Below are positions 1 to 51,743 of a DNA stretch of 51,743 nucleotides, piece by piece; within the stretch, counting starts at the first letter, position 1, and every line of letters begins with the position of its first letter. A model generated the notes under the pieces. That model searched no databases. It had not been told where the DNA came from and saw only the letters and a list, made by a program, of their open reading frames with translations. The position numbers and the translations under genes are program-made. Source of the DNA: Acidobacteria bacterium Mor1 (GTDB taxonomy: Bacteria > Acidobacteriota > Polarisedimenticolia > Polarisedimenticolales > Polarisedimenticolaceae); contig CP011806.1 of the NCBI GenBank assembly GCA_001664505.1, forward strand, positions 4,591,835 through 4,643,577, written 5' to 3'.

Positions 1-1
1 C

Positions 2-1723
2 CTGGTGACCCTGGCCAACAAGCGCTACCTGATCGAGGGGCAGGGGAACTTCGGCAACCTGCACACCGGTGATCCGGCGGCGGCTTCCCGCTACATCGAG
101 TGCCGACTGACCGAGCTCGCTCGCAGCCAGGTGTTCAACGAAGAGCTGACCCGCTTTGTCCAGAGCTACGACGGCCGGCGCAAGGAGCCGGTGCTGCTGC
201 CGGCGAAGCTGCCGCTCTTGCTGATGATGGGGGCCGAGGGGATCGCGGTGGGGCTTTCCACCAAGGTGCTGCCCCACAATTTCGGCGAACTGCTCGACGC
301 CCAGATCAAGATCCTGCAGAAAAAGCCGTTCCAGGTGCTGCCCGACTTCCTGCAGGGCGGCCTGATGGATGCTTCGGAGTACGACAAGGGCAACGGCCGG
401 ATCAAGCTGCGGGCGCGGATCGAAAAGCTCAACGACAAGACCCTGGCCATCCGTTCGGTGCCCTTCGGGGTCACCACCGACTCGATGATCGCCTCGATCG
501 AAGGGGTGGCCAAGAAGAAGTCGATGGCGATCAAGTCGATCCAGGACTACACCGCCGAGCACGTCGAGATTCAGGTCGAACTCAAGACCGGTGAGAACCT
601 CGACAAGACCATCGAGAAACTCTACGCCTTCACCCACTGCCAGGTCACCCTCTCGAGCCGCATCGTCACGATCCACAAGGGCCGTCCGGTCGAGCTCGAC
701 GTCGAGCAGGTGCTCAAGCACAACACCAAGATGCTGGTGCGGCTGCTGGAACGGGAGCTGAACGCGGAGAAGCGCAAGCTGCTGGACGAGCTGCACCACA
801 AGACGTTGGTCCAGATCTTCGTCGAGAACCGGATCTACAAGCGCATCGAGGAGTGCAAGACGTACGAGCTGGTGCAGAAGGCGGTGCTCGACGGGGTCAA
901 TGAACATCGGGACATGCTGCGCCGGGACGTCACCGGCAAGGATGTCGAGATGCTGCTAGGCATCAAGATCAAGCGCATCTCCCGCTACGACATGGAGAAG
1001 CACCGCAAGCAGATTGGCGACATCCTGGCGAGGATGGAAGAGGTCGACAAGTACCTGTCGGATCTCACCGCCTACGCCATCCGCTACCTGCGGGGCATCG
1101 TGCGCAAGTTCGCCGGAGACTACCCGCGGCTGACCGAGGTCGCCACTTTCGGCGAGATCGAGGTGCGGGACCTGACCGCAAACGAGCTGACCCTGCTCCA
1201 CGACACCGAGAAGCACTACATCGGTCACGCGGTCAAGGGGGGCGAAGAGCTCCTGACCTGCTCCTCGCTGGACAAGCTGCTGGTGGTGCGCGGGGACGGC
1301 GGCTACAAGCTGGTCAACCCGCCCGACAAGCTGTTCGTCGAGGGCGGGCTGCAGTACTGCGCACCGCTGGACAAGGAAAAGGTGTTCCTGGCGATCTACC
1401 GGGACGACGCCGGCTTCACCTACATCAAGCGCTTCACCTTCGGCGGCGCGATCCTGAACAAGGAATACCGCCTGATCCCCGACGGCGCCGAGCTGATCTG
1501 GTTCTCGATGAACGATCCCAAGAAGCTGTGGGTCAAGTTCGCCAAGAAGAAGGGGCAGCGGATCCACCAGCAGGTCTTCGACACGTCAAAGGTCACCGCC
1601 CGCGGCGTCAAGGCCAAGGGCCTGCAGATGACGATGAAGACCATCGCCTCGATCTCCGAGACGAAGCCCAAGGGCTGGAAGGACTCGAGTTCTGGGCCGC
1701 CAGGGGTGTTCCTGGGGAGTTAG
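2..1723 (+). CDS. parC: DNA topoisomerase IV subunit A (GyrA/ParC family), 5' truncated
   Basis: The frame is open through the left edge, so the true start lies outside the window. The protein is the DNA-cleaving subunit of a type IIA topoisomerase, which passes duplexes through a double-strand break and decatenates chromosomes together with a GyrB/ParE partner. The visible part begins just before the active-site region: GQGNFGN is followed by DPAAASRYIECR, whose Tyr (codon at 92-94) is the catalytic residue by homology. KLPLLLMMGAEGIAVGLSTK and ILPHNF are typical of this family and resemble Bacteroidetes-type topoisomerase IV A more than classical GyrA. The long middle part fits the coiled-coil/tower region. 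The C-terminal ~150 residues would be the DNA-wrapping domain. ParC rather than GyrA is an assignment by resemblance. The partner gene is not visible. Confidence 0.85.
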   Translation: MVTLANKRYLIEGQGNFGNLHTGDPAAASRYIECRLTELARSQVFNEELTRFVQSYDGRRKEPVLLPAKLPLLLMMGAEGIAVGLSTKVLPHNFGELLDAQIKILQKKPFQVLPDFLQGGLMDASEYDKGNGRIKLRARIEKLNDKTLAIRSVPFGVTTDSMIASIEGVAKKKSMAIKSIQDYTAEHVEIQVELKTGENLDKTIEKLYAFTHCQVTLSSRIVTIHKGRPVELDVEQVLKHNTKMLVRLLERELNAEKRKLLDELHHKTLVQIFVENRIYKRIEECKTYELVQKAVLDGVNEHRDMLRRDVTGKDVEMLLGIKIKRISRYDMEKHRKQIGDILARMEEVDKYLSDLTAYAIRYLRGIVRKFAGDYPRLTEVATFGEIEVRDLTANELTLLHDTEKHYIGHAVKGGEELLTCSSLDKLLVVRGDGGYKLVNPPDKLFVEGGLQYCAPLDKEKVFLAIYRDDAGFTYIKRFTFGGAILNKEYRLIPDGAELIWFSMNDPKKLWVKFAKKKGQRIHQQVFDTSKVTARGVKAKGLQMTMKTIASISETKPKGWKDSSSGPPGVFLGS

Positions 1724-1777
1724 GGCGGCTCCGGCTGGACCTTGCCTCGTTCCGCGTTGGTTTGCGTGGACCGTCCG

Positions 1778-2296
1778 TCAATCGCTTCGATCCGGTCTTC
1801 GGCGCAGAAACCAGTAGAGCAAGAACGCGACGCCGGCGGTGATTCCGAGGATCATTCGCATGAGCGGATCAAACAAGAACCCCACCACTACCAGGCACAG
1901 CACGCCTCCAGCCACCAAGAGTTCCCATAGACCGTGAAAGCGAATGGTGCCGCGCACCAGTCGTGAGATCGGGTGGGCTTCCGCCACCAGCGGGCGGTTG
2001 AGCACGGCCCACAGGCCGATCCGGTCTCCTGCCACCATGATTCCGAGCGCTACGATTCCGATCGCGCCAAGAGCGACAGCAACCCAGCCTATGACGATGG
2101 CGGCCTGGACCTCCGTCGCGAGCTCGTTCAGGTGGCCCTGTCCGATTAGCCATCGCGCGACACCAATCGTGCAGACCCCGACCAGCATCGCAACGAGAGC
2201 GAGGCTCACGAGGAGCCGGGTCGAGACAGGGGCCTGCATCCCGGCAGAAAGAGAGCCGTCGCGGCGAGTAGGGCGGCTCGGATCTGCGGTGGTCAA
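1778..2296 (-). CDS. Small four-helix membrane protein, unknown function
   Basis: This 172-residue protein has a short polar N-terminus and about four hydrophobic segments (near residues 27-50, 63-90, 118-142 and 145-162), ending in an Arg-rich tail (LRRRPDRSD). I do not recognise a family. The start is probably TTG at 2296, whose last two bases and the following A form the TGA stop of the upstream gene (TTGA overlap), so translation is likely coupled. It is the last gene of a minus-strand chain that begins near 6726. The context of secreted and membrane proteins suggests an envelope role, but nothing in the sequence defines it. Confidence 0.7.
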   Translation of the reverse strand: MTTADPSRPTRRDGSLSAGMQAPVSTRLLVSLALVAMLVGVCTIGVARWLIGQGHLNELATEVQAAIVIGWVAVALGAIGIVALGIMVAGDRIGLWAVLNRPLVAEAHPISRLVRGTIRFHGLWELLVAGGVLCLVVVGFLFDPLMRMILGITAGVAFLLYWFLRRRPDRSD

Positions 2297-3180
2297 TGCT
2301 GTCGCCAGTACTTGATGATGGCTTCGTAGCGCTGGATCGCCTCACCCGCAGTCTTCCGGTCTGCTATGCACCCCTCGCAGAAGTCGACTTGTAGATCGCT
2401 TGTCCGCACCCGTTCCATTGTGGACAGAAGTTTCGAATCCAATGCCACGCCGCTTCGGGCCAGGCTCCGTAGGCCGAGTAGCGCCATCACCCGTGTTTCG
2501 GGGTTTCGCCCCCGCAGCAGATTCGCCAGGAGATCGACGCGCCTTTGCTTGACCAGGCGTTCGATCAACCGGTACTCCCGGGACAGGGGTTGACCGTCAC
2601 CGCACGCCGGGCCGACGGACACATCGCTCAAGGGGTGTTCCGCCCAGGCGTAGTCCGCCCGCAGCCGCCGTGGAACACGCGCTCGCGCGGATGCGCCGAG
2701 CCGCCCGGCGAGTTCAGCCTCGTACTCGCGAGCGACTGGCTCGAACCGGCGTTCGAATAGCAAGCCGGCCGCTCTTTCCTCAAAGGCCTCGTCGGTGGCT
2801 CGTACCCAGGCCCCCAGGAGATCGTAGGATATCTGGTCCCAGGAGTACGGCGCCCAGTAGAGGACGTGGAACTCGGCAAGCCTATCTCGATAGACCAGTA
2901 AATCGAGTTGGTGGTAGCCGTAGCCCTCGGACCAGACGTAGCTGAGGCGCGACGCACCGAACCCGAGATCGTGGGTTTCTTCCCGGGCTCCCGGAGTCGG
3001 CAGACTCTGCAGCTCGCCTTCGAGCAAGCCATAGCCCTGGACGTACTTCCAGAGGCTCTCGGCTCGTGCGAGGGCGTCGTCGAGTTCGTCTGCGCGGAGA
3101 GGCTCCTTCGCCTCCGCTGCCGGGGCCAGGCTCAACAGAATGAGCAAGGAAAACAGCATCGGTGCCCGCGGCCGGATCAT
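2293..3180 (-). CDS. Secreted protein with a HEAT-like C-terminus, unknown function
   Basis: The start chosen is ATG 3180, which overlaps the stop of the upstream gene as ATGA and begins a clean signal peptide (MIRPRAPMLFSLLILLSLAP, then AAEAKE). A longer frame upstream adds a non-signal-like extension and overlaps the preceding gene, so it was rejected. The mature protein (about 270 residues) has an N-terminal alpha/beta part rich in Tyr and Trp. A C-terminal helical part (LLANLLRGRNPETRVMALLG, RSLARSG) resembles one or two HEAT repeats, followed by a CEGC pair. It is probably periplasmic. Function is unknown. Confidence 0.75.
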   Translation of the reverse strand: MIRPRAPMLFSLLILLSLAPAAEAKEPLRADELDDALARAESLWKYVQGYGLLEGELQSLPTPGAREETHDLGFGASRLSYVWSEGYGYHQLDLLVYRDRLAEFHVLYWAPYSWDQISYDLLGAWVRATDEAFEERAAGLLFERRFEPVAREYEAELAGRLGASARARVPRRLRADYAWAEHPLSDVSVGPACGDGQPLSREYRLIERLVKQRRVDLLANLLRGRNPETRVMALLGLRSLARSGVALDSKLLSTMERVRTSDLQVDFCEGCIADRKTAGEAIQRYEAIIKYWRQH

Positions 3181-3590
3181 GCGTTGCTGTATTTGTCGCC
3201 GCGCCAGATGATCTGGGCTTTGGCGGCAGCGAGGTGGATGTAGGAATTCCACTCGTCGACAAAGAAAAGGCAGGCCTCGCCTGATCCGGGCAGCTTGGAA
3301 GTGATTTCGGTCGCCGGCTCACAGAGGTCAAGGCGCACCGTGCTCGGTTCCTTGTACTGTTCAGTGAGCGGCTCGTAGGGGTTCGGCGCGTCGATGAGGA
3401 AGTACTCCAGGCCGGAGAGCCGGACCTTGACCGGTTCGTAGGTTTCGATCTCCTCGCGGGTCCCGTCCACCCCGATCCACAAGTCCAGGGTCAGCGTCGC
3501 CTCGAGTTTTTCGTAGTCCAGATGAATGCTCCTAAGCTCCGCGTCGTGGAAGCCGTTGGGCAGGGTGCGTGCGAGTTCGAAGAGGGTCAT
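3177..3590 (-). CDS. 137-residue cytoplasmic protein with FHDAEL motif, unknown function
   Basis: The start is ATG 3590, inside an ATGA overlap with the NfeD-like gene; the stop overlaps the next gene's start the same way (3177-3180). The protein has no signal or membrane segment. Its N-terminus reads LPNGFHDAELRSIHLDYE, a FHDAEL-type motif seen in small uncharacterised proteins, some of them annotated as immunity-like. It then alternates beta strands with acidic loops and ends in VDEWNSYIHLAAAKAQIIWR. No toxin gene is next to it, so an immunity function is not supported. The double overlap shows it is an integral member of this operon. Confidence 0.7.
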   Translation of the reverse strand: MTLFELARTLPNGFHDAELRSIHLDYEKLEATLTLDLWIGVDGTREEIETYEPVKVRLSGLEYFLIDAPNPYEPLTEQYKEPSTVRLDLCEPATEITSKLPGSGEACLFFVDEWNSYIHLAAAKAQIIWRGDKYSNA

Positions 3591-3949
3591 GGTGCTTCGG
3601 CCTTCTCGACGATTTCGACCCGGAGCGAAGATCCGTAGCGAACCTGCACCTGATCGCCTTCGTTGAGTGTACTCGCAAGTTCGGCGGAACACTCCGCATC
3701 CCACAGTTCGCCATTGGCCTCGACCTTGCCGGTGGCACGGCTGCGATCGGTGCCGGGGGTGAAAGGGCTCCGGACCAGGGCCGTGGTTATCTGGCCGGTA
3801 GAGCGGCCAGGGTAGGCCTTGGACAGCCCCAGCTTGCGGGCCAGTGCGTCGAGAGCGTCGACCAGCGGCACCATGAAGATCATGGCGATGACGCTGAGCA
3901 CGGCGAGAATGATGCCGATCCACACCACGATGGCGATGCCGATTCCCAC
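3587..3949 (-). CDS. NfeD-like membrane protein (one TM helix plus OB-fold-like domain)
   Basis: This 120-residue protein starts at GTG 3949. Residues 3-30 form a strong transmembrane helix. A middle segment (YPGRSTGQITTALVRSPFTP) leads to a small beta-rich domain. In that domain GKVEANGELWDAEC, LNEGDQVQV and SLRVEIVE match the layout of the C-terminal OB-fold domain of NfeD/YuaF/YqiJ proteins, which partner membrane-bound stomatin-like proteins or proteases. No stomatin/flotillin gene is adjacent. The protein is shorter than most NfeD relatives. The family call is moderate; the membrane anchor is clear. Confidence 0.6.
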   Translation of the reverse strand: MGIGIAIVVWIGIILAVLSVIAMIFMVPLVDALDALARKLGLSKAYPGRSTGQITTALVRSPFTPGTDRSRATGKVEANGELWDAECSAELASTLNEGDQVQVRYGSSLRVEIVEKAEAP

Positions 3950-3952
3950 CGG

Positions 3953-4507
3953 TCAGGCTCGCGTACGCCCCGGGACCGGGGTCAGGGTGCGGATGGCGTC
4001 GGCGTGGTCGGGGTAGTCCGTGGCGAGAGCCTGGGCCTGTTGAGCGGTGACCAGTTCGAAGTCGTCCCAGTCGAAACCGGGAGCCACGGTGCAGCCCATC
4101 AGCGCCCAGCCATTGGGACCGTCGCCGAGGTAGGCACCCTGCCAGACGCCTGATCCGACCACGACCTGGGGGCGTTCACCGCCCGCCAGATCCTTGCCGA
4201 TGACCACCGTCGTTGCGGCACGGGTCGAAAGGTCGATCTGCAGCTGCACTACCGGATCGCCGGCGTAGTGGTGGAACACCTCGTCGGAGCGCACCCGGTG
4301 GAGCGCCGAGGTCTCGCCGCTGCGCAGCAGGTAGTAGATCTGGGTGCTGTGATTGCGCGGGCCGGTGTAGCCCTCGGGCAGCGCAGTCTTGTCGATGGTT
4401 CCGCTCGCCCGGTAGGTCTCGCGGAACGCGCCCCCTTCGTGGGGCAGCGGCTCCAGGTCCAGAAGCTCGATCACCTGCTCGGCGGTCAGGTCGGCTGGTT
4501 GGCTCAC
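3953..4507 (-). CDS. Cupin protein of the DUF985 family
   Basis: The sequence (184 residues, GTG start at 4507) matches the DUF985/Cupin_5 pattern from end to end. LTAEQVIELLDLEPLPHEGG and FRETYR come first, then NHSTQIYYLL, SALHRVRSDEVFHHYAGDPV, a long beta-barrel core, and GCTVAPGFDWDDFELVT at the C-terminus. Family members are small jelly-roll proteins with a possible sugar or metal site. The catalytic role is not established for most of them. It is cytoplasmic with no signal. It sits 3 bp upstream of the NfeD-like gene and 4 bp downstream of the M64 peptidase gene on the same strand, so co-transcription is likely. Confidence 0.88.
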   Translation of the reverse strand: MSQPADLTAEQVIELLDLEPLPHEGGAFRETYRASGTIDKTALPEGYTGPRNHSTQIYYLLRSGETSALHRVRSDEVFHHYAGDPVVQLQIDLSTRAATTVVIGKDLAGGERPQVVVGSGVWQGAYLGDGPNGWALMGCTVAPGFDWDDFELVTAQQAQALATDYPDHADAIRTLTPVPGRTRA

Positions 4508-4511
4508 GGCA

Positions 4512-5639
4512 CTACTCCGTGCCGGCGGGACAGGTCTTCATCCCCATGTGGTCGAATATGCCGGCGATGTAATTCTGGCAGACCGGGCAGAAATCGTGCT
4601 CGTTGGCGTCTTCCATCACGCAGTACTGAGAGGCCCGGTAGACGCCGCACTCCTGGTAGAAGCCTCCCTCGAATAGCCCCACCAGCGGCCAGGCGTCACC
4701 CTCCGAGGGCGTGCAATCGTCGCAGCCGTCGGGGTTGCAGATGGTGCGGCAGGCGGTGCCCCCCTGGTTGTCCTTGCAGTCCCGGGCCCAGGGGATCTCG
4801 GGCATCTGACCGTTCTCCGCCACCCGGATCAGGTTGCGGTCTTCGTGGAACGCCGGCTCTTCGCTGGGGGAGTTGTAGGCGGTGGTCTGGGCGTATTCGT
4901 CCATCAGCCCCAGGGTGTGGCCGATTTCGTGGACCAGCAGCCGCCCCCGGGTGCGGTCGGCGTCGATGCCGACCAGCGTCGTCATTGCGAGCGGAGTATG
5001 CATGTCCTCGGAGCCGCCCCCGGACCAGACGCCGGAGTTGGCCACCACGATCACGATGTCCGCCGCCGGCGCGCAGGTCGAGACCGGCCAGAGCCGCCGC
5101 AGTCCCGTGCCCGTGGGCCAGAAGACCTGGCAGGCGTGAGCCTCCAGCGGGCAGGCTCTGGGCTCCAGGTCGAGATTGATGCAATTGCCGGTGTGGCGTC
5201 CCTGGGGAATCGCCGCCGTGCCCTGCAGCCCGCCCGGTGCCCGGGCGGCGTAGTCCCGGCACTCCTGCTCCTTGTGGGGCCAGACCGGCGGCGTGTGGCT
5301 GCAGACCTGGTTGCCGCAACTGTCCGGGAAGTTGAGTCCTGAGCGGGGAGCGGCCAAGTCGATCCGGTAGACGTTGATCGAGCAGGCGTAGCGGTCGAAG
5401 GGGGCGACCTCGAGCAGCGCCTCGACCATCATCCCGGCGCCGCAGCGGTAGTCGTCCAGTTCCGCCTCGGTGAAGCCCGCCGAGAGCAGCACGATGTTCA
5501 GCGCCTGATGGACCGGTGCGTTGCCGTGGATGCGGTAGACCTGAGGGCACTCGATGCGATCGAAGTCCTCGTGAGGCCAGTCGGCGGGCTGGTTCACGCA
5601 GGTGGCCAGGGTCGCGAGCAGGGCCAGTGCGGGGATCAT
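4512..5639 (-). CDS. Secreted M64 (IgA-peptidase-like) zinc metallopeptidase
   Basis: This 375-residue protein has a short hydrophobic N-terminus (MIPALALLATLATC) that could be a signal peptide; LATC is a borderline lipobox. Residues 237-249 read HEIGHTLGLMDEY. This is a metzincin-like zinc site in which two His bind zinc, Glu is catalytic and the downstream Asp is the third ligand, as in peptidase family M64. The preceding DIVIVVANSGVWSGGG strand also fits the family. The protein has about twenty cysteines, several in CxxC pairs near the C-terminus (CDDC, CPVC), implying disulfides in an extracytoplasmic setting. The start ATG overlaps the stop of the upstream lipoprotein gene (ATGA). The substrate is unknown. 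Confidence 0.85.
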   Translation of the reverse strand: MIPALALLATLATCVNQPADWPHEDFDRIECPQVYRIHGNAPVHQALNIVLLSAGFTEAELDDYRCGAGMMVEALLEVAPFDRYACSINVYRIDLAAPRSGLNFPDSCGNQVCSHTPPVWPHKEQECRDYAARAPGGLQGTAAIPQGRHTGNCINLDLEPRACPLEAHACQVFWPTGTGLRRLWPVSTCAPAADIVIVVANSGVWSGGGSEDMHTPLAMTTLVGIDADRTRGRLLVHEIGHTLGLMDEYAQTTAYNSPSEEPAFHEDRNLIRVAENGQMPEIPWARDCKDNQGGTACRTICNPDGCDDCTPSEGDAWPLVGLFEGGFYQECGVYRASQYCVMEDANEHDFCPVCQNYIAGIFDHMGMKTCPAGTE

Positions 5640-6247
5640 CGCTCGTCGACCCGGGCCAACGGCGCGTCGGCGACGTTGCCGAAGCGGTAGTGCGCCTGGA
5701 TCTCGCCGGCGGGATCGGTCAACACGATGTCCCCTTCGGGGAAGAAGGGGATCCGCATCGCCAGATACGACTCGGGTACCTCGACCAGCGCGCCGGCGTG
5801 GGACTGATCGGGATGATCGATCTTGACGTTGACCCGCAGCTCGCCGGGATTGAGCGGCGTCCAGTAGCGGTAGACCGGGCTATCGGCTTCGGTTTGCAGC
5901 ACCCAGTACTCGGGATGTTGCGAGCGGCGCTCCAGCAGGGCGCGTTGGAGGCGCAGGCCGCCCCCGACGATGTGAGGCACCCCGTCGATGTGCACGCCGA
6001 GCAGGTCGTTCTCGCCGACCATCAGCAGCACCACCGGTGTGTGTGGGGGGAGCCGCTCAGGGACGTGCCCCTCGGTGACCTGCAGGTGTTTCACCAGGGC
6101 CGAAACGTCGGGACACTCGGGAGCGTCCGCGGGACAGCCGAGCAGGGGCAGGGTGATCAGCACCAGGGCCAAGGCCCGCAAGGGTACGCAACGAGCCGGC
6201 GACGGCCATCGATCGCCGACTCGAATCCAGAAAGGACCTGCGCCCAT
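5636..6247 (-). CDS. Predicted lipoprotein, unknown function
   Basis: The frame encodes up to 203 residues. A hydrophobic stretch ending in LITLPLLGC is a good lipobox, so the mature protein is probably lipid-anchored. The most upstream ATG (6247) gives a long charged leader before the signal, so the real start may be an internal TTG or similar codon nearer 6190; I could not settle this. The mature domain is beta-rich (VVLLMVGENDLLGVHIDG, LNPGELRVNVKID, MRIPFFPEGDIVLTDPAG). It is followed by the M64 peptidase through an ATGA overlap, suggesting the two are made together at the cell surface. Confidence 0.7.
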   Translation of the reverse strand: MGAGPFWIRVGDRWPSPARCVPLRALALVLITLPLLGCPADAPECPDVSALVKHLQVTEGHVPERLPPHTPVVLLMVGENDLLGVHIDGVPHIVGGGLRLQRALLERRSQHPEYWVLQTEADSPVYRYWTPLNPGELRVNVKIDHPDQSHAGALVEVPESYLAMRIPFFPEGDIVLTDPAGEIQAHYRFGNVADAPLARVDER

Positions 6248-6258
6248 ATCTCGCGGGG

Positions 6259-6726
6259 CTAGGTGTAGCTCGCGAACTGGATCTTGACCTTCTTGAAGTT
6301 CGCAGCGGGGACGTTGGTGCCGGTTCCCGTGGCCGTGGTGCCGTAGCTGATTGACGTGTTGGCGGTTGGCTGCATGGACGCGGGGAAGACGAACTCGTCG
6401 GTGCCCCTGGCGTAGCGCGGAACGGAAGTTCCGTTGAGCTTCCAGTCGATCTTGTTGTTGGCGCCCTTCTCGATCCGCACCGTGGCCGGGCCGACGGCGA
6501 ACTGGACCCAGGCAACGTTCACCGGCGAGCCGGCCTTGAGCTGTACCTGGAAGGTGGTGACGTCCAGGGTCAGGTCCGTGTTGGCGGCGTTCTTGACGTC
6601 CCCGTAGGCCAGCGGGCTGATCGTGCTGGAATTCGGGACACTGCTGGTGCCGTTTCCGTTGATCGTGACGCCGCTCGGGTCGACATCGATTTCGGGTCCA
6701 CTTGGTGGGTTGGGTACTGTGGCCAT
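6259..6726 (-). CDS. 155-residue Thr/Ser/Asn-rich beta protein, unknown function
   Basis: A strong ribosome site (AGGAGG, 5 bases before ATG 6726) supports this start. The protein has no signal peptide. It is low in charge, rich in Thr, Ser, Asn and Val, and predicted to be mostly beta strand (for example LTLDVTTFQVQLKAG, AWVQFAVGPATVRIEKG). I do not recognise a family. It is the first gene of the minus-strand chain, 11 bp upstream of the lipoprotein gene, and divergent from the Ser/Thr kinase gene. Its composition is unlike its neighbours, and it could be an extracellular or phage-tail-like beta protein. Confidence 0.7.
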   Translation of the reverse strand: MATVPNPPSGPEIDVDPSGVTINGNGTSSVPNSSTISPLAYGDVKNAANTDLTLDVTTFQVQLKAGSPVNVAWVQFAVGPATVRIEKGANNKIDWKLNGTSVPRYARGTDEFVFPASMQPTANTSISYGTTATGTGTNVPAANFKKVKIQFASYT

Positions 6727-6830
6727 CCTAGCCTCCTACTCCAGCGCCGGATCGAGGCCCGGGCCGGAACTCCTTGGGTTCAATCGCCATGGGAGGGAAT
6801 CGTCTGGAGCGTACCACAATTCAAACCGGA

Positions 6831-6859
6831 TTCAGAGTTCCACGAACCCGGGTTAGACT
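6831..6859 (+). promoter_or_regulatory. Candidate sigma70 promoter for the kinase gene, possibly leaderless
   Basis: TTCAGA (6831-6836), a 17-bp spacer and TAGACT (6854-6859) each match the consensus at four of six positions. The ATG of the kinase at 6867 lies only seven bases after the -10 box, and I see no purine-rich ribosome site at a normal distance. This geometry would give a leaderless transcript. It is a prediction from spacing and motifs only. Confidence 0.4.
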
Positions 6860-6866
6860 CCCAAGG

Positions 6867-9494
6867 ATGGCCGACTCAAAGGACAAACGCGGGCCAGAAG
6901 ACCCGACGCTCCCGGGCGATCAGATGCCGACTCAGGATCTGCAAACGCGTACCCGAGAGCTCACCGGCTCATTGCCGGAGATTGCTGCGCCGCCAGAACG
7001 AATCGGCCACTTCCGCATTCTGGGGGTCCTCGGCCAAGGAGGCATGGGCGTCGTCTACCGGGCTGAGCAGGACGACCCTCAGCGCCAGGTCGCTTTGAAG
7101 ATGATCCGCGGGGCGGGGCTCGAGCAGCGCCAGATTGCGATGTTCCGACGCGAGATCGAAGTGTTGGCTCGGCTGGAGCATCCCAACATCGCTTCGATTT
7201 TCGAAGCAGGGGTCTCCGAGGATGGCCAGCACTTCTACTCGATGGAGCTTGTTCAGGGTGAGCCGCTCGACGATTTTCTCTCCAAGCGCTCCTCAACCCT
7301 CAATCGCGAAGAGATCGAGTTCCGAATCGAACTCTTTCGCAGAGTCTGTGACGCCGTTCACTTCGCACATCAACGTGGTGTCATCCATCGAGATCTCAAG
7401 CCGTCCAATATCCTGGTGTCGGAGACCGTGTCTGCTCAGGGCGTGCCTGATGTGAAAGTGCTCGACTTCGGCCTCGCGCGCATCACGGACGATGACATCG
7501 GCGCCACGATGATGACCGAGGTCGGAGTCGTGAAGGGAACGCTACCCTACATGAGCCCGGAGCAAGCCTCCGGTGATCCGAGCCGGATCGATACTCGCAG
7601 CGACGTCTATGCGCTCGGTGTTGTTCTGTACGAGATCCTGAGCGGTGTTCGTCCTGTTCAGTTCGGTAGCCGCTCTTTGGTCGAAGCCGTGCGGGTCATC
7701 TGCGAAGATGTCCCAAAGCGCCTTGGTCAGGTTTGGCCAGGACCTGGAAAGCCTGCCAGAGACCTCGAGACAATTGTCCACAAAGCTCTGGAGAAGAATC
7801 CGGATCGCCGCTACAGCGGCGCCGACGGATTGTCTCAGGATCTCTTGCGATTTCGTCTATCGCAGCCGATTACGGCCGTTCCCCCGAGCAGCGCCTACCT
7901 CCTGCGAAAGTTCGCACAGCGCAACCGAGTCCTGGTCGGAGGTGTCGTGGCCACGGTTGCTGCCTTGGCAGTCGGTGTCGCAGTGGCCACGTCCCTTGCG
8001 TACAAAGAAGCAGCTCAGCGTCGGCTTGCAGAGGCCGCCCGAGACGACCTCGAGGCCGTCGTCGGTTTTCAGTCCCAAATTCTCTCTCGAGTCGATCCGG
8101 AGCGAACCGGATCGCGCTTGATCGCGGCGATGAGGAACCAGCTCATAGACAGGGGATCCAGGGAGGGTCGACCTGAGGAGGAGATCGACTCGGCCGTTCA
8201 AGACCTGGAGCGCCTGTCCGCGGGAATGAACACGACGGACCTTGCTCGAAACGTGCTTCACGAGAACGTCCTGGAGCCGGCTGCTCGGGCCATGCAGTCG
8301 GAGTTCGCGGATCGGCCTCTGATCGAGGCGAGGCTGCGCCACACGATCGGAGATACCTACCGCGGGCTCGGACTCTACGACCGTGGCGAGGAACACTTGG
8401 GACGGTCCGTGGACATACGCCGTAACGAGCTTGGGCGCGAGCACCGCCAGACCCTGGTGGCGAAGGCAGCGTTGGGCAACATCGCCTTCGAACAACGCGA
8501 CTACGATGCGGCGGAGAAAATCTATCGCGAGGTGCTTGCCGACGGGGAGGAGCTACCGCAGCGCGATCCGTTTCTGCTCAAGGTTTCATCAGACCTTGCG
8601 GGCACACTGTGGAGCCGCGATCGTTCGGAGGAGGGTGCGACTCTTCTGTTGAAAACGCTGGAGGTACAAGAGTCTCTTCTCGGGCCAGGCCACGTGGACA
8701 CGTTGCGATCGAAGGACACTCTTGCGGTCGTCCGTTGGGGCCAACGGCAAACCGCTGAGAGTGAAGCGTTGTGGCGCGAGGTCCTGGACGGGCGCCGGGC
8801 GGCCCTGGGAGATCAACACGTAGAGACGCTTTCGGTCATGGGGCGTTTGGCCGGGGCCCTCTGGACGTCGGGGGAACTCGAGCCGGCGGCAGCGCTTTAT
8901 CGAGAGGCGCTGGACACACAAAGGATGGTCCTTGGCGACGGTCATCCCCGAGCGCTACGGACGGTCAGCAACCTCGCGGCCGTCTACGTTGCCCTGGGCA
9001 ACTACGACGAAGCCATCAGGCTGCACCGAGGCGTACTGGAGCTCCGTCGGCGGACGATGGGGCCGTCGCATACCAAAACTCTGAATTCCATGAACAATCT
9101 GGCTGTGGCACTCACCTCCGCCGGGCAAACCGATGAGGCCCAGGATCTCCTGAGCGAACTACTCGCCCTCGACGAGCAGTCCCAGCCCGGTAGCGCCGAG
9201 CACGCTCTCCATCTCCACACCCTCGCTGAACTGCATCTGTCCAACGACGAGCTCACCGAAGCCGGCCGCCGCCTCCGCGAGGCCCTGGAGATCTACGAGC
9301 GCTACTCCGATCGCAACCGCGGCCTGGCCTACTATCAGCTCGCCACCGTCGAAGCTCGCACCGGCCGGGCCGACGAGGCCATCACCCACCTCGCCCGCGC
9401 CAGCGAACTCGGGCATCGCTGGACCGCCGGCGACGAGGCGTTGGCGTCTCTGGCAGACCACCCGGAGTTCGCCGCCCTGGCGGAGCCTCGCTAG
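6867..9494 (+). CDS. Membrane-anchored Ser/Thr protein kinase with C-terminal TPR domain
   Basis: From ATG 6867 (875 residues) the order is as follows. A disordered N-terminus runs to about residue 45. A Hanks-type kinase domain follows, with glycine loop GQGGMGVVY near 56-64, VALK lysine near 78, HRDLKPSN near 174-181 and DFG near 200-202. An activation segment containing GTLPYMSPEQ is next. One transmembrane helix spans about 355-377. The extracytoplasmic part of about 500 residues contains tetratricopeptide repeats of the kinesin-light-chain type (repeated ALYREALDTQRMVLGDGHP-like units). The kinase side is cytoplasmic and the TPR side is probably a sensor or scaffold. All catalytic residues are present. 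An upstream in-frame ATG at 6774 gives an unlikely basic extension. Confidence 0.9.
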   Translation: MADSKDKRGPEDPTLPGDQMPTQDLQTRTRELTGSLPEIAAPPERIGHFRILGVLGQGGMGVVYRAEQDDPQRQVALKMIRGAGLEQRQIAMFRREIEVLARLEHPNIASIFEAGVSEDGQHFYSMELVQGEPLDDFLSKRSSTLNREEIEFRIELFRRVCDAVHFAHQRGVIHRDLKPSNILVSETVSAQGVPDVKVLDFGLARITDDDIGATMMTEVGVVKGTLPYMSPEQASGDPSRIDTRSDVYALGVVLYEILSGVRPVQFGSRSLVEAVRVICEDVPKRLGQVWPGPGKPARDLETIVHKALEKNPDRRYSGADGLSQDLLRFRLSQPITAVPPSSAYLLRKFAQRNRVLVGGVVATVAALAVGVAVATSLAYKEAAQRRLAEAARDDLEAVVGFQSQILSRVDPERTGSRLIAAMRNQLIDRGSREGRPEEEIDSAVQDLERLSAGMNTTDLARNVLHENVLEPAARAMQSEFADRPLIEARLRHTIGDTYRGLGLYDRGEEHLGRSVDIRRNELGREHRQTLVAKAALGNIAFEQRDYDAAEKIYREVLADGEELPQRDPFLLKVSSDLAGTLWSRDRSEEGATLLLKTLEVQESLLGPGHVDTLRSKDTLAVVRWGQRQTAESEALWREVLDGRRAALGDQHVETLSVMGRLAGALWTSGELEPAAALYREALDTQRMVLGDGHPRALRTVSNLAAVYVALGNYDEAIRLHRGVLELRRRTMGPSHTKTLNSMNNLAVALTSAGQTDEAQDLLSELLALDEQSQPGSAEHALHLHTLAELHLSNDELTEAGRRLREALEIYERYSDRNRGLAYYQLATVEARTGRADEAITHLARASELGHRWTAGDEALASLADHPEFAALAEPR

Positions 9495-9531
9495 AATCGA
9501 CCCTTCAGGTTCGATCTCACCGGGAGCGCTG

Positions 9532-10548
9532 ATGCATCGCGACAGCACCGACCGCCGCAAGTTCCTGCAGGCCCTGGCGGCTGCCGGTTTCGTCGTGGCC
9601 GCACCGGACTGGCTCTCGCCGGCCGCCGCCCCGACCAAGGAGGGTTCCACCGTGCGCGATATCCAACGGATCAAGGCCGCAAAGCCGACGATGGAGGGGG
9701 CGGGGGTTCACCTGCACCGGGCCTTCGGGTTTGGTGAGACCGAGCCCTTCGACCCGTTCCTCCTGTTCGACGATTTCCGCAACGACGATCCGTCCCGCTT
9801 CGAGGCGGGCTTCCCCTGGCACCCTCATCGGGGTATCGAGACCATCACCTACGTGTTGGCGGGTACCGTGGATCACGCCGACAGCCTGGGGAACTCGGGC
9901 TCCCTCGGTCCCGGGTCGGTGCAGTGGATGACCGCCGGCCGGGGCATCCTGCACCAGGAGATGCCCAAGGGGGATGCCCAGGGCCGCATGCACGGCTTCC
10001 AACTCTGGGCCAACCTGCCCTCGTCGTTGAAGATGACGGCGCCTCGCTACCAGGACATCGAGGGCAAGGACATTCCCACGGTCACCGAAGACGACGGCAC
10101 CTCGGTGCGGATCGTGATCGGCGACTTCTGGGGCAAGAAGGGGCCGGTGGAAGGCATCGCCGCTAACCCCCGCTATCTCGACGTCGCCCTGCCGCCCAAC
10201 ACGGTGCGCACGCTGCCGGTGGAGACCAAGAACCACGCGTTTGCTTATGTCTTCGCCGGCTCGGTCCGCTTCCGCGGAGCGTCGGAACCCCGGGACGTCC
10301 GGGTCGAGGACCCCAACGATCACGGCAAGATCCTCAGCGAGTACGCCGGCAACCGGTCGCTGGTGCTGTTCGACACGGGCAACGAGATCCGGGTCGAGTC
10401 CGGCGACGAAGGGGGCCGCTTCCTGCTGGTTTCCGGCGAGCCGCTCAAGGAGCCGGTCGCCTGGCGCGGGCCAATCGTGATGAATACCCAGGAAGAGTTG
10501 CGTCAGGCCTGGAGCGAGCTGCGCGACGGAACCTTCATCAAGCCGTGA
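9532..10548 (+). CDS. Pirin-family protein with a Tat-type signal sequence
   Basis: This is a bicupin of the pirin family (338 residues). The pirin core is clear: FDPFLLFDDFRNDDP, then FPWHPHRGIETITYVLAG carrying the metal-binding His and Glu residues, then GSVQWMTAGRGILHQEMP. The N-terminus reads DRRKFLQALAAAGFVVAAP, a twin-arginine-like motif followed by a hydrophobic stretch and a short Ala/Pro-rich region. Export of the folded metal-bound protein is therefore plausible, which is unusual because most pirins are cytoplasmic. Some pirins are quercetinases. The start ATG has GGGAG six bases upstream. The gene lies 37 bp after the kinase. Confidence 0.85.
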   Translation: MHRDSTDRRKFLQALAAAGFVVAAPDWLSPAAAPTKEGSTVRDIQRIKAAKPTMEGAGVHLHRAFGFGETEPFDPFLLFDDFRNDDPSRFEAGFPWHPHRGIETITYVLAGTVDHADSLGNSGSLGPGSVQWMTAGRGILHQEMPKGDAQGRMHGFQLWANLPSSLKMTAPRYQDIEGKDIPTVTEDDGTSVRIVIGDFWGKKGPVEGIAANPRYLDVALPPNTVRTLPVETKNHAFAYVFAGSVRFRGASEPRDVRVEDPNDHGKILSEYAGNRSLVLFDTGNEIRVESGDEGGRFLLVSGEPLKEPVAWRGPIVMNTQEELRQAWSELRDGTFIKP

Positions 10549-10582
10549 CGAACTCGGCTGTGAAGGCGCGGGAGGCAGCCCG

Positions 10583-11824
10583 GTGACCACCCGAGGCCGG
10601 GTACTCCACGTACTTTCCCAGCGACCGTCGCTGACCGGGAGCGGCATCACCCTCGACGCCACGGTGCGTCACGCCGACCATGCCGGCTGGGAGCAGGCGG
10701 TGATCTGCGGAGTCCCTGCGTCGGACCCGAACCCCGAGGTCGGCGGCCTCCCGGCGGAGCACATCCACCCGCTGCTGTTTGAAGTGGAGACGTTGCCCGC
10801 CGGCCCTGACGGTGAGCGGCCCAGGGGCGTCGAGCGCCCGCTCCCGGGCATGAGCGACGTGATGCCCTACCGCAGCACGGTCTGGTCGACGATGACCGAC
10901 GAGCACCTCGCTCGCTACCGGAATGCGTGGCGCGAGCATGTCGGTCAGGTGATTGCCGCGTTCAAACCCGATCTGATCCACGCCCATCACGTCTGGATCC
11001 TCGGCGCCATGCTCAAGGATCTGGCGCCCGATATCCCGGTGTTCACCCAGAGCCACTCCACCGGTCTACGCCAGATGGAACTCTGCCCGCATCTCGCCGA
11101 GGAGGTGCGCGGGGGAGTCTCCCGCAACGACGGCTTCTTCGCGCTCCATCGGGGCCAGGCCGACGACCTGCGCCGAGCCCTCGGCGTCGCCGAAGAGCGG
11201 ATCCACGTGATCGGGGCCGGCTACCGGGAGGACCTGTTTTCTTCCGATGACGAGACGCCCCGGCAAGCCGGCCGCCTGATCTACGTCGGCAAGTATTCCG
11301 CGGCCAAGGGGCTCCCCTGGCTGCTCGATGCCTTCGAGCGGCTGCGGGAGCGCCAGCCCGAACTGGAACTCCGCATCGCCGGAAGCGGCAGCGGCGACGA
11401 GGCGGTGAGTCTCCGGGCGCGCATGGAGGCAATGTCCGGGGTCACTCTCCTGGGCCAGATCGATCAGGCGACCCTCGCCGATGAACTGCGCCGAGCGTCG
11501 ACGATGGTGCTGCCTTCATTCTATGAGGGTTTGCCGCTGGTGTTGGTCGAGGCCCTTGCCTGCGGCTGCCGGGTGGTGGCCACCCGGCTGCCAGGCGTAC
11601 TCGACCCGCTGGCGGCGCAGCTCGGCGACGGGATGGAGCTGGTGGACCTTCCGAGGCTCCAGGGCCCCGATGTCCCGGTCGCCGAGGACCTACCGCGATT
11701 CGTCGAGGAGCTGGCGGCCGGCATCGCAGCCTCGCTGGCTGCGCCAGCCGTGAGCGTCGACCCGACACCCTTCACCTGGCGTGCGGTGTTTCGCCGCATC
11801 GAATCGGTCTGGCTCCAGGCCTGA
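10583..11824 (+). CDS. Family 4-type glycosyltransferase
   Basis: This GT-B fold glycosyltransferase has 413 residues and a GTG start at 10583 with GGAGG upstream. The N-terminal acceptor domain includes LHVLSQRPSLTGSGITLDA and DLIHAHHVWI. The C-terminal nucleotide-sugar domain includes LIYVGKYSAAKGLPWLLDAF, LLGQIDQATLADELRRAS and the signature LPSFYEGLPLVLVEALACGC, with the EGLPLVLVE element that binds the donor. The donor and acceptor cannot be told from sequence. It follows the pirin gene by 34 bp and is not part of the large polysaccharide locus. Confidence 0.88.
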   Translation: MTTRGRVLHVLSQRPSLTGSGITLDATVRHADHAGWEQAVICGVPASDPNPEVGGLPAEHIHPLLFEVETLPAGPDGERPRGVERPLPGMSDVMPYRSTVWSTMTDEHLARYRNAWREHVGQVIAAFKPDLIHAHHVWILGAMLKDLAPDIPVFTQSHSTGLRQMELCPHLAEEVRGGVSRNDGFFALHRGQADDLRRALGVAEERIHVIGAGYREDLFSSDDETPRQAGRLIYVGKYSAAKGLPWLLDAFERLRERQPELELRIAGSGSGDEAVSLRARMEAMSGVTLLGQIDQATLADELRRASTMVLPSFYEGLPLVLVEALACGCRVVATRLPGVLDPLAAQLGDGMELVDLPRLQGPDVPVAEDLPRFVEELAAGIAASLAAPAVSVDPTPFTWRAVFRRIESVWLQA

Positions 11825-11886
11825 CCGGATTCCGGCCCGGCCGGGTCATGACTGGCCGGCTTCAGGCGACCGCCTCCCTCTCCGAG

Positions 11887-11919
11887 GAAAAAAAGTGGGC
11901 CGGCGCGCACCGCCGGCCC
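11887..11919 (-). terminator. Rho-independent terminator of the PDZ gene
   Basis: A perfect 9-bp stem (GGGCCGGCG at 11897-11905 with CGCCGGCCC at 11911-11919) with a 5-base loop is followed on the minus strand by a run of seven U (A7 at 11888-11894). It lies about 60 bp after the PDZ gene stop. Confidence 0.9.
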
Positions 11920-11981
11920 AGAGAGGAGGAAGGAAACCTTTTCGTGACCAGAATTCGTGAACCCCTGGGTCGAACCTGCCG

Positions 11982-12464
11982 CTAGTAGTTGGCGGCGATG
12001 GTGATGTGGTCCTGCACCATGTGCTTGCCGATCCAGGAGGCGAGCACGGTGTCGGGGATTTCGGCGAGGACCATCTTCATCTTCTGCTTCTGACCGCTGC
12101 GGACGATGGTGTACTGGATGTCGCTGCCGACGGAAAGCTCGGCGCGCATGGCTTTGATCTTCGGGTAGTTCTCCTGGGCCAGCTTGATCCCGTTCATGGC
12201 GACCAGCACATCCCCTTCGCGGATGCCGGCGCGGGCGGCGGGGCTGTCGGCGACCACACTCATGATCGTGACCTTGCCGTCTTCGCCGTGATCGGCCTCG
12301 ATGCCTACCCAGCCCTGGGCACGCAGCTTGGACGCCATCTTGTTCATGCAGTCCTCGGCTCCGGCGCCGCACTTGGACTTGCCGTGACCGGCTCCGGCGA
12401 CGGCCGGAACCACGAGGGCGGCCGTCAGGGCCAGGGCGATGAGAGCGATACCGGATTTCCGCAT
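11982..12464 (-). CDS. Secreted single-PDZ-domain protein
   Basis: The start chosen is ATG 12464, with GGAGGG seven bases upstream; it gives a clean signal peptide (MRKSGIALIALALTAALVVP, then AVAG). An ATG five codons earlier lacks this. The mature protein has about 135 residues. A short Cys-containing N-terminus (CGAGAEDC) precedes one PDZ domain: GWVGIEADH, then VVADSPAARAGIREGDVLVAMNGIKL, where the carboxylate-binding loop and ADSPAARAGI are typical. No protease domain is attached, so it is a stand-alone periplasmic PDZ adaptor. It is divergent from the histidine kinase gene. Confidence 0.88.
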   Translation of the reverse strand: MRKSGIALIALALTAALVVPAVAGAGHGKSKCGAGAEDCMNKMASKLRAQGWVGIEADHGEDGKVTIMSVVADSPAARAGIREGDVLVAMNGIKLAQENYPKIKAMRAELSVGSDIQYTIVRSGQKQKMKMVLAEIPDTVLASWIGKHMVQDHITIAANY

Positions 12465-12527
12465 GGTCGAACCCTCCATGAGTGCGGATCCACGGACTGC
12501 GGAACCGCCTGCCTTATGCGTGCCCTT

Positions 12528-12600
12528 ACCGTACGGTCGCCCCCCGTAAATGTCCTAAAGCGGGCGTAAAACGATGTGGGAGATGTCTCCGAGTTGTAAA
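12528..12600. promoter_or_regulatory. Divergent control region with phased TAAA repeats and a palindrome
   Basis: The 216-bp gap between the PDZ gene and the histidine kinase gene holds a perfect 10-bp palindrome ACCGTACGGT (12528-12537). TAAA elements lie at 12547, 12556, 12567 and 12597, three of them within GTAAA. Their spacing of 9, 11 and 30 bases keeps them roughly on one DNA face. Direct repeats of this kind are how OmpR/PhoB-family regulators bind, and such a regulator is encoded at 14439. A TATATT near 12640 may be a -10 box for the kinase gene. Confidence 0.4.
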
Positions 12601-12680
12601 TCGCTGCTCCGGCAGGGCTTTGCGGCCGGTTCGGCGTCGTATATTCTCGATGTCAGAGGGGTTCAACGGGCCTCGGGCTC

Positions 12681-14438
12681 GTGGGGCGGGTTTCGAGGTT
12701 TCGTGTGATCCGGTTATCCGAACTAGTGCCGCCAGGCGTGATCCGGCGCCGATCCCTGTGGATCGGCTTCCTTGCCGTGCTGATCCCCCTGGTCGTGTTG
12801 TTGACGCTGCAGTACCGCTGGCTGGTCGATCTCGAGCAGAAGTCCGGCCTGGCCAGCCGCGCCGCCATGGGGAACTTCCTCGACGGCGTGGCCAACAAGA
12901 TCGAATACACCTACCGCAGCGAGGGGGAGCGGGTGCTGAACGTGCCTCCGTCCCTGCTCTCCGAGAACAAGTTCCAGAAGATCGCGTACCACTTCAAGAA
13001 GAAGCACTCCCGCGGACGCTCGGGAACGGTGCACAAGGCGCTGTTCGTCTACTACTTTGCGGAGGAGAAGGAGGCGCGCGGGCTCTACATCTACGATCCG
13101 CAGACCTATTCGATGGTCAAGACCTACCACGAGGAAACCGAGTCCCCTCAGGATCGCGCCCTGGTCCGGGCGGCGATCGCGGCGAGTTCCCCCTGGTGGG
13201 TCTTCCACAGCGAAGGCAGCCCCCACGAGTCCGCCGCACTGGTGGTCGACGAGCGCGACCCGCGCAACCGGGTGATCCTGAACCCGATCACCAACGACGA
13301 AGGGCTGGTGCTCGGGATCGCCGGGATGGTCGTCGACGAGGCGTTCTTCCGCAGCGCCGTGCTCGAGACCTCCTGGCTCAAGTCCGCGCCCAACTGCGAG
13401 CAGGACGGCGAGGCCGAGGATCTGGTCTTCACCGTGCGGGACAGCAACGACGAGATCGCCCTGTCCAACGGCCGGCTCGAAGAGGGAGAGGAGCACGTTC
13501 GCCGGGCGGTGCCGTTCATCTTCACCGATTGGACCCTGGGGCTGTCCGGGCTCTACTCCTCGCCGGAGCAGCTGGCCCAGACCACCTTCGCCTTCAACAT
13601 GACGCTGTCGCTGTTGCTGGCGCTGTTCCTGATCAGCGGCATCATCATCGCCCTGCGCGCCGCTTCCCGGGAGATGTACGTCTCGCGGATGAAGAGCGAC
13701 TTCGTCTCCAACGTCTCCCACGAGCTGCGCACGCCGCTGTCCTCGATCCGGGTCTTCGGCGAGTTCCTGCGGCTCGGCCGAGTGGGGCAGGATGTCAAGG
13801 TTCAGGAGTACGGCGAGTACATCGAGAGCGAGAGCCGCCGGCTGACCCAGTTGATCAACAACATCCTCGACTTCTCGAAGATCGAGTCGGGGCAGAAGCT
13901 CTACCACTTCGAGCAGGTCGACCTGGCGACCATCGTGCGGGACACGATCAAGATGTTCGAGGTGCGCCTCAAGCACAACGGATTCCAGCTCTCCTTCGAG
14001 GCCGAGGCGGATCTGCCGTCGCTACCGGTCGATTCGGCGGCCATCGGCCAGGCCTTCAACAACCTGATCGACAACGCCGTCAAGTACTCGGGGGACTCCC
14101 GGGAGATCCGGGTGCGCCTGGCCCGGGAGGGTTCCCACGCGGTGCTCTCGGTGCAGGATTTCGGCATCGGCATCCGCGAGAGCGAGCAGGACAAGATCTT
14201 TGACCGGTTCCACCGGGTCAGCACCGGGCTGGTCCATGACGTCAAGGGCAGCGGACTGGGGCTGTCGATCGTCAATCACGTGGTCAAGGCCCACCAGGGT
14301 GAGGTCACGGTGGAGAGCGAACCGGGGCGGGGGAGCACCTTCTCCCTACGCCTGCCGCTGGCCCGGGAAGCGGCCGTGGAACGGGAACAACCCGAAGCCG
14401 GCGGTCAGCCGGCCATCGCCAGAGCAGGGAGCGACTAG
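12681..14438 (+). CDS. Membrane sensor histidine kinase
   Basis: This frame encodes 585 residues from GTG 12681; the exact start is uncertain. A transmembrane helix (about 25-45) leads to a ~260-residue extracytoplasmic sensor region, then a second helix (about 305-327). The kinase core has the H-box [15 protein letters not shown] with His 347, the N-box [11 protein letters not shown] (about 460-470), DFGIGI, and the G2 box GSGLGLSI. I see no obvious HAMP domain; the linker from the second helix to the H-box is only ~20 residues. The product phosphorylates the regulator encoded next, whose ATG directly follows this TAG. The sensor region does not match a family I recognise. Confidence 0.92.
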
Positions 14439-15119
14439 ATGCCCAAGGTACTGATCGTGGAAGACGACGAGGCGATGGCCGTCGCCCTGAGGGACGGTTT
14501 CGGGTACGAAGGCTACGAGGTCACGGTGGCCCGTGACGGAGCCGAGGGCATGAAGCAGGCTACCGAGAGAGCCCACGATCTGATCATCCTCGACGTGATG
14601 CTGCCCAAGGTCAGCGGCCTGGACATCCTGAAACGGGTCCGGGGAGACGGTAACGCCGTGCCGGTGATCATGCTCACCGCCCGGGGACAGGAAATAGACA
14701 AGGTGCTGGGGCTGCGTCTCGGGGCCGACGACTACGTGACCAAGCCCTTCAGCTTCATGGAGCTGATGGCCCGGGTCGAGGCGCTGCTGCGCCGGGCCGG
14801 CGGGCACAACGACCAGCTCGAGAGCTTCACCTTCGGCAATGTCGAGGTCAACTTCCGCCGCCACGAGGCCCACAAGGGAGGGGAGCCGATCGACCTCTCC
14901 CCCCGGGAGTTCAAGATCCTGCAGTACCTGGTGGAGCACCGGAACGAGGTGCTGCCCCGGGACCGGTTGCTCAACGCGGTCTGGGGCTACGAGAGCATTC
15001 CCTTCACTCGCACCGTCGACATGCACATCGCGAAGCTGCGGAAGAAGATCGAGGACACCCCGGTCGATCCCCGCTTCATCGTCACCGTCCACGGAGTCGG
15101 CTACAAGTTCGTCGGCTAG
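14439..15119 (+). CDS. OmpR/PhoB-family response regulator
   Basis: This protein (226 residues) has a receiver domain with the acidic pair EDD (8-10), phosphoacceptor Asp 52 in LDVMLPK, and the conserved Lys in DDYVTKPF. It is followed by a winged-helix DNA-binding domain: [55 protein letters not shown]. The gene begins immediately after the histidine kinase stop, so the two are a co-translated two-component pair. A likely target is the divergent region upstream of the kinase, where phased TAAA direct repeats are seen. Confidence 0.95.
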
Positions 15120-15335
15120 CCGGCCCAACGCCTCCCGTTGTTCGATGCGGCTGCACGCCGTCGCGACCTGCGTCGGGAGTGTCGCCGGCGCGAAAACAAC
15201 CTGACAGTTTGGGTCCATGATCCGGATCGGCGGCCCGCCATGGGGCCGGACCGGTGCTGTCTCTGGATCCGCGCTAGAATGCCCACGTTTCGCGCTTTGG
15301 CCTGTCGCAGGACAAGCACCCCCCGGGATCCCTAC

Positions 15336-15383
15336 TTGACAACACGGACAATTGGTACGATATTAGTTCAGTGATATTCCAAT
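15336..15383 (+). promoter_or_regulatory. Promoter and possible operator of the first HTH-receiver gene
   Basis: A perfect TTGACA (15336-15341) with a 17-bp spacer and GATATT (15359-15364) forms a sigma70-like promoter about 45 bp upstream of ATG 15409. ATTGG (15351-15355) and CCAAT (15379-15383) form an inverted repeat, with GATATT repeated at 15373-15378, in a locally AT-rich patch. A DNA-binding protein, perhaps the gene product itself, could bind here. The rest of the 289-bp gap (15120-15335) shows nothing clear. Confidence 0.55.
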
Positions 15384-15408
15384 AGTTCTAATTGTTTCAG
15401 GCGAGGCG

Positions 15409-16029
15409 ATGAAGGAAAAATCCGTATTCACGACGTTCGAGGCCGCGAAACTCTGCCATGTGTCGCCGCTCTCGATCATCAACTGGGTGAATGCCGGGCG
15501 CCTTCCTGCCTTCCGCACCCCAGGCGGACACCGCAGGATTCGTCGCGACGATCTCGTGCGCTTCATGCGTGAGAACGGGATCCCGCTCCCCGACGATCTG
15601 AAGGACGGTTCGGGACGCCCGCGAGTTCTGGTGGTCGACGACGATCCCAGCATTCGCGACGTGCTCTCCGAGCACCTGACCACCCGGGCCAAGCCCTACG
15701 ACGTGATGACCGCCGCCGACGGCTTCGAGGCCGGCCGGCTGGTCATGACCTTCCGCCCCGACGTGGTCCTGCTCGACCTCAAGATGAAGGATCTGGACGG
15801 CTTCCACGTCTGCAAGACGATCAAGGCCGATCCGGATACCGCCCGCACCGTCGTGGTGGCGATGACCGGCTACTACACCCCCGAGGTGGAGAGCCGCATC
15901 CTCGACTGTGGTGCCATTCGCTGCTTCGCCAAGCCGGTGGAGCCCTCGGCGATGTCCGCCTACATCGACAGCCTGTTCGAGCAGGGTGGCGGCAAGCGCC
16001 GCGGGAAGCGAGTCACCAGCCGAGCCTAG
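15409..16029 (+). CDS. HTH-receiver regulator (excisionase/MerR-like HTH, then REC domain)
   Basis: This protein (206 residues) has the reverse order of most response regulators. Residues 6-58 are a MerR/excisionase-type helix-turn-helix (FTTFEAAKLCHVSPLSIINW, RLPAFRTPGGHRRIRRDDL). Residues 71-190 are a receiver domain with DDD at 77-79, phosphoacceptor Asp 123 in LLDLKMKDLDG, and CFAKPVEP with the conserved Lys. It should be a phosphorylation-controlled DNA-binding protein. A paralogue with the same architecture lies at 31346-31969. No histidine kinase is adjacent, although a kinase/regulator pair ends 289 bp upstream. The ribosome site is AGGCGAGG. Confidence 0.9.
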   Translation: MKEKSVFTTFEAAKLCHVSPLSIINWVNAGRLPAFRTPGGHRRIRRDDLVRFMRENGIPLPDDLKDGSGRPRVLVVDDDPSIRDVLSEHLTTRAKPYDVMTAADGFEAGRLVMTFRPDVVLLDLKMKDLDGFHVCKTIKADPDTARTVVVAMTGYYTPEVESRILDCGAIRCFAKPVEPSAMSAYIDSLFEQGGGKRRGKRVTSRA

Positions 16030-16050
16030 CTCTTCAGCACATCGAACTAG

Positions 16051-16079
16051 AAAAGGCGCGCCGTGAGGCGCGCCTTTTT
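16051..16079. terminator. Bidirectional Rho-independent terminator
   Basis: AAAAGGCGCGCC (16051-16062), loop GTGA, and GGCGCGCCTTTT (16067-16078) form a 12-bp perfect stem with T's on both strands. It sits between convergent genes ending at 16029 (+) and 16107 (-), so it can serve both. Confidence 0.95.
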
Positions 16080-16106
16080 CGTATCACCCGGGATGTCTCG
16101 GGGCGC

Positions 16107-17129
16107 CTAGCTGCCGCCACCGGTGAAGGAGACCGAGATCGAGGTGGGATCGAGGGTGCAGACCCCGTTGGGGCGCTGGTTCCAGTTGCAGTCGAGTTCG
16201 GCCAACGAGCCGAGATCGACCACGACGAAGCCCACCGTCCGCTCCTGCAGGCGGATATCGCTGATCGTCGCGTTGACCTCGATGGAGGTCTGGCCTCCGA
16301 CCTGGAGCCGCGCCGTCTGGACGGGGCAGGCGTTGCCGACCCGGTCTGCGGTGATCCAGGGGAGGCCGGACGGGACGTCGTCTTCCTGCATCGGATTGTA
16401 GATGTAGAAGCAGTTGTCGGCGTCGTCGGTAACCCCGTCGGCGTCGGAGTCACAAGAGGTGATGCCGGTCAATGGGCTCCGGGCCTGACAGCCATCGGGC
16501 ACGCCGTCGAACGTGTCCGCATCGTTGTCGAGAAACTGCTCCCTGTTCAGGGCGAGCGGGCAGTTGTCGATCCGGTTCGGGATCAAGTCTGGAATAGACG
16601 GGTCGGGGTTGTTCGGGTCAGGGGGGTCCATCCGATCCGCGGGGTCGACCAAGCCTGGGTTCAGGTCCAGCTCGTTGTCGCTGCTCGGCGGCAGATTGAG
16701 CGGCTCCAGGCGCCGGGCTTCGGCCTCGAACACCAGCCGAATCGTACCGGTGGATCCCTCGGGGATAGGCCCAGTGGCCAGCCCCGTGGCGCAGAAACCC
16801 GCGGCGGTCGACCCGAAGGTGGTGTTCTGGAAGGCGCAGACGTCGTCGCCGGCGATCAGGTCGAAGGTCTGGCCCCCGACGGTGAACTCGGCCACCGAAA
16901 CGCTGATCAGGGAACTCTGCAGTCCGGTGCCCGGCACCGACTCCACCGCCCGGGTCGAACAGCGTCCGTTGAAAGGAGCCGCCGAGATGATCGGGCTGGG
17001 CCAACTGTTGCCCACGAAGAGCTGGACCGCGCCGACGTCCTGAATCGCGTTATCTACCTCGGTGCAGCCTGGAAGAATCAGCAGGAACGCTAGGAGCGCC
17101 GCGGTAGAGATCCTTCGAACCGTCACCAT
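16107..17129 (-). CDS. Lipoprotein with thrombospondin type 3-like calcium-binding repeats
   Basis: This 340-residue protein begins with a lipoprotein signal ending LLILPGC (Cys 22). The N-terminal ~150 residues are beta-rich with several cysteines. A Pro/Asp-rich linker (DPPDPNNPDPSIPD) leads to Asp-rich segments (DNCPLALNREQFLDNDADTF, CDSDADGVTDDADNC, then VGNACP) that match thrombospondin type 3 repeats, which bind calcium in outer-surface proteins. The C-terminus is a small beta domain. It is followed (upstream in the window) by the bidirectional terminator and preceded on the same strand by another lipoprotein gene 18 bp away. Role unknown; probably surface-exposed. Confidence 0.82.
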   Translation of the reverse strand: MVTVRRISTAALLAFLLILPGCTEVDNAIQDVGAVQLFVGNSWPSPIISAAPFNGRCSTRAVESVPGTGLQSSLISVSVAEFTVGGQTFDLIAGDDVCAFQNTTFGSTAAGFCATGLATGPIPEGSTGTIRLVFEAEARRLEPLNLPPSSDNELDLNPGLVDPADRMDPPDPNNPDPSIPDLIPNRIDNCPLALNREQFLDNDADTFDGVPDGCQARSPLTGITSCDSDADGVTDDADNCFYIYNPMQEDDVPSGLPWITADRVGNACPVQTARLQVGGQTSIEVNATISDIRLQERTVGFVVVDLGSLAELDCNWNQRPNGVCTLDPTSISVSFTGGGS

Positions 17130-17147
17130 CCAGTCAGGCCTCGACTT

Positions 17148-17876
17148 CTAGTTGAAGGAGATGAACACCGGCGAGTCGCCGGTGAACGTGCTGGCCACCA
17201 GGAAGTTCCCGCAGTTGCGCGAGATGTACGAGGAGCTACCGAAACCGCACACGTTCATGTTGGACGGGGTGCAGTTGATCGAGGCTTCGAAGGAGGCGAT
17301 GAACGCCTGGGCGTCGACGGTCACGGTCAGCGTGCCTCCGGCGGTACCCACCGTCGCGATGCCGTCGGCCGCGAACTGGTCGAACTCGTAGCTCAGAGGC
17401 TGGGTCACCGCGCGGGGATCCGGCACCAGGGAGAAGTCATCGGCGGTACCCAGGTTGGCGTCGACACCCGGATCGACCAGCCCTTCGATGCAGGTGGCCG
17501 GCACCAAAGGCGGGTTGTCGTCGCGCAGCAGGATGGTGCTGATCACGATGTTCTCGACCCGGTACGAACCGGTGTTGAGCGGGATCATCGGCAGATTGTT
17601 GCCGGTACCGTTGAGGTCGACGGTCACCGGGTTCTGCAGCAGGGAGAGCGGTACACCGAGAGCGACCTGGGTGGCCGGGTCGACCGGTACGACGGTGATC
17701 TGGTTGAGCGTGAAGCTCGCCGTGTCGTAGCGGGAAGCGGCCGAGTTGGCGACGGTCAGCTGCGGGTCGAGGTTCGACACGCCGACCTGGAGCACGTCGG
17801 TGCCGGGACATCCGGCGATCAAGAGCGTCGCCGCCACAAAGATCACCGCTCGCATGCTGTTCTTCACTTTACGCAT
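17148..17876 (-). CDS. Predicted lipoprotein, unknown function
   Basis: The start chosen is ATG 17876, which begins a classical lipoprotein signal (MRKVKNSMRAVIFVAATLLI, then AGC with Cys 23); the frame is open further upstream but without signal features. The mature part (about 220 residues) is beta-rich. DTASFTLNQITVVPVDPATQ and GSYRVENIVIST recall carbohydrate-binding or fibre-like lipoproteins such as DUF4382-type proteins, but I cannot assign it. Several cysteines near the C-terminus (INCTPSNMNVCG, ISRNCG) may form disulfides. It is co-oriented with the lipoprotein gene at 16107, and the pair is probably one transcript. Confidence 0.75.
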   Translation of the reverse strand: MRKVKNSMRAVIFVAATLLIAGCPGTDVLQVGVSNLDPQLTVANSAASRYDTASFTLNQITVVPVDPATQVALGVPLSLLQNPVTVDLNGTGNNLPMIPLNTGSYRVENIVISTILLRDDNPPLVPATCIEGLVDPGVDANLGTADDFSLVPDPRAVTQPLSYEFDQFAADGIATVGTAGGTLTVTVDAQAFIASFEASINCTPSNMNVCGFGSSSYISRNCGNFLVASTFTGDSPVFISFN

Positions 17877-18032
17877 CGCAACCTGCCCCCCAACAAAGAG
17901 ATGCCGCATTTCCGGTTTGAATCCGGCCGGCACCGCCGATCCATTGTGTCTTGACCGCGTCGATTCCGCTAGCCGTCCCACCGTCCGGGCGCCTGCATCG
18001 ACGCAGGACGCCACAGTGCGTCAAGGTACTTC

Positions 18033-18055
18033 GTGACCCGGCAGGAGCGGGTCAC
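18033..18055. repeat. 8-bp perfect inverted repeat
   Basis: GTGACCCG (18033-18040), a 7-base loop and CGGGTCAC (18048-18055) form a hairpin in the gap between the cyclophilin gene end (18175) and the lipoprotein start (17876). It could be a terminator stem without a U tract, or an operator near the lipoprotein promoter. Confidence 0.5.
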
Positions 18056-18084
18056 TATAAACGAGTCGTTGCTGTGAAACAACC

Positions 18085-18112
18085 GCAGCCCGCCGGTTCA
18101 CCCCCGGGCTGC
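18085..18112 (-). terminator. Probable terminator hairpin after the cyclophilin gene
   Basis: GCAGCCCG (18085-18092) pairs perfectly with CGGGCTGC (18105-18112). On the minus strand it is followed by GGTTGTTTC, a weak U-rich tail. It lies about 60 bp past the stop at 18175. The remainder of the 298-bp gap shows no gene. Confidence 0.5.
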
Positions 18113-18174
18113 AGTCGCAGGCGCTCCTGCTTTGTTTTCAGTGGTTTGCGGCGATTCGTCGGTTCCTGCTCGGC

Positions 18175-19119
18175 TCAGGATCCCGAGGCTGCCAGTTCAC
18201 GCACCACGATGTCGCGGATGGTGACGTCCTTGAGCGGTTTGAAGGCGGGCCGCGAGGTCTGGGCGCTGCTCGCCACCTCGGAGATCCGCTTCACCACGTC
18301 GAGCCCCTTGGTCACCTGTCCCAGGACCGTGACCTGGCCCAGCAGGGCCGGTTCCGGCCGCAACATCACCACGAACTGGGAGCTGTTGGCCGGGGGCGAG
18401 GGTTGGGCCGGCTTGAGGATCACGGTGCCCGCCAGTACCGGCCGGGAGGACTTCTCGGCCGGGAAGAGGAAGGGCCGCCGGGGGGTCGGCGCGTACTGGG
18501 CATCGCCGGCGGCGACCGACAGCTTCGGCCGCACCTCGTGGATCGGCAGGGCGTCGTAGAAGTCGGCGTTGGCCATGTCGACGAAGGCCTTGACCGCGAT
18601 CGGCGAGATATCGGCGGCGAATGTGATGGTGTAGTTGCCCATCGAGGTCTGGACCTCGGCCTCGTAGCGCTTGGCCGGGTCGTACTTGGGCAGCATCTTG
18701 ATCAGCAGCTCCTGGGAGCGGACGCCGTTGCCCTCCCAGCTGATGCTGTAACTGCCCACCTGGCCCAGGCCCGGGTAGAGCGCCGCCAGGTCGACCACGG
18801 CGCCGTAGAAGGTCAGCGGCGCCAGTTTCGAAGGCCGGGTCGGTTCGGCGACCTTGCTGTCGGCCCGCTCCAGGGGCTTGCCGTCCTTGAGGATCTTGAA
18901 GCCGCGGCTCAGGTCGATCTTGACCGGGTTGCTCAGGCTGTCGCTTCCGTTGTTTCCGACGCTGATCCGCACCGGAAGGGGATCGCCGGCGTAGTAGAAA
19001 AGCTGGCTCAGCTCGAGGTTGACCGTCACGTCGGAGGGGGCCTGGCTCGAGGCCGGCAGGACCGCGGTCAGGGCGAACAGGCACAGGACGGCGGCGGTGC
19101 GTCGGATCTGGTTCATCAT
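18175..19119 (-). CDS. Secreted cyclophilin-type protein with altered active site
   Basis: This 314-residue protein has a signal peptide (MMNQIRRTAAVLCLFALTAV, then LPASSQA). An N-terminal beta domain of about 125 residues (LELSQLFYYAGDPLPVRISV) looks like an immunoglobulin-type fold. The C-terminal half is cyclophilin-like (TSMGNYTITFAADISPIAVK, NSSQFVVML, GQVTVLGQVTKGLDVVKRIS). The motif that is FHRVIP in active enzymes reads IHEVRP here: the catalytic Arg is Glu. The following Gln and the second Phe of SQFF are also changed. The fold is clear; prolyl isomerase activity is doubtful. The start has GAGGAG upstream and the gene lies 23 bp after comF. Confidence 0.8.
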   Translation of the reverse strand: MMNQIRRTAAVLCLFALTAVLPASSQAPSDVTVNLELSQLFYYAGDPLPVRISVGNNGSDSLSNPVKIDLSRGFKILKDGKPLERADSKVAEPTRPSKLAPLTFYGAVVDLAALYPGLGQVGSYSISWEGNGVRSQELLIKMLPKYDPAKRYEAEVQTSMGNYTITFAADISPIAVKAFVDMANADFYDALPIHEVRPKLSVAAGDAQYAPTPRRPFLFPAEKSSRPVLAGTVILKPAQPSPPANSSQFVVMLRPEPALLGQVTVLGQVTKGLDVVKRISEVASSAQTSRPAFKPLKDVTIRDIVVRELAASGS

Positions 19120-19142
19120 GTCTCCTCGGGAAGAACATCGGA

Positions 19143-19928
19143 TTATAGGAGCCCCCCGGAAGACCGGTCAAACCGGGGCAGGGCCCGGGCCCAGACGGCC
19201 AGGTGGACCGACCGGGCCCCGGATTCCAGCAGCGCCGTGGCGCAGTCCCGGGCGGTGGCCCCGGTGGTCAGCACGTCGTCCACGAGCAAGACCCGCTCTC
19301 CGGTGGCTCCCAGCAGCGGTTTGAACCGCCTGGCCCCGGTCAGCCGCTCGAAGGCGGTGCGCCCCTTGGCCGGGGAGCCGTGGCGAAGGGCATGCACGGT
19401 GGTGAACCGGCGCAGGGGCAGCGTCAATGCCGAGGCTACCCGGCGGGCGAGCCGCTCGGCCGGGTTGAAGCCGCGCCGCAGCCGCCGAAACGGATGGGCC
19501 GGCACGAAACAGACGCAACTCCGGTCCGTGGCGAAGCCGCCCGGGCCCAGCGCCTCGGCGAGTTGATCTCCCAGAGGATCCAGCAGCTCCGGCCTGCCGG
19601 ACTTCGCCCGCAGCAGGAATCGCCGGGCGGTCCCGCGGTAGAGCACCGCCGCGCACATCGGATGAGGCGTGGGGGAACGCTGCAGGCACTCGCCGCAGGG
19701 GAGCCCGGCAGGGCCGAGGGCATCGCTGCCGCCGGGCCGCGGCAACCCGCACTGGGGACAGCCCCGCCAGCCGAGAGGACGTAGCGCGCTCCAGCAGGAA
19801 GCGCAGGCGCCCAGGTAGGGCCGGCCGGGGATCGGCCGGCCGCAGGCGAAACAGGGGCCGGGCAGCAGCAGACGCACGAGGCGCACCGTGCCGCGCCGCA
19901 GGGCAAAGGCGGCCTTCGGTCGTTTCAT
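19143..19928 (-). CDS. comF: ComF-family phosphoribosyltransferase-like protein
   Basis: This 261-residue protein has the ComF/GntX layout. An N-terminal zinc-ribbon-like region carries Cys pairs (CFACGRP, CASC, CPQCGLP, CGEC). The phosphoribosyltransferase domain follows, with VPAHPFRRLRRGFNPAERLA and the PRPP-binding loop VLLVDDVLTTGAT. In naturally competent bacteria ComF helps process incoming single-stranded DNA with PriA and DprA. In other bacteria its role is unclear. It follows rlmH by 77 bp on the same strand and precedes the cyclophilin gene. Confidence 0.9.
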   Translation of the reverse strand: MKRPKAAFALRRGTVRLVRLLLPGPCFACGRPIPGRPYLGACASCWSALRPLGWRGCPQCGLPRPGGSDALGPAGLPCGECLQRSPTPHPMCAAVLYRGTARRFLLRAKSGRPELLDPLGDQLAEALGPGGFATDRSCVCFVPAHPFRRLRRGFNPAERLARRVASALTLPLRRFTTVHALRHGSPAKGRTAFERLTGARRFKPLLGATGERVLLVDDVLTTGATARDCATALLESGARSVHLAVWARALPRFDRSSGGLL

Positions 19929-20005
19929 GGGGTGAACCGTCGAGGAGGCGTGGGAGCACCCGCTCCGAAACTAGGGGAGTACCGCCCGAAGCGTCAAGCG
20001 CCGCG

Positions 20006-20470
20006 CTACTTGTGGTAGGGGATTCCGCGCAGGATCGTCATCGCCCGGTAGAGCTGTTCGGCCACCAGCACCCGGGCCAACTCATGGGTGAAGGTCAAAG
20101 GCGACAGCGACCAGCAGTGGTCCGACTCGAGGCGGAGCGTCTTGTGCAGGCCGAGGGGGCCGCCGAGAATCAGCGAGAGTTCCGGTGTGGCCCAGCGTTC
20201 GAGTTGCTCGGCGAGGCCGGGACTGTCCAGCAGCTTGCCCCGCGGGTCGAGGGCAACTTTGAGGCCTCGCGGTTCCAGGGCGTCCCTGAGCGCCGCCGCT
20301 TCCCGTTCCTTGACGTGTTCGTCGCTGTAGCGTCCGCCGGCACGGGTCTCGGGAACGATTCGCAGGCTGTACTCGACGCCGAGTTGTTTCAGCCGGTCGG
20401 CATAGCGGGTGTGCAGCGCGTCGAGTTCGCGGTCGCGGGGTTTGCCCACGCTGACCAGCCGGATCTTCAG
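20006..20470 (-). CDS. rlmH: 23S rRNA pseudouridine-1915 N3-methyltransferase RlmH, CTG start
   Basis: This SPOUT-class methyltransferase has 154 residues and modifies 23S rRNA helix 69. It matches RlmH from its first residues (KIRLVSVGK) to the end (SPLTFTHELARVLVAEQLYR, GIPYHK), with the AdoMet-binding knot LSLILGGPLGLH. Alignment to family members puts the start exactly at a CTG (20468-20470), which overlaps the rsfS stop as CTGA. GGAG lies seven bases upstream. No ATG, GTG or TTG occurs at a suitable place: the frame is open upstream but is not RlmH-like there, and the first downstream GTG falls within the conserved first beta strand. CTG initiation is therefore the best reading. Confidence 0.92.
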   Translation of the reverse strand: MKIRLVSVGKPRDRELDALHTRYADRLKQLGVEYSLRIVPETRAGGRYSDEHVKEREAAALRDALEPRGLKVALDPRGKLLDSPGLAEQLERWATPELSLILGGPLGLHKTLRLESDHCWSLSPLTFTHELARVLVAEQLYRAMTILRGIPYHK

Positions 20471-20850
20471 GCCGAGGCTCCGGGCCGATCCTGTTCGCCT
20501 ACGGTGGGAAGCTCGAGGGATTCCAGCGGGATCGTCTGGGCGTCGCCCCACAGCCGCTCGAGGCCGTAGAACTTGCGCTTTTCCTCGGTGAAGATGTGGA
20601 CCACGAAATCGATGTAGTCCATCAACACCCAGTCTCCGCTGCGCCGTCCCTCGACATGGCTCACCTTGAACCCGGCTTTGCGGGTCTTCCGCTCGATGTT
20701 GTCGGCGATCGCCAGCACCTGCCGGTCGGAAAACCCGTGGCAGATCATCAGGTAATCGGCGAAGTCGCAGATCGTGCGGAGGTCGAGGATCAGGATCTCT
20801 TCGGCCTTTTCCTCGGCGGCCTTGGCGGCATGAATCAGGGCGGGGGTCAG
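20467..20850 (-). CDS. rsfS: Ribosomal silencing factor RsfS, CTG start
   Basis: RsfS binds ribosomal protein L14 on the large subunit and blocks subunit joining in stationary phase. The 127-residue protein has the full family pattern: ALIHAAKAAEEKAEEILILD, FADYLMICHGFSDRQVLAIA, and the signature SGDWVLMDYIDFVVHIF. The first ATG (20748) lies inside the conserved domain, so the start must be upstream. A CTG at 20850 overlaps the stop of the obg-nadD frame as CTGA and has GAGAGGAG eight bases before it. No ATG, GTG or TTG lies between, and none lies in the nine codons before it. It ends in another CTGA overlap with rlmH. Confidence 0.92.
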   Translation of the reverse strand: MTPALIHAAKAAEEKAEEILILDLRTICDFADYLMICHGFSDRQVLAIADNIERKTRKAGFKVSHVEGRRSGDWVLMDYIDFVVHIFTEEKRKFYGLERLWGDAQTIPLESLELPTVGEQDRPGASA

Positions 20851-22586
20851 CGGGACGTCTCCTCTCGATAGAGCTTTCGTTCTCGAATATACCGGGCGAC
20901 TCCAGGGGGTACAAGCCCGTCGAGATCCTCGCCGGCCGCGGCCCGGCGCCGGATTTCACTGGAGGAGATCGGGATCGGTTCCATGGCGAGGCGGTAGACG
21001 GTACCGCCCGCGGTGTCCCGGTCGGACAGCAGGTCGAGGCCGGCCCGTCGTCCCTCGGGGACCCGTACCAGCCGCGGTCCGATCTCGGGAGCCAGCGGCT
21101 GGTTCTCTTCGTCGGGCCGATCGACGGCGACGAAGTCGAACTCCCGCAGCAACGTCTCCCAACGATGCCAGGTGGGAAAGTCGACGAGGGAATCCATGCC
21201 CACGATGAACAGCGGATGGGCGTCGAAGGCGGCGTCCTCCCGCAGGGCACGCAGGGTGTCCAGAGTGAAGCTGACACCGCCTCGATCTATCTCGGCGGTG
21301 GAGACCTCGAGCCCTTCTTCATCTTCGAGGGCGATCCGCAGCATCTCCAACCGGTCCTCGACCGGCGTGACGTCATCGTCCAGTTTGTGAGGCGGTGTGT
21401 ACGCCGGCATCAGCACGACCTTCGACAGGCCGAACACGTCGCGGACCCGCCGGCAGATCGCCAGGTGCCCCAGGTGCACCGGGTCGTAGGTGCCGCCGAG
21501 GATCGCCTTGAAGCGCAGCGGTTCGGTCGGCGTCGGCGGTTTGAGCACGCGGACCCGCTTGCGTTCCTCTTCGAGGCGGTCGAGGGTCCCGCCGGTCAGG
21601 TGCACCAGTTCGTCGAGCCCCTCGCCGGTCACCGCCGACACCTTGAGCAGCGTCAGCCCGCTCTTCTCGGCGTACTCCTCGATGCGTTGGGTCACCTCCG
21701 GGTCTTGCAGGGAGTCGACCTTGGTCATCACCAGGATGCGGGGTTTCTGTCCGAGCTCCTTGCGGTAACGCCGGAGCTCTCGTTGGATTACCCGGATGTC
21801 CGCCACGGGATCGCGATCGGGGACCGTCGGGTCGACCAGGTGCAGCAGGACCCGGCAGCGTTCGACGTGCCGCAGGAAACGATGACCCAGTCCGCTGCCC
21901 CGGTGAGCTCCTTCGATCAAGCCGGGTACGTCGGCCATGACGAAGGTGTCGAAGCTGCCGCGGTTCACCACACCCAGGTTCGGCACCAGCGTGGTGAACG
22001 GGTAGTCGGCGATCTTGGGCCGCGCGGCGGAGACCCGGGAGATCAGTGTCGACTTGCCGGCGTTGGGCAAACCGACGAGCCCCACATCGGCCAGCAGCTT
22101 GAGCTCGAGCCGCAATTCACGGCTCTCGCCGGGGCCGCCCGGTTCGTGGCGGGTCGGTGCCCGGTTGGTCGAGCTGGCAAAGCAGGCGTTGCCGCGCCCG
22201 CCGCGGCCTCCTTCGGCGGCGACGAATTCCTGCCCCGGTTCGGAGAGGTCCGCCAGCGCGCGTTCCCCGGACTCGTCGAGGACCAGGGTGCCGACCGGCA
22301 CGCGGAGCACCCGATCGGCGCCGGACTTGCCCGCCTTGTCGGAGCCCTCGCCGTGGCGGCCGCGTTCGCCGCGATACTCGGCGCGGTAGCGGAACTCGAG
22401 CAGCGAGTGAACGTCCGGATCGGCGATCAGGATCACCGAGCCGCCGCTGCCTCCGTTCCCTCCGTCCGGTCCGCCACGGGGCACGTACTTCTCCCGCCGG
22501 AACGAGAGACAGCCGTTGCCGCCCGGACCACCCTTGACCAGGATGCGGGCTTCGTCGACGAAGTTGGATCGGACGCGGGCGCTCAA
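20847..22586 (-). CDS. Fused Obg GTPase and nicotinate-nucleotide adenylyltransferase (Obg-NadD)
   Basis: One uninterrupted frame (579 residues from TTG 22586) contains two whole proteins. Residues ~5-150 are the glycine-rich Obg fold (FVDEARILVKGGPGGNGCLS). Residues ~160-335 are the GTPase domain with GLPNAGKST (172-180), DVPGL (219-223), TKVD (288-291) and SAVTG (317-321). A charged/Pro-rich linker (about 340-358) leads to NadD, with GGTYDPVHLGH (364-374) and SSSEIRRR near the C-terminus. Obg acts in ribosome assembly; NadD adenylates nicotinate mononucleotide in NAD synthesis. The genes are usually separate neighbours; here no stop lies between them. An ATG at 22622 falls in the loop of a terminator hairpin, so TTG 22586, nine bases after AGGA, is preferred. 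Confidence 0.9.
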   Translation of the reverse strand: MSARVRSNFVDEARILVKGGPGGNGCLSFRREKYVPRGGPDGGNGGSGGSVILIADPDVHSLLEFRYRAEYRGERGRHGEGSDKAGKSGADRVLRVPVGTLVLDESGERALADLSEPGQEFVAAEGGRGGRGNACFASSTNRAPTRHEPGGPGESRELRLELKLLADVGLVGLPNAGKSTLISRVSAARPKIADYPFTTLVPNLGVVNRGSFDTFVMADVPGLIEGAHRGSGLGHRFLRHVERCRVLLHLVDPTVPDRDPVADIRVIQRELRRYRKELGQKPRILVMTKVDSLQDPEVTQRIEEYAEKSGLTLLKVSAVTGEGLDELVHLTGGTLDRLEEERKRVRVLKPPTPTEPLRFKAILGGTYDPVHLGHLAICRRVRDVFGLSKVVLMPAYTPPHKLDDDVTPVEDRLEMLRIALEDEEGLEVSTAEIDRGGVSFTLDTLRALREDAAFDAHPLFIVGMDSLVDFPTWHRWETLLREFDFVAVDRPDEENQPLAPEIGPRLVRVPEGRRAGLDLLSDRDTAGGTVYRLAMEPIPISSSEIRRRAAAGEDLDGLVPPGVARYIRERKLYREETSR

Positions 22587-22600
22587 GAGATCGGGTCCTG

Positions 22601-22631
22601 AAAACGAAAAGACCGGCCGCATGGGCCGGTC
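22601..22631 (-). terminator. Terminator or attenuator between rpmA and obg-nadD
   Basis: GACCGGCC (22611-22618) and GGCCGGTC (22624-22631) form a perfect 8-bp stem with a 5-base loop, followed on the minus strand by TTTTCGTTTT. It lies between rpmA and the fused gene, and would partly separate ribosomal protein synthesis from the downstream genes. Confidence 0.88.
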
Positions 22632-22655
22632 TTCGGAGTGACGGTGAACCGGTGC

Positions 22656-22916
22656 CTACTCGGCGGCCGGGATCACGCTCACGAAACGGCCGCGCCGGCC
22701 ACGGTTCTCGAACTTGACCGAACCGGGGACCAGGGCGAACAGGGTGTCGTCCTTGCCGCGGCCCACGTTGAGGCCGGGCTTGATCGGCGTACCGCGCTGG
22801 CGGATCAGGATGCAACCACCGTCGACCAACTGGCCGTCGAAGCGCTTGACGCCGAGCATCTTGGGATTGGAGTCGCGGCCGTTCCTCGAACTACCGCCTG
22901 CTTTCTTATGTGCCAT
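22656..22916 (-). CDS. rpmA: 50S ribosomal protein L27
   Basis: This 86-residue protein is L27 of the large ribosomal subunit, located near the peptidyl-transferase centre. The N-terminus [19 protein letters not shown] is the family hallmark and needs no propeptide removal. It continues with [20 protein letters not shown] and [18 protein letters not shown], close to full family length. It is the second gene of the rplU-rpmA pair, 33 bp after rplU, and is followed on the same strand by a terminator hairpin. Confidence 0.98.
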
Positions 22917-22949
22917 GTTTGATTACCTCGCGTTCGGGCCGGAGATCGC

Positions 22950-23264
22950 CTACGCCTGGATGGCGTCGATCTTCACCGCCGTCAGGTGCTGACGGTGGCC
23001 GGCCGACTTACGGTTGGCATTTTGCCTCGGTTTGTAGGTGTAGATCAGCACTTTCTTGTCGCGCTTCTGGGCGACGACCGTGCCTTCGACGCGGGCCCCA
23101 TCGACCATGGGAGTGCCGACGCGGGAGTCCTCGCCGCCACCGATGAGCAGCACCTGGTCGAAGACCACCGACTCGCCCGCCTCGGCGGACATTTTGTCGA
23201 CGTGGACGACGTCCCCTTCCTGAACGCGCAACTGTCGGCCACCGGCCTGGATCACCGCGTACAT
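22950..23264 (-). CDS. rplU: 50S ribosomal protein L21
   Basis: L21 binds 23S rRNA in the large subunit. The start is ATG 23264 with AGGAGA upstream, giving MYAVIQAGGRQLRVQEGDVV, the normal L21 N-terminus; an earlier in-frame ATG at 23333 adds non-homologous residues. The protein (104 residues) ends with the typical basic segment KVLIYTYKPRQNANRKSAGH and QHLTAVKI. The rplU-rpmA-obg-nadD-rsfS-rlmH order is conserved in many bacteria and supports one transcription unit with an internal attenuator. Confidence 0.98.
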   Translation of the reverse strand: MYAVIQAGGRQLRVQEGDVVHVDKMSAEAGESVVFDQVLLIGGGEDSRVGTPMVDGARVEGTVVAQKRDKKVLIYTYKPRQNANRKSAGHRQHLTAVKIDAIQA

Positions 23265-23331
23265 ACGCCTATCTCCTGGAGGAAAACGCAGACTATAGAA
23301 GGTGCCCCGGGGTGTGTCAAGATGGGCCTCC

Positions 23332-24075
23332 ATGAGCTACCTGCTCCAGGTTTTCCCCCTGACCCTCCTCGCCGGGGCCGTGGGGCTCTGGATCTTCCGC
23401 AAGCGTTCAACCCGGTTCAGAATAAGCTTTCTCGGCCTGATTTTGGCCCTCTTGACCCTGATTTGTTGGCCTCCCGTGGCCTGGATCGGGGCCAGGAGCC
23501 TGGAAGCCCCCTTTCTGGGCACCGTGGAGCCCCGGGAGCCCGCCCAGGCCATCGTGGTGCTCTCGGGCCACGTGGTCGGCCCCAGCAAGCTGCGCCCCCG
23601 GGCGGAACTGGGCCGCGATACCTACCGCCGGGTGCGCCACGCCTCCTGGCTCTACCTCGATTGGCTGGCCGTTCCGGTGGTCGCCACCGGCGGGAGCGCC
23701 GATCAGGGACGGGCGATCCGCGCCGAGGTCATGCGGAACCGGCTCATCGCCGAGGGGGTACCCGCCGAGCAAATCCTGGTCGAGACCCGCTCCAGCAGTA
23801 CCTGGGAGAACGCGGTCTACACCCGCGAGCTATTGCAGGCCGAGGGGATCGATCGCATCGCGCTGGTGACCGACGCGGTACACATGCGCCGCGCCGTCGG
23901 GGCCTTCGAGAAGCAGGGGTTCGAGGTGGTGCCGGCGCCGTGCTGTTTTCGCGGCGGGCAGTTCCCCTGGATCATGGATACGGCGGTTCCCGGTTATCGC
24001 GCGCTCTACACCAACGAACTCGTGTTCCACGAGTGGTTGGGTTTGATCTGGTACAAGCTGCGGGGACGGGCCTAG
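23332..24075 (+). CDS. YdcF/ElyC-family (DUF218) membrane protein
   Basis: The start is ATG 23332 (247 residues). Two transmembrane segments (about residues 5-20 and 30-50) precede a DUF218 domain: AQAIVVLSGHVV, VVATGGSADQGRAIRAEVMR, ILVETRSSSTWENAVYTREL, IALVTDAVHMRRAVGAFEKQ. ElyC-type members affect peptidoglycan or lipid-carrier metabolism. The active residues of DUF218 (the GG loop, Glu, Asn and His motifs) are present. It is transcribed divergently from rplU and convergently with mglA. No partner gene is next to it. Confidence 0.85.
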   Translation: MSYLLQVFPLTLLAGAVGLWIFRKRSTRFRISFLGLILALLTLICWPPVAWIGARSLEAPFLGTVEPREPAQAIVVLSGHVVGPSKLRPRAELGRDTYRRVRHASWLYLDWLAVPVVATGGSADQGRAIRAEVMRNRLIAEGVPAEQILVETRSSSTWENAVYTRELLQAEGIDRIALVTDAVHMRRAVGAFEKQGFEVVPAPCCFRGGQFPWIMDTAVPGYRALYTNELVFHEWLGLIWYKLRGRA

Positions 24076-24124
24076 CCCTTCGACGCACTCGCTCCCTTCG
24101 ACTCGCTTGCGCTCGCTCAGGGCA
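24076..24124. repeat. CCCTTCGAC...CTCAGGGC dispersed palindromic repeat
   Basis: A near-complete copy (24094-24124) of a semi-palindromic element, beginning CCCTTCGACTCGC and ending GCTCGCTCAGGGCA, follows a truncated copy (24076-24093). It fills the gap between convergent genes. A second cluster occurs at 28078-28157. It resembles REP-like short palindromes seen scattered in bacterial intergenic DNA. Confidence 0.75.
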
Positions 24125-24137
24125 CGCAGGGGGCAGG

Positions 24138-24722
24138 CTAACGACTACGGAGATCCATCAGGACGGTCTTGACGACCGCCTTGAGCGTTTCGAACACGCC
24201 GACACCCTTGGGCGCGATCGCCTCGAACACCTGTTCGTCACGGAACTGCAGCGCCTTGGTCAACTCGTCGGCGGGCATCGCACCGGCGAGGTCCCGCTTG
24301 TTGAGCTGCAGCACGTAGGGGATCTTCATCGGATCGAAGCCGTTCTCGACCAGGTTTTCCTTGAGGTTCTCGAGGGACTCCAGGTTGGCGTCGTAGCGCG
24401 CTTCCTGGGAGTCGGCGACGAACACCAGTCCGTCGGCACCCTTGAGGATCAGCTTGCGCGAGGCGTCGTAGAACACCTGCCCCGGCACCGTGTAGAGGTG
24501 GAAGCGGGTGCGGAAGCCGCGAATGCTGCCCAGTTCCAGCGGCATGAAGTCGAAGAACAGCGTGCGTTCGGACTCGGTGGCAAGCGAAATCAGCTTGCCC
24601 TTGGAGTCGTTCTGCGTCTTCTCGTAGATGTACTGGATGTTGGTGGTCTTACCACCCAACCCCGGGCCGTAGTAGACGATCTTGCAGTTGATCTCGCGGG
24701 CGGCGTAGTTGATGAAGGTCAT
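24138..24722 (-). CDS. mglA: MglA-type small Ras-like GTPase
   Basis: MglA is a polarity-determining small GTPase; in Myxococcus it places motility machinery at the leading pole. The 194-residue protein matches MglA closely: [20 protein letters not shown], the P-loop [56 protein letters not shown] and the base-recognition motif LNKRD. The mglB-like partner lies just upstream with a 14-bp gap, the usual order. The presence of the pair fits a surface-motile or polarised cell, but many non-gliding bacteria also have it. Confidence 0.95.
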
Positions 24723-24736
24723 CTTGTTCCGGCCGC

Positions 24737-25231
24737 CTAGCTGAAGAGCGCGTCGATGTCTTCGTCGGTAATCTCGGCGAAGGGGGAGACGCCACCCGCC
24801 GCCGGCGTGCGCTCGGCGGCGACACGTTCGGCGATCTCTTCGAGGATCGGGGTCAGTTCGGCGGTTGCCTTCTTGACCCGCAACCGGACAAGGCCCAGCG
24901 AGGAGCGCTCGTCGAAGCGCACCAGCAGCACGGTCTTGCCGCCGACCACGTTGATGTGCAGGTTGTCCCGCTCACCTTCGTGGAACAGGATCGAGAACTC
25001 TCGTTCGCCGATCAGTTGGGCCAGGCCGTCGGTGGCGGCCACGTTGCCGGCGGTCAGCGAGGCCAGCGAGGTCGGGTCGACCCCGTCGAGCTCGCCGGAG
25101 CGGGCCAGTTGCTGTCCGTTCTTGTCGATGAGGAACGTCAGCTTGGCGTTGGACTCTTGCCGCAGCCGGTCGAGGATCTGCACGAACCGGGTGTGGTCTT
25201 GTTCCAGGATTACCAGGTCGGGCGAAGCCAT
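24737..25231 (-). CDS. mglB: MglB-type roadblock/LC7 protein, GAP partner of MglA
   Basis: The 164-residue protein has a roadblock/LC7 domain: [40 protein letters not shown], then [20 protein letters not shown]. The C-terminal extension has a helix ([20 protein letters not shown]) and an acidic tail ([14 protein letters not shown]). MglB homodimers stimulate MglA GTP hydrolysis at the lagging pole. Co-transcription with mglA is clear from the 14-bp gap. A perfect 14-bp palindrome lies about 33 bp upstream of its ATG. Confidence 0.93.
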
Positions 25232-25264
25232 CGGTTGCGGGCAGCCTCCAGTGTTCTCGAGCCG

Positions 25265-25278
25265 AATACGCGCGTATT
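25265..25278. promoter_or_regulatory. Perfect 14-bp palindrome upstream of mglB
   Basis: AATACGCGCGTATT reads identically on both strands and ends about 33 bp from the mglB start. Its place between recR and mglB suggests an operator for a dimeric regulator of the mglBA pair. Confidence 0.45.
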
Positions 25279-25355
25279 TCCAGCCGGGCCGGGACCGGGT
25301 CCCTGGCCGAACGGGTCGCTAATGTAACGCCCTGGCTCGCCGGGGGGCAAGTTGT

Positions 25356-25387
25356 CCCGAAACGGGCAAAAATTGCCGGATTTCGGG
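25356..25387 (-). terminator. Hairpin downstream of recR
   Basis: CCCGAAA (25356-25362) pairs with TTTCGGG (25381-25387), enclosing a second stem GGCAA/TTGCC with an AAA loop. It begins 16 bp after the recR stop on the minus strand. No clear U run follows, so it may be a terminator or an mRNA-stabilising end. Confidence 0.55.
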
Positions 25388-25402
25388 GTTCTGAGCCGGG
25401 GG

Positions 25403-26002
25403 TCAGTACTCCCGCCGGCCCTCGAAAGCGCGCTGGAGGGTCAGATCGTCGGTGAATTCCAGGTCGCCCCCGGCGGGCAGGCCCTGGGCCAGGCGCGAGA
25501 CCTTCACGCCGGTCGGCTGGAGCATCCGGGCCAGATAGACCGCGGTGGCCTCACCCTCGACGTTGGGGTTTGTCGCCAGGATGACCTCGGTAAGCTCCTC
25601 CCGGCCGGCGCGGTCCAGCAACTCCTGGGCGCGAATGTCGCCGGGGCCGATATCCCGCAAGGGAGATAGGGCCCCACCCAGGACGTGGTAAAGCCCCCGG
25701 TAGGATCCGGTCCGTTCGAAGGAGACCAGGTTGACCGCCTCCTCGACCACGCAGATGACGCTGCGGTCCCGCCGGGCATCCTGGCAGACCGGGCAGCGCT
25801 CTTCCTCGGCGTAGTTGAAGCACTCCTCGCAGACCTTGATCCGGTCCTTGAGGTCCAGCAGCGCCTGGGCCAGATCGCGGACCTCGTCGGCCGGCGCCTG
25901 GAGCAGATGGAAAGCCAGCCGCTGGGCGGTCTTGCGCCCGACGCTGGGCAGCTTGCCCAGTTCGGCGATGACCCGTTCCAGCGGGGCGGCCAGCAGGCTC
26001 AC
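25403..26002 (-). CDS. recR: Recombination mediator RecR
   Basis: RecR acts with RecO and RecF to load RecA at gaps. The 199-residue protein has the full domain order: a helix-hairpin-helix (LPSVGRKTAQRLAFHLL), a Cys4 zinc motif (CEECFNYAEEERCPVC), a Toprim domain (SVICVVEEAVNLVSFERTGS), and the C-terminal Walker-B-like region (VILATNPNVEGEATAVYLAR, GVKVSRLAQGLPAGGDLEF). GTG at 26002 is the start. It follows ybaB by 7 bp; dnaX-ybaB-recR is a widespread conserved order. Confidence 0.97.
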   Translation of the reverse strand: MSLLAAPLERVIAELGKLPSVGRKTAQRLAFHLLQAPADEVRDLAQALLDLKDRIKVCEECFNYAEEERCPVCQDARRDRSVICVVEEAVNLVSFERTGSYRGLYHVLGGALSPLRDIGPGDIRAQELLDRAGREELTEVILATNPNVEGEATAVYLARMLQPTGVKVSRLAQGLPAGGDLEFTDDLTLQRAFEGRREY

Positions 26003-26009
26003 GGTTTTA

Positions 26010-26309
26010 CTAGCCCAGGCCGGGGATGTTCATGCCGCCGGTCATGCCCTGGGTCAGTTCGGCCAGCTTCTCGTCGACCTTGCGGCCGCACTCGTTGACC
26101 GCGGCCACCACCAGATCTTCCATCATCTCGGGATCGTCAGGGGTGATCGCGTCCTCGGTCAGCTTGACCGAGAGCAGCTCCTTCTTGCCGTTCATCCGGG
26201 CGGTGACCACGCCGCCCCCGGCGGTGGCCTCGACTTCCAGCGCGTCCATCTCCGCCTGGAGCTTGGTCTGCATCTTCTGGAAGTTCTTCATCATTTTGCC
26301 GATGTTCAT
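26010..26309 (-). CDS. ybaB: YbaB/EbfC-family nucleoid-associated protein
   Basis: This small dimeric DNA-binding protein has 99 residues from ATG 26309; the ATG overlaps the dnaX stop as ATGA and has GGAGGAA upstream. It shows the family pattern: MNIGKMMKNFQKMQTKLQAE, VEATAGGGVVTARMNGKKEL, LTEDAITPDDPEMMEDLVVA, then helical AVNECGRKVDEKLAELTQGM and a Gly/Met-rich tail. A longer frame upstream overlaps dnaX extensively and is not family-like. The protein probably acts at the nucleoid and is linked to RecR-dependent repair by operon context. Confidence 0.96.
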   Translation of the reverse strand: MNIGKMMKNFQKMQTKLQAEMDALEVEATAGGGVVTARMNGKKELLSVKLTEDAITPDDPEMMEDLVVAAVNECGRKVDEKLAELTQGMTGGMNIPGLG

Positions 26310-28078
26310 TCGCGTTCCTCCGGTGCGTCCTGGATTGAGTCGTTCCCGGGAACGGCCAATTCCAGCGGCTTGATCTCGACGATCTGTGCTCCGAATTCGT
26401 GGAGCAATTTGGCGACCCCGGGGTCCTTGCGGGCCATCTCGATCAGCTTGCGCCGGTCGGGCGCATCGCCGCGGCCATCCCGCGGGGCCGGGGCGGCCGC
26501 CTCCCGCTCCTCGGCGGCATCGGCGGCGGTGGTTTCCACCTCGATCTTCACCCGCTGCGGCCGTTCTCCACCGGTCAGCGGCGCGGCGCACTCGGCCAGC
26601 AGGTTCTTGTTCTCCTCCCGCTCGAGCTGCCGGCGCAGCATCACCCGCTCGGCGGGCAACTCCACGGTCAGCGTACCCTCGGCGTGGACGATTCGCGAGG
26701 CGGATTCGAGGATGGCGCCGAGCATCGGCTTTTGCCGCTGTACTTCACTGAGGAGCAGCGCGTGGAAGTTGTTGCCCACGGGCCGGGCTGCCGGTGCCGG
26801 GGCTCCCGCGGAGGGGGGCGCGGCGGCCGGTGCAGGCACGGCGGGCCTCGGCGCCGGGCGGTTGTCCACCGCGGGTGCCGGGCCGGGAGCCGGCGCGCGG
26901 CGGGCCGGGTCAGCGTCTAGGGTTTTTTTTTGAGCCGGAGGCGCGGTGCCCGGGGCGCCGAGGCCGGCCAGCACGTCTTCGATCGGCCGCACGGCGCCCA
27001 GGGAGCCGAGGCGGATCATGCAGGCTTCGAACAGGAAGCGCGGGTGGGCCGAGGACTTGAGCGGGTATTCGAGTTCCGCCAGCAGTTGGAACGCCCGGGC
27101 CAGATCCTCGGACGAGAGCGGCTCCGCCGCTTCGAGCAGCGCCTTGGTCTCTTCCTCGGCGCGGGAAACCAGGCCGGCGCGGTCCGGCGCGGCCCGCAGC
27201 ATCATCACGTCCCGCAGCACGCCGATCCATTCCCCCCAGAAGTGGACCAGGTCGTGCCCTTCGTCCATCAACGCGTCGAGCACGCCGAGGAGGGCGGAAA
27301 CGTCCCGGCGGGCCAGGGCGCCGATGCTGTCCAGCAGCACCTGGGACTGCACCGCGCCGAGGACGCGCAGCACATCCTCGTCGGCGACGTCGTTGCCGCA
27401 CGAGGCCAGCACACGTTCCAGCACGGAGAGGGAGTCGCGGACCGAGCCCTCGCCGGCGCGGGCGATGCGGTGCAGCGACGGGTCGGAGATCGTGACCCCT
27501 TCGGCATCGCACAGGCGGCGCAGGTGGCCGGCGACATCCTTGACCGTGACCCGGCGGTACTCGAGGACCTGGCAGCGGGACAGGATCGTCGGCAGCAGCT
27601 TCTGGATCTCGGTGGTGGCCAGCAGGAACACCACCCGCGGCGGCGGCTCTTCCAGGGTCTTGAGCAGCGCGTTGAATGCCGCCTTGGACAGCATGTGGGC
27701 TTCGTCGATGATCAGCAGCTTGTAGCGGTCGCGCACCGGCGGGTAGGCGATGACCTCCTGCAGTTCGCGGATGTCATCGACACCGGTACGGGATGCGGCG
27801 TCGATCTCGAGCACGTCCAGGGCGCGGCTCTCGGCGATCTCGGTGCAGGGGACGCACTCGTTGCAGGGGGTGGGCGTCGGGCCCTTTTCGCAGTTGAGGC
27901 AGCGGGCCAGGATGCGGGCCGCCGAGGTCTTCCCGGTTCCGCGCAGGCCGGCGAAGATGTAGGCGTGGGCGATCCGGTCGGACTGGATCGCGTTGGTCAG
28001 GATCCGCGCGATGTGGGGCTGGCCGACGAGTTCTTCGAAGGTCGTCGGGCGCCACTTGCGAGCCAGAACCTGATACAC
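26306..28078 (-). CDS. dnaX: DNA polymerase III subunit tau (with predicted gamma form by slippage)
   Basis: DnaX is the clamp-loader ATPase. The 590-residue protein starts at GTG 28078: MYQVLARKWRPTTFEELVGQ, P-loop GLRGTGKTS, zinc module (CLNCEKGPTPTPCNECVPC), Walker B LLIIDEAHML, sensor 1 LLATTE and the SRC motif. Domain III ends near residue 365, followed by a Pro/Ala-rich linker and the tau-specific C-terminus. At codons 382-384 the coding strand has nine consecutive A (26923-26931). Insertion or loss of one A leads to a stop within a few codons (TGA or TAG), so a gamma-like product of about 385 residues is expected. Upstream repeats abut the start codon. Confidence 0.95.
   Translation of the reverse strand: MYQVLARKWRPTTFEELVGQPHIARILTNAIQSDRIAHAYIFAGLRGTGKTSAARILARCLNCEKGPTPTPCNECVPCTEIAESRALDVLEIDAASRTGVDDIRELQEVIAYPPVRDRYKLLIIDEAHMLSKAAFNALLKTLEEPPPRVVFLLATTEIQKLLPTILSRCQVLEYRRVTVKDVAGHLRRLCDAEGVTISDPSLHRIARAGEGSVRDSLSVLERVLASCGNDVADEDVLRVLGAVQSQVLLDSIGALARRDVSALLGVLDALMDEGHDLVHFWGEWIGVLRDVMMLRAAPDRAGLVSRAEEETKALLEAAEPLSSEDLARAFQLLAELEYPLKSSAHPRFLFEACMIRLGSLGAVRPIEDVLAGLGAPGTAPPAQKKTLDADPARRAPAPGPAPAVDNRPAPRPAVPAPAAAPPSAGAPAPAARPVGNNFHALLLSEVQRQKPMLGAILESASRIVHAEGTLTVELPAERVMLRRQLEREENKNLLAECAAPLTGGERPQRVKIEVETTAADAAEEREAAAPAPRDGRGDAPDRRKLIEMARKDPGVAKLLHEFGAQIVEIKPLELAVPGNDSIQDAPEERE
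26923..26931 (-). promoter_or_regulatory. A9 slippage site in dnaX
   Basis: The coding strand reads CAA AAA AAA ACC CTA. One extra A gives CAA AAA AAA AAC CCT AGA CGC TGA; one fewer gives CAA AAA AAA CCC TAG. Both shifted frames stop at once, at the junction of domain III and the linker. Thermus dnaX uses a run of nine A for transcriptional slippage in the same place. Confidence 0.75.
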
Positions 28079-28157
28079 CCTTCGACTCCCCCTCGCTGCG
28101 CTCGGGGTCGCTCAGGGCAGGCCCTTCGACATTCGGCTCAGGGCAAGCTCTTTCGAC
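28078..28157. repeat. Cluster of CCCTTCGAC...CTCAGGGC repeats abutting dnaX start
   Basis: One full unit (28078-28119), a shorter unit (28122-28145) and a fragment (28148-28157) match the element at 24076-24124. The first unit starts at the first base of the dnaX GTG codon, and on the minus strand its GGGGGAG and AAGGG sequences lie where the ribosome site should be. Confidence 0.75.
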
Positions 28158-28233
28158 CCGTGGCGATAACCCCTGGGAAGGAATGCTCCGGCAACCCGCC
28201 CGCCCGCGAGCCGCCGGAGCCTCCAACTCTGAT

Positions 28234-28336
28234 GGGACTCGAGTGGACCTGCGGCACCTGCGGCGACCCGCTTACCGTTGCTCCCTTCCGGGCCTGGCGG
28301 GGTTCACGGAACCGCAGTGCACAGGGCTCGAGCCCC
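28234..28336 (-). ncRNA. ffs: Signal recognition particle RNA (small bacterial type)
   Basis: The minus strand contains the universal SRP core GCCAGGCCCGGAAGGGAGCA with the GGAA tetraloop, followed by ACGGTAAGC and the matching descending strand. The ends pair as GGGGCTCGAG with CTCGAGTCCC, giving a single ~103-nt hairpin of the 4.5S type without an Alu domain. It lies upstream of dnaX on the same strand, a common genomic position for ffs. Boundaries are set from terminal pairing and may be off by a few bases. Confidence 0.92.
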
Positions 28337-28381
28337 ATAACTTCTCATCGACCTTTTCGATCGGTCCGGATCGCTCGGAAG

Positions 28382-28469
<88 letters not shown>

Positions 28470-28506
28470 GTGGCTAGCCTCCTGCGAACCGAACCTCTGC
28501 AATGTT

Positions 28507-28597
28507 TGGCGGAGAGGGAGGGATTCGAACCCTCGTGCCTGTTGCCAGACAAGACGCTTTCGAGGCGCCCCCGTTATGACCACTTCGGTACCTCTCC
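28507..28597 (-). tRNA. tRNA-Ser(CGA)
   Basis: This class II tRNA has the same acceptor stem (GGAGAGG/CCTCTCC) as its neighbour, anticodon loop CTCGAAA with anticodon CGA, a long variable arm, T-loop GTTCGAATC and an encoded CCA. It reads UCG. The tandem with tRNA-Ser(GGA) and the shared acceptor and T-arm suggest an old duplication. Confidence 0.95.
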
Positions 28598-28611
28598 GTA
28601 CTTAAACTTAT

Positions 28612-29106
28612 CTATGCCCCCCGGTGGACCGCGCAGGCCGCCGGTTCGGCCTCCTCCCGCCGTTCGCGGAAGAAGTCGACCAGCATCTCCGAGGCCGGCT
28701 CCGAAAGTACGCCGCCGATCACCACGAAGCGATGGTTGAATTGCGTTCCGGCCTCGCGCAGCGCCTCGAGCTTCGAGGTGCCCCCGGCCTTGGGGTCGTG
28801 GGCACCGAAGACCACCGTTTGCACCCGGGCGTGAATCATCGCTCCCAGGCACATCAGGCAGGGTTCGACGGTGCAGTACATCGTCGAGCCGACCAGTCGG
28901 TAGTTGCCGATGTTGCGTGCCGCGTCGCGCAAGGCCACGACCTCGGCATGGGCGGTGGGGTCGACGTCGCCAACCGAACGGTTGCGACCCCGGCCGACGA
29001 TGCGGCCGTCGAGGGTCAGAAGCGCGCCGACCGGAACCTCACCGGCGCTCCGGGCTTCGGCGGCCAGCTCGAGGGCCAAACGCATGTAATCCTCGTGCTG
29101 GTTCAT
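28612..29106 (-). CDS. tadA: tRNA-specific adenosine deaminase TadA
   Basis: TadA converts A34 of tRNA-Arg(ACG) to inosine. The 164-residue protein has the zinc deaminase motifs HAEV and PCLMC, the N-terminal MRLALELAAEARSAGEVPVG and GRGRNR, and YRLVGSTMYCTVEP. All catalytic residues are present: His and Glu in HAE and the two Cys in PCxxC. It is flanked on the same strand by its predicted substrate, tRNA-Arg(ACG), 37 bp upstream, and by tRNA-Ser(CGA) downstream. Cytosolic. Confidence 0.96.
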   Translation of the reverse strand: MNQHEDYMRLALELAAEARSAGEVPVGALLTLDGRIVGRGRNRSVGDVDPTAHAEVVALRDAARNIGNYRLVGSTMYCTVEPCLMCLGAMIHARVQTVVFGAHDPKAGGTSKLEALREAGTQFNHRFVVIGGVLSEPASEMLVDFFRERREEAEPAACAVHRGA

Positions 29107-29142
29107 CGCCCGCTCGTAAACCCGTGACCCGAGACCCTTTAG

Positions 29143-29219
29143 TGGTCGGACCGGAGGGACTCGAACCCCCGACCTACTGGTTCGTAGCCAGTCGCTCTAT
29201 CCAGCTGAGCTACGGTCCG
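29143..29219 (-). tRNA. tRNA-Arg(ACG)
   Basis: The 77-nt sequence folds with acceptor CGGACCG/CGGTCCG, D-arm GCTCAGCTGGATAGAGC, anticodon stem ACTGG/CCAGT enclosing CTACGAA with anticodon ACG, T-arm GGGGGTTCGAGTCCC, discriminator A and an encoded CCA. ACG needs A34-to-I editing by TadA, which is encoded next. Confidence 0.97.
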
Positions 29220-29440
29220 ACGGCTGTCTGGAAGCCGAAAAAGCTTGCGTTTTCCCGACCCCGTTCAAGCAAACCCGGATGGTAGCTCCGTTGCCCGGAA
29301 GTGTCAATGAACGGGCGGTTTCGGGGCCTGAGGACACTCCGGAGTCCGGGGCTCGCGGGTGCGGTGCAGCAGGAGTGGGAGCCCCTGCGCCCGGTGAGCG
29401 TCCTGCCAACCTACTCTCGGAGCAGAAAACGGGAGGCTTC

Positions 29441-31210
29441 ATGGCGATTCTCTCACGACGGTTCACCGCGGCGTGCCTGCTGATCTGCCTGTTCGGTGCG
29501 CCATCTCAGGAACTGCATTCGACGGCGAGGGTCGTGGCGCAATGCCCGGTCGAGGCGCTGCTCGGAGATCCCGGCGCCGGACCGTTGCTGGCGAGCAAGG
29601 CCTACCGGCTGCTGCTGGAAGGGGGGCTCGAGGAACGGCTCGATCTGCTCGACAGCTGCGATCTGTCCGATACGGAAACTCCTCCCGAGGTGATCTCGGC
29701 CTTCGTTCGCTACGTCGAGGACGAACCGGACTTCCGGCGCGTTACCCGTGTCGCCCAGTGGCACCACCTCGAAGAGGGTTGGGAGCTCCTGATCGAGAAA
29801 CTGATGGCCCATCCCTCGGCCTCGGTGCGTGCCAACGCCTATCACTTCGATTCGGAGTCTCCCGAGGCGCAGGCGTTGCTGGAGCAGGCGTGGGAGCGGG
29901 AGACGGTTCCGTGGGCCCGGGCCGAGCTGCTGCAAGCTCTCGGCTATACCGACAGCGAGGTTCACGTCGAGCCGTGCCTCGCCCTGGTCGCCGACCCCGA
30001 TCCGGCGCTGGCCCTCGCCGCGGTGGAGTGTGTCGGGAACTACGGCCCCGACGGCGGGGCGGCGGCGTTGATTCGCCAGCTCGAGGCGGATCGCGGCCTG
30101 CGCCCGGCCTTGCTGTGGGCCATCGATCGTTGGGTTCAGGCCCGCAAGGAAGTCGATATCCCGGATCGGTTGAGAATCGAGGCGCTCTGGGATGTGGTCG
30201 AAGAGAGCGAACGTGGACAGATGCTCCGGGCGCTGGCGCGTCTCGGCTCTCCCAGGGCGAGAGCGAAGCTGGAGCAGATGCTTCGGGATGAGGACGAGGA
30301 GACCGTCAGTCAAGCGCTCTCCGTGGTCGCGGTCTGGCCGGACGATGCCTTCGCGGACACGTTGATCGGCATGGCTACCGAGGGGCCCCGATCGATTCGC
30401 CGGCACGCGATCGACGTGCTGGGAAGGCAGCCCTCTCCCGAGGTAGAGGAGTGGCTCCGCAACGTTCTGTTGTCGTCGCAAGATGCGCGGATCCGGATGG
30501 CGGCACTCTCGAGTCTCTCCGGCTATCAGGCTGCAGCCGAAGCCTGCCGGCAGGCGGACGACCCGGCGCAGTGCGGCGTGGAGTTCTACGCGGCGCGCCC
30601 TCAGGTGAAGGCACTCCTCGAAAGGGTCGCCACCGGAGACTCACCGGAAAGACTGCGAGAACAGGCCCGGTACACCCTGGAGTTGATGTCGAGTGGACAC
30701 GTCGGTTGGGCCTTTCTCGGTGTCCCGTTCTCTTCATTGTCGGTTCAGATCCAGCTACGCGAAGATCTCGCCGCATCCTCGTTTCGTTGTCAGCCCGAGC
30801 CGGGCCTGCTGCATCAGGTGCCTGCCTATCGTCTCTCGGCGGGCGGGAGGCTGGGTATCTACGGGCGCTACCACGACGGGCGCCGAACCTGGTTCGTGAT
30901 TCACTACGGGCCCGAGGGGAATCCCTGCTACGTGCCCGAAGAGGACGTGCAGGTCGTGTTGGGCGGCTCCGGGGCCGACTACCCCGGCTTGACCTGGTCC
31001 GGCACCGAGTTCGATTTGCCCGTGCGCCTGCTCACCGACGACCGGGTAAGTGCGGCGCTTGGGGACGGCCGGCTCACGCTTTTCGATCGGGATGGGGACA
31101 TCGTCGGGGTGCGGATCGAGGGGGCCGGGGAGGAGGCTCTCCTGAGCACCGACGTGATCCATCCTCCGGTCATGGGCAAGCTCCGCCACGCGCTGAATCC
31201 CGAGCGCTAG
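29441..31210 (+). CDS. Secreted HEAT-repeat protein, unknown function
   Basis: The start is ATG 29441, preceded by GGGAGG and followed by a signal peptide (MAILSRRFTAACLLICLFGA); the frame is open to 29279 but without coding character there. The mature protein of about 565 residues contains successive HEAT/armadillo-like helical pairs (for example LLEQAWERETVPWARAELLQ, RIEALWDVVEESERGQMLRA, SPRARAKLEQMLRDEDEETV, SPEVEEWLRNVLLSSQDARI). A beta-rich C-terminal domain of about 140 residues follows (GRLGIYGRYHDGRRTWFVIH). It is likely a periplasmic scaffold. Function is unknown. Confidence 0.8.
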   Translation: MAILSRRFTAACLLICLFGAPSQELHSTARVVAQCPVEALLGDPGAGPLLASKAYRLLLEGGLEERLDLLDSCDLSDTETPPEVISAFVRYVEDEPDFRRVTRVAQWHHLEEGWELLIEKLMAHPSASVRANAYHFDSESPEAQALLEQAWERETVPWARAELLQALGYTDSEVHVEPCLALVADPDPALALAAVECVGNYGPDGGAAALIRQLEADRGLRPALLWAIDRWVQARKEVDIPDRLRIEALWDVVEESERGQMLRALARLGSPRARAKLEQMLRDEDEETVSQALSVVAVWPDDAFADTLIGMATEGPRSIRRHAIDVLGRQPSPEVEEWLRNVLLSSQDARIRMAALSSLSGYQAAAEACRQADDPAQCGVEFYAARPQVKALLERVATGDSPERLREQARYTLELMSSGHVGWAFLGVPFSSLSVQIQLREDLAASSFRCQPEPGLLHQVPAYRLSAGGRLGIYGRYHDGRRTWFVIHYGPEGNPCYVPEEDVQVVLGGSGADYPGLTWSGTEFDLPVRLLTDDRVSAALGDGRLTLFDRDGDIVGVRIEGAGEEALLSTDVIHPPVMGKLRHALNPER

Positions 31211-31260
31211 ACCCTCGCGAAACCCCGTTTTCCGCCTGTTTCCCGGCAATCGGGCAACAT

Positions 31261-31289
31261 TTGCATCCCCCTGGACCGGACCCTATATT
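31261..31289 (+). promoter_or_regulatory. Candidate sigma70 promoter of the second HTH-receiver gene
   Basis: TTGCAT (31261-31266), a 17-bp spacer and TATATT (31284-31289, five of six matches) lie about 57 bp upstream of ATG 31346. The -35 match is only partial. Confidence 0.5.
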
Positions 31290-31345
31290 CCAGCCCCGCG
31301 AAACCCCGGAAAAACCTGAAATTCCGCAAGGGTGCAGGGAGTGCA

Positions 31346-31969
31346 ATGGGAAGCGAACGTGAAAATGGCAGGCATTTCTTTACCACCTCGGAGGTCGCTC
31401 GCTACTGCGCGGTGACCAATGACGGTGTGCTCAAGTGGATCAAGTCCGGCAAGCTGCGGGCCTTCTCCACACCCGGCGGTCACTACCGGATCAGCGCCGA
31501 GGATTTCCGGGCATTCCTCGAGGAATACGAGATCCCGATCGACGAGGCGTTCTTCCAGGGCGACCAGCGGGCGCGTACGGTCCTCGTGGTCGACGACGAG
31601 CCGGACATCCGTGAGATCGTCCGCCGTCTGCTGCAGGAGATCGAGCCCGATCTCAAGATCGAGGAAGCGGTCGACGGGTACGAGGCCGGCATCAAGATCG
31701 GTCAGATGCGTCCCGACCTGGTGATCATGGACGTCATGATGCCGCGGGTCGACGGTCTGTCCCTCTGCAAGTCGGTGCGGGAAAACCCGGAGATGCGCGG
31801 CGTCAAGATCCTCGCGATCACCGCCTTCCCCGAGCAGGACAACGTCAAGAAGATGTACGACGCCGGGGCCGACCTTTGCCTGATCAAGCCCCTGCAGTTC
31901 GAGCACTTCCGCCTGGAGGTGATTCGACTGCTCAACGAGGCGACCCGCGACCAGGCCGCCAACGCCTAG
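31346..31969 (+). CDS. HTH-receiver regulator, paralogue of the protein at 15409
   Basis: This 207-residue protein has an N-terminal excisionase/MerR-like HTH (FFTTSEVARYCAVTNDGVLK, LRAFSTPGGHYRISAEDF) followed by a receiver domain. The receiver has VVDDEPDIRE, phosphoacceptor Asp 129 in IMDVMMPRVDG, and CLIKPLQFEH with the conserved Lys. Domain order and the TPGGH(Y/R)RI motif match the protein at 15409-16029. It is an orphan with no adjacent kinase. Position at the left border of the polysaccharide locus suggests it may regulate that locus, but this is inference. Confidence 0.9.
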   Translation: MGSERENGRHFFTTSEVARYCAVTNDGVLKWIKSGKLRAFSTPGGHYRISAEDFRAFLEEYEIPIDEAFFQGDQRARTVLVVDDEPDIREIVRRLLQEIEPDLKIEEAVDGYEAGIKIGQMRPDLVIMDVMMPRVDGLSLCKSVRENPEMRGVKILAITAFPEQDNVKKMYDAGADLCLIKPLQFEHFRLEVIRLLNEATRDQAANA

Positions 31970-31984
31970 CTAGTCCGAGATTCG

Positions 31985-32014
31985 CGCCCGGCGCCTCGGA
32001 TGGGGCGTCGGGCG
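31985..32014. terminator. Probable hairpin between convergent genes
   Basis: CGCCCGGCGCC (31985-31995) pairs with GGCGTCGGGCG (32004-32014) with one mismatch and an 8-base loop. It lies 15 bp after the HTH-receiver stop. There is no T tract, so termination strength is uncertain. Confidence 0.5.
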
Positions 32015-32061
32015 TGTGCGCCTCTCCCCCTCTCGAGCGACACGGCGTTCCCGCCGCGCTC

Positions 32062-32334
32062 CTAGTCCCGCAACAGACGCAGCTTGCGCAAGTGCGCCAC
32101 GGTCTCGGCGACGTCCCGGGAGAGGGTCTCGTCGTCGACGGCGTAACGCCGTGCAAGCGCCGCCACCACGTCCTGGATGGTGCGCTCGCCGTCGAGCAGC
32201 AGGAAGATCTCCCGAGCCGTGCCGTTCAGCACGTGGACCTTGTCGCCGTCCTGCTCGTAGAACACGTACTCGTCGCCCAGATCGCGACCCCACACGCCAT
32301 CGATCGGTCTGGGTCGTTCGCTCGCGGTGCTCAT
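32062..32334 (-). CDS. PqqD-family peptide-binding protein
   Basis: The 90-residue protein matches the PqqD/RRE fold: an N-terminal beta region (DEYVFYEQDGDKVHVLNGTA), then helix REIFLLLDGERTIQDVVAAL and ARRYAVDDETLSRDVAETVA, and a final helix HLRKLRLLRD. PqqD-like proteins bind leader peptides of ribosomal peptides and hand them to modifying enzymes. It overlaps the upstream HprK-like kinase gene by ATGA (32331-32334), so the two are translationally coupled. A peptide or protein substrate is not evident nearby. Confidence 0.88.
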   Translation of the reverse strand: MSTASERPRPIDGVWGRDLGDEYVFYEQDGDKVHVLNGTAREIFLLLDGERTIQDVVAALARRYAVDDETLSRDVAETVAHLRKLRLLRD

Positions 32335-33470
32335 CCGGCCCCTTTCCTGTTCCCCCCGGTTATCGTTTTCTCGATCAGGTCCGCACTCTCAATATGGTTC
32401 CCGACCCTCAGGCGCCAACACTCGGCATGCCGCAACGCCTGGGCGAGTTCGAGAAACAGCCGCGTCTCGTTGCCGCCGAAGCGTTCCAGCAACCGGCCGC
32501 CGGGACGCCGGTTGAGCATCTCCCGCCCGAGCAGCGCCGCCGCTTCCCGCCGCTTGACCGGCTGCATCTGCGCCGGCGCCGCGAAGTCGGGTGTGCCGCC
32601 CCAGTGCTTCTCGCTGAACAGCACATCAGGGTCGTCGAGTACCCGGCTCAACTCACGGGTCGGCCAGGCGTCGCGGCGGGTGCGCAGCTTCCAGTGGCGG
32701 ATGCCCTGGCGGTCGGCACGGGCCTCGATGTCCACACCGTCGATCGCCTGGAGGGCCGCGTCGAGGCGTTCCGCCTCCTCGGCCCGTCCGATCACGTCGA
32801 TCGAACTGCCGGAGGCCGCCGGGTCCTGCCCCGGGTCCTCGGCGGTCAACAGGATCACGTGGCGCAGCGGCCGTGACTCGGTCAGGACCTTGTCATCTCC
32901 GAACAGCCGGCCTGCGTCGATCAGGGTCTTGCCCAGCAGCCTCGGCAGGTGCTCGTCCTCCCGGGCCCGGCGGACCGAGTCCGGCTCGGCGTGGCCCGGT
33001 GCCGGGCGCAAACCGATGGCCCGCGGGTAGGGCGCGATCTCGCCGCTCTCCAGGTCCAGAGGGGCGTAGTCGTCTCCCAGGAAGCCGTGTCCCCGCGCCA
33101 GGAGCTCCAGGGTCAGGGTCGATTTGCCGTGGCCGCGCGGGGCGGCGAGCAGCGTCGCTCCACCTTCGGCGCCGGGCGCGGCCAGCGCCGCGGCATGGAG
33201 GATCGCGTGGCTCCCGACCCGGTGCAGCAGCGTTTCCAGGAAGCGCTGGTAGGCCAGCATGGTCGGTTCGACCGGCGGGGCGTAGGGGGTGAACCGTCCC
33301 AGACCCTCGACCCCCTCGTCGCCGGCCACGACGGTGGGTGCGGCGGGAGCGTCCCCGTTGGTCGCCGGAGCGATGAACCGCCGATAGGCGGCGGCAATCG
33401 GATCGATGACCGCCTCGGGCCCCTCGAGGGAAAGGCGGGCATCGAGCACCTTGAAGTGCCGATGCGGCAC
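32331..33470 (-). CDS. HPr kinase-like protein (HprK-related), coupled to a PqqD protein
   Basis: This 379-residue protein has a P-loop LLAAPRGHGKSTLTLELL near residue 110-125, followed by GFLGDDYAPLDLESGEI. That sequence matches the catalytic region of HprK-type kinases, where the Asp pair acts as base and metal ligand. The C-terminal half (about 300-379) is helical and has no family I recognise. The N-terminal ~100 residues are specific to this subgroup. HprK-related kinases paired with PqqD proteins are found near exosortase and lasso-peptide clusters; in the latter a relative phosphorylates the peptide. Start is GTG 33470. Substrate unknown. Confidence 0.82.
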   Translation of the reverse strand: MPHRHFKVLDARLSLEGPEAVIDPIAAAYRRFIAPATNGDAPAAPTVVAGDEGVEGLGRFTPYAPPVEPTMLAYQRFLETLLHRVGSHAILHAAALAAPGAEGGATLLAAPRGHGKSTLTLELLARGHGFLGDDYAPLDLESGEIAPYPRAIGLRPAPGHAEPDSVRRAREDEHLPRLLGKTLIDAGRLFGDDKVLTESRPLRHVILLTAEDPGQDPAASGSSIDVIGRAEEAERLDAALQAIDGVDIEARADRQGIRHWKLRTRRDAWPTRELSRVLDDPDVLFSEKHWGGTPDFAAPAQMQPVKRREAAALLGREMLNRRPGGRLLERFGGNETRLFLELAQALRHAECWRLRVGNHIESADLIEKTITGGNRKGAG

Positions 33471-33570
33471 GGATACCTCGCCAGAAAAAGGATCGTTCCG
33501 TGTGTCGTTGCTGATGGCCGTCCTGTGCCGGGCCGGCCTGCGCGCGCGTTGTTCGCGTTGAGATTACCAC

Positions 33571-33590
33571 GCACGCCGCCGGCGGCGTGC
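33571..33590. terminator. 20-bp perfect palindrome after the sugar transferase gene
   Basis: GCACGCCGCCGGCGGCGTGC is self-complementary over all 20 bases and ends 7 bp from the stop of the minus-strand gene at 33597. It should form a strong hairpin in the transcript but no U run follows. It could end or protect the mRNA, or act as a protein-binding site. Confidence 0.55.
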
Positions 33591-33596
33591 GGATGC

Positions 33597-34979
33597 CTAG
33601 ACCGCGCCGCTACCCATCAAGACAACCCGTACGGTCTTGAGCGCGATCCACAGATCGAGCAGCAGGTTGTTGTTCTTGATGTAGTACAGGTCGTACTTGA
33701 GCTTCTCCAGGGCGTCCTCTTCGGTCGAGCCGTAGCGGTACTCGACCTGGGCCCAGCCGGTGACTCCCGGGCGCACGGTCATACGCAGGCCGTAGAACGG
33801 AATCTTTTCTTCGAGCTGTTCCACGAAGTGACGCCGTTCGGGACGGGGACCGACGAAGCTCATGTCGCCCTTGAACACGTTGATCAACTGGGGCAGCTCG
33901 TCGATGCGCACCTTGCGGATGAAGCGACCGACCCGGGTGACCCGCGGATCGTTCTGCTGCGCCCACTGGGGGCCGCTCTTCTTCTCGGCGTCCTGGACCA
34001 TCGAGCGGAACTTGAGGACGTCGAACTCGCGGCCGTTGAGGCCCATGCGGCGCTGGCGGTAGAGCACCGGGCCGGGGCTCTCGATCTTGATGGCCACGGC
34101 GGTGAGCAGCATGATCGGCCACGCCACCAGCAGCAGGGCGCCCGCCTGGCAGACGTCGACGAAGCGCTTGAGCGCCGACCGGACCTTGGAGGTCTTGAAG
34201 CCCTCTCCGAAGATCAGCCAGGAGGGGAGCAGGGTCTCGACGCAGATCTTGCCGCTGTTGCGTTCGAAGAAGGAGGTCGACTCCTCGACCTCGACGCCCC
34301 GCAGGCGGAGGTCCAGCAGCTCCTTGATCGGCAGCTTGCCCCGTTTCTCGTCCAGGGCGACGATGATGCGGTCGACGTTGGCGTCGCAGAAATCGGGCAT
34401 CGTGGCGAAGGTCGAGGTGACCCGGGATCCCTGGGTCAGCGCCTGACCCAGCTGGGATTCGTTTTCCGCGGCGAAACCGACGATCTGATATTCGTCGGCG
34501 TGGGAGTCGTTGATCCAGCGGCAGGTCTGCTTGGCCGACTCGCCCGAGCCGACGATCAGTACCCGCTCGCGCAGGGCGTAGACCTCGTAGCGCAGGGCCA
34601 GCCAGCGCCAGAGCGCAACCGAGGTCGGGACCGCCACCGCCCCTTCCAGCACCAGGAAGGCGGGCAGGCTGAGCTTGCCGGAGACCGCCCATACGGCTGC
34701 GAAGGAAACCAGGCCGATGACGAAGGAAACCGCCGAGAAGATCACGAGCTCCCGGCGGAAGTTCAGGTCGTCGCCGAGGTTGGCCAGCCGGGTGCTGACC
34801 AGGCAGCCGATGAACAGAACTCCGGTGCCGTAGATCGAGAAGGCCAGATCCTGCTCGAGCATCAACGGGTTGAAGTTGAGGGTCAGGTAGGCGAGGGCGT
34901 AGAGAACACCCACAATAAGGCCGCTTTCCAGCGCGAAGAACGCCAGGACTCGCGGCTTTCTCATTCGGAACGTGCTCAT
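33597..34979 (-). CDS. Polyprenyl glycosylphosphotransferase (exosortase/XrtA-type EpsB-like)
   Basis: This enzyme transfers the first sugar phosphate to undecaprenyl phosphate, starting the polysaccharide repeat on the inner membrane. The 460-residue protein has four N-terminal membrane helices and a Rossmann-like domain ([20 protein letters not shown]). A further helix (about 280-305) leads to the catalytic domain: [58 protein letters not shown]. It resembles the sugar transferases of XrtA/PEP-CTERM loci. It is divergent from the export protein gene across a 453-bp control region. Confidence 0.93.
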
Positions 34980-35432
34980 GCTCTCCAGTCCATCTGCGCG
35001 CAGTTGCCCGCAGGAGACATAAACATCCCGATGTGGGGACCCCTCTAAGGTTGGACCCCGATCATCTTTTCGCCACCGAACGCCGTGCCACTAGTCTGTT
35101 TCGTTGCCAGAAACGGTACGGGGCAAGTTTTTACCTGTCAACCTAAACCGGGGCTTTCGTTCATGGTTTTAACCAATGCTGCTAGAGGAATTTGAATATG
35201 GACCGGTTTCGTGACTATTTGGTAACCGAGGGACCGGATCGAACATTTTCGGACTCGTTTTCTGGGTAGTCGGGTTCTTATTCGTTATGGTCCGCAAGTG
35301 TTCGCTCTTTCCTCTTGACATCCGCAGGTGCTCTCCGTACCTATTGCTTTGCACGGCAAGACAGGTCGTTTTTACCGAGTCCCCCCCGACTCCCCGTGGG
35401 GCGGTGTCTTCGAGTTCGAGGAGAACCGTTCA
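34980..35432. promoter_or_regulatory. Divergent control region of the polysaccharide locus
   Basis: This 453-bp gap between the sugar transferase gene (-) and the export gene (+) is clearly richer in A and T than its surroundings, especially 35100-35310. A perfect TTGACA lies at 35315-35320, but the sequence 17 bp later (TACCTA) is a weak -10. GGTTTTAACC near 35164 is a small palindrome. No coding sequence is convincing. The length suggests two promoters and regulator sites. The ribosome site for the export gene is GAGGAG near 35418. Confidence 0.6.
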
Positions 35433-36029
35433 ATGAAGACCTCTGCGTTTCGCGCAAAGTCACATCGGGCCGCAGTTGTTCTGGCGGTCCTGCTGGGCCT
35501 GGCTGCGGTAGTTCCGTCCGCTTTCGCCGACGGTCCCGCGCGCCCGGTCCGGGCCGACTTCACCATCGGCATCGAGGACCAGCTGACCATCTCCGTCTGG
35601 GGCGAGTCCGAGTTGGACTCCATGACCGTCAAGGTCGGTCCCGACGGCAAGATCACGATTCCGCTGGTCAACGACCTCTACGTCGAGGGCTTCACCCTCC
35701 AGGAGGTCCGCAACGAGGTGGCCAACCGGCTGAGCAACTTCATCCGCGACCCCAACGTCACGGTGATGCTCTCCGAGCTGAACAGCTACCGCATCTACGT
35801 TCTGGGTGAGGTGAACGGTCAGGGTGTCCTGAGCTTTTCCCGCCCGACCCGGCTCCTGCAGGTGGTCGCCACCGCCGGGGGCCTGACCGAGTACTCCCGC
35901 AAGCGGATCGTGCTGATTCGCGAGGTCGACGGCGAAGAGCAGCGATTCGACCTGGACTACAAGCGGGTGATCGAAGGACTGGAAGACAATCCGTTTCTGC
36001 TTCCAGGTGACATGTTGGTGGTCAAGTAG
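35433..36029 (+). CDS. Polysaccharide export protein (Wza/EpsA-like)
   Basis: The start is ATG 35433 (198 residues); upstream frame positions lack a signal. A signal peptide (AAVVLAVLLGLAAVVPSAFA then DG) is followed by the polysaccharide export domain (FTIGIEDQLTISVWGESELD, GPDGKITIPLVNDLYVEGFT, IRDPNVTVML). A soluble-ligand-binding-like domain then follows (YVLGEVNGQGVLSFSRPTRL, LQVVATAGGLTEYSRKRIVL). This is the periplasmic/outer-membrane gate of Wza-type systems. It lacks the lipobox Cys of E. coli Wza and the C-terminal membrane helix, so another protein, perhaps the barrel encoded next, may form the pore. Confidence 0.92.
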   Translation: MKTSAFRAKSHRAAVVLAVLLGLAAVVPSAFADGPARPVRADFTIGIEDQLTISVWGESELDSMTVKVGPDGKITIPLVNDLYVEGFTLQEVRNEVANRLSNFIRDPNVTVMLSELNSYRIYVLGEVNGQGVLSFSRPTRLLQVVATAGGLTEYSRKRIVLIREVDGEEQRFDLDYKRVIEGLEDNPFLLPGDMLVVK

Positions 36030-36062
36030 GTCTACTCACGGGGGGCGTGAGGATCGTGATTC

Positions 36063-37325
36063 ATGATCAAGCAGTTCGTCTGCCTCGGGTTTGGTGCGCT
36101 GATGCTCGCCGGACTTAGTACCCCCGTCTCGGCGCAGCACTGGGAGTTCCATCCCTCGTTCGCCCTGGAGCAGGCTTACAACGACAACGTGCGGTTCGCC
36201 GGCGTCGAGGAAGGGGCGGGTATCTCCTCCAACGGGGACTACATCACCCGCTTCGACGTGGCGCTGCCCCTGGAACGTTCCTGGCGCAAGGGCACCTTCT
36301 CTTTCAGCTACAACCCCTCCTACGAGAAATACGACCGGCTGAGCGATCTGGATCAGATCGAACACCGGGTCAGCGCCGGAGTGGCGGCGGAGCCCAACCC
36401 CTTCACCTCGCTGTCTTTCCTGGCCAGCTACGTCAACTCCCAGAACCAGGGGAGCACCGCACTGGCCAGCCAGGGCATCTCGGCGGACCCGTTCCTCAAC
36501 GACCGGACCGACCGGGAGGCGATGAGCGCCCAGGTGACCCTGCAGCGTGACTTCGGCGCCCGCTGGCGCTGGACCAACTCGGTCTCGGCCAACGCCTCGT
36601 CCTTCGACCAGGCGGACCTGACCGAGGGGGCCACCGACCTCTCGGTCGAGGACCGGGTCGGCTACGGGGCCTCCACCGGTGTGGCGATGATCGTCGGCGC
36701 CAACACCGCCTACGGGCTGAGCTACGGTTACCAGCTGTTCGAGCTGGACCAGTCCGGAAACGGCGTGACCCAGTCCCTGGCGCTGACCGTCGACCGCGGC
36801 TTCGGGCGCTCCGCATCCCTGACCGCCCGGGTCGGCGCCTTCAGCCGCAGCTTCGACGGTGGCGTCAACGAGTTGGGCGGGGACGCCTCCCTGACTCCGG
36901 CCAACGACGACGACGGCCTGGCCGCGAGCCTGTCCTATTCGAAGAACTTGCGTTTCGTCTCGGTGCGGTTCGGCGCCGACCGCCGGGCCGCCCTGGGGGA
37001 CTCGTTCCTCGGGACCTCGACCAACACCACCTTCGGGTTCACCGTTTCGAGCTACCAGACCCGCACCTGGAACTGGCAGGTCTCGACGCGCTACGCTCTT
37101 CGGGTCGCGACCGAGGACATCAACGACGATCTGACCACGATCGGCGTCGGTATCTCGGCGGACCGTAACTTCCGCCGGCCCATCGCCTTGCGCATGGGCC
37201 TGACTCATGTCGATCAATCCGGTGCCCCGGGCATCGGCGGGACCCTCGACAGCAGTCAAAACATCTCGTTCTATCGAGCGTCTGTGGGGATTGTCTGGCA
37301 ACCCCTGGGGAGGAAAGACAGCTAA
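36063..37325 (+). CDS. Outer-membrane beta-barrel protein of XrtA-type loci
   Basis: This 420-residue protein has a signal peptide (MIKQFVCLGFGALMLAGLST, then PVSAQ). It continues as long amphipathic beta strands typical of an outer-membrane barrel (WRKGTFSFSYNPSYEKYDRL, NTAYGLSYGYQLFELDQSGN, SASLTARVGAFSRSFDGGVN, NTTFGFTVSSYQTRTWNWQV), with a final strand ending IVWQPLGRKDS. Related barrels sit next to export and chain-length genes in exosortase loci. The gene overlaps the next as TAATG (stop 37323-37325). Confidence 0.85.
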   Translation: MIKQFVCLGFGALMLAGLSTPVSAQHWEFHPSFALEQAYNDNVRFAGVEEGAGISSNGDYITRFDVALPLERSWRKGTFSFSYNPSYEKYDRLSDLDQIEHRVSAGVAAEPNPFTSLSFLASYVNSQNQGSTALASQGISADPFLNDRTDREAMSAQVTLQRDFGARWRWTNSVSANASSFDQADLTEGATDLSVEDRVGYGASTGVAMIVGANTAYGLSYGYQLFELDQSGNGVTQSLALTVDRGFGRSASLTARVGAFSRSFDGGVNELGGDASLTPANDDDGLAASLSYSKNLRFVSVRFGADRRAALGDSFLGTSTNTTFGFTVSSYQTRTWNWQVSTRYALRVATEDINDDLTTIGVGISADRNFRRPIALRMGLTHVDQSGAPGIGGTLDSSQNISFYRASVGIVWQPLGRKDS

Positions 37326-38860
37326 TGAGCAACGACGCCAAGAAGGCCCAGATCCTCGAGCTCCTCGACCGGCTCTTCCGTTCCTGGTGGACCGTCGTCG
37401 CGGGCATCTGCATCGGCCTGGCCGGTGCGCTGATCTCGCTCAACCACACCCCCAAGGTCTACGAGGCGAGCACGACGATCTTCGTTGCTCCCCGCGCGAT
37501 CCCGGGCAAGGTGGTTCAGGAGACGGTGATCGACGACATGGGCCTGCGCATGAGTTCTCTGCGCGACGCGGTGCTGAGCCGCCCCTATCTGCAGAAGCTC
37601 GTGGAGGAGGCCTTCGTGCCTCCGCGTCGTAGTGAAGAAGAGGTCGAGATGCTGATCGCCCAGATCCGCGGCCGGGTCAGCGTGAAGGTCGCCCGGGCCG
37701 CCTTCGAGATCAGCTACAAGGATCAGAACCCGGCCAAGGCGGCGACCGTCGCCAACTTCCTGGCCGATCAGTACATCGAAGAGAACGCCAACTACGTCAA
37801 GGAAACCGCCGCCGACGCCACCGCCCTCATTCAGGAGATGGCGGACCGGGTGCGCGCAGAGCTGGACATCAAGGAATCCCAGATCGCCAGCTACCGCTCG
37901 GCCCACGCCCACGAGACCGATCAGGAACGCGAGACCAACATGCGGATGCTCGAGTCGCGACAGCGCGATCTCGAGAACCAGATGAAGGAACTCAAGGCGG
38001 CTCAGATCCGCCTGCGAGCCCTGAGTGAGATCGAGGCGGACACCGACTGGCTGACGATGAAGCCCACCGCCGAGACCAGCGCCGGCAGTGCCGACGGCGA
38101 GGTCATCACTCCGGAGATCACCGAGATCCAGTCAGAGTTGTCTGATCTGCGCCGGCGCTACGCCGACAAGCATCCCGACGTTCAGGCCAAGATGCGGGAA
38201 CTCGACGAGGCGAAGAAGGCCGCCAAGGCCTCCGGCCCCGTGGTTGCCGAAGATCGCGCCACCATCAGTGACACCGCCATCGCCCTGGGTCGTATGGATG
38301 ACCCGGTCGAAGATCAACGCCCGGCGTTGGAGCGCGAGGTCCAGGCGATCCAGTCCAAGGTCGACGCCATCGAGGCGGACATCCTGGTCTACGAGGCCCG
38401 GCTGTCGGCCACGCCGAGGGTCGAGCAGCGGCTGGCCGAGCTGAGCAAGGGCATCAAGGTCCAGCAGCGGCAATACGAGGACTATCTGACCCAGCTCGAA
38501 GGCGCCAAGAGCGCCGAGATGGTTCACGAGGCGAGCAAGGGTGAGCGCTTCGAGATCATCGAGCGCGCCGTGGTGCCTCGCGTGCCGGTGCAGCCGGTCC
38601 CGATGATGGTCATCGGCATCGGCCTCGCCATCGGGCTCGTCGCCTTCGTCGGCCCCCTGGCGTTGAAGGAACTGTCCAACCCGATCGTTCGTTCCGAGAC
38701 CGGCCTCGCCGTGCTCGACGACCTTCCGGTTCTGGCGACCATTCCCCGCGTGGCCACGCCGTCGACGGCAAAAGCCAAGCGGATGTTCTACATGAGAAAT
38801 ATCGGCCTGTCGGCCGCCTCGGTGCTCGCGCTCGTCGCGGTCATCCTGCTGAAGCCCTAG
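37325..38860 (+). CDS. Polysaccharide chain-length determinant (Wzz/GNVR-type)
   Basis: The 511-residue protein has a short cytoplasmic start and a first membrane helix (about 20-40). A large periplasmic coiled-coil region (about 45-425) includes the Wzz-like YEASTTIFVAPRAIP and the long helices RAELDIKESQIASYRSAHAH and ESRQRDLENQMKELKAAQIR. Second and third hydrophobic helices lie at ~437-460 and ~493-510. It sets polymer length and pairs with the BY-kinase encoded 24 bp later. It starts within the stop of the barrel gene. The last helix at the very C-terminus is unusual, since most relatives end after the second. Confidence 0.92.
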   Translation: MSNDAKKAQILELLDRLFRSWWTVVAGICIGLAGALISLNHTPKVYEASTTIFVAPRAIPGKVVQETVIDDMGLRMSSLRDAVLSRPYLQKLVEEAFVPPRRSEEEVEMLIAQIRGRVSVKVARAAFEISYKDQNPAKAATVANFLADQYIEENANYVKETAADATALIQEMADRVRAELDIKESQIASYRSAHAHETDQERETNMRMLESRQRDLENQMKELKAAQIRLRALSEIEADTDWLTMKPTAETSAGSADGEVITPEITEIQSELSDLRRRYADKHPDVQAKMRELDEAKKAAKASGPVVAEDRATISDTAIALGRMDDPVEDQRPALEREVQAIQSKVDAIEADILVYEARLSATPRVEQRLAELSKGIKVQQRQYEDYLTQLEGAKSAEMVHEASKGERFEIIERAVVPRVPVQPVPMMVIGIGLAIGLVAFVGPLALKELSNPIVRSETGLAVLDDLPVLATIPRVATPSTAKAKRMFYMRNIGLSAASVLALVAVILLKP

Positions 38861-38884
38861 CGTTCGAAGGAGCTCCCCCCTCCC

Positions 38885-39694
38885 ATGAGCAATGCAGTCA
38901 TCGAGCCGTCAACCGAAAGCGAGGAAAGCATGCCGGAAGATCACAGCGAACCGCTTGCCGCCGGCGGAGCACCGCGCGGCGAGCTGGTTCCGAGGTCGAT
39001 CAAGGAGACACCCGACGTCGTCATGCTGACCCAGCGGAGTTCGGTGGCGGCGGAGCGTTTCCGCCGGCTCAAGACCCGGCTGGTCAACGAAAGCAAGAAC
39101 GACGAGCGCGTGCTGTCGATCACGAGTGCGGCGCCTGACGAGGGCAAGTCCTTCGTCTCGCTGAACCTCTCGATGGCCTTCGGTGCGGAGAACCCCAGCA
39201 CCTTGCTGATCGATGCGGACCTGCGCCGTCCGTCGATTCAGCGCTGGATCACGCCGACGCCGACGATCGGGCTGACCGAGTTGATGACCGATCAGGTCGA
39301 GCTCGATCACGTGCTGTTCCCGATGCAGAACTCCCAGACCACGATCCTGCCCGCCGGAGGCACGCCGTCGGACCCGACGGCACTGCTCTCGTCGAGCAAG
39401 TTCGCCAAGCTGGTCGAGGAGCTGCGCAACCGCTTCGACTGGATCCTGATCGACACCCCGCCGGTGGTGTTGTTCAGTGATGCCGATGCCGTCAGCGCCA
39501 ACTGCGATGGGGTGCTGCTGGTCGTACGCGCCGGACGGACGCCGAAGCCGATGTTCAAACAGGCGATCGGCTCGCTGACCTCGGCGCCGGTGGTCGGCAC
39601 CGTGATCAACGACGTGACCTTCAACCTGCCCGACCGCCAGAGCCACTATTCCGGCTACTACAACTGGTACTACTACGAGGACCGCAAGAAGTGA
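38885..39694 (+). CDS. Bacterial tyrosine kinase (CpsD/EpsG-like)
   Basis: This 269-residue cytoplasmic BY-kinase partners the chain-length protein. Motifs: Walker A SAAPDEGKSFVSLNLS, Walker A' LLIDADLRRPSI, Walker B WILIDTPP. The C-terminal Tyr cluster YSGYYNWYYYEDRKK is where autophosphorylation occurs in relatives. An N-terminal low-complexity segment (residues 1-35) is Glu/Ser-rich. Cycling of the Tyr cluster controls polymer assembly. Its TGA overlaps the GTG start of the yvcK-like gene (GTGA at 39691), so both are translationally coupled. Confidence 0.95.
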   Translation: MSNAVIEPSTESEESMPEDHSEPLAAGGAPRGELVPRSIKETPDVVMLTQRSSVAAERFRRLKTRLVNESKNDERVLSITSAAPDEGKSFVSLNLSMAFGAENPSTLLIDADLRRPSIQRWITPTPTIGLTELMTDQVELDHVLFPMQNSQTTILPAGGTPSDPTALLSSSKFAKLVEELRNRFDWILIDTPPVVLFSDADAVSANCDGVLLVVRAGRTPKPMFKQAIGSLTSAPVVGTVINDVTFNLPDRQSHYSGYYNWYYYEDRKK

Positions 39695-40692
39695 GCGATG
39701 CTCGTGAACAGTACCCCACGCGGGTCGTCGCCCTGGGGGGCGGTACCGGTCTTCCTGCCGTACTGCGGGGACTGCGCCGGTTGATTCACAGCGGGGATGT
39801 CTCGGCGTTGACCGCCGTCGTCGCGATGACCGACGACGGAGGCAGCTCGGGGCGGCTGCGTCGCAGCATGGGCATGCTTCCGCCGGGAGACGTGCGCAAT
39901 TGCCTGGTGGCGCTGGCCGATGAAGAAGAGATGCTCGCAGAGCTGTTCCAGCACCGCTACGGCGGCTGCGAGGAGCTGGGTGGTCACACCGTTGGGAACT
40001 TGATCCTCGCGGGGCTGGCCGAACAGACCGGCAGCTTTCTCAAGGCGGTGGAGCTCTCGAGTCACGTGCTGCGCACCGTCGGCCGTATCTTGCCGGCGAC
40101 CCTCGACGACGTGCGGCTGCGGGCGGAACTCGCCGACGGCAGCAGCATCGAGGGAGAGACCGCGATCGCCGAGGTCGAGCAACCGATCGCCCGGGTTTCG
40201 GTCTCGCCGTCCGAGGTCGAGCCGACGCCGGGTGTGATCGATTCGATTCGCGAGGCGGATCTGGTCGTGCTCGGGCCGGGCAGCCTGTACACGAGCCTGC
40301 TCCCGAACCTGATCATCCCGGGGATCGGCCGCGCCCTGCGCGATACCGATGCTTCAGTGGTGATGCTGGCCAACCTGGTCAGCGAGCGGGGCGAGGCTTC
40401 GGGGTTGGGGCTGCCCGATCACGTGCGGGTCATCGAAAAACATGTCGGCGGACACTGCATCGACGCGGTGTTGGTCAACGACGGACCGATCGACGAGGCC
40501 ATGCTGGGACGCTACCGCGAAGAGGGTGCGTTCCCGCTGACGTGGCCCGAAGAAGAAACGCCTCGGATCCGCGTCGTCCGACGCAATCTGCTGGCCGAAG
40601 GGCCCAAGCTGCGCCACGACTCCCTGGCCACCGTTTCGGGAGTGGTCGCGGCCTGGGCTGAACTCAAGAAATCACAGGAACACACCGTATGA
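39691..40692 (+). CDS. YvcK/GlmR-family (CofD-like) regulator
   Basis: The 333-residue protein has the YvcK signatures: VVALGGGTGLPAVLRGLRRL, AMTDDGGSSGRLRR, PPGDVRNCLVALADEE, GGHTVGNLILAGL and LGPGSLYTSLLPNLIIPGIG. In Firmicutes and mycobacteria YvcK/GlmR binds UDP-GlcNAc and controls glucosamine-6-phosphate synthase and envelope precursor supply. The gene starts with GTG in a GTGA overlap with the BY-kinase and ends in an ATGA overlap with the HTH gene. It is therefore firmly inside the polysaccharide operon, not near whiA/rapZ as in Firmicutes. Confidence 0.93.
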   Translation: MSDAREQYPTRVVALGGGTGLPAVLRGLRRLIHSGDVSALTAVVAMTDDGGSSGRLRRSMGMLPPGDVRNCLVALADEEEMLAELFQHRYGGCEELGGHTVGNLILAGLAEQTGSFLKAVELSSHVLRTVGRILPATLDDVRLRAELADGSSIEGETAIAEVEQPIARVSVSPSEVEPTPGVIDSIREADLVVLGPGSLYTSLLPNLIIPGIGRALRDTDASVVMLANLVSERGEASGLGLPDHVRVIEKHVGGHCIDAVLVNDGPIDEAMLGRYREEGAFPLTWPEEETPRIRVVRRNLLAEGPKLRHDSLATVSGVVAAWAELKKSQEHTV

Positions 40693-40949
40693 GCGACATC
40701 AACTCGGCGATGGAGAGACAACCCATGACCACCGAACTCGAAGCCCGGGAGGAGAACCTCCAGGAACGCGAGGAGGAGATCCTGACCAGCAAGGAGGCGC
40801 GTGATCTGCTCAAGATCGGCCGCACCAAGCTGTGGGAACTCACTCGAAAGAACGTGATTCCGGCTTATCGCCTCGGCAGTGGGCGGACGTCGACGCTGCG
40901 CTACAAGCGCTCGGAACTGCTGGCCTGGCTCGACCAGAACCGCATCTGA
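40689..40949 (+). CDS. Small excisionase/MerR-type helix-turn-helix protein
   Basis: This 86-residue protein has an acidic N-terminal helix (LEAREENLQEREEEILTSKE) followed by the HTH: ARDLLKIGRTKLWELTRKN, VIPAYRLGSGRTSTLRYKRS, ELLAWLDQNRI. The fold is that of MerR/Xis-like DNA-binding domains without an effector domain. It is coupled to the yvcK-like gene by an ATGA overlap. Its last 49 bp overlap the end of the convergent nucleotidyltransferase gene. It may regulate this locus, given its position. Confidence 0.88.
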   Translation: MSDINSAMERQPMTTELEAREENLQEREEEILTSKEARDLLKIGRTKLWELTRKNVIPAYRLGSGRTSTLRYKRSELLAWLDQNRI

Positions 40950-42115
40950 TCGCGACCGGACGCCGTGATCTGCGACAGCAGGCCGCGCAGGGTCAGCCCC
41001 GCCTGGAGGGCGGCAAGCTTGCCCAGGCGCAGGATGCGTTGCCCGAAGTTCACGGCGTGAACCGGCTCCGGTGCCATGACCAGGGTCGGTTGGAGACTAC
41101 GACCGAGCAGGCGCACACGATCGGTCGAACCGCGCAGAAGCCACAGCTGCAGCAGCATGCCCGTGGTGAAGCTCCGTTCGAAGCGCTGCTCGAGGAGCGC
41201 GGCTTGAGGACGCATCGCCGAGATGAAGAAGCGGGAAACCGGCCCCGGAGTCAGCGCGCGCATGCCGCGGGCGGGCAGGGGCGTTCCCAGCAATCGCGCG
41301 GCGGTCTGCAGGGTGACGGCAGTCGCCGAGCGCAGGTTGCCGCGAGTCGCCTGTTCGACCAGCACCTCCCAGTCGAGCCGGCCCGAGGCGACCAGGCGGT
41401 CGACCTCGACGGCGCGGGAGAGTCGGGAGAAACCCTCCTGGAGGTTTTGCAGCACCAGATGGAGCAGCTGATGCTCGGCGCAGGGCACCAGGCGTGCCAC
41501 GCCACCCTCGTCGCAGCTCGCCGCCCGTTCCAGCACGGCGTCGGGGTCGAGGTCGAAGAGCCATTCCCGTTTGGCCAGGCCCCAGTGCAGTTCGATCAAC
41601 GGCATCGCGTTGTGCCACATCGGCAGATGGAAGTGATGGTCCAGATAGGCGTCGAACAATTCACGACTGGGCGGTCCGGTGAAGCCCATGCCGCTCATCA
41701 GCTCGATGGCCCGTTCGAGGTCGGCGCGGCCGACCAGCAGATCGACGTCCCGCAGATCCCGTTCGACCGGGTCGCTGTAGAGCTCGTCCGCCGACGCGGC
41801 GCCCTTGAGCACCACGGCCCGAACTCCGGAACCTGCGAGGGTCTCGGCGATGCGATCCCGGGCGAAGCCGAAACCGGCCGAGCGGCGTCGCAGTCGCCTC
41901 AGCATCTCTCCGATCTCGTGTCCGCGAGGGGTGTCCGCCGGGAAGCAGCCGGAGCGCTCCAGCACCGAGAGGCTGAGCCCCAGCACCCGGTGCCGCGAGG
42001 CGAAGTCGACGAAGCTGCGCCACTGCGCCGTGTCTTCCAACGGCGCAACGAGCCGCGCGTCCGAGAAGGGCTCGGTGCGACGCCGGCACAGATTGACGAG
42101 CAAGGTCTCGAGCAT
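40901..42115 (-). CDS. Nucleotidyltransferase-family protein (NTP_transf_5-like)
   Basis: This 404-residue protein belongs to an uncharacterised nucleotidyltransferase group. Its core has GVRAVVLKGAASADELYSD and the metal-binding strand RDLRDVDLLVGRADLERAIE (D-x-D type). PLIELHWGLAKREWLFDLDP and HQLLHLVLQNL follow. The family often occurs beside polysaccharide genes, and also beside HprK-like kinases in peptide-modification clusters. It is the only minus-strand gene right of 35 kb and is divergent from the deacetylase gene across 92 bp. Substrate unknown. Confidence 0.8.
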   Translation of the reverse strand: MLETLLVNLCRRRTEPFSDARLVAPLEDTAQWRSFVDFASRHRVLGLSLSVLERSGCFPADTPRGHEIGEMLRRLRRRSAGFGFARDRIAETLAGSGVRAVVLKGAASADELYSDPVERDLRDVDLLVGRADLERAIELMSGMGFTGPPSRELFDAYLDHHFHLPMWHNAMPLIELHWGLAKREWLFDLDPDAVLERAASCDEGGVARLVPCAEHQLLHLVLQNLQEGFSRLSRAVEVDRLVASGRLDWEVLVEQATRGNLRSATAVTLQTAARLLGTPLPARGMRALTPGPVSRFFISAMRPQAALLEQRFERSFTTGMLLQLWLLRGSTDRVRLLGRSLQPTLVMAPEPVHAVNFGQRILRLGKLAALQAGLTLRGLLSQITASGRDQMRFWSSQASSSERL

Positions 42116-42207
42116 CAGGGGAAATGGACCCTTTCTTCGCCTATTAAGTCACATTCTGTCATGTTTTTGCCGCAGTCCCATCGAATCGTGCGGACCCGTG
42201 AACAAAC

Positions 42208-43173
42208 ATGGGGGATGGCCGGGTGAGTCGCAACGGCGTGTTGCACGCGATGACCATCGACGTCGAGGAGCACTTTCAGGTCTCCGCCTTCGAGGGGGTC
42301 GTTCCCCGGGAAGACTGGGAGACCCTGCCCAGCCGTGTCGAGGCCAATACGGAACGGCTGCTCGATCTGTATGACGCCTGCGGGGTGCGCTGCACCTTCT
42401 TCGTGCTGGGCTGGGTCGCCGAGCGCTATCCCGAGCTGGTTCGACGCATCGCCGAGCGCGGGCACGAGATCGGCTCCCACGGCTTCAGCCACCGGCTGAT
42501 CTACAACCAGACGCCGGAGGAGTTCGCCGAGGAGGCGAAGCGCTCCAGGGACTTCCTGCGGGAGATCAGCGGGCAGCCGGTCTACGGCTACCGGGCGGCT
42601 TCGTTTTCCATCACCCGGCGCAGCCTCTGGGCGCTGGATGCCCTGGTCGAGGCGGGCTATCGCTACGACTCGAGCGTCTTCCCGGTGCTCCATGACCGCT
42701 ACGGTGTGCCCGGGGCCAAGAAAGAAATCCACCGGCTGAAGACTCCGTCCGGGGCGGAGCTCGTCGAGGTACCCCCCTCGACCATGACCCTGGGCAAGGC
42801 GACCCTGCCGGTGGCCGGGGGCGGCTACCTGCGGATCTATCCGCGGATGCTGACCCGCTGGGCGGTGCGGAGCCTCGACAAGGCCCGGCGCCCCGCGATC
42901 GTCTACGTCCACCCCTGGGAGGTGGACCCCGAACAGCCCCGGGTTCAAGGGGCGTCGCTCAAGAGCCGTTTCCGCCACTACTGGGGGCTCAAGACCACCG
43001 GGCCCAAGCTGCGGGAGCTGATGCAGCGGCACCGCTTCGGGACCATGCAGGAAGTGATCGAACAGACCCTCGGCCCCCTGGAGGGAGAGGTCAAAACGCC
43101 CGCGCGGGATTATGTTCCCGCCACTGGACTCCGAAACCCCGAGCCTGCCGCCGGCGACCCGGCGGGGGCGTAG
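42208..43173 (+). CDS. Polysaccharide deacetylase of XrtA-type loci
   Basis: This carbohydrate esterase family 4 protein has up to 321 residues. It shows TIDVEEHFQVSAFEG (catalytic base and metal Asp region), GHEIGSHGFSHRLIYN with the two metal His, GYRAASFSIT, and YVHPWEVDPEQPR. The pattern matches the deacetylases of exosortase-linked exopolysaccharide loci, which lack a signal peptide. The start is either ATG 42208 or GTG 42223; the latter has GGGGGAT upstream. The C-terminal tail after EVKTPARDY is poorly conserved. It ends 10 bp before the FemAB-like gene. Confidence 0.9.
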   Translation: MGDGRVSRNGVLHAMTIDVEEHFQVSAFEGVVPREDWETLPSRVEANTERLLDLYDACGVRCTFFVLGWVAERYPELVRRIAERGHEIGSHGFSHRLIYNQTPEEFAEEAKRSRDFLREISGQPVYGYRAASFSITRRSLWALDALVEAGYRYDSSVFPVLHDRYGVPGAKKEIHRLKTPSGAELVEVPPSTMTLGKATLPVAGGGYLRIYPRMLTRWAVRSLDKARRPAIVYVHPWEVDPEQPRVQGASLKSRFRHYWGLKTTGPKLRELMQRHRFGTMQEVIEQTLGPLEGEVKTPARDYVPATGLRNPEPAAGDPAGA

Positions 43174-43183
43174 CGAGAGGACC

Positions 43184-44221
43184 ATGGAGCGTGAGATCCG
43201 CGTGATGGACGACCTCTCCTCGTTGAGCGAGGAGTGGGACGCCTACGTCGCGCAACAGCCCGAAGCGACCTTTTTCCACACCATGGGTTGGCAGCGAGTC
43301 ATCGACCGCTGCTTCTCCTACCGCCCGGTACGGTTGGCGGCCATGGAGAACGGCAAGATCACCGGCGTGTTGCCGGCGTTCGTCACTCCCCAGTTGCCTT
43401 TCGGCCGGGCGATGATCTCGTCGCCGCTGGCGGTCTACGGCGGCATCGCCGCCGACGACGAGGCGACCCGCCAAGCACTGCTGGCCGCGGGGCAGAAGCA
43501 GGCCGATGACCGCCGGGTGCGCTACCTGGAGATGCGCAACGTCGAGCCGGTCGGCGACATGCCGGTCAAGGAGCTCTACGTGACCTTCCGTCGCGAGATC
43601 TCCGGCGACCACGAAGAGAACCTGGCGGCGATCCCGCGCAAGCAGCGCCGCATGGTGCGCCAGGGCGAGAAGAAGGGGCTGACCTCGGAGATCGGCGGCG
43701 CCGAGTTCCTCGACGGCTTCTACGACATCTACTCCGGCAGCGTGCGCAACCTGGGCACTCCCGTGTTCCCCAAGAAGCTGTTCCGTGCGCTGCTCGACGA
43801 GTTCGGCGATGGCTGCAAGATCCTCGCGGTGTTTCACGAGGGCAAGATGGTCGCCGGCGTGATGACCTTCTTCTTCCGCGACCAGGTGCTGCCCTACTAC
43901 GGGGGCGCCCTCAAGGAAGCGTTCAAGCTGACGGTCAACGATTTCATGTACTGGCAGTTGATGTGCCATGCCGCCGACGAGGGCTACCGGGTCTTCGACT
44001 TCGGCCGCAGCAAGCAGGACACCGGCCCCTACCGCTTCAAGCGGCACTGGGGTTTCGAGCCGGAGCCGCTCAACTACCAGTACCACCTGGTGACCATGCG
44101 GGAGATGCCGGACATGAGTCCGAAGAACCCCAAGTTCTCCATGGCCATCGAACTGTGGAAGAAGATGCCGCTCCGTCTGACCCAGTGGATCGGGCCCAGC
44201 GTGGTGAGGTACTTCCCTTGA
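43184..44221 (+). CDS. FemAB-like GNAT protein of XrtA-type loci
   Basis: This 345-residue protein starts at ATG 43184, with GAGAGG upstream. It has the two GNAT subdomains of FemAB relatives: PEATFFHTMGWQRVIDRCF, GVLPAFVTPQL, PRKQRRMVRQGEKKGLTSE, AVFHEGKMVAGVMTFFFRDQ, then VFDFGRSKQDTGPYRFKRHW and GFEPEPLNYQY. In exosortase loci such proteins are thought to add an amino-acyl or acyl group to a sugar, but no activity is proven. The stop overlaps the next gene (TTGA). Confidence 0.88.
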   Translation: MEREIRVMDDLSSLSEEWDAYVAQQPEATFFHTMGWQRVIDRCFSYRPVRLAAMENGKITGVLPAFVTPQLPFGRAMISSPLAVYGGIAADDEATRQALLAAGQKQADDRRVRYLEMRNVEPVGDMPVKELYVTFRREISGDHEENLAAIPRKQRRMVRQGEKKGLTSEIGGAEFLDGFYDIYSGSVRNLGTPVFPKKLFRALLDEFGDGCKILAVFHEGKMVAGVMTFFFRDQVLPYYGGALKEAFKLTVNDFMYWQLMCHAADEGYRVFDFGRSKQDTGPYRFKRHWGFEPEPLNYQYHLVTMREMPDMSPKNPKFSMAIELWKKMPLRLTQWIGPSVVRYFP

Positions 44222-45429
44222 ATATCCTCTACCTCTGCCACCGGATTCCTTTTCCTCCCAACAAGGGGGACAAGATCCGGTCGTTCAATCAGATCCGGCT
44301 GTTGGCGCGCAATCACAACGTGCATCTGGCCTGCATGATCGACGATCCGGAGGATCGCCAGTACGTGGCCGAGCTCGAGAAGTACTGCGCCTCGGTCGAC
44401 GTGGCCTTCCGCGGTTCTGCGTCGCAGAAGCTCCATGCCCTGGGTTCGCTCCCGGGCAAGCGGCCGCTGTCGGTGGCGATCTTCCACTGCTCGGAACTGC
44501 AGAAGAAGGTCGATCAGCGGCTCGAGAGCGCTTCGATCGACGCTGTGTTCGTCTTCTCCTCGGCGATGGCCGAGTACGTGATGCACCGGGACGATCTGCC
44601 GCGGCTGATGGATTTCGTCGACGTCGACTCGGAGAAGTTCCGGGCCTACGCCTCTCATCAACGGTTCCCGATGAGCTGGATCTACCGCATCGAGGCCGAC
44701 CGCCTGCGCCGCTACGAACAGCACGTGTCCGAGACCTTCCAGGCCTCGCTGTTGGTCTCCGAGAGCGAGGCGCGGTTGTTCAAGGAGCGCACCGGCACCC
44801 CCGGGGACGTGCTGCCCAACGGAGTCGATCTCGAGTACTACTCGCCGATCCGGCCCGGGACCCGCAGCGATCCGCCGGCGCTGGTCTTTACCGCGGTGAT
44901 GGACTACCTGCCCAACGTCGACGCGATGAAGTTTTTCTGTCGCGAGATATTCCCTCATATCCAGGCGGAGATGCCCGAGACCAAGATGTTCATCGTCGGC
45001 CGCAACCCGACCAAGGAGGTCGAGGCGCTGGCCACCGACCAGGTGGTGGTGACCGGTTCCGTACCCGACGTGCGGCCCTATCTGGAGCAGGCCTGGGTTG
45101 CCGTGGCTCCGTTCAAGATCGCCCGCGGCGTCCAGAACAAGGTGCTCGAGGCGATGGCCGTCGGCTTGCCGGTGGTCGGGACCTCCCTGGCCTTCCAGGG
45201 AATTCCCGCCCGGGAGCAAGATGGCGTGCGCTGCGCCGACAAGCCCGAGCGTTTTGCCCAGGAAGTGCTGGAGTTGCTCAAGGACCGGGCCCTGCTCGAC
45301 CGCGAGGGACAGAGCGCCCGGGCCTACGTCGAGAACAAGCACGGCTGGGACGAGCACGGTGCCCAGCTCGAGCGGCTGCTCGATGAGTTTTCCCGCCGGC
45401 CGGAGCCGGCCCTGACGCCGGTGTCATGA
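44218..45429 (+). CDS. Glycosyltransferase of XrtA-type loci (Stp1-like)
   Basis: This GT-B glycosyltransferase has 403 residues. The best start is TTG 44218, which overlaps the FemAB-like stop as TTGA and yields MNILYLCHRIPFPPNKGDKI, the usual N-terminus. An open frame reaching 43963 runs through the preceding gene and was rejected. The C-terminal donor domain has LVFTAVMDYLPNVDAMKFF, MFIVGRNPTKEVEALA, and the signature ARGVQNKVLEAMAVGLPVVG. It resembles the sugar transferases associated with exosortase systems. The stop overlaps the next ATG as ATGA. Confidence 0.92.
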   Translation: MNILYLCHRIPFPPNKGDKIRSFNQIRLLARNHNVHLACMIDDPEDRQYVAELEKYCASVDVAFRGSASQKLHALGSLPGKRPLSVAIFHCSELQKKVDQRLESASIDAVFVFSSAMAEYVMHRDDLPRLMDFVDVDSEKFRAYASHQRFPMSWIYRIEADRLRRYEQHVSETFQASLLVSESEARLFKERTGTPGDVLPNGVDLEYYSPIRPGTRSDPPALVFTAVMDYLPNVDAMKFFCREIFPHIQAEMPETKMFIVGRNPTKEVEALATDQVVVTGSVPDVRPYLEQAWVAVAPFKIARGVQNKVLEAMAVGLPVVGTSLAFQGIPAREQDGVRCADKPERFAQEVLELLKDRALLDREGQSARAYVENKHGWDEHGAQLERLLDEFSRRPEPALTPVS

Positions 45430-46565
45430 GTTCGGTAACCGCCGTGGATCTCCGCGTCGAACGCTGTACCTCGCTCGAGGCCTTCGAGGCTCTGGGCGCC
45501 GAGTGGAACGCGTTGCTCGAGAAGAGCGGCCAGCGCACGCTGTTCATGCGTCACGAGTGGCTCAGCGGTTGGTTCAAGTACTTCGCCGAGGACCGCGAAC
45601 TGATGTTGCTGCTGGCCCGGGACGGGGCCGGCGCGCTCTGCGGCATCGGTCCGTTCTGCGTCGAGAAGGAGCAGGGCTTGCCCCCGGCCCGCTCGCTGGC
45701 TTTCCTCGGCACCACCCGGATCAGCTCCGAATACCTCGACCTGATCGTCGACCCCGATCGCGCCCAGGCGGCGCGGGACTGCCTGATGGCGGCGATGGTC
45801 GATGCCGACGCTCCCTGGGACCGGGTGCGTGCCGGCGACATGCTGGAGTCGGCCCAGCTGCTGGAAGCCGCCGCCGCCCTGGATGGTGAGCGCTACCTGG
45901 TCGAGGTCGACGAGGACAAGATCTGTCCGCGCATGGACCTGCCCGGCGATGCCGAGGCGTTCATGCAGCAGATGAGCTCCAAGAACCGCAAGATGCTGCG
46001 CCAGTACACCCGCAAGCTCGAGGCGGCGGGTGCCGAGGTCGAGCAGATCACCGATGCCGCGGACCTGAACGGCGCCCTGGACGACCTGTTCGTCCTGCAC
46101 AAGCAGCGCTGGACCTCCCGTGGCGAGAGCGGCAACTTCGGCGACGACCCGGTTCAGGGTTTCCATCAGGAGGTCGCCGCCAGGCTCCTGGCCGACGGCC
46201 GCCTGGGCCTCTACGCCATGAAGGCCGAGGGCAAGCGCTTCGCCATGCTCTACGGCTTCCGCGACGGAAAGACCTTCAGCTATTTCCAGGCGGGGATGGA
46301 TCCGGAGTGGGCCAACCTGAGCCCCGGCTTCGTGCTGATCGGCCATGTGGTGCGGGACGCCATCGGTCACGGCCTCACCGACTTCGATTTCCTGCGCGGC
46401 CCCGAGAGCTACAAGCAGCGCTGGACCAAGGTCGAGCGCATCACCCGCCGGGCCACGGTGACTCCCCGTTCGAACTGGAAGGGGATGGCGCGCCACAAGG
46501 CCGAGCGTTCGTTGCGCGCGGCCAAGTCGGCGGCCAAGAAACTGCTGCGCCGAGAGGAAGAGTGA
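45426..46565 (+). CDS. GNAT/FemAB-like protein (CelD/BcsL type)
   Basis: This 379-residue protein has the double GNAT-like fold of CelD/BioF2-type acyltransferases: EAFEALGAEWNALLEKSGQR, RHEWLSGWFKYF, MSSKNRKMLRQYTRKLEAAG, GFRDGKTFSYFQAGMDPEWA and TDFDFLRGPESYKQRW. It has no signal or membrane segment. It is unlike the FemAB-like protein at 43184 in detail, so the locus has two such enzymes. It starts in an ATGA overlap with the preceding glycosyltransferase and ends with a Lys/Arg-rich helix. It probably acylates the polysaccharide or a precursor. Confidence 0.85.
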   Translation: MSSVTAVDLRVERCTSLEAFEALGAEWNALLEKSGQRTLFMRHEWLSGWFKYFAEDRELMLLLARDGAGALCGIGPFCVEKEQGLPPARSLAFLGTTRISSEYLDLIVDPDRAQAARDCLMAAMVDADAPWDRVRAGDMLESAQLLEAAAALDGERYLVEVDEDKICPRMDLPGDAEAFMQQMSSKNRKMLRQYTRKLEAAGAEVEQITDAADLNGALDDLFVLHKQRWTSRGESGNFGDDPVQGFHQEVAARLLADGRLGLYAMKAEGKRFAMLYGFRDGKTFSYFQAGMDPEWANLSPGFVLIGHVVRDAIGHGLTDFDFLRGPESYKQRWTKVERITRRATVTPRSNWKGMARHKAERSLRAAKSAAKKLLRREEE

Positions 46566-46569
46566 GCCG

Positions 46570-48735
46570 GTGACGACCCCCCGCAAGCTGCGCCTGATGC
46601 ATACCGTCCACGTGCTGGGACTGGGCGGCATGGAGTACGGCGTGATCAAGCAGGTGCATCGTCTCGATCCCGAGCGGTTCGAGCCGATGATCTGTGCGCT
46701 GTGGTTCCAGGAGGAGAGCACCAAGCCGCTGATCGAGCCGCGCATTCCGGTGTTCACCCTGGACAAGGGTGAGTCGTTCAATCCGCCGTCGATCCTCAAG
46801 CTGGCCCGCCTGATGCGGGAGCAGAAGGTCGACGTGGTCCACTCCCACAATTTGCCGACCTATTTCCACACCATCGCCGCCGCCATGCTGGCCGGCGTGC
46901 CGGTGGTGGTCCACGGCGAGCACGGCCGGGAGAGCAAGGAGCTTCCCTGGCACCGCGCGTTGCTCAGTCGCTGGATGGCTCGCCGCGTCGACAAGCTCAC
47001 CACCGTCTCCGAGGATCTCGGCCGGGAACTGGTGACCCGCTGGGGCGTGCGCCCCGAACGGGTGCGGCCGGTGCCCAACGGAGTCGACCTGGAGCGGATG
47101 GGCGCGGGCTACGATACCGCCGCCCTGCGCGAGGAGTTCGGCTTCGACGCCGACGCGCCGGTGGTGCTCAACATCGGCCGGCTGCGCCCGGTCAAGGATC
47201 ACCCGACCTTGCTGCGGGCCTTCGCCAAGGTGCTGCAGCATGTGCCCCGGGCCCGGCTGCTGCTGGTGGGCAGCTCTCATCTGGAGTCGGACCTCGACGT
47301 GGTGCGGGGCCTGGTGGACGAACTCGGGCTGGAGTCGTCGGTGACCTTCACCGGCATCCGCCACGACGCGCCGCAACTGCTGGAATTGAGCGACGTCTAC
47401 GTCAACAGCTCGGTCTACGAGGGGATGTCCAACACCATCCTCGAGGCGATGGCGTCCCGCCGCCCGGTGGTCGCCACCGACGTCGGCGGCAACTCCGAGC
47501 TGGTCCAGGACGGCACCACCGGATACCTGGTGCCCTCGAAGAACCCCGACGCCATGGCCGGCCGCATCCTGGAACTGCTGCAGGACGACAGCCTGCGCAC
47601 CCGGCTGGGGCAGGGGGGCCGCAGGCGGGTCGAGCGGCGCCACGCCATGTCGAAGATGGTCGGCAGCTACGCCGAGGTGTATCGCGAAGGGCTCGAGCGC
47701 AAGCGGCTGCGCAAGCGGAAGGGCATGCGCGAGCGGGTCAAATCGCTGATCGCCCGCACGGTCAATCTCGGCGGCAAGCTCTCGAAGGCTCCGGCCAACC
47801 GGCTCTCGATCCTGACCTACCACCGGGTGCTGCCGCTTCCCGAAGCGGGTGAGTATCCGTTCCCGGCGATGGTGATGGCCAAGGATCACTTCGAGGCCCA
47901 GATGGCTCATCTGGCCCGGGAGTACAACGTGCTGCCCCTGGACGAGGCGGTCGATCGGCTGCGGGCCGGCGACCTGCCGCCCCGGGCGGTGGCGATCACC
48001 TTCGACGACGGCTACCGGGACAACCTGGAGCACGCGCTGCCTGCGATGGAGCGCTACGGGTTGCCCTCGACCCTGTTCGTGGTCACCGACGTGGTCACCC
48101 GGGGAGAGCGGCTATGGTGGGACGACGTCCACGCCGCCCTCGGCGCTTCGACCCAAAACGGCTTCGATCCTGCGGCGCTTCCCGAGCGGCTACGGGATAC
48201 CGTCGCCGCCGTCCGCGAGGGCGCCGGCGCCGCGGCCAAGACCGCGGAGCTGGTCTACGCGATGAACGATTTCCCCCGTGGCGAACGTTCGGAGCTGCTC
48301 GCTGCGATCCGCCGCATGCCCGGCGCCACGGCGGACGTGGAACCGCTGATGATGGACTGGGAAGAGTTGGACGAGATGCGGCAGGGCGGGGTGACCCTCG
48401 GGGGCCACACCATGAGCCACGCGTTCCTCGACGAGCTCGATGAATCCGCGGCCCGCCAGGAGATCGGCGGTTGCCTCGAGATCCTGCGGGACAAGCTGGA
48501 AGAGCCGGTGCGCACCTTTTCGTATCCCCGGGGCCGCATGATCGAGAGCGTCAAGCCGCTGTTGCGCGACGCCGGGATCGACGTGGCGGTGACCACCGAG
48601 CCGGGGATCAACGGAAGCGACGCCGATCCGTTGGCCCTCAACCGGGTCGACTCGGGCTATTTTCGCAGCCACGGCGACTTCGATCCTCATGTCTTCGATG
48701 CCGAGGTCACCGGCCGTATTTCGAGGTTCCGCTGA
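46570..48735 (+). CDS. Glycosyltransferase fused to a polysaccharide deacetylase
   Basis: This 721-residue protein has two parts. Residues ~1-375 are a GT-B glycosyltransferase: TVHVLGLGGMEYGVIKQVHR, VDVVHSHNLPTYFHT, VVLNIGRLRPVKDHPTLLRA, YEGMSNTILEAMASRRPVVA. A basic linker (about 377-410, RKRLRKRKGMRERVK) follows. Residues ~413-700 are a CE4 deacetylase: ILTYHRVLPLPEAGEYPF, AVAITFDDGYRDNLEHALPA, LGGHTMSHAFLDELDESAAR and FSYPRGRMIESVKPLL. Adding and trimming a sugar could be coupled in one protein. Start is GTG 46570. It overlaps the next gene as TGATG. A separate XrtA-type deacetylase is encoded at 42208. Confidence 0.9.
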   Translation: MTTPRKLRLMHTVHVLGLGGMEYGVIKQVHRLDPERFEPMICALWFQEESTKPLIEPRIPVFTLDKGESFNPPSILKLARLMREQKVDVVHSHNLPTYFHTIAAAMLAGVPVVVHGEHGRESKELPWHRALLSRWMARRVDKLTTVSEDLGRELVTRWGVRPERVRPVPNGVDLERMGAGYDTAALREEFGFDADAPVVLNIGRLRPVKDHPTLLRAFAKVLQHVPRARLLLVGSSHLESDLDVVRGLVDELGLESSVTFTGIRHDAPQLLELSDVYVNSSVYEGMSNTILEAMASRRPVVATDVGGNSELVQDGTTGYLVPSKNPDAMAGRILELLQDDSLRTRLGQGGRRRVERRHAMSKMVGSYAEVYREGLERKRLRKRKGMRERVKSLIARTVNLGGKLSKAPANRLSILTYHRVLPLPEAGEYPFPAMVMAKDHFEAQMAHLAREYNVLPLDEAVDRLRAGDLPPRAVAITFDDGYRDNLEHALPAMERYGLPSTLFVVTDVVTRGERLWWDDVHAALGASTQNGFDPAALPERLRDTVAAVREGAGAAAKTAELVYAMNDFPRGERSELLAAIRRMPGATADVEPLMMDWEELDEMRQGGVTLGGHTMSHAFLDELDESAARQEIGGCLEILRDKLEEPVRTFSYPRGRMIESVKPLLRDAGIDVAVTTEPGINGSDADPLALNRVDSGYFRSHGDFDPHVFDAEVTGRISRFR

Positions 48736-50642
48736 TGTGCGGCATCGCTGGAGTGTTGGAGCTTTCCGGGCGCGACCCCTCGGTCGAGGGGCTCAAACGC
48801 ATGGCGTCGGTGCTGAGCCATCGCGGGCCCGACGAGCAGGGGCACCTCTCCATCGGACCGATGGGGCTGGCCCACACCCGGCTCTCGATCATCGATCTGG
48901 CTGCCGGCCAGCAGCCGATGATCAGCCGGGACGGCAATGTGTCCCTGAGTTTCAACGGCGAGATCTACAACTTTCTCGAACTCCGCGAGCTGATGGAGCA
49001 GCGGGGCCATGGCTTCCGCACCCGCTGCGATACCGAGGTGTTGCTGGAGCTCTATCAGGAGCGGGGCCTCGACGCCTTCGCCGAGCTCAACGGCATGTTC
49101 GCCGCCGCCTTCTGGGACAAGGCCCGCCGGCGGCTGGTGCTGGCCCGGGACCGCTTCGGAAAGAAGCCGCTGTTCTACTACCAGAGCGGCGAACGCTTCG
49201 TCTTCGGCTCGGAGATCAAGGCGCTTCTGGCCTACGGCGGGGCGCCGAGTGAGATCAACCCGGCGGCGCTCCACGACTTCCTGACCTACAGCTACCCCGT
49301 CGGTGACGAGACGATTCTCCAGGGCATCAAGCGGCTTCCGCCCGGGCACACCCTGGTGCTCGAGGACGGCCGGATCAACGTCAAGCCCTACTGGCAGCTG
49401 GACTACACGCCGACCCGGCCGGCGCCCTCCTTCGACGAGGCGTTGGAGCGTACCCGAGATCTGCTCGAGGCGGCGGTCAAGCGCCGGATGATCAGCGACG
49501 TGCCCCTGGGCGCATTCCTCTCGGGGGGGATCGATTCGAGCACCGTGGTGGCGCTGATGAGCAAGGTCTCGTCGGAGCCGGTGCGCACCTTCTCCATCGG
49601 TTTCGAGGAGGCGGACTACTCCGAGCTCGACGATGCTCGTGAGGTCGCCGAGCATCTCGGCACCGATCATCAGGAAATCGTGGTCAAGCCGTCGGCCATC
49701 GACCTGTTGCCCGATCTGGTCTGGCACCTGGACGAGCCCTTCGGCGATTCCTCGGCGGTGCCGACCTACTACGTCTGCCAGGCCGCGCGAAAACATGTGA
49801 CCGTGGCGCTGTCGGGAGACGGCGGCGACGAGACCTTCGCCGGTTATCCCCGCTACCTGCACAGCGAGTACTACGGCAAGATGAGCCGGGTGCCCGGCTG
49901 GTTGCGCAAGGGGGTGGTGCGGCCGCTGACCGGTGCGCTGCCTTTCACCGCGCCGGGCTGGAACTGGCTCCACGCCCTGGGTCACGTCAGTGACGGGCCC
50001 CACGGCCTGGGGATTTATCCCTACATCCGCGATCAGCTCTACACCGGCGATTTCCTGGCGGCTCTCGACGGCTACGATCCCTTCGATCGCAGCCGGGAGC
50101 ATCTGGCCCGGGTGGCGGATCTGGATCCGGTGAGCAAGCACCAGTACCTGGATACCCACGTCTATCTGCCCGACGACATCCTGGTCAAGGTCGACCGCAT
50201 GAGCATGGCGGTGTCCCTCGAGGTGCGCGCGCCGCTTCTGGATTTCGAACTGGTCGAGTACATCGCGTCGTTGCCCCTGGAGTACAAACTCCAGGGGGGC
50301 ATCACCAAGCGCATCCTGCGGGAGGCCGTCGCGCCGCTGCTGCCGCCGGCGTCGATGACCAAGAAGAAGCAGGGCTTCGCCATCCCCAAGGACCAGTGGT
50401 TCCGCGGTGTGCTGAAGGGTGTGGCCGAAGAGGTGCTGCTGGAGCCGCGGACCCTCCAGCGGGGTTACTTCCGCGAGGCTCCGATCAAGCGCATGCTGCG
50501 CCACCACCAGAGCGGCAAGCGGGACTACAGCACCTGGATCTGGTGCCTGTTGATGCTCGAGATGTGGTTCCGCACGGTGGTCGAGGGTGAGCGGATCAAG
50601 TCCCTCGCTCCGTCGCCGGCCCTGGCCGGGGAGAGTGCCTGA
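48735..50642 (+). CDS. Asparagine synthase-like amidotransferase (first copy)
   Basis: This glutamine-dependent amidotransferase has 635 residues. ATG 48735 places Cys 2 directly after the initiator (MCGIAGVLELSGRD). The N-terminal glutaminase domain has HRGPDEQGHL, LSIIDLAAGQQPM and FNGEIYNF. The synthetase domain has the PP-loop LGAFLSGGIDSSTVVALMSK and VALSGDGGDETFAGYPRY. An earlier in-frame start within the upstream gene was rejected, since Cys 2 must be N-terminal. Two such genes are typical of exosortase loci, where they are thought to amidate a sugar. It starts at the stop of the fused gene. Confidence 0.93.
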   Translation: MCGIAGVLELSGRDPSVEGLKRMASVLSHRGPDEQGHLSIGPMGLAHTRLSIIDLAAGQQPMISRDGNVSLSFNGEIYNFLELRELMEQRGHGFRTRCDTEVLLELYQERGLDAFAELNGMFAAAFWDKARRRLVLARDRFGKKPLFYYQSGERFVFGSEIKALLAYGGAPSEINPAALHDFLTYSYPVGDETILQGIKRLPPGHTLVLEDGRINVKPYWQLDYTPTRPAPSFDEALERTRDLLEAAVKRRMISDVPLGAFLSGGIDSSTVVALMSKVSSEPVRTFSIGFEEADYSELDDAREVAEHLGTDHQEIVVKPSAIDLLPDLVWHLDEPFGDSSAVPTYYVCQAARKHVTVALSGDGGDETFAGYPRYLHSEYYGKMSRVPGWLRKGVVRPLTGALPFTAPGWNWLHALGHVSDGPHGLGIYPYIRDQLYTGDFLAALDGYDPFDRSREHLARVADLDPVSKHQYLDTHVYLPDDILVKVDRMSMAVSLEVRAPLLDFELVEYIASLPLEYKLQGGITKRILREAVAPLLPPASMTKKKQGFAIPKDQWFRGVLKGVAEEVLLEPRTLQRGYFREAPIKRMLRHHQSGKRDYSTWIWCLLMLEMWFRTVVEGERIKSLAPSPALAGESA

Positions 50643-50644
50643 CC

Positions 50645-51743
50645 GTGTGCGGAATCGCCGGACTGCTCGAACTCGACCGTGACCGTCCCGCCGAAGCGGG
50701 ATTGCTTGCGCGGATGACCCGGGTGCTCGAACACCGGGGTCCCGACGGCGAGGGGTTCTTCCGCGAAGGCCCCGTGGGCCTCGGGCATCGACGGCTGTCG
50801 ATCATCGACCTCGAGGGCGGCGCTCAGCCGATGCTGACCGAGGACGGCAAGACGGCGCTGGTGTTCAACGGCGAGGTCTACAACTTCATGGAGACCCGGG
50901 CCCTGCTCGAGGAGAAGGGCCACGCGTTCAAGACCCGCTGCGACACCGAGGTGATCCTGCGGGCCTACGTCGAGTGGGGGGAGCGCTGCGTCGAACACTT
51001 CCGCGGCATGTTCACCTTCGCCATCTGGGACGGACACAAGAACCAGCTGTTCCTGGCTCGCGACCGGTTGGGCATCAAGCCGCTCTACTACGGACGTAGC
51101 GGCAAGCGTTTCCTGTTCGGCTCGGAGATCAAGTCGATCGTCGAGGACGCCACCTTCGATCGGGCGCTCGATCCGACCGCCCTCGACGACTACATGACCT
51201 ACATGTACATCCCGGCGCCCAAGAGCGTGTTCGCCAACGTGCGCAAGCTGCGGCCGGGACACACCCTGACGGTCAAGGCCGACGGCACCGCCCTGGAACG
51301 GGAGTACTGGGACCTGGAGTTCTCGCCGCAAGAGCGGGCTCTCGAGGACCACACCGCCGGCCTCAGGGAACAGCTCGACGACGCGGTCAGGGCCCGCCTG
51401 GTCAGCGATGTGCCCCTGGGCGCGTTCCTCTCCGGCGGCATCGACTCCAGCGCGGTCGTCGGCACCATGGCCGGGTTGATCGACCGCCCGGTGGCCACGG
51501 CGTCGATCGGTTTCTCCGACGCCCAGTTCGACGAACTGCAGTACGCCCGGCAGATCGCCGAGAAGTTCGGCACCGATCCCTACGAGAAGGTGGTCGACGC
51601 CGATGCCGCCGGGATCCTGGACAAGCTCTGCTGGTTTTACGACGAGCCCTTCGCCGACTCGTCGATGGTGCCGACCTACTACGTCTCCCAGGTGGCCCGG
51701 GAGCGGGTGACCGTGGCGCTGTCGGGAGACGGCGGCGACGAGA
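50645..51743 (+). CDS. Asparagine synthase-like amidotransferase (second copy), 3' truncated by window
   Basis: GTG 50645 starts a frame open to the window end (366 codons). The protein begins MCGIAGLLELDRDR, so Cys 2 is the glutaminase nucleophile, then HRGPDGEGFF, RRLSIIDLEGGAQPM and FNGEVYNF. The PP-loop is LGAFLSGGIDSSAVVGTMAG. It is a paralogue of the gene that ends 3 bp earlier, but the two differ in most residues, so this is an old pair rather than a recent duplication. The last visible codons encode VTVALSGDGGDE, and that DNA is identical to the same part of the first copy. Confidence 0.92.
   Translation, partial: MCGIAGLLELDRDRPAEAGLLARMTRVLEHRGPDGEGFFREGPVGLGHRRLSIIDLEGGAQPMLTEDGKTALVFNGEVYNFMETRALLEEKGHAFKTRCDTEVILRAYVEWGERCVEHFRGMFTFAIWDGHKNQLFLARDRLGIKPLYYGRSGKRFLFGSEIKSIVEDATFDRALDPTALDDYMTYMYIPAPKSVFANVRKLRPGHTLTVKADGTALEREYWDLEFSPQERALEDHTAGLREQLDDAVRARLVSDVPLGAFLSGGIDSSAVVGTMAGLIDRPVATASIGFSDAQFDELQYARQIAEKFGTDPYEKVVDADAAGILDKLCWFYDEPFADSSMVPTYYVSQVARERVTVALSGDGGDE

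Follow-up and report, generated by a model that had tools for sequence, protein, structure and literature searches.

In Thermus thermophilus, dnaX carries nine A's on the sense strand, with tau encoded in one frame and close stops in both others (Larsen et al. 2000, via PMC1088944 and PMC5009743). The run lies seven-eighths along the gene (PMC1088944) and the arrangement leads to about half gamma by RNA-polymerase slippage (PMC1088944, PMC5009743), a mode to which Atkins et al. tied two separate lysine tRNAs (PMC5009743), an accompanying rather than a strictly defining feature. In Escherichia coli, gamma is made by a -1 frameshift at an in-frame slippery A heptamer, A_AAA_AAG, located two-thirds along the gene (PMC5009743) and accompanied by a Shine-Dalgarno sequence some 10 nt upstream and a closely spaced stem-loop downstream. 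The two-ORF dnaX genes described by Antonov et al. 2013 (PMC3711429) bear 7-10 A's at the gamma/tau boundary; transcriptional realignment is predicted for them, with slippage predicted in nine A10 genes, and it is tau that needs the slip, gamma being the plain product.

Here we analyzed a stretch of 51,743 nt (the window) from Acidobacteria bacterium Mor1, whose dnaX gene holds a candidate slippage site. The features of the locus are:

26306-28078, minus strand: dnaX, tau reading frame, with a GTG start, 590 codons and a product of 63.8 kDa, by translation.
26999-27385, minus strand: domain III (Pfam match PF12169, residues 232-360), kept entire in the predicted gamma.
26780-26959, minus strand: Pro/Ala-rich disordered linker containing the A9 run (residues 374-433; pLDDT below 50 over 374-409 and 411-433).
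26923-26931, minus strand: the A9 run, putative slippage site (T9 on the plus strand), codons 383-386 of 590, CAA AAA AAA ACC.
26917-26919, minus strand: TAG stop met after loss of one A; predicted gamma of 386 residues, ending KKP, 42.1 kDa.
26910-26912, minus strand: TGA stop met after gain of one A, or after a -1 ribosomal shift; predicted gamma of 389 residues, ending KKNPRR, 42.6 kDa.
26393-26767, minus strand: tau-specific folded C-terminal part (residues 438-562, predicted structure), absent from the predicted gamma.
26010-26309, minus strand: ybaB/ebfC-like gene downstream of dnaX, from its ORF and sequence; its start overlaps the dnaX stop.
25403-26002, minus strand: recR, an ORF identified by recognisable sequence and position, in the same direction as dnaX and after the ybaB-like gene.

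The identity of dnaX rests on a profile match to TIGR02397 (dnaX_nterm, 409.6 bits), and comparison of the predicted structure gave E. coli clamp loader gamma chains as the best matches of its N part. The following gene is presumably ybaB/ebfC also by the usual gene order dnaX-ybaB-recR. Just upstream of dnaX lie a small bacterial SRP RNA gene (28234-28333, minus strand) and, beyond it, two tRNA-Ser genes; between dnaX and the SRP RNA gene (28105-28150) a short imperfect repeat, 'CCCTTCGAC...CTCAGGGCA', was seen by eye. An internal promoter or terminator was looked for at dnaX and none was found. The predicted DnaX structure (mean pLDDT 76, from a shallow alignment) is folded to residue 373, disordered over 374-433 and folded again over 438-562. 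Modelled alone from three sequences, the tau C-terminal part gave weak matches to DnaA domain I-like structures and a weak match to the E. coli tau C-terminal domain (2aya, E 0.025; 5fku_E, E 0.007).

The run (codon context GCT CAA AAA AAA ACC CTA GAC) lies 23 residues beyond residue 360, where the Pfam match to domain III ends, and both predicted gamma ends fall in the disordered linker that connects domain III to the tau C-terminal domain. The run, the two stops and the domain boundary are observed directly; according to the structural model, truncation at this point would leave a whole clamp-loader subunit and remove the tau-specific part. A preliminary description of this DNA had reported nine A's at these positions and a stop soon after either slip, and was right in both respects: T9 on the plus strand is A9 on the dnaX coding strand, and losing or gaining one A leads to KKP-TAG or KKNPRR-TGA, respectively. 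It had set the run at the end of domain III, whereas it lies beyond the domain in the linker, and had given the short form about 40 kDa, for which the prediction is about 42 kDa. Its statement that Thermus has its run at the same point is correct as regards the gamma/tau boundary but not as regards relative position, which is 65% along dnaX here and seven-eighths in Thermus (PMC1088944).

In its layout, the locus is closest to the Thermus gene: there are at least about nine A's on the sense strand at the gamma/tau boundary, the full tau frame is open on the template with near stops in both other frames, and tRNA-Lys(UUU) and tRNA-Lys(CUU) (anticodons ttt and ctt) are both present in the genome. 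It differs in belonging to another phylum, in the place of the run, in the A9-A11 range found among its relatives and in that slippage is predicted here and was measured in Thermus. With the two-ORF dnaX genes it shares the poly-A at the gamma/tau boundary and the predicted transcriptional realignment, but here the template encodes tau as a single open frame of 590 codons, with no frame transition needed. The E. coli gene resembles it in making gamma about two-thirds along the gene and in having an in-frame slippery A heptamer; in contrast, the run here exceeds the E. coli heptamer in length, and neither of the two E. coli stimulators is conserved. The open-access literature searched contained no earlier report of dnaX slippage in Acidobacteriota; the type of slippage is already known from Thermus, while the site appears to be new in this phylum.

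We consider it likely that the A9 run has been selected as a slippage site, at which slipping of RNA polymerase lets dnaX yield two clamp-loader subunits. RNA polymerase would slip on the nine A's and produce a mixture of mRNAs with 9, 10, 8 or other numbers of A's. Those with nine (or nine plus or minus three) would be translated into tau, of 590 residues and 63.8 kDa, and those with other numbers would immediately meet TGA or TAG, giving a gamma of 386-389 residues and about 42 kDa, which would retain the ATPase and collar domains I-III and be devoid of the C-terminal tau domain. We infer that slippage occurs, that it takes place at the RNA rather than the ribosome level, and in what proportion.

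That the run did not arise by chance is clear from its rarity. The DNA at the dnaX locus is about 67% GC, and the window contains 61 A/T runs of 4 nt, 14 of 5 nt and one of 7 nt; runs of 6 nt are absent, and the single run of 9 nt is that of dnaX. AAA provides 45 of the 446 lysine codons of the window (10%) and CAA 11% of the glutamine codons; among the Lys-Lys pairs of its likely genes (27 counted), AAAAAA is found only at the dnaX site. Only 0.24% of codon positions have a stop within four codons in each of the shifted frames. In the whole GC-rich genome (5.985 Mb, a single contig) there are only four distinct A/T runs of at least nine; of the other three, two lie between apparent genes and one in a glgB-like frame. 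This second in-frame A9 (L006:1501-1509) falls within about the final twelve codons of the glgB-like gene, in a tail that looks dispensable. A hand calculation based on the 28 other A9+ runs in 43.9 Mb gave about 0.001 chance runs on the sense strand of ten 240-nt linkers, against 9 seen, the genomes concerned being related. Illumina sequencing reads homopolymer runs such as A9 well. According to its published description, the genome is circular, measures 5.99 Mb with 66.8% GC, was sequenced by Illumina and belongs to an associate of Moorea producens JHB (PMC5006271). A segment of 3859 bp in the Moorena bouillonii PNG assembly (NZ_MKZS01000001.1, L037:225-4083) is 100% identical to window positions 26996-30854; at its dnaX end the GC content falls abruptly, where cyanobacterial sequence takes over. 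The assembly appears to be chimeric here, having taken in DNA of a Mor1-like associate; against this reading stands the negative PCR result for the M. bouillonii culture in the Mor1 paper (PMC5006271).

All ten genomes of the order, that of the window included, were compared. Nine have an A9 (the window), A10 (seven genomes) or A11 (one) run in the dnaX linker, always with the tau frame open; in the A11 case the run starts at a different codon position, so that the tau frame is preserved. This conservation is observed directly. Domains I-III are 62-70% identical to those of the window's DnaX at the protein level, while the 60-nt flanks anchored on the run are unalignable, with 32% and 33% identity between genomes, about chance level. 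Retention of the run while its flanks diverged to this extent supports a function in slippage. In two genomes (G006, 2.8 Mb; G007, 4.5 Mb) the dnaX run is the sole A9+ run. Furthermore, in all nine run-bearing genomes both shifted-frame stops are closer than those met from randomly drawn codons within that gene (P 0.002-0.033 per genome; 8e-10 combined if independent, which relatives are not). The tenth genome, G009 (L014), has A3 at most in its dnaX linker, a full tau frame and no obvious replacement signal in dnaX. Gamma is there either not made or made in another way, and the absence of the run implies that gamma by the A-run route is dispensable in this organism. The preliminary description had called for a check of relatives, where the run proves to be lost only in G009, and its argument that a homopolymer kept in GC-rich DNA at a useful truncation point speaks for function is borne out by the rarity of the run, its conservation and the near stops. 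Judged from these comparisons, the A9 run, itself confirmed in the sequence, is very probably functional.

In all, we sampled 54 dnaX genes of the phylum, one of which (G052) led to family f24, and 8 further genomes of this family. The f24 genomes (GC 35-52%) show an A10 run shortly after domain III in all eight usable dnaX genes, each with the tau frame open and stops in both shifted frames within about four codons; a ninth genome was left out since its dnaX is cut by a contig end. In seven of them the run begins 5-14 codons past the end of the domain III alignment; for L131, the eighth, an early end of this alignment prevents a comparison of the offset. A9 is also present in the dnaX of G010, which belongs to the same class as the order, with the tau frame open and a near stop in one shifted frame only; the frame entered after losing one A stays open for 112 codons, which counts against a slippage reading there. 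The remaining 42 class and phylum genes have A6 or shorter at the corresponding place; most of the class and phylum sampled is without such a run, a point against the slippage reading. The control dnaX genes (L040-L062, high-GC actinobacterial and others, several of them partial) lack any A7+ run over the part covered. In a tree of domains I-III the order forms one clade (100/100), and three changes of the run trait are needed on it, of which well-supported branches force at least two. The A10 run of f24 apparently had a separate origin from that of the order. We lean towards the view that, besides Thermus, dnaX transcriptional slippage arose at least twice in Acidobacteriota (in the order and in f24) as a recurrent way to gamma, its length drifting between 9 and 11, whereas selection would maintain the tau phase and the two hidden stops. 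The proposal of a functional slippage site made in the preliminary description is thereby supported, with nine of ten order genomes keeping the run between diverged flanks and f24 having A10 in all eight usable genes.

G and C runs were considered as substitutes in relatives devoid of an A-run. The G7-G8 runs of a few of them encode Gly-Gly inside domain III, and the C8-C9 runs of G015 and G020 lie in proline-rich linkers; both are indistinguishable from GC-rich composition, and neither was retained. Both sampled members of family f16 (L076/G044 and L128/G059) have dnaX genes of 416-426 codons that stop shortly beyond domain III, and none of the frames up to the ybaB gene encodes a tau C-terminal part; by their sequence, these genes are apparently gamma-only.

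Gamma might instead be made from a uniform mRNA, by programmed -1 ribosomal frameshifting or by ribosome sliding on AAA codons. The heptamer A_AAA_AAA is in frame within the run, the E. coli site A_AAA_AAG occurs in five order members, all nine run-bearing members have a nearby -1 stop, and in the window the RNA surrounding the run gives a somewhat more stable fold than its shuffled versions (z -2.5 to -2.8, with about -2.8 for 141 nt). The relatives' RNAs do not fold better than shuffles, however, and we found no Shine-Dalgarno-like stimulator within the 40 nt that precede the run in the window, nor one at a consistent position in relatives, nor a conserved or unusually stable downstream stem-loop across the order relatives folded. 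In G001 and G005, inspection by eye showed a 6-bp hairpin directly next to the run; as upstream folds are not better than shuffles in seven order members, it was rejected as a slippage stimulator. Moreover, a -1 shift needs just one stop and seven A's, whereas stops are near in both shifted frames and every run is 9-11 long; in E. coli, A_AAA_AAA shifts far less readily than A_AAA_AAG (PMC5009743), and ribosomes normally read two AAA codons in a row without sliding (PMC4363877). A run longer than seven in every case, the lack of a Shine-Dalgarno and of a conserved stem-loop, and the two lysine tRNAs thus favour RNA-polymerase slippage, which we rank first, with ribosomal frameshifting or sliding second and unlikely as the sole route; both could operate together.

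A run without function is improbable in our judgement. The linker is tolerant of change, G009 lacks the run and slippery runs may persist by chance, so that a lysine-bearing linker could have come to use AAA fortuitously or have inherited the run without selection. Against this stand the scarcity of AAA and CAA codons, the near absence of other long runs from the order genomes, flanks diverged to chance level, near stops in both frames and the same arrangement in a second clade. Least of all do we credit a DNA-level switch in which replication slippage would toggle cells between tau and gamma-only states. Homopolymers of nine do mutate more than other sequence, but the tau frame is open in the nine order members, in G010 and in all eight usable f24 genes despite lengths of 9, 10 and 11, and dnaX is essential, so a tau-less cell should be counter-selected.

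The need for gamma beside tau has long been debated. The maintenance of the run as nearly the sole one in several GC-rich genomes, and in two lineages, suggests that cells benefit from a short form of DnaX. G009, in which the run was lost naturally, and family f16, with its apparently gamma-only genes, make up a comparative set for asking when each form is needed, and the natural sites of 9, 10 and 11 A's allow slippage by RNA polymerase and by the ribosome to be compared.
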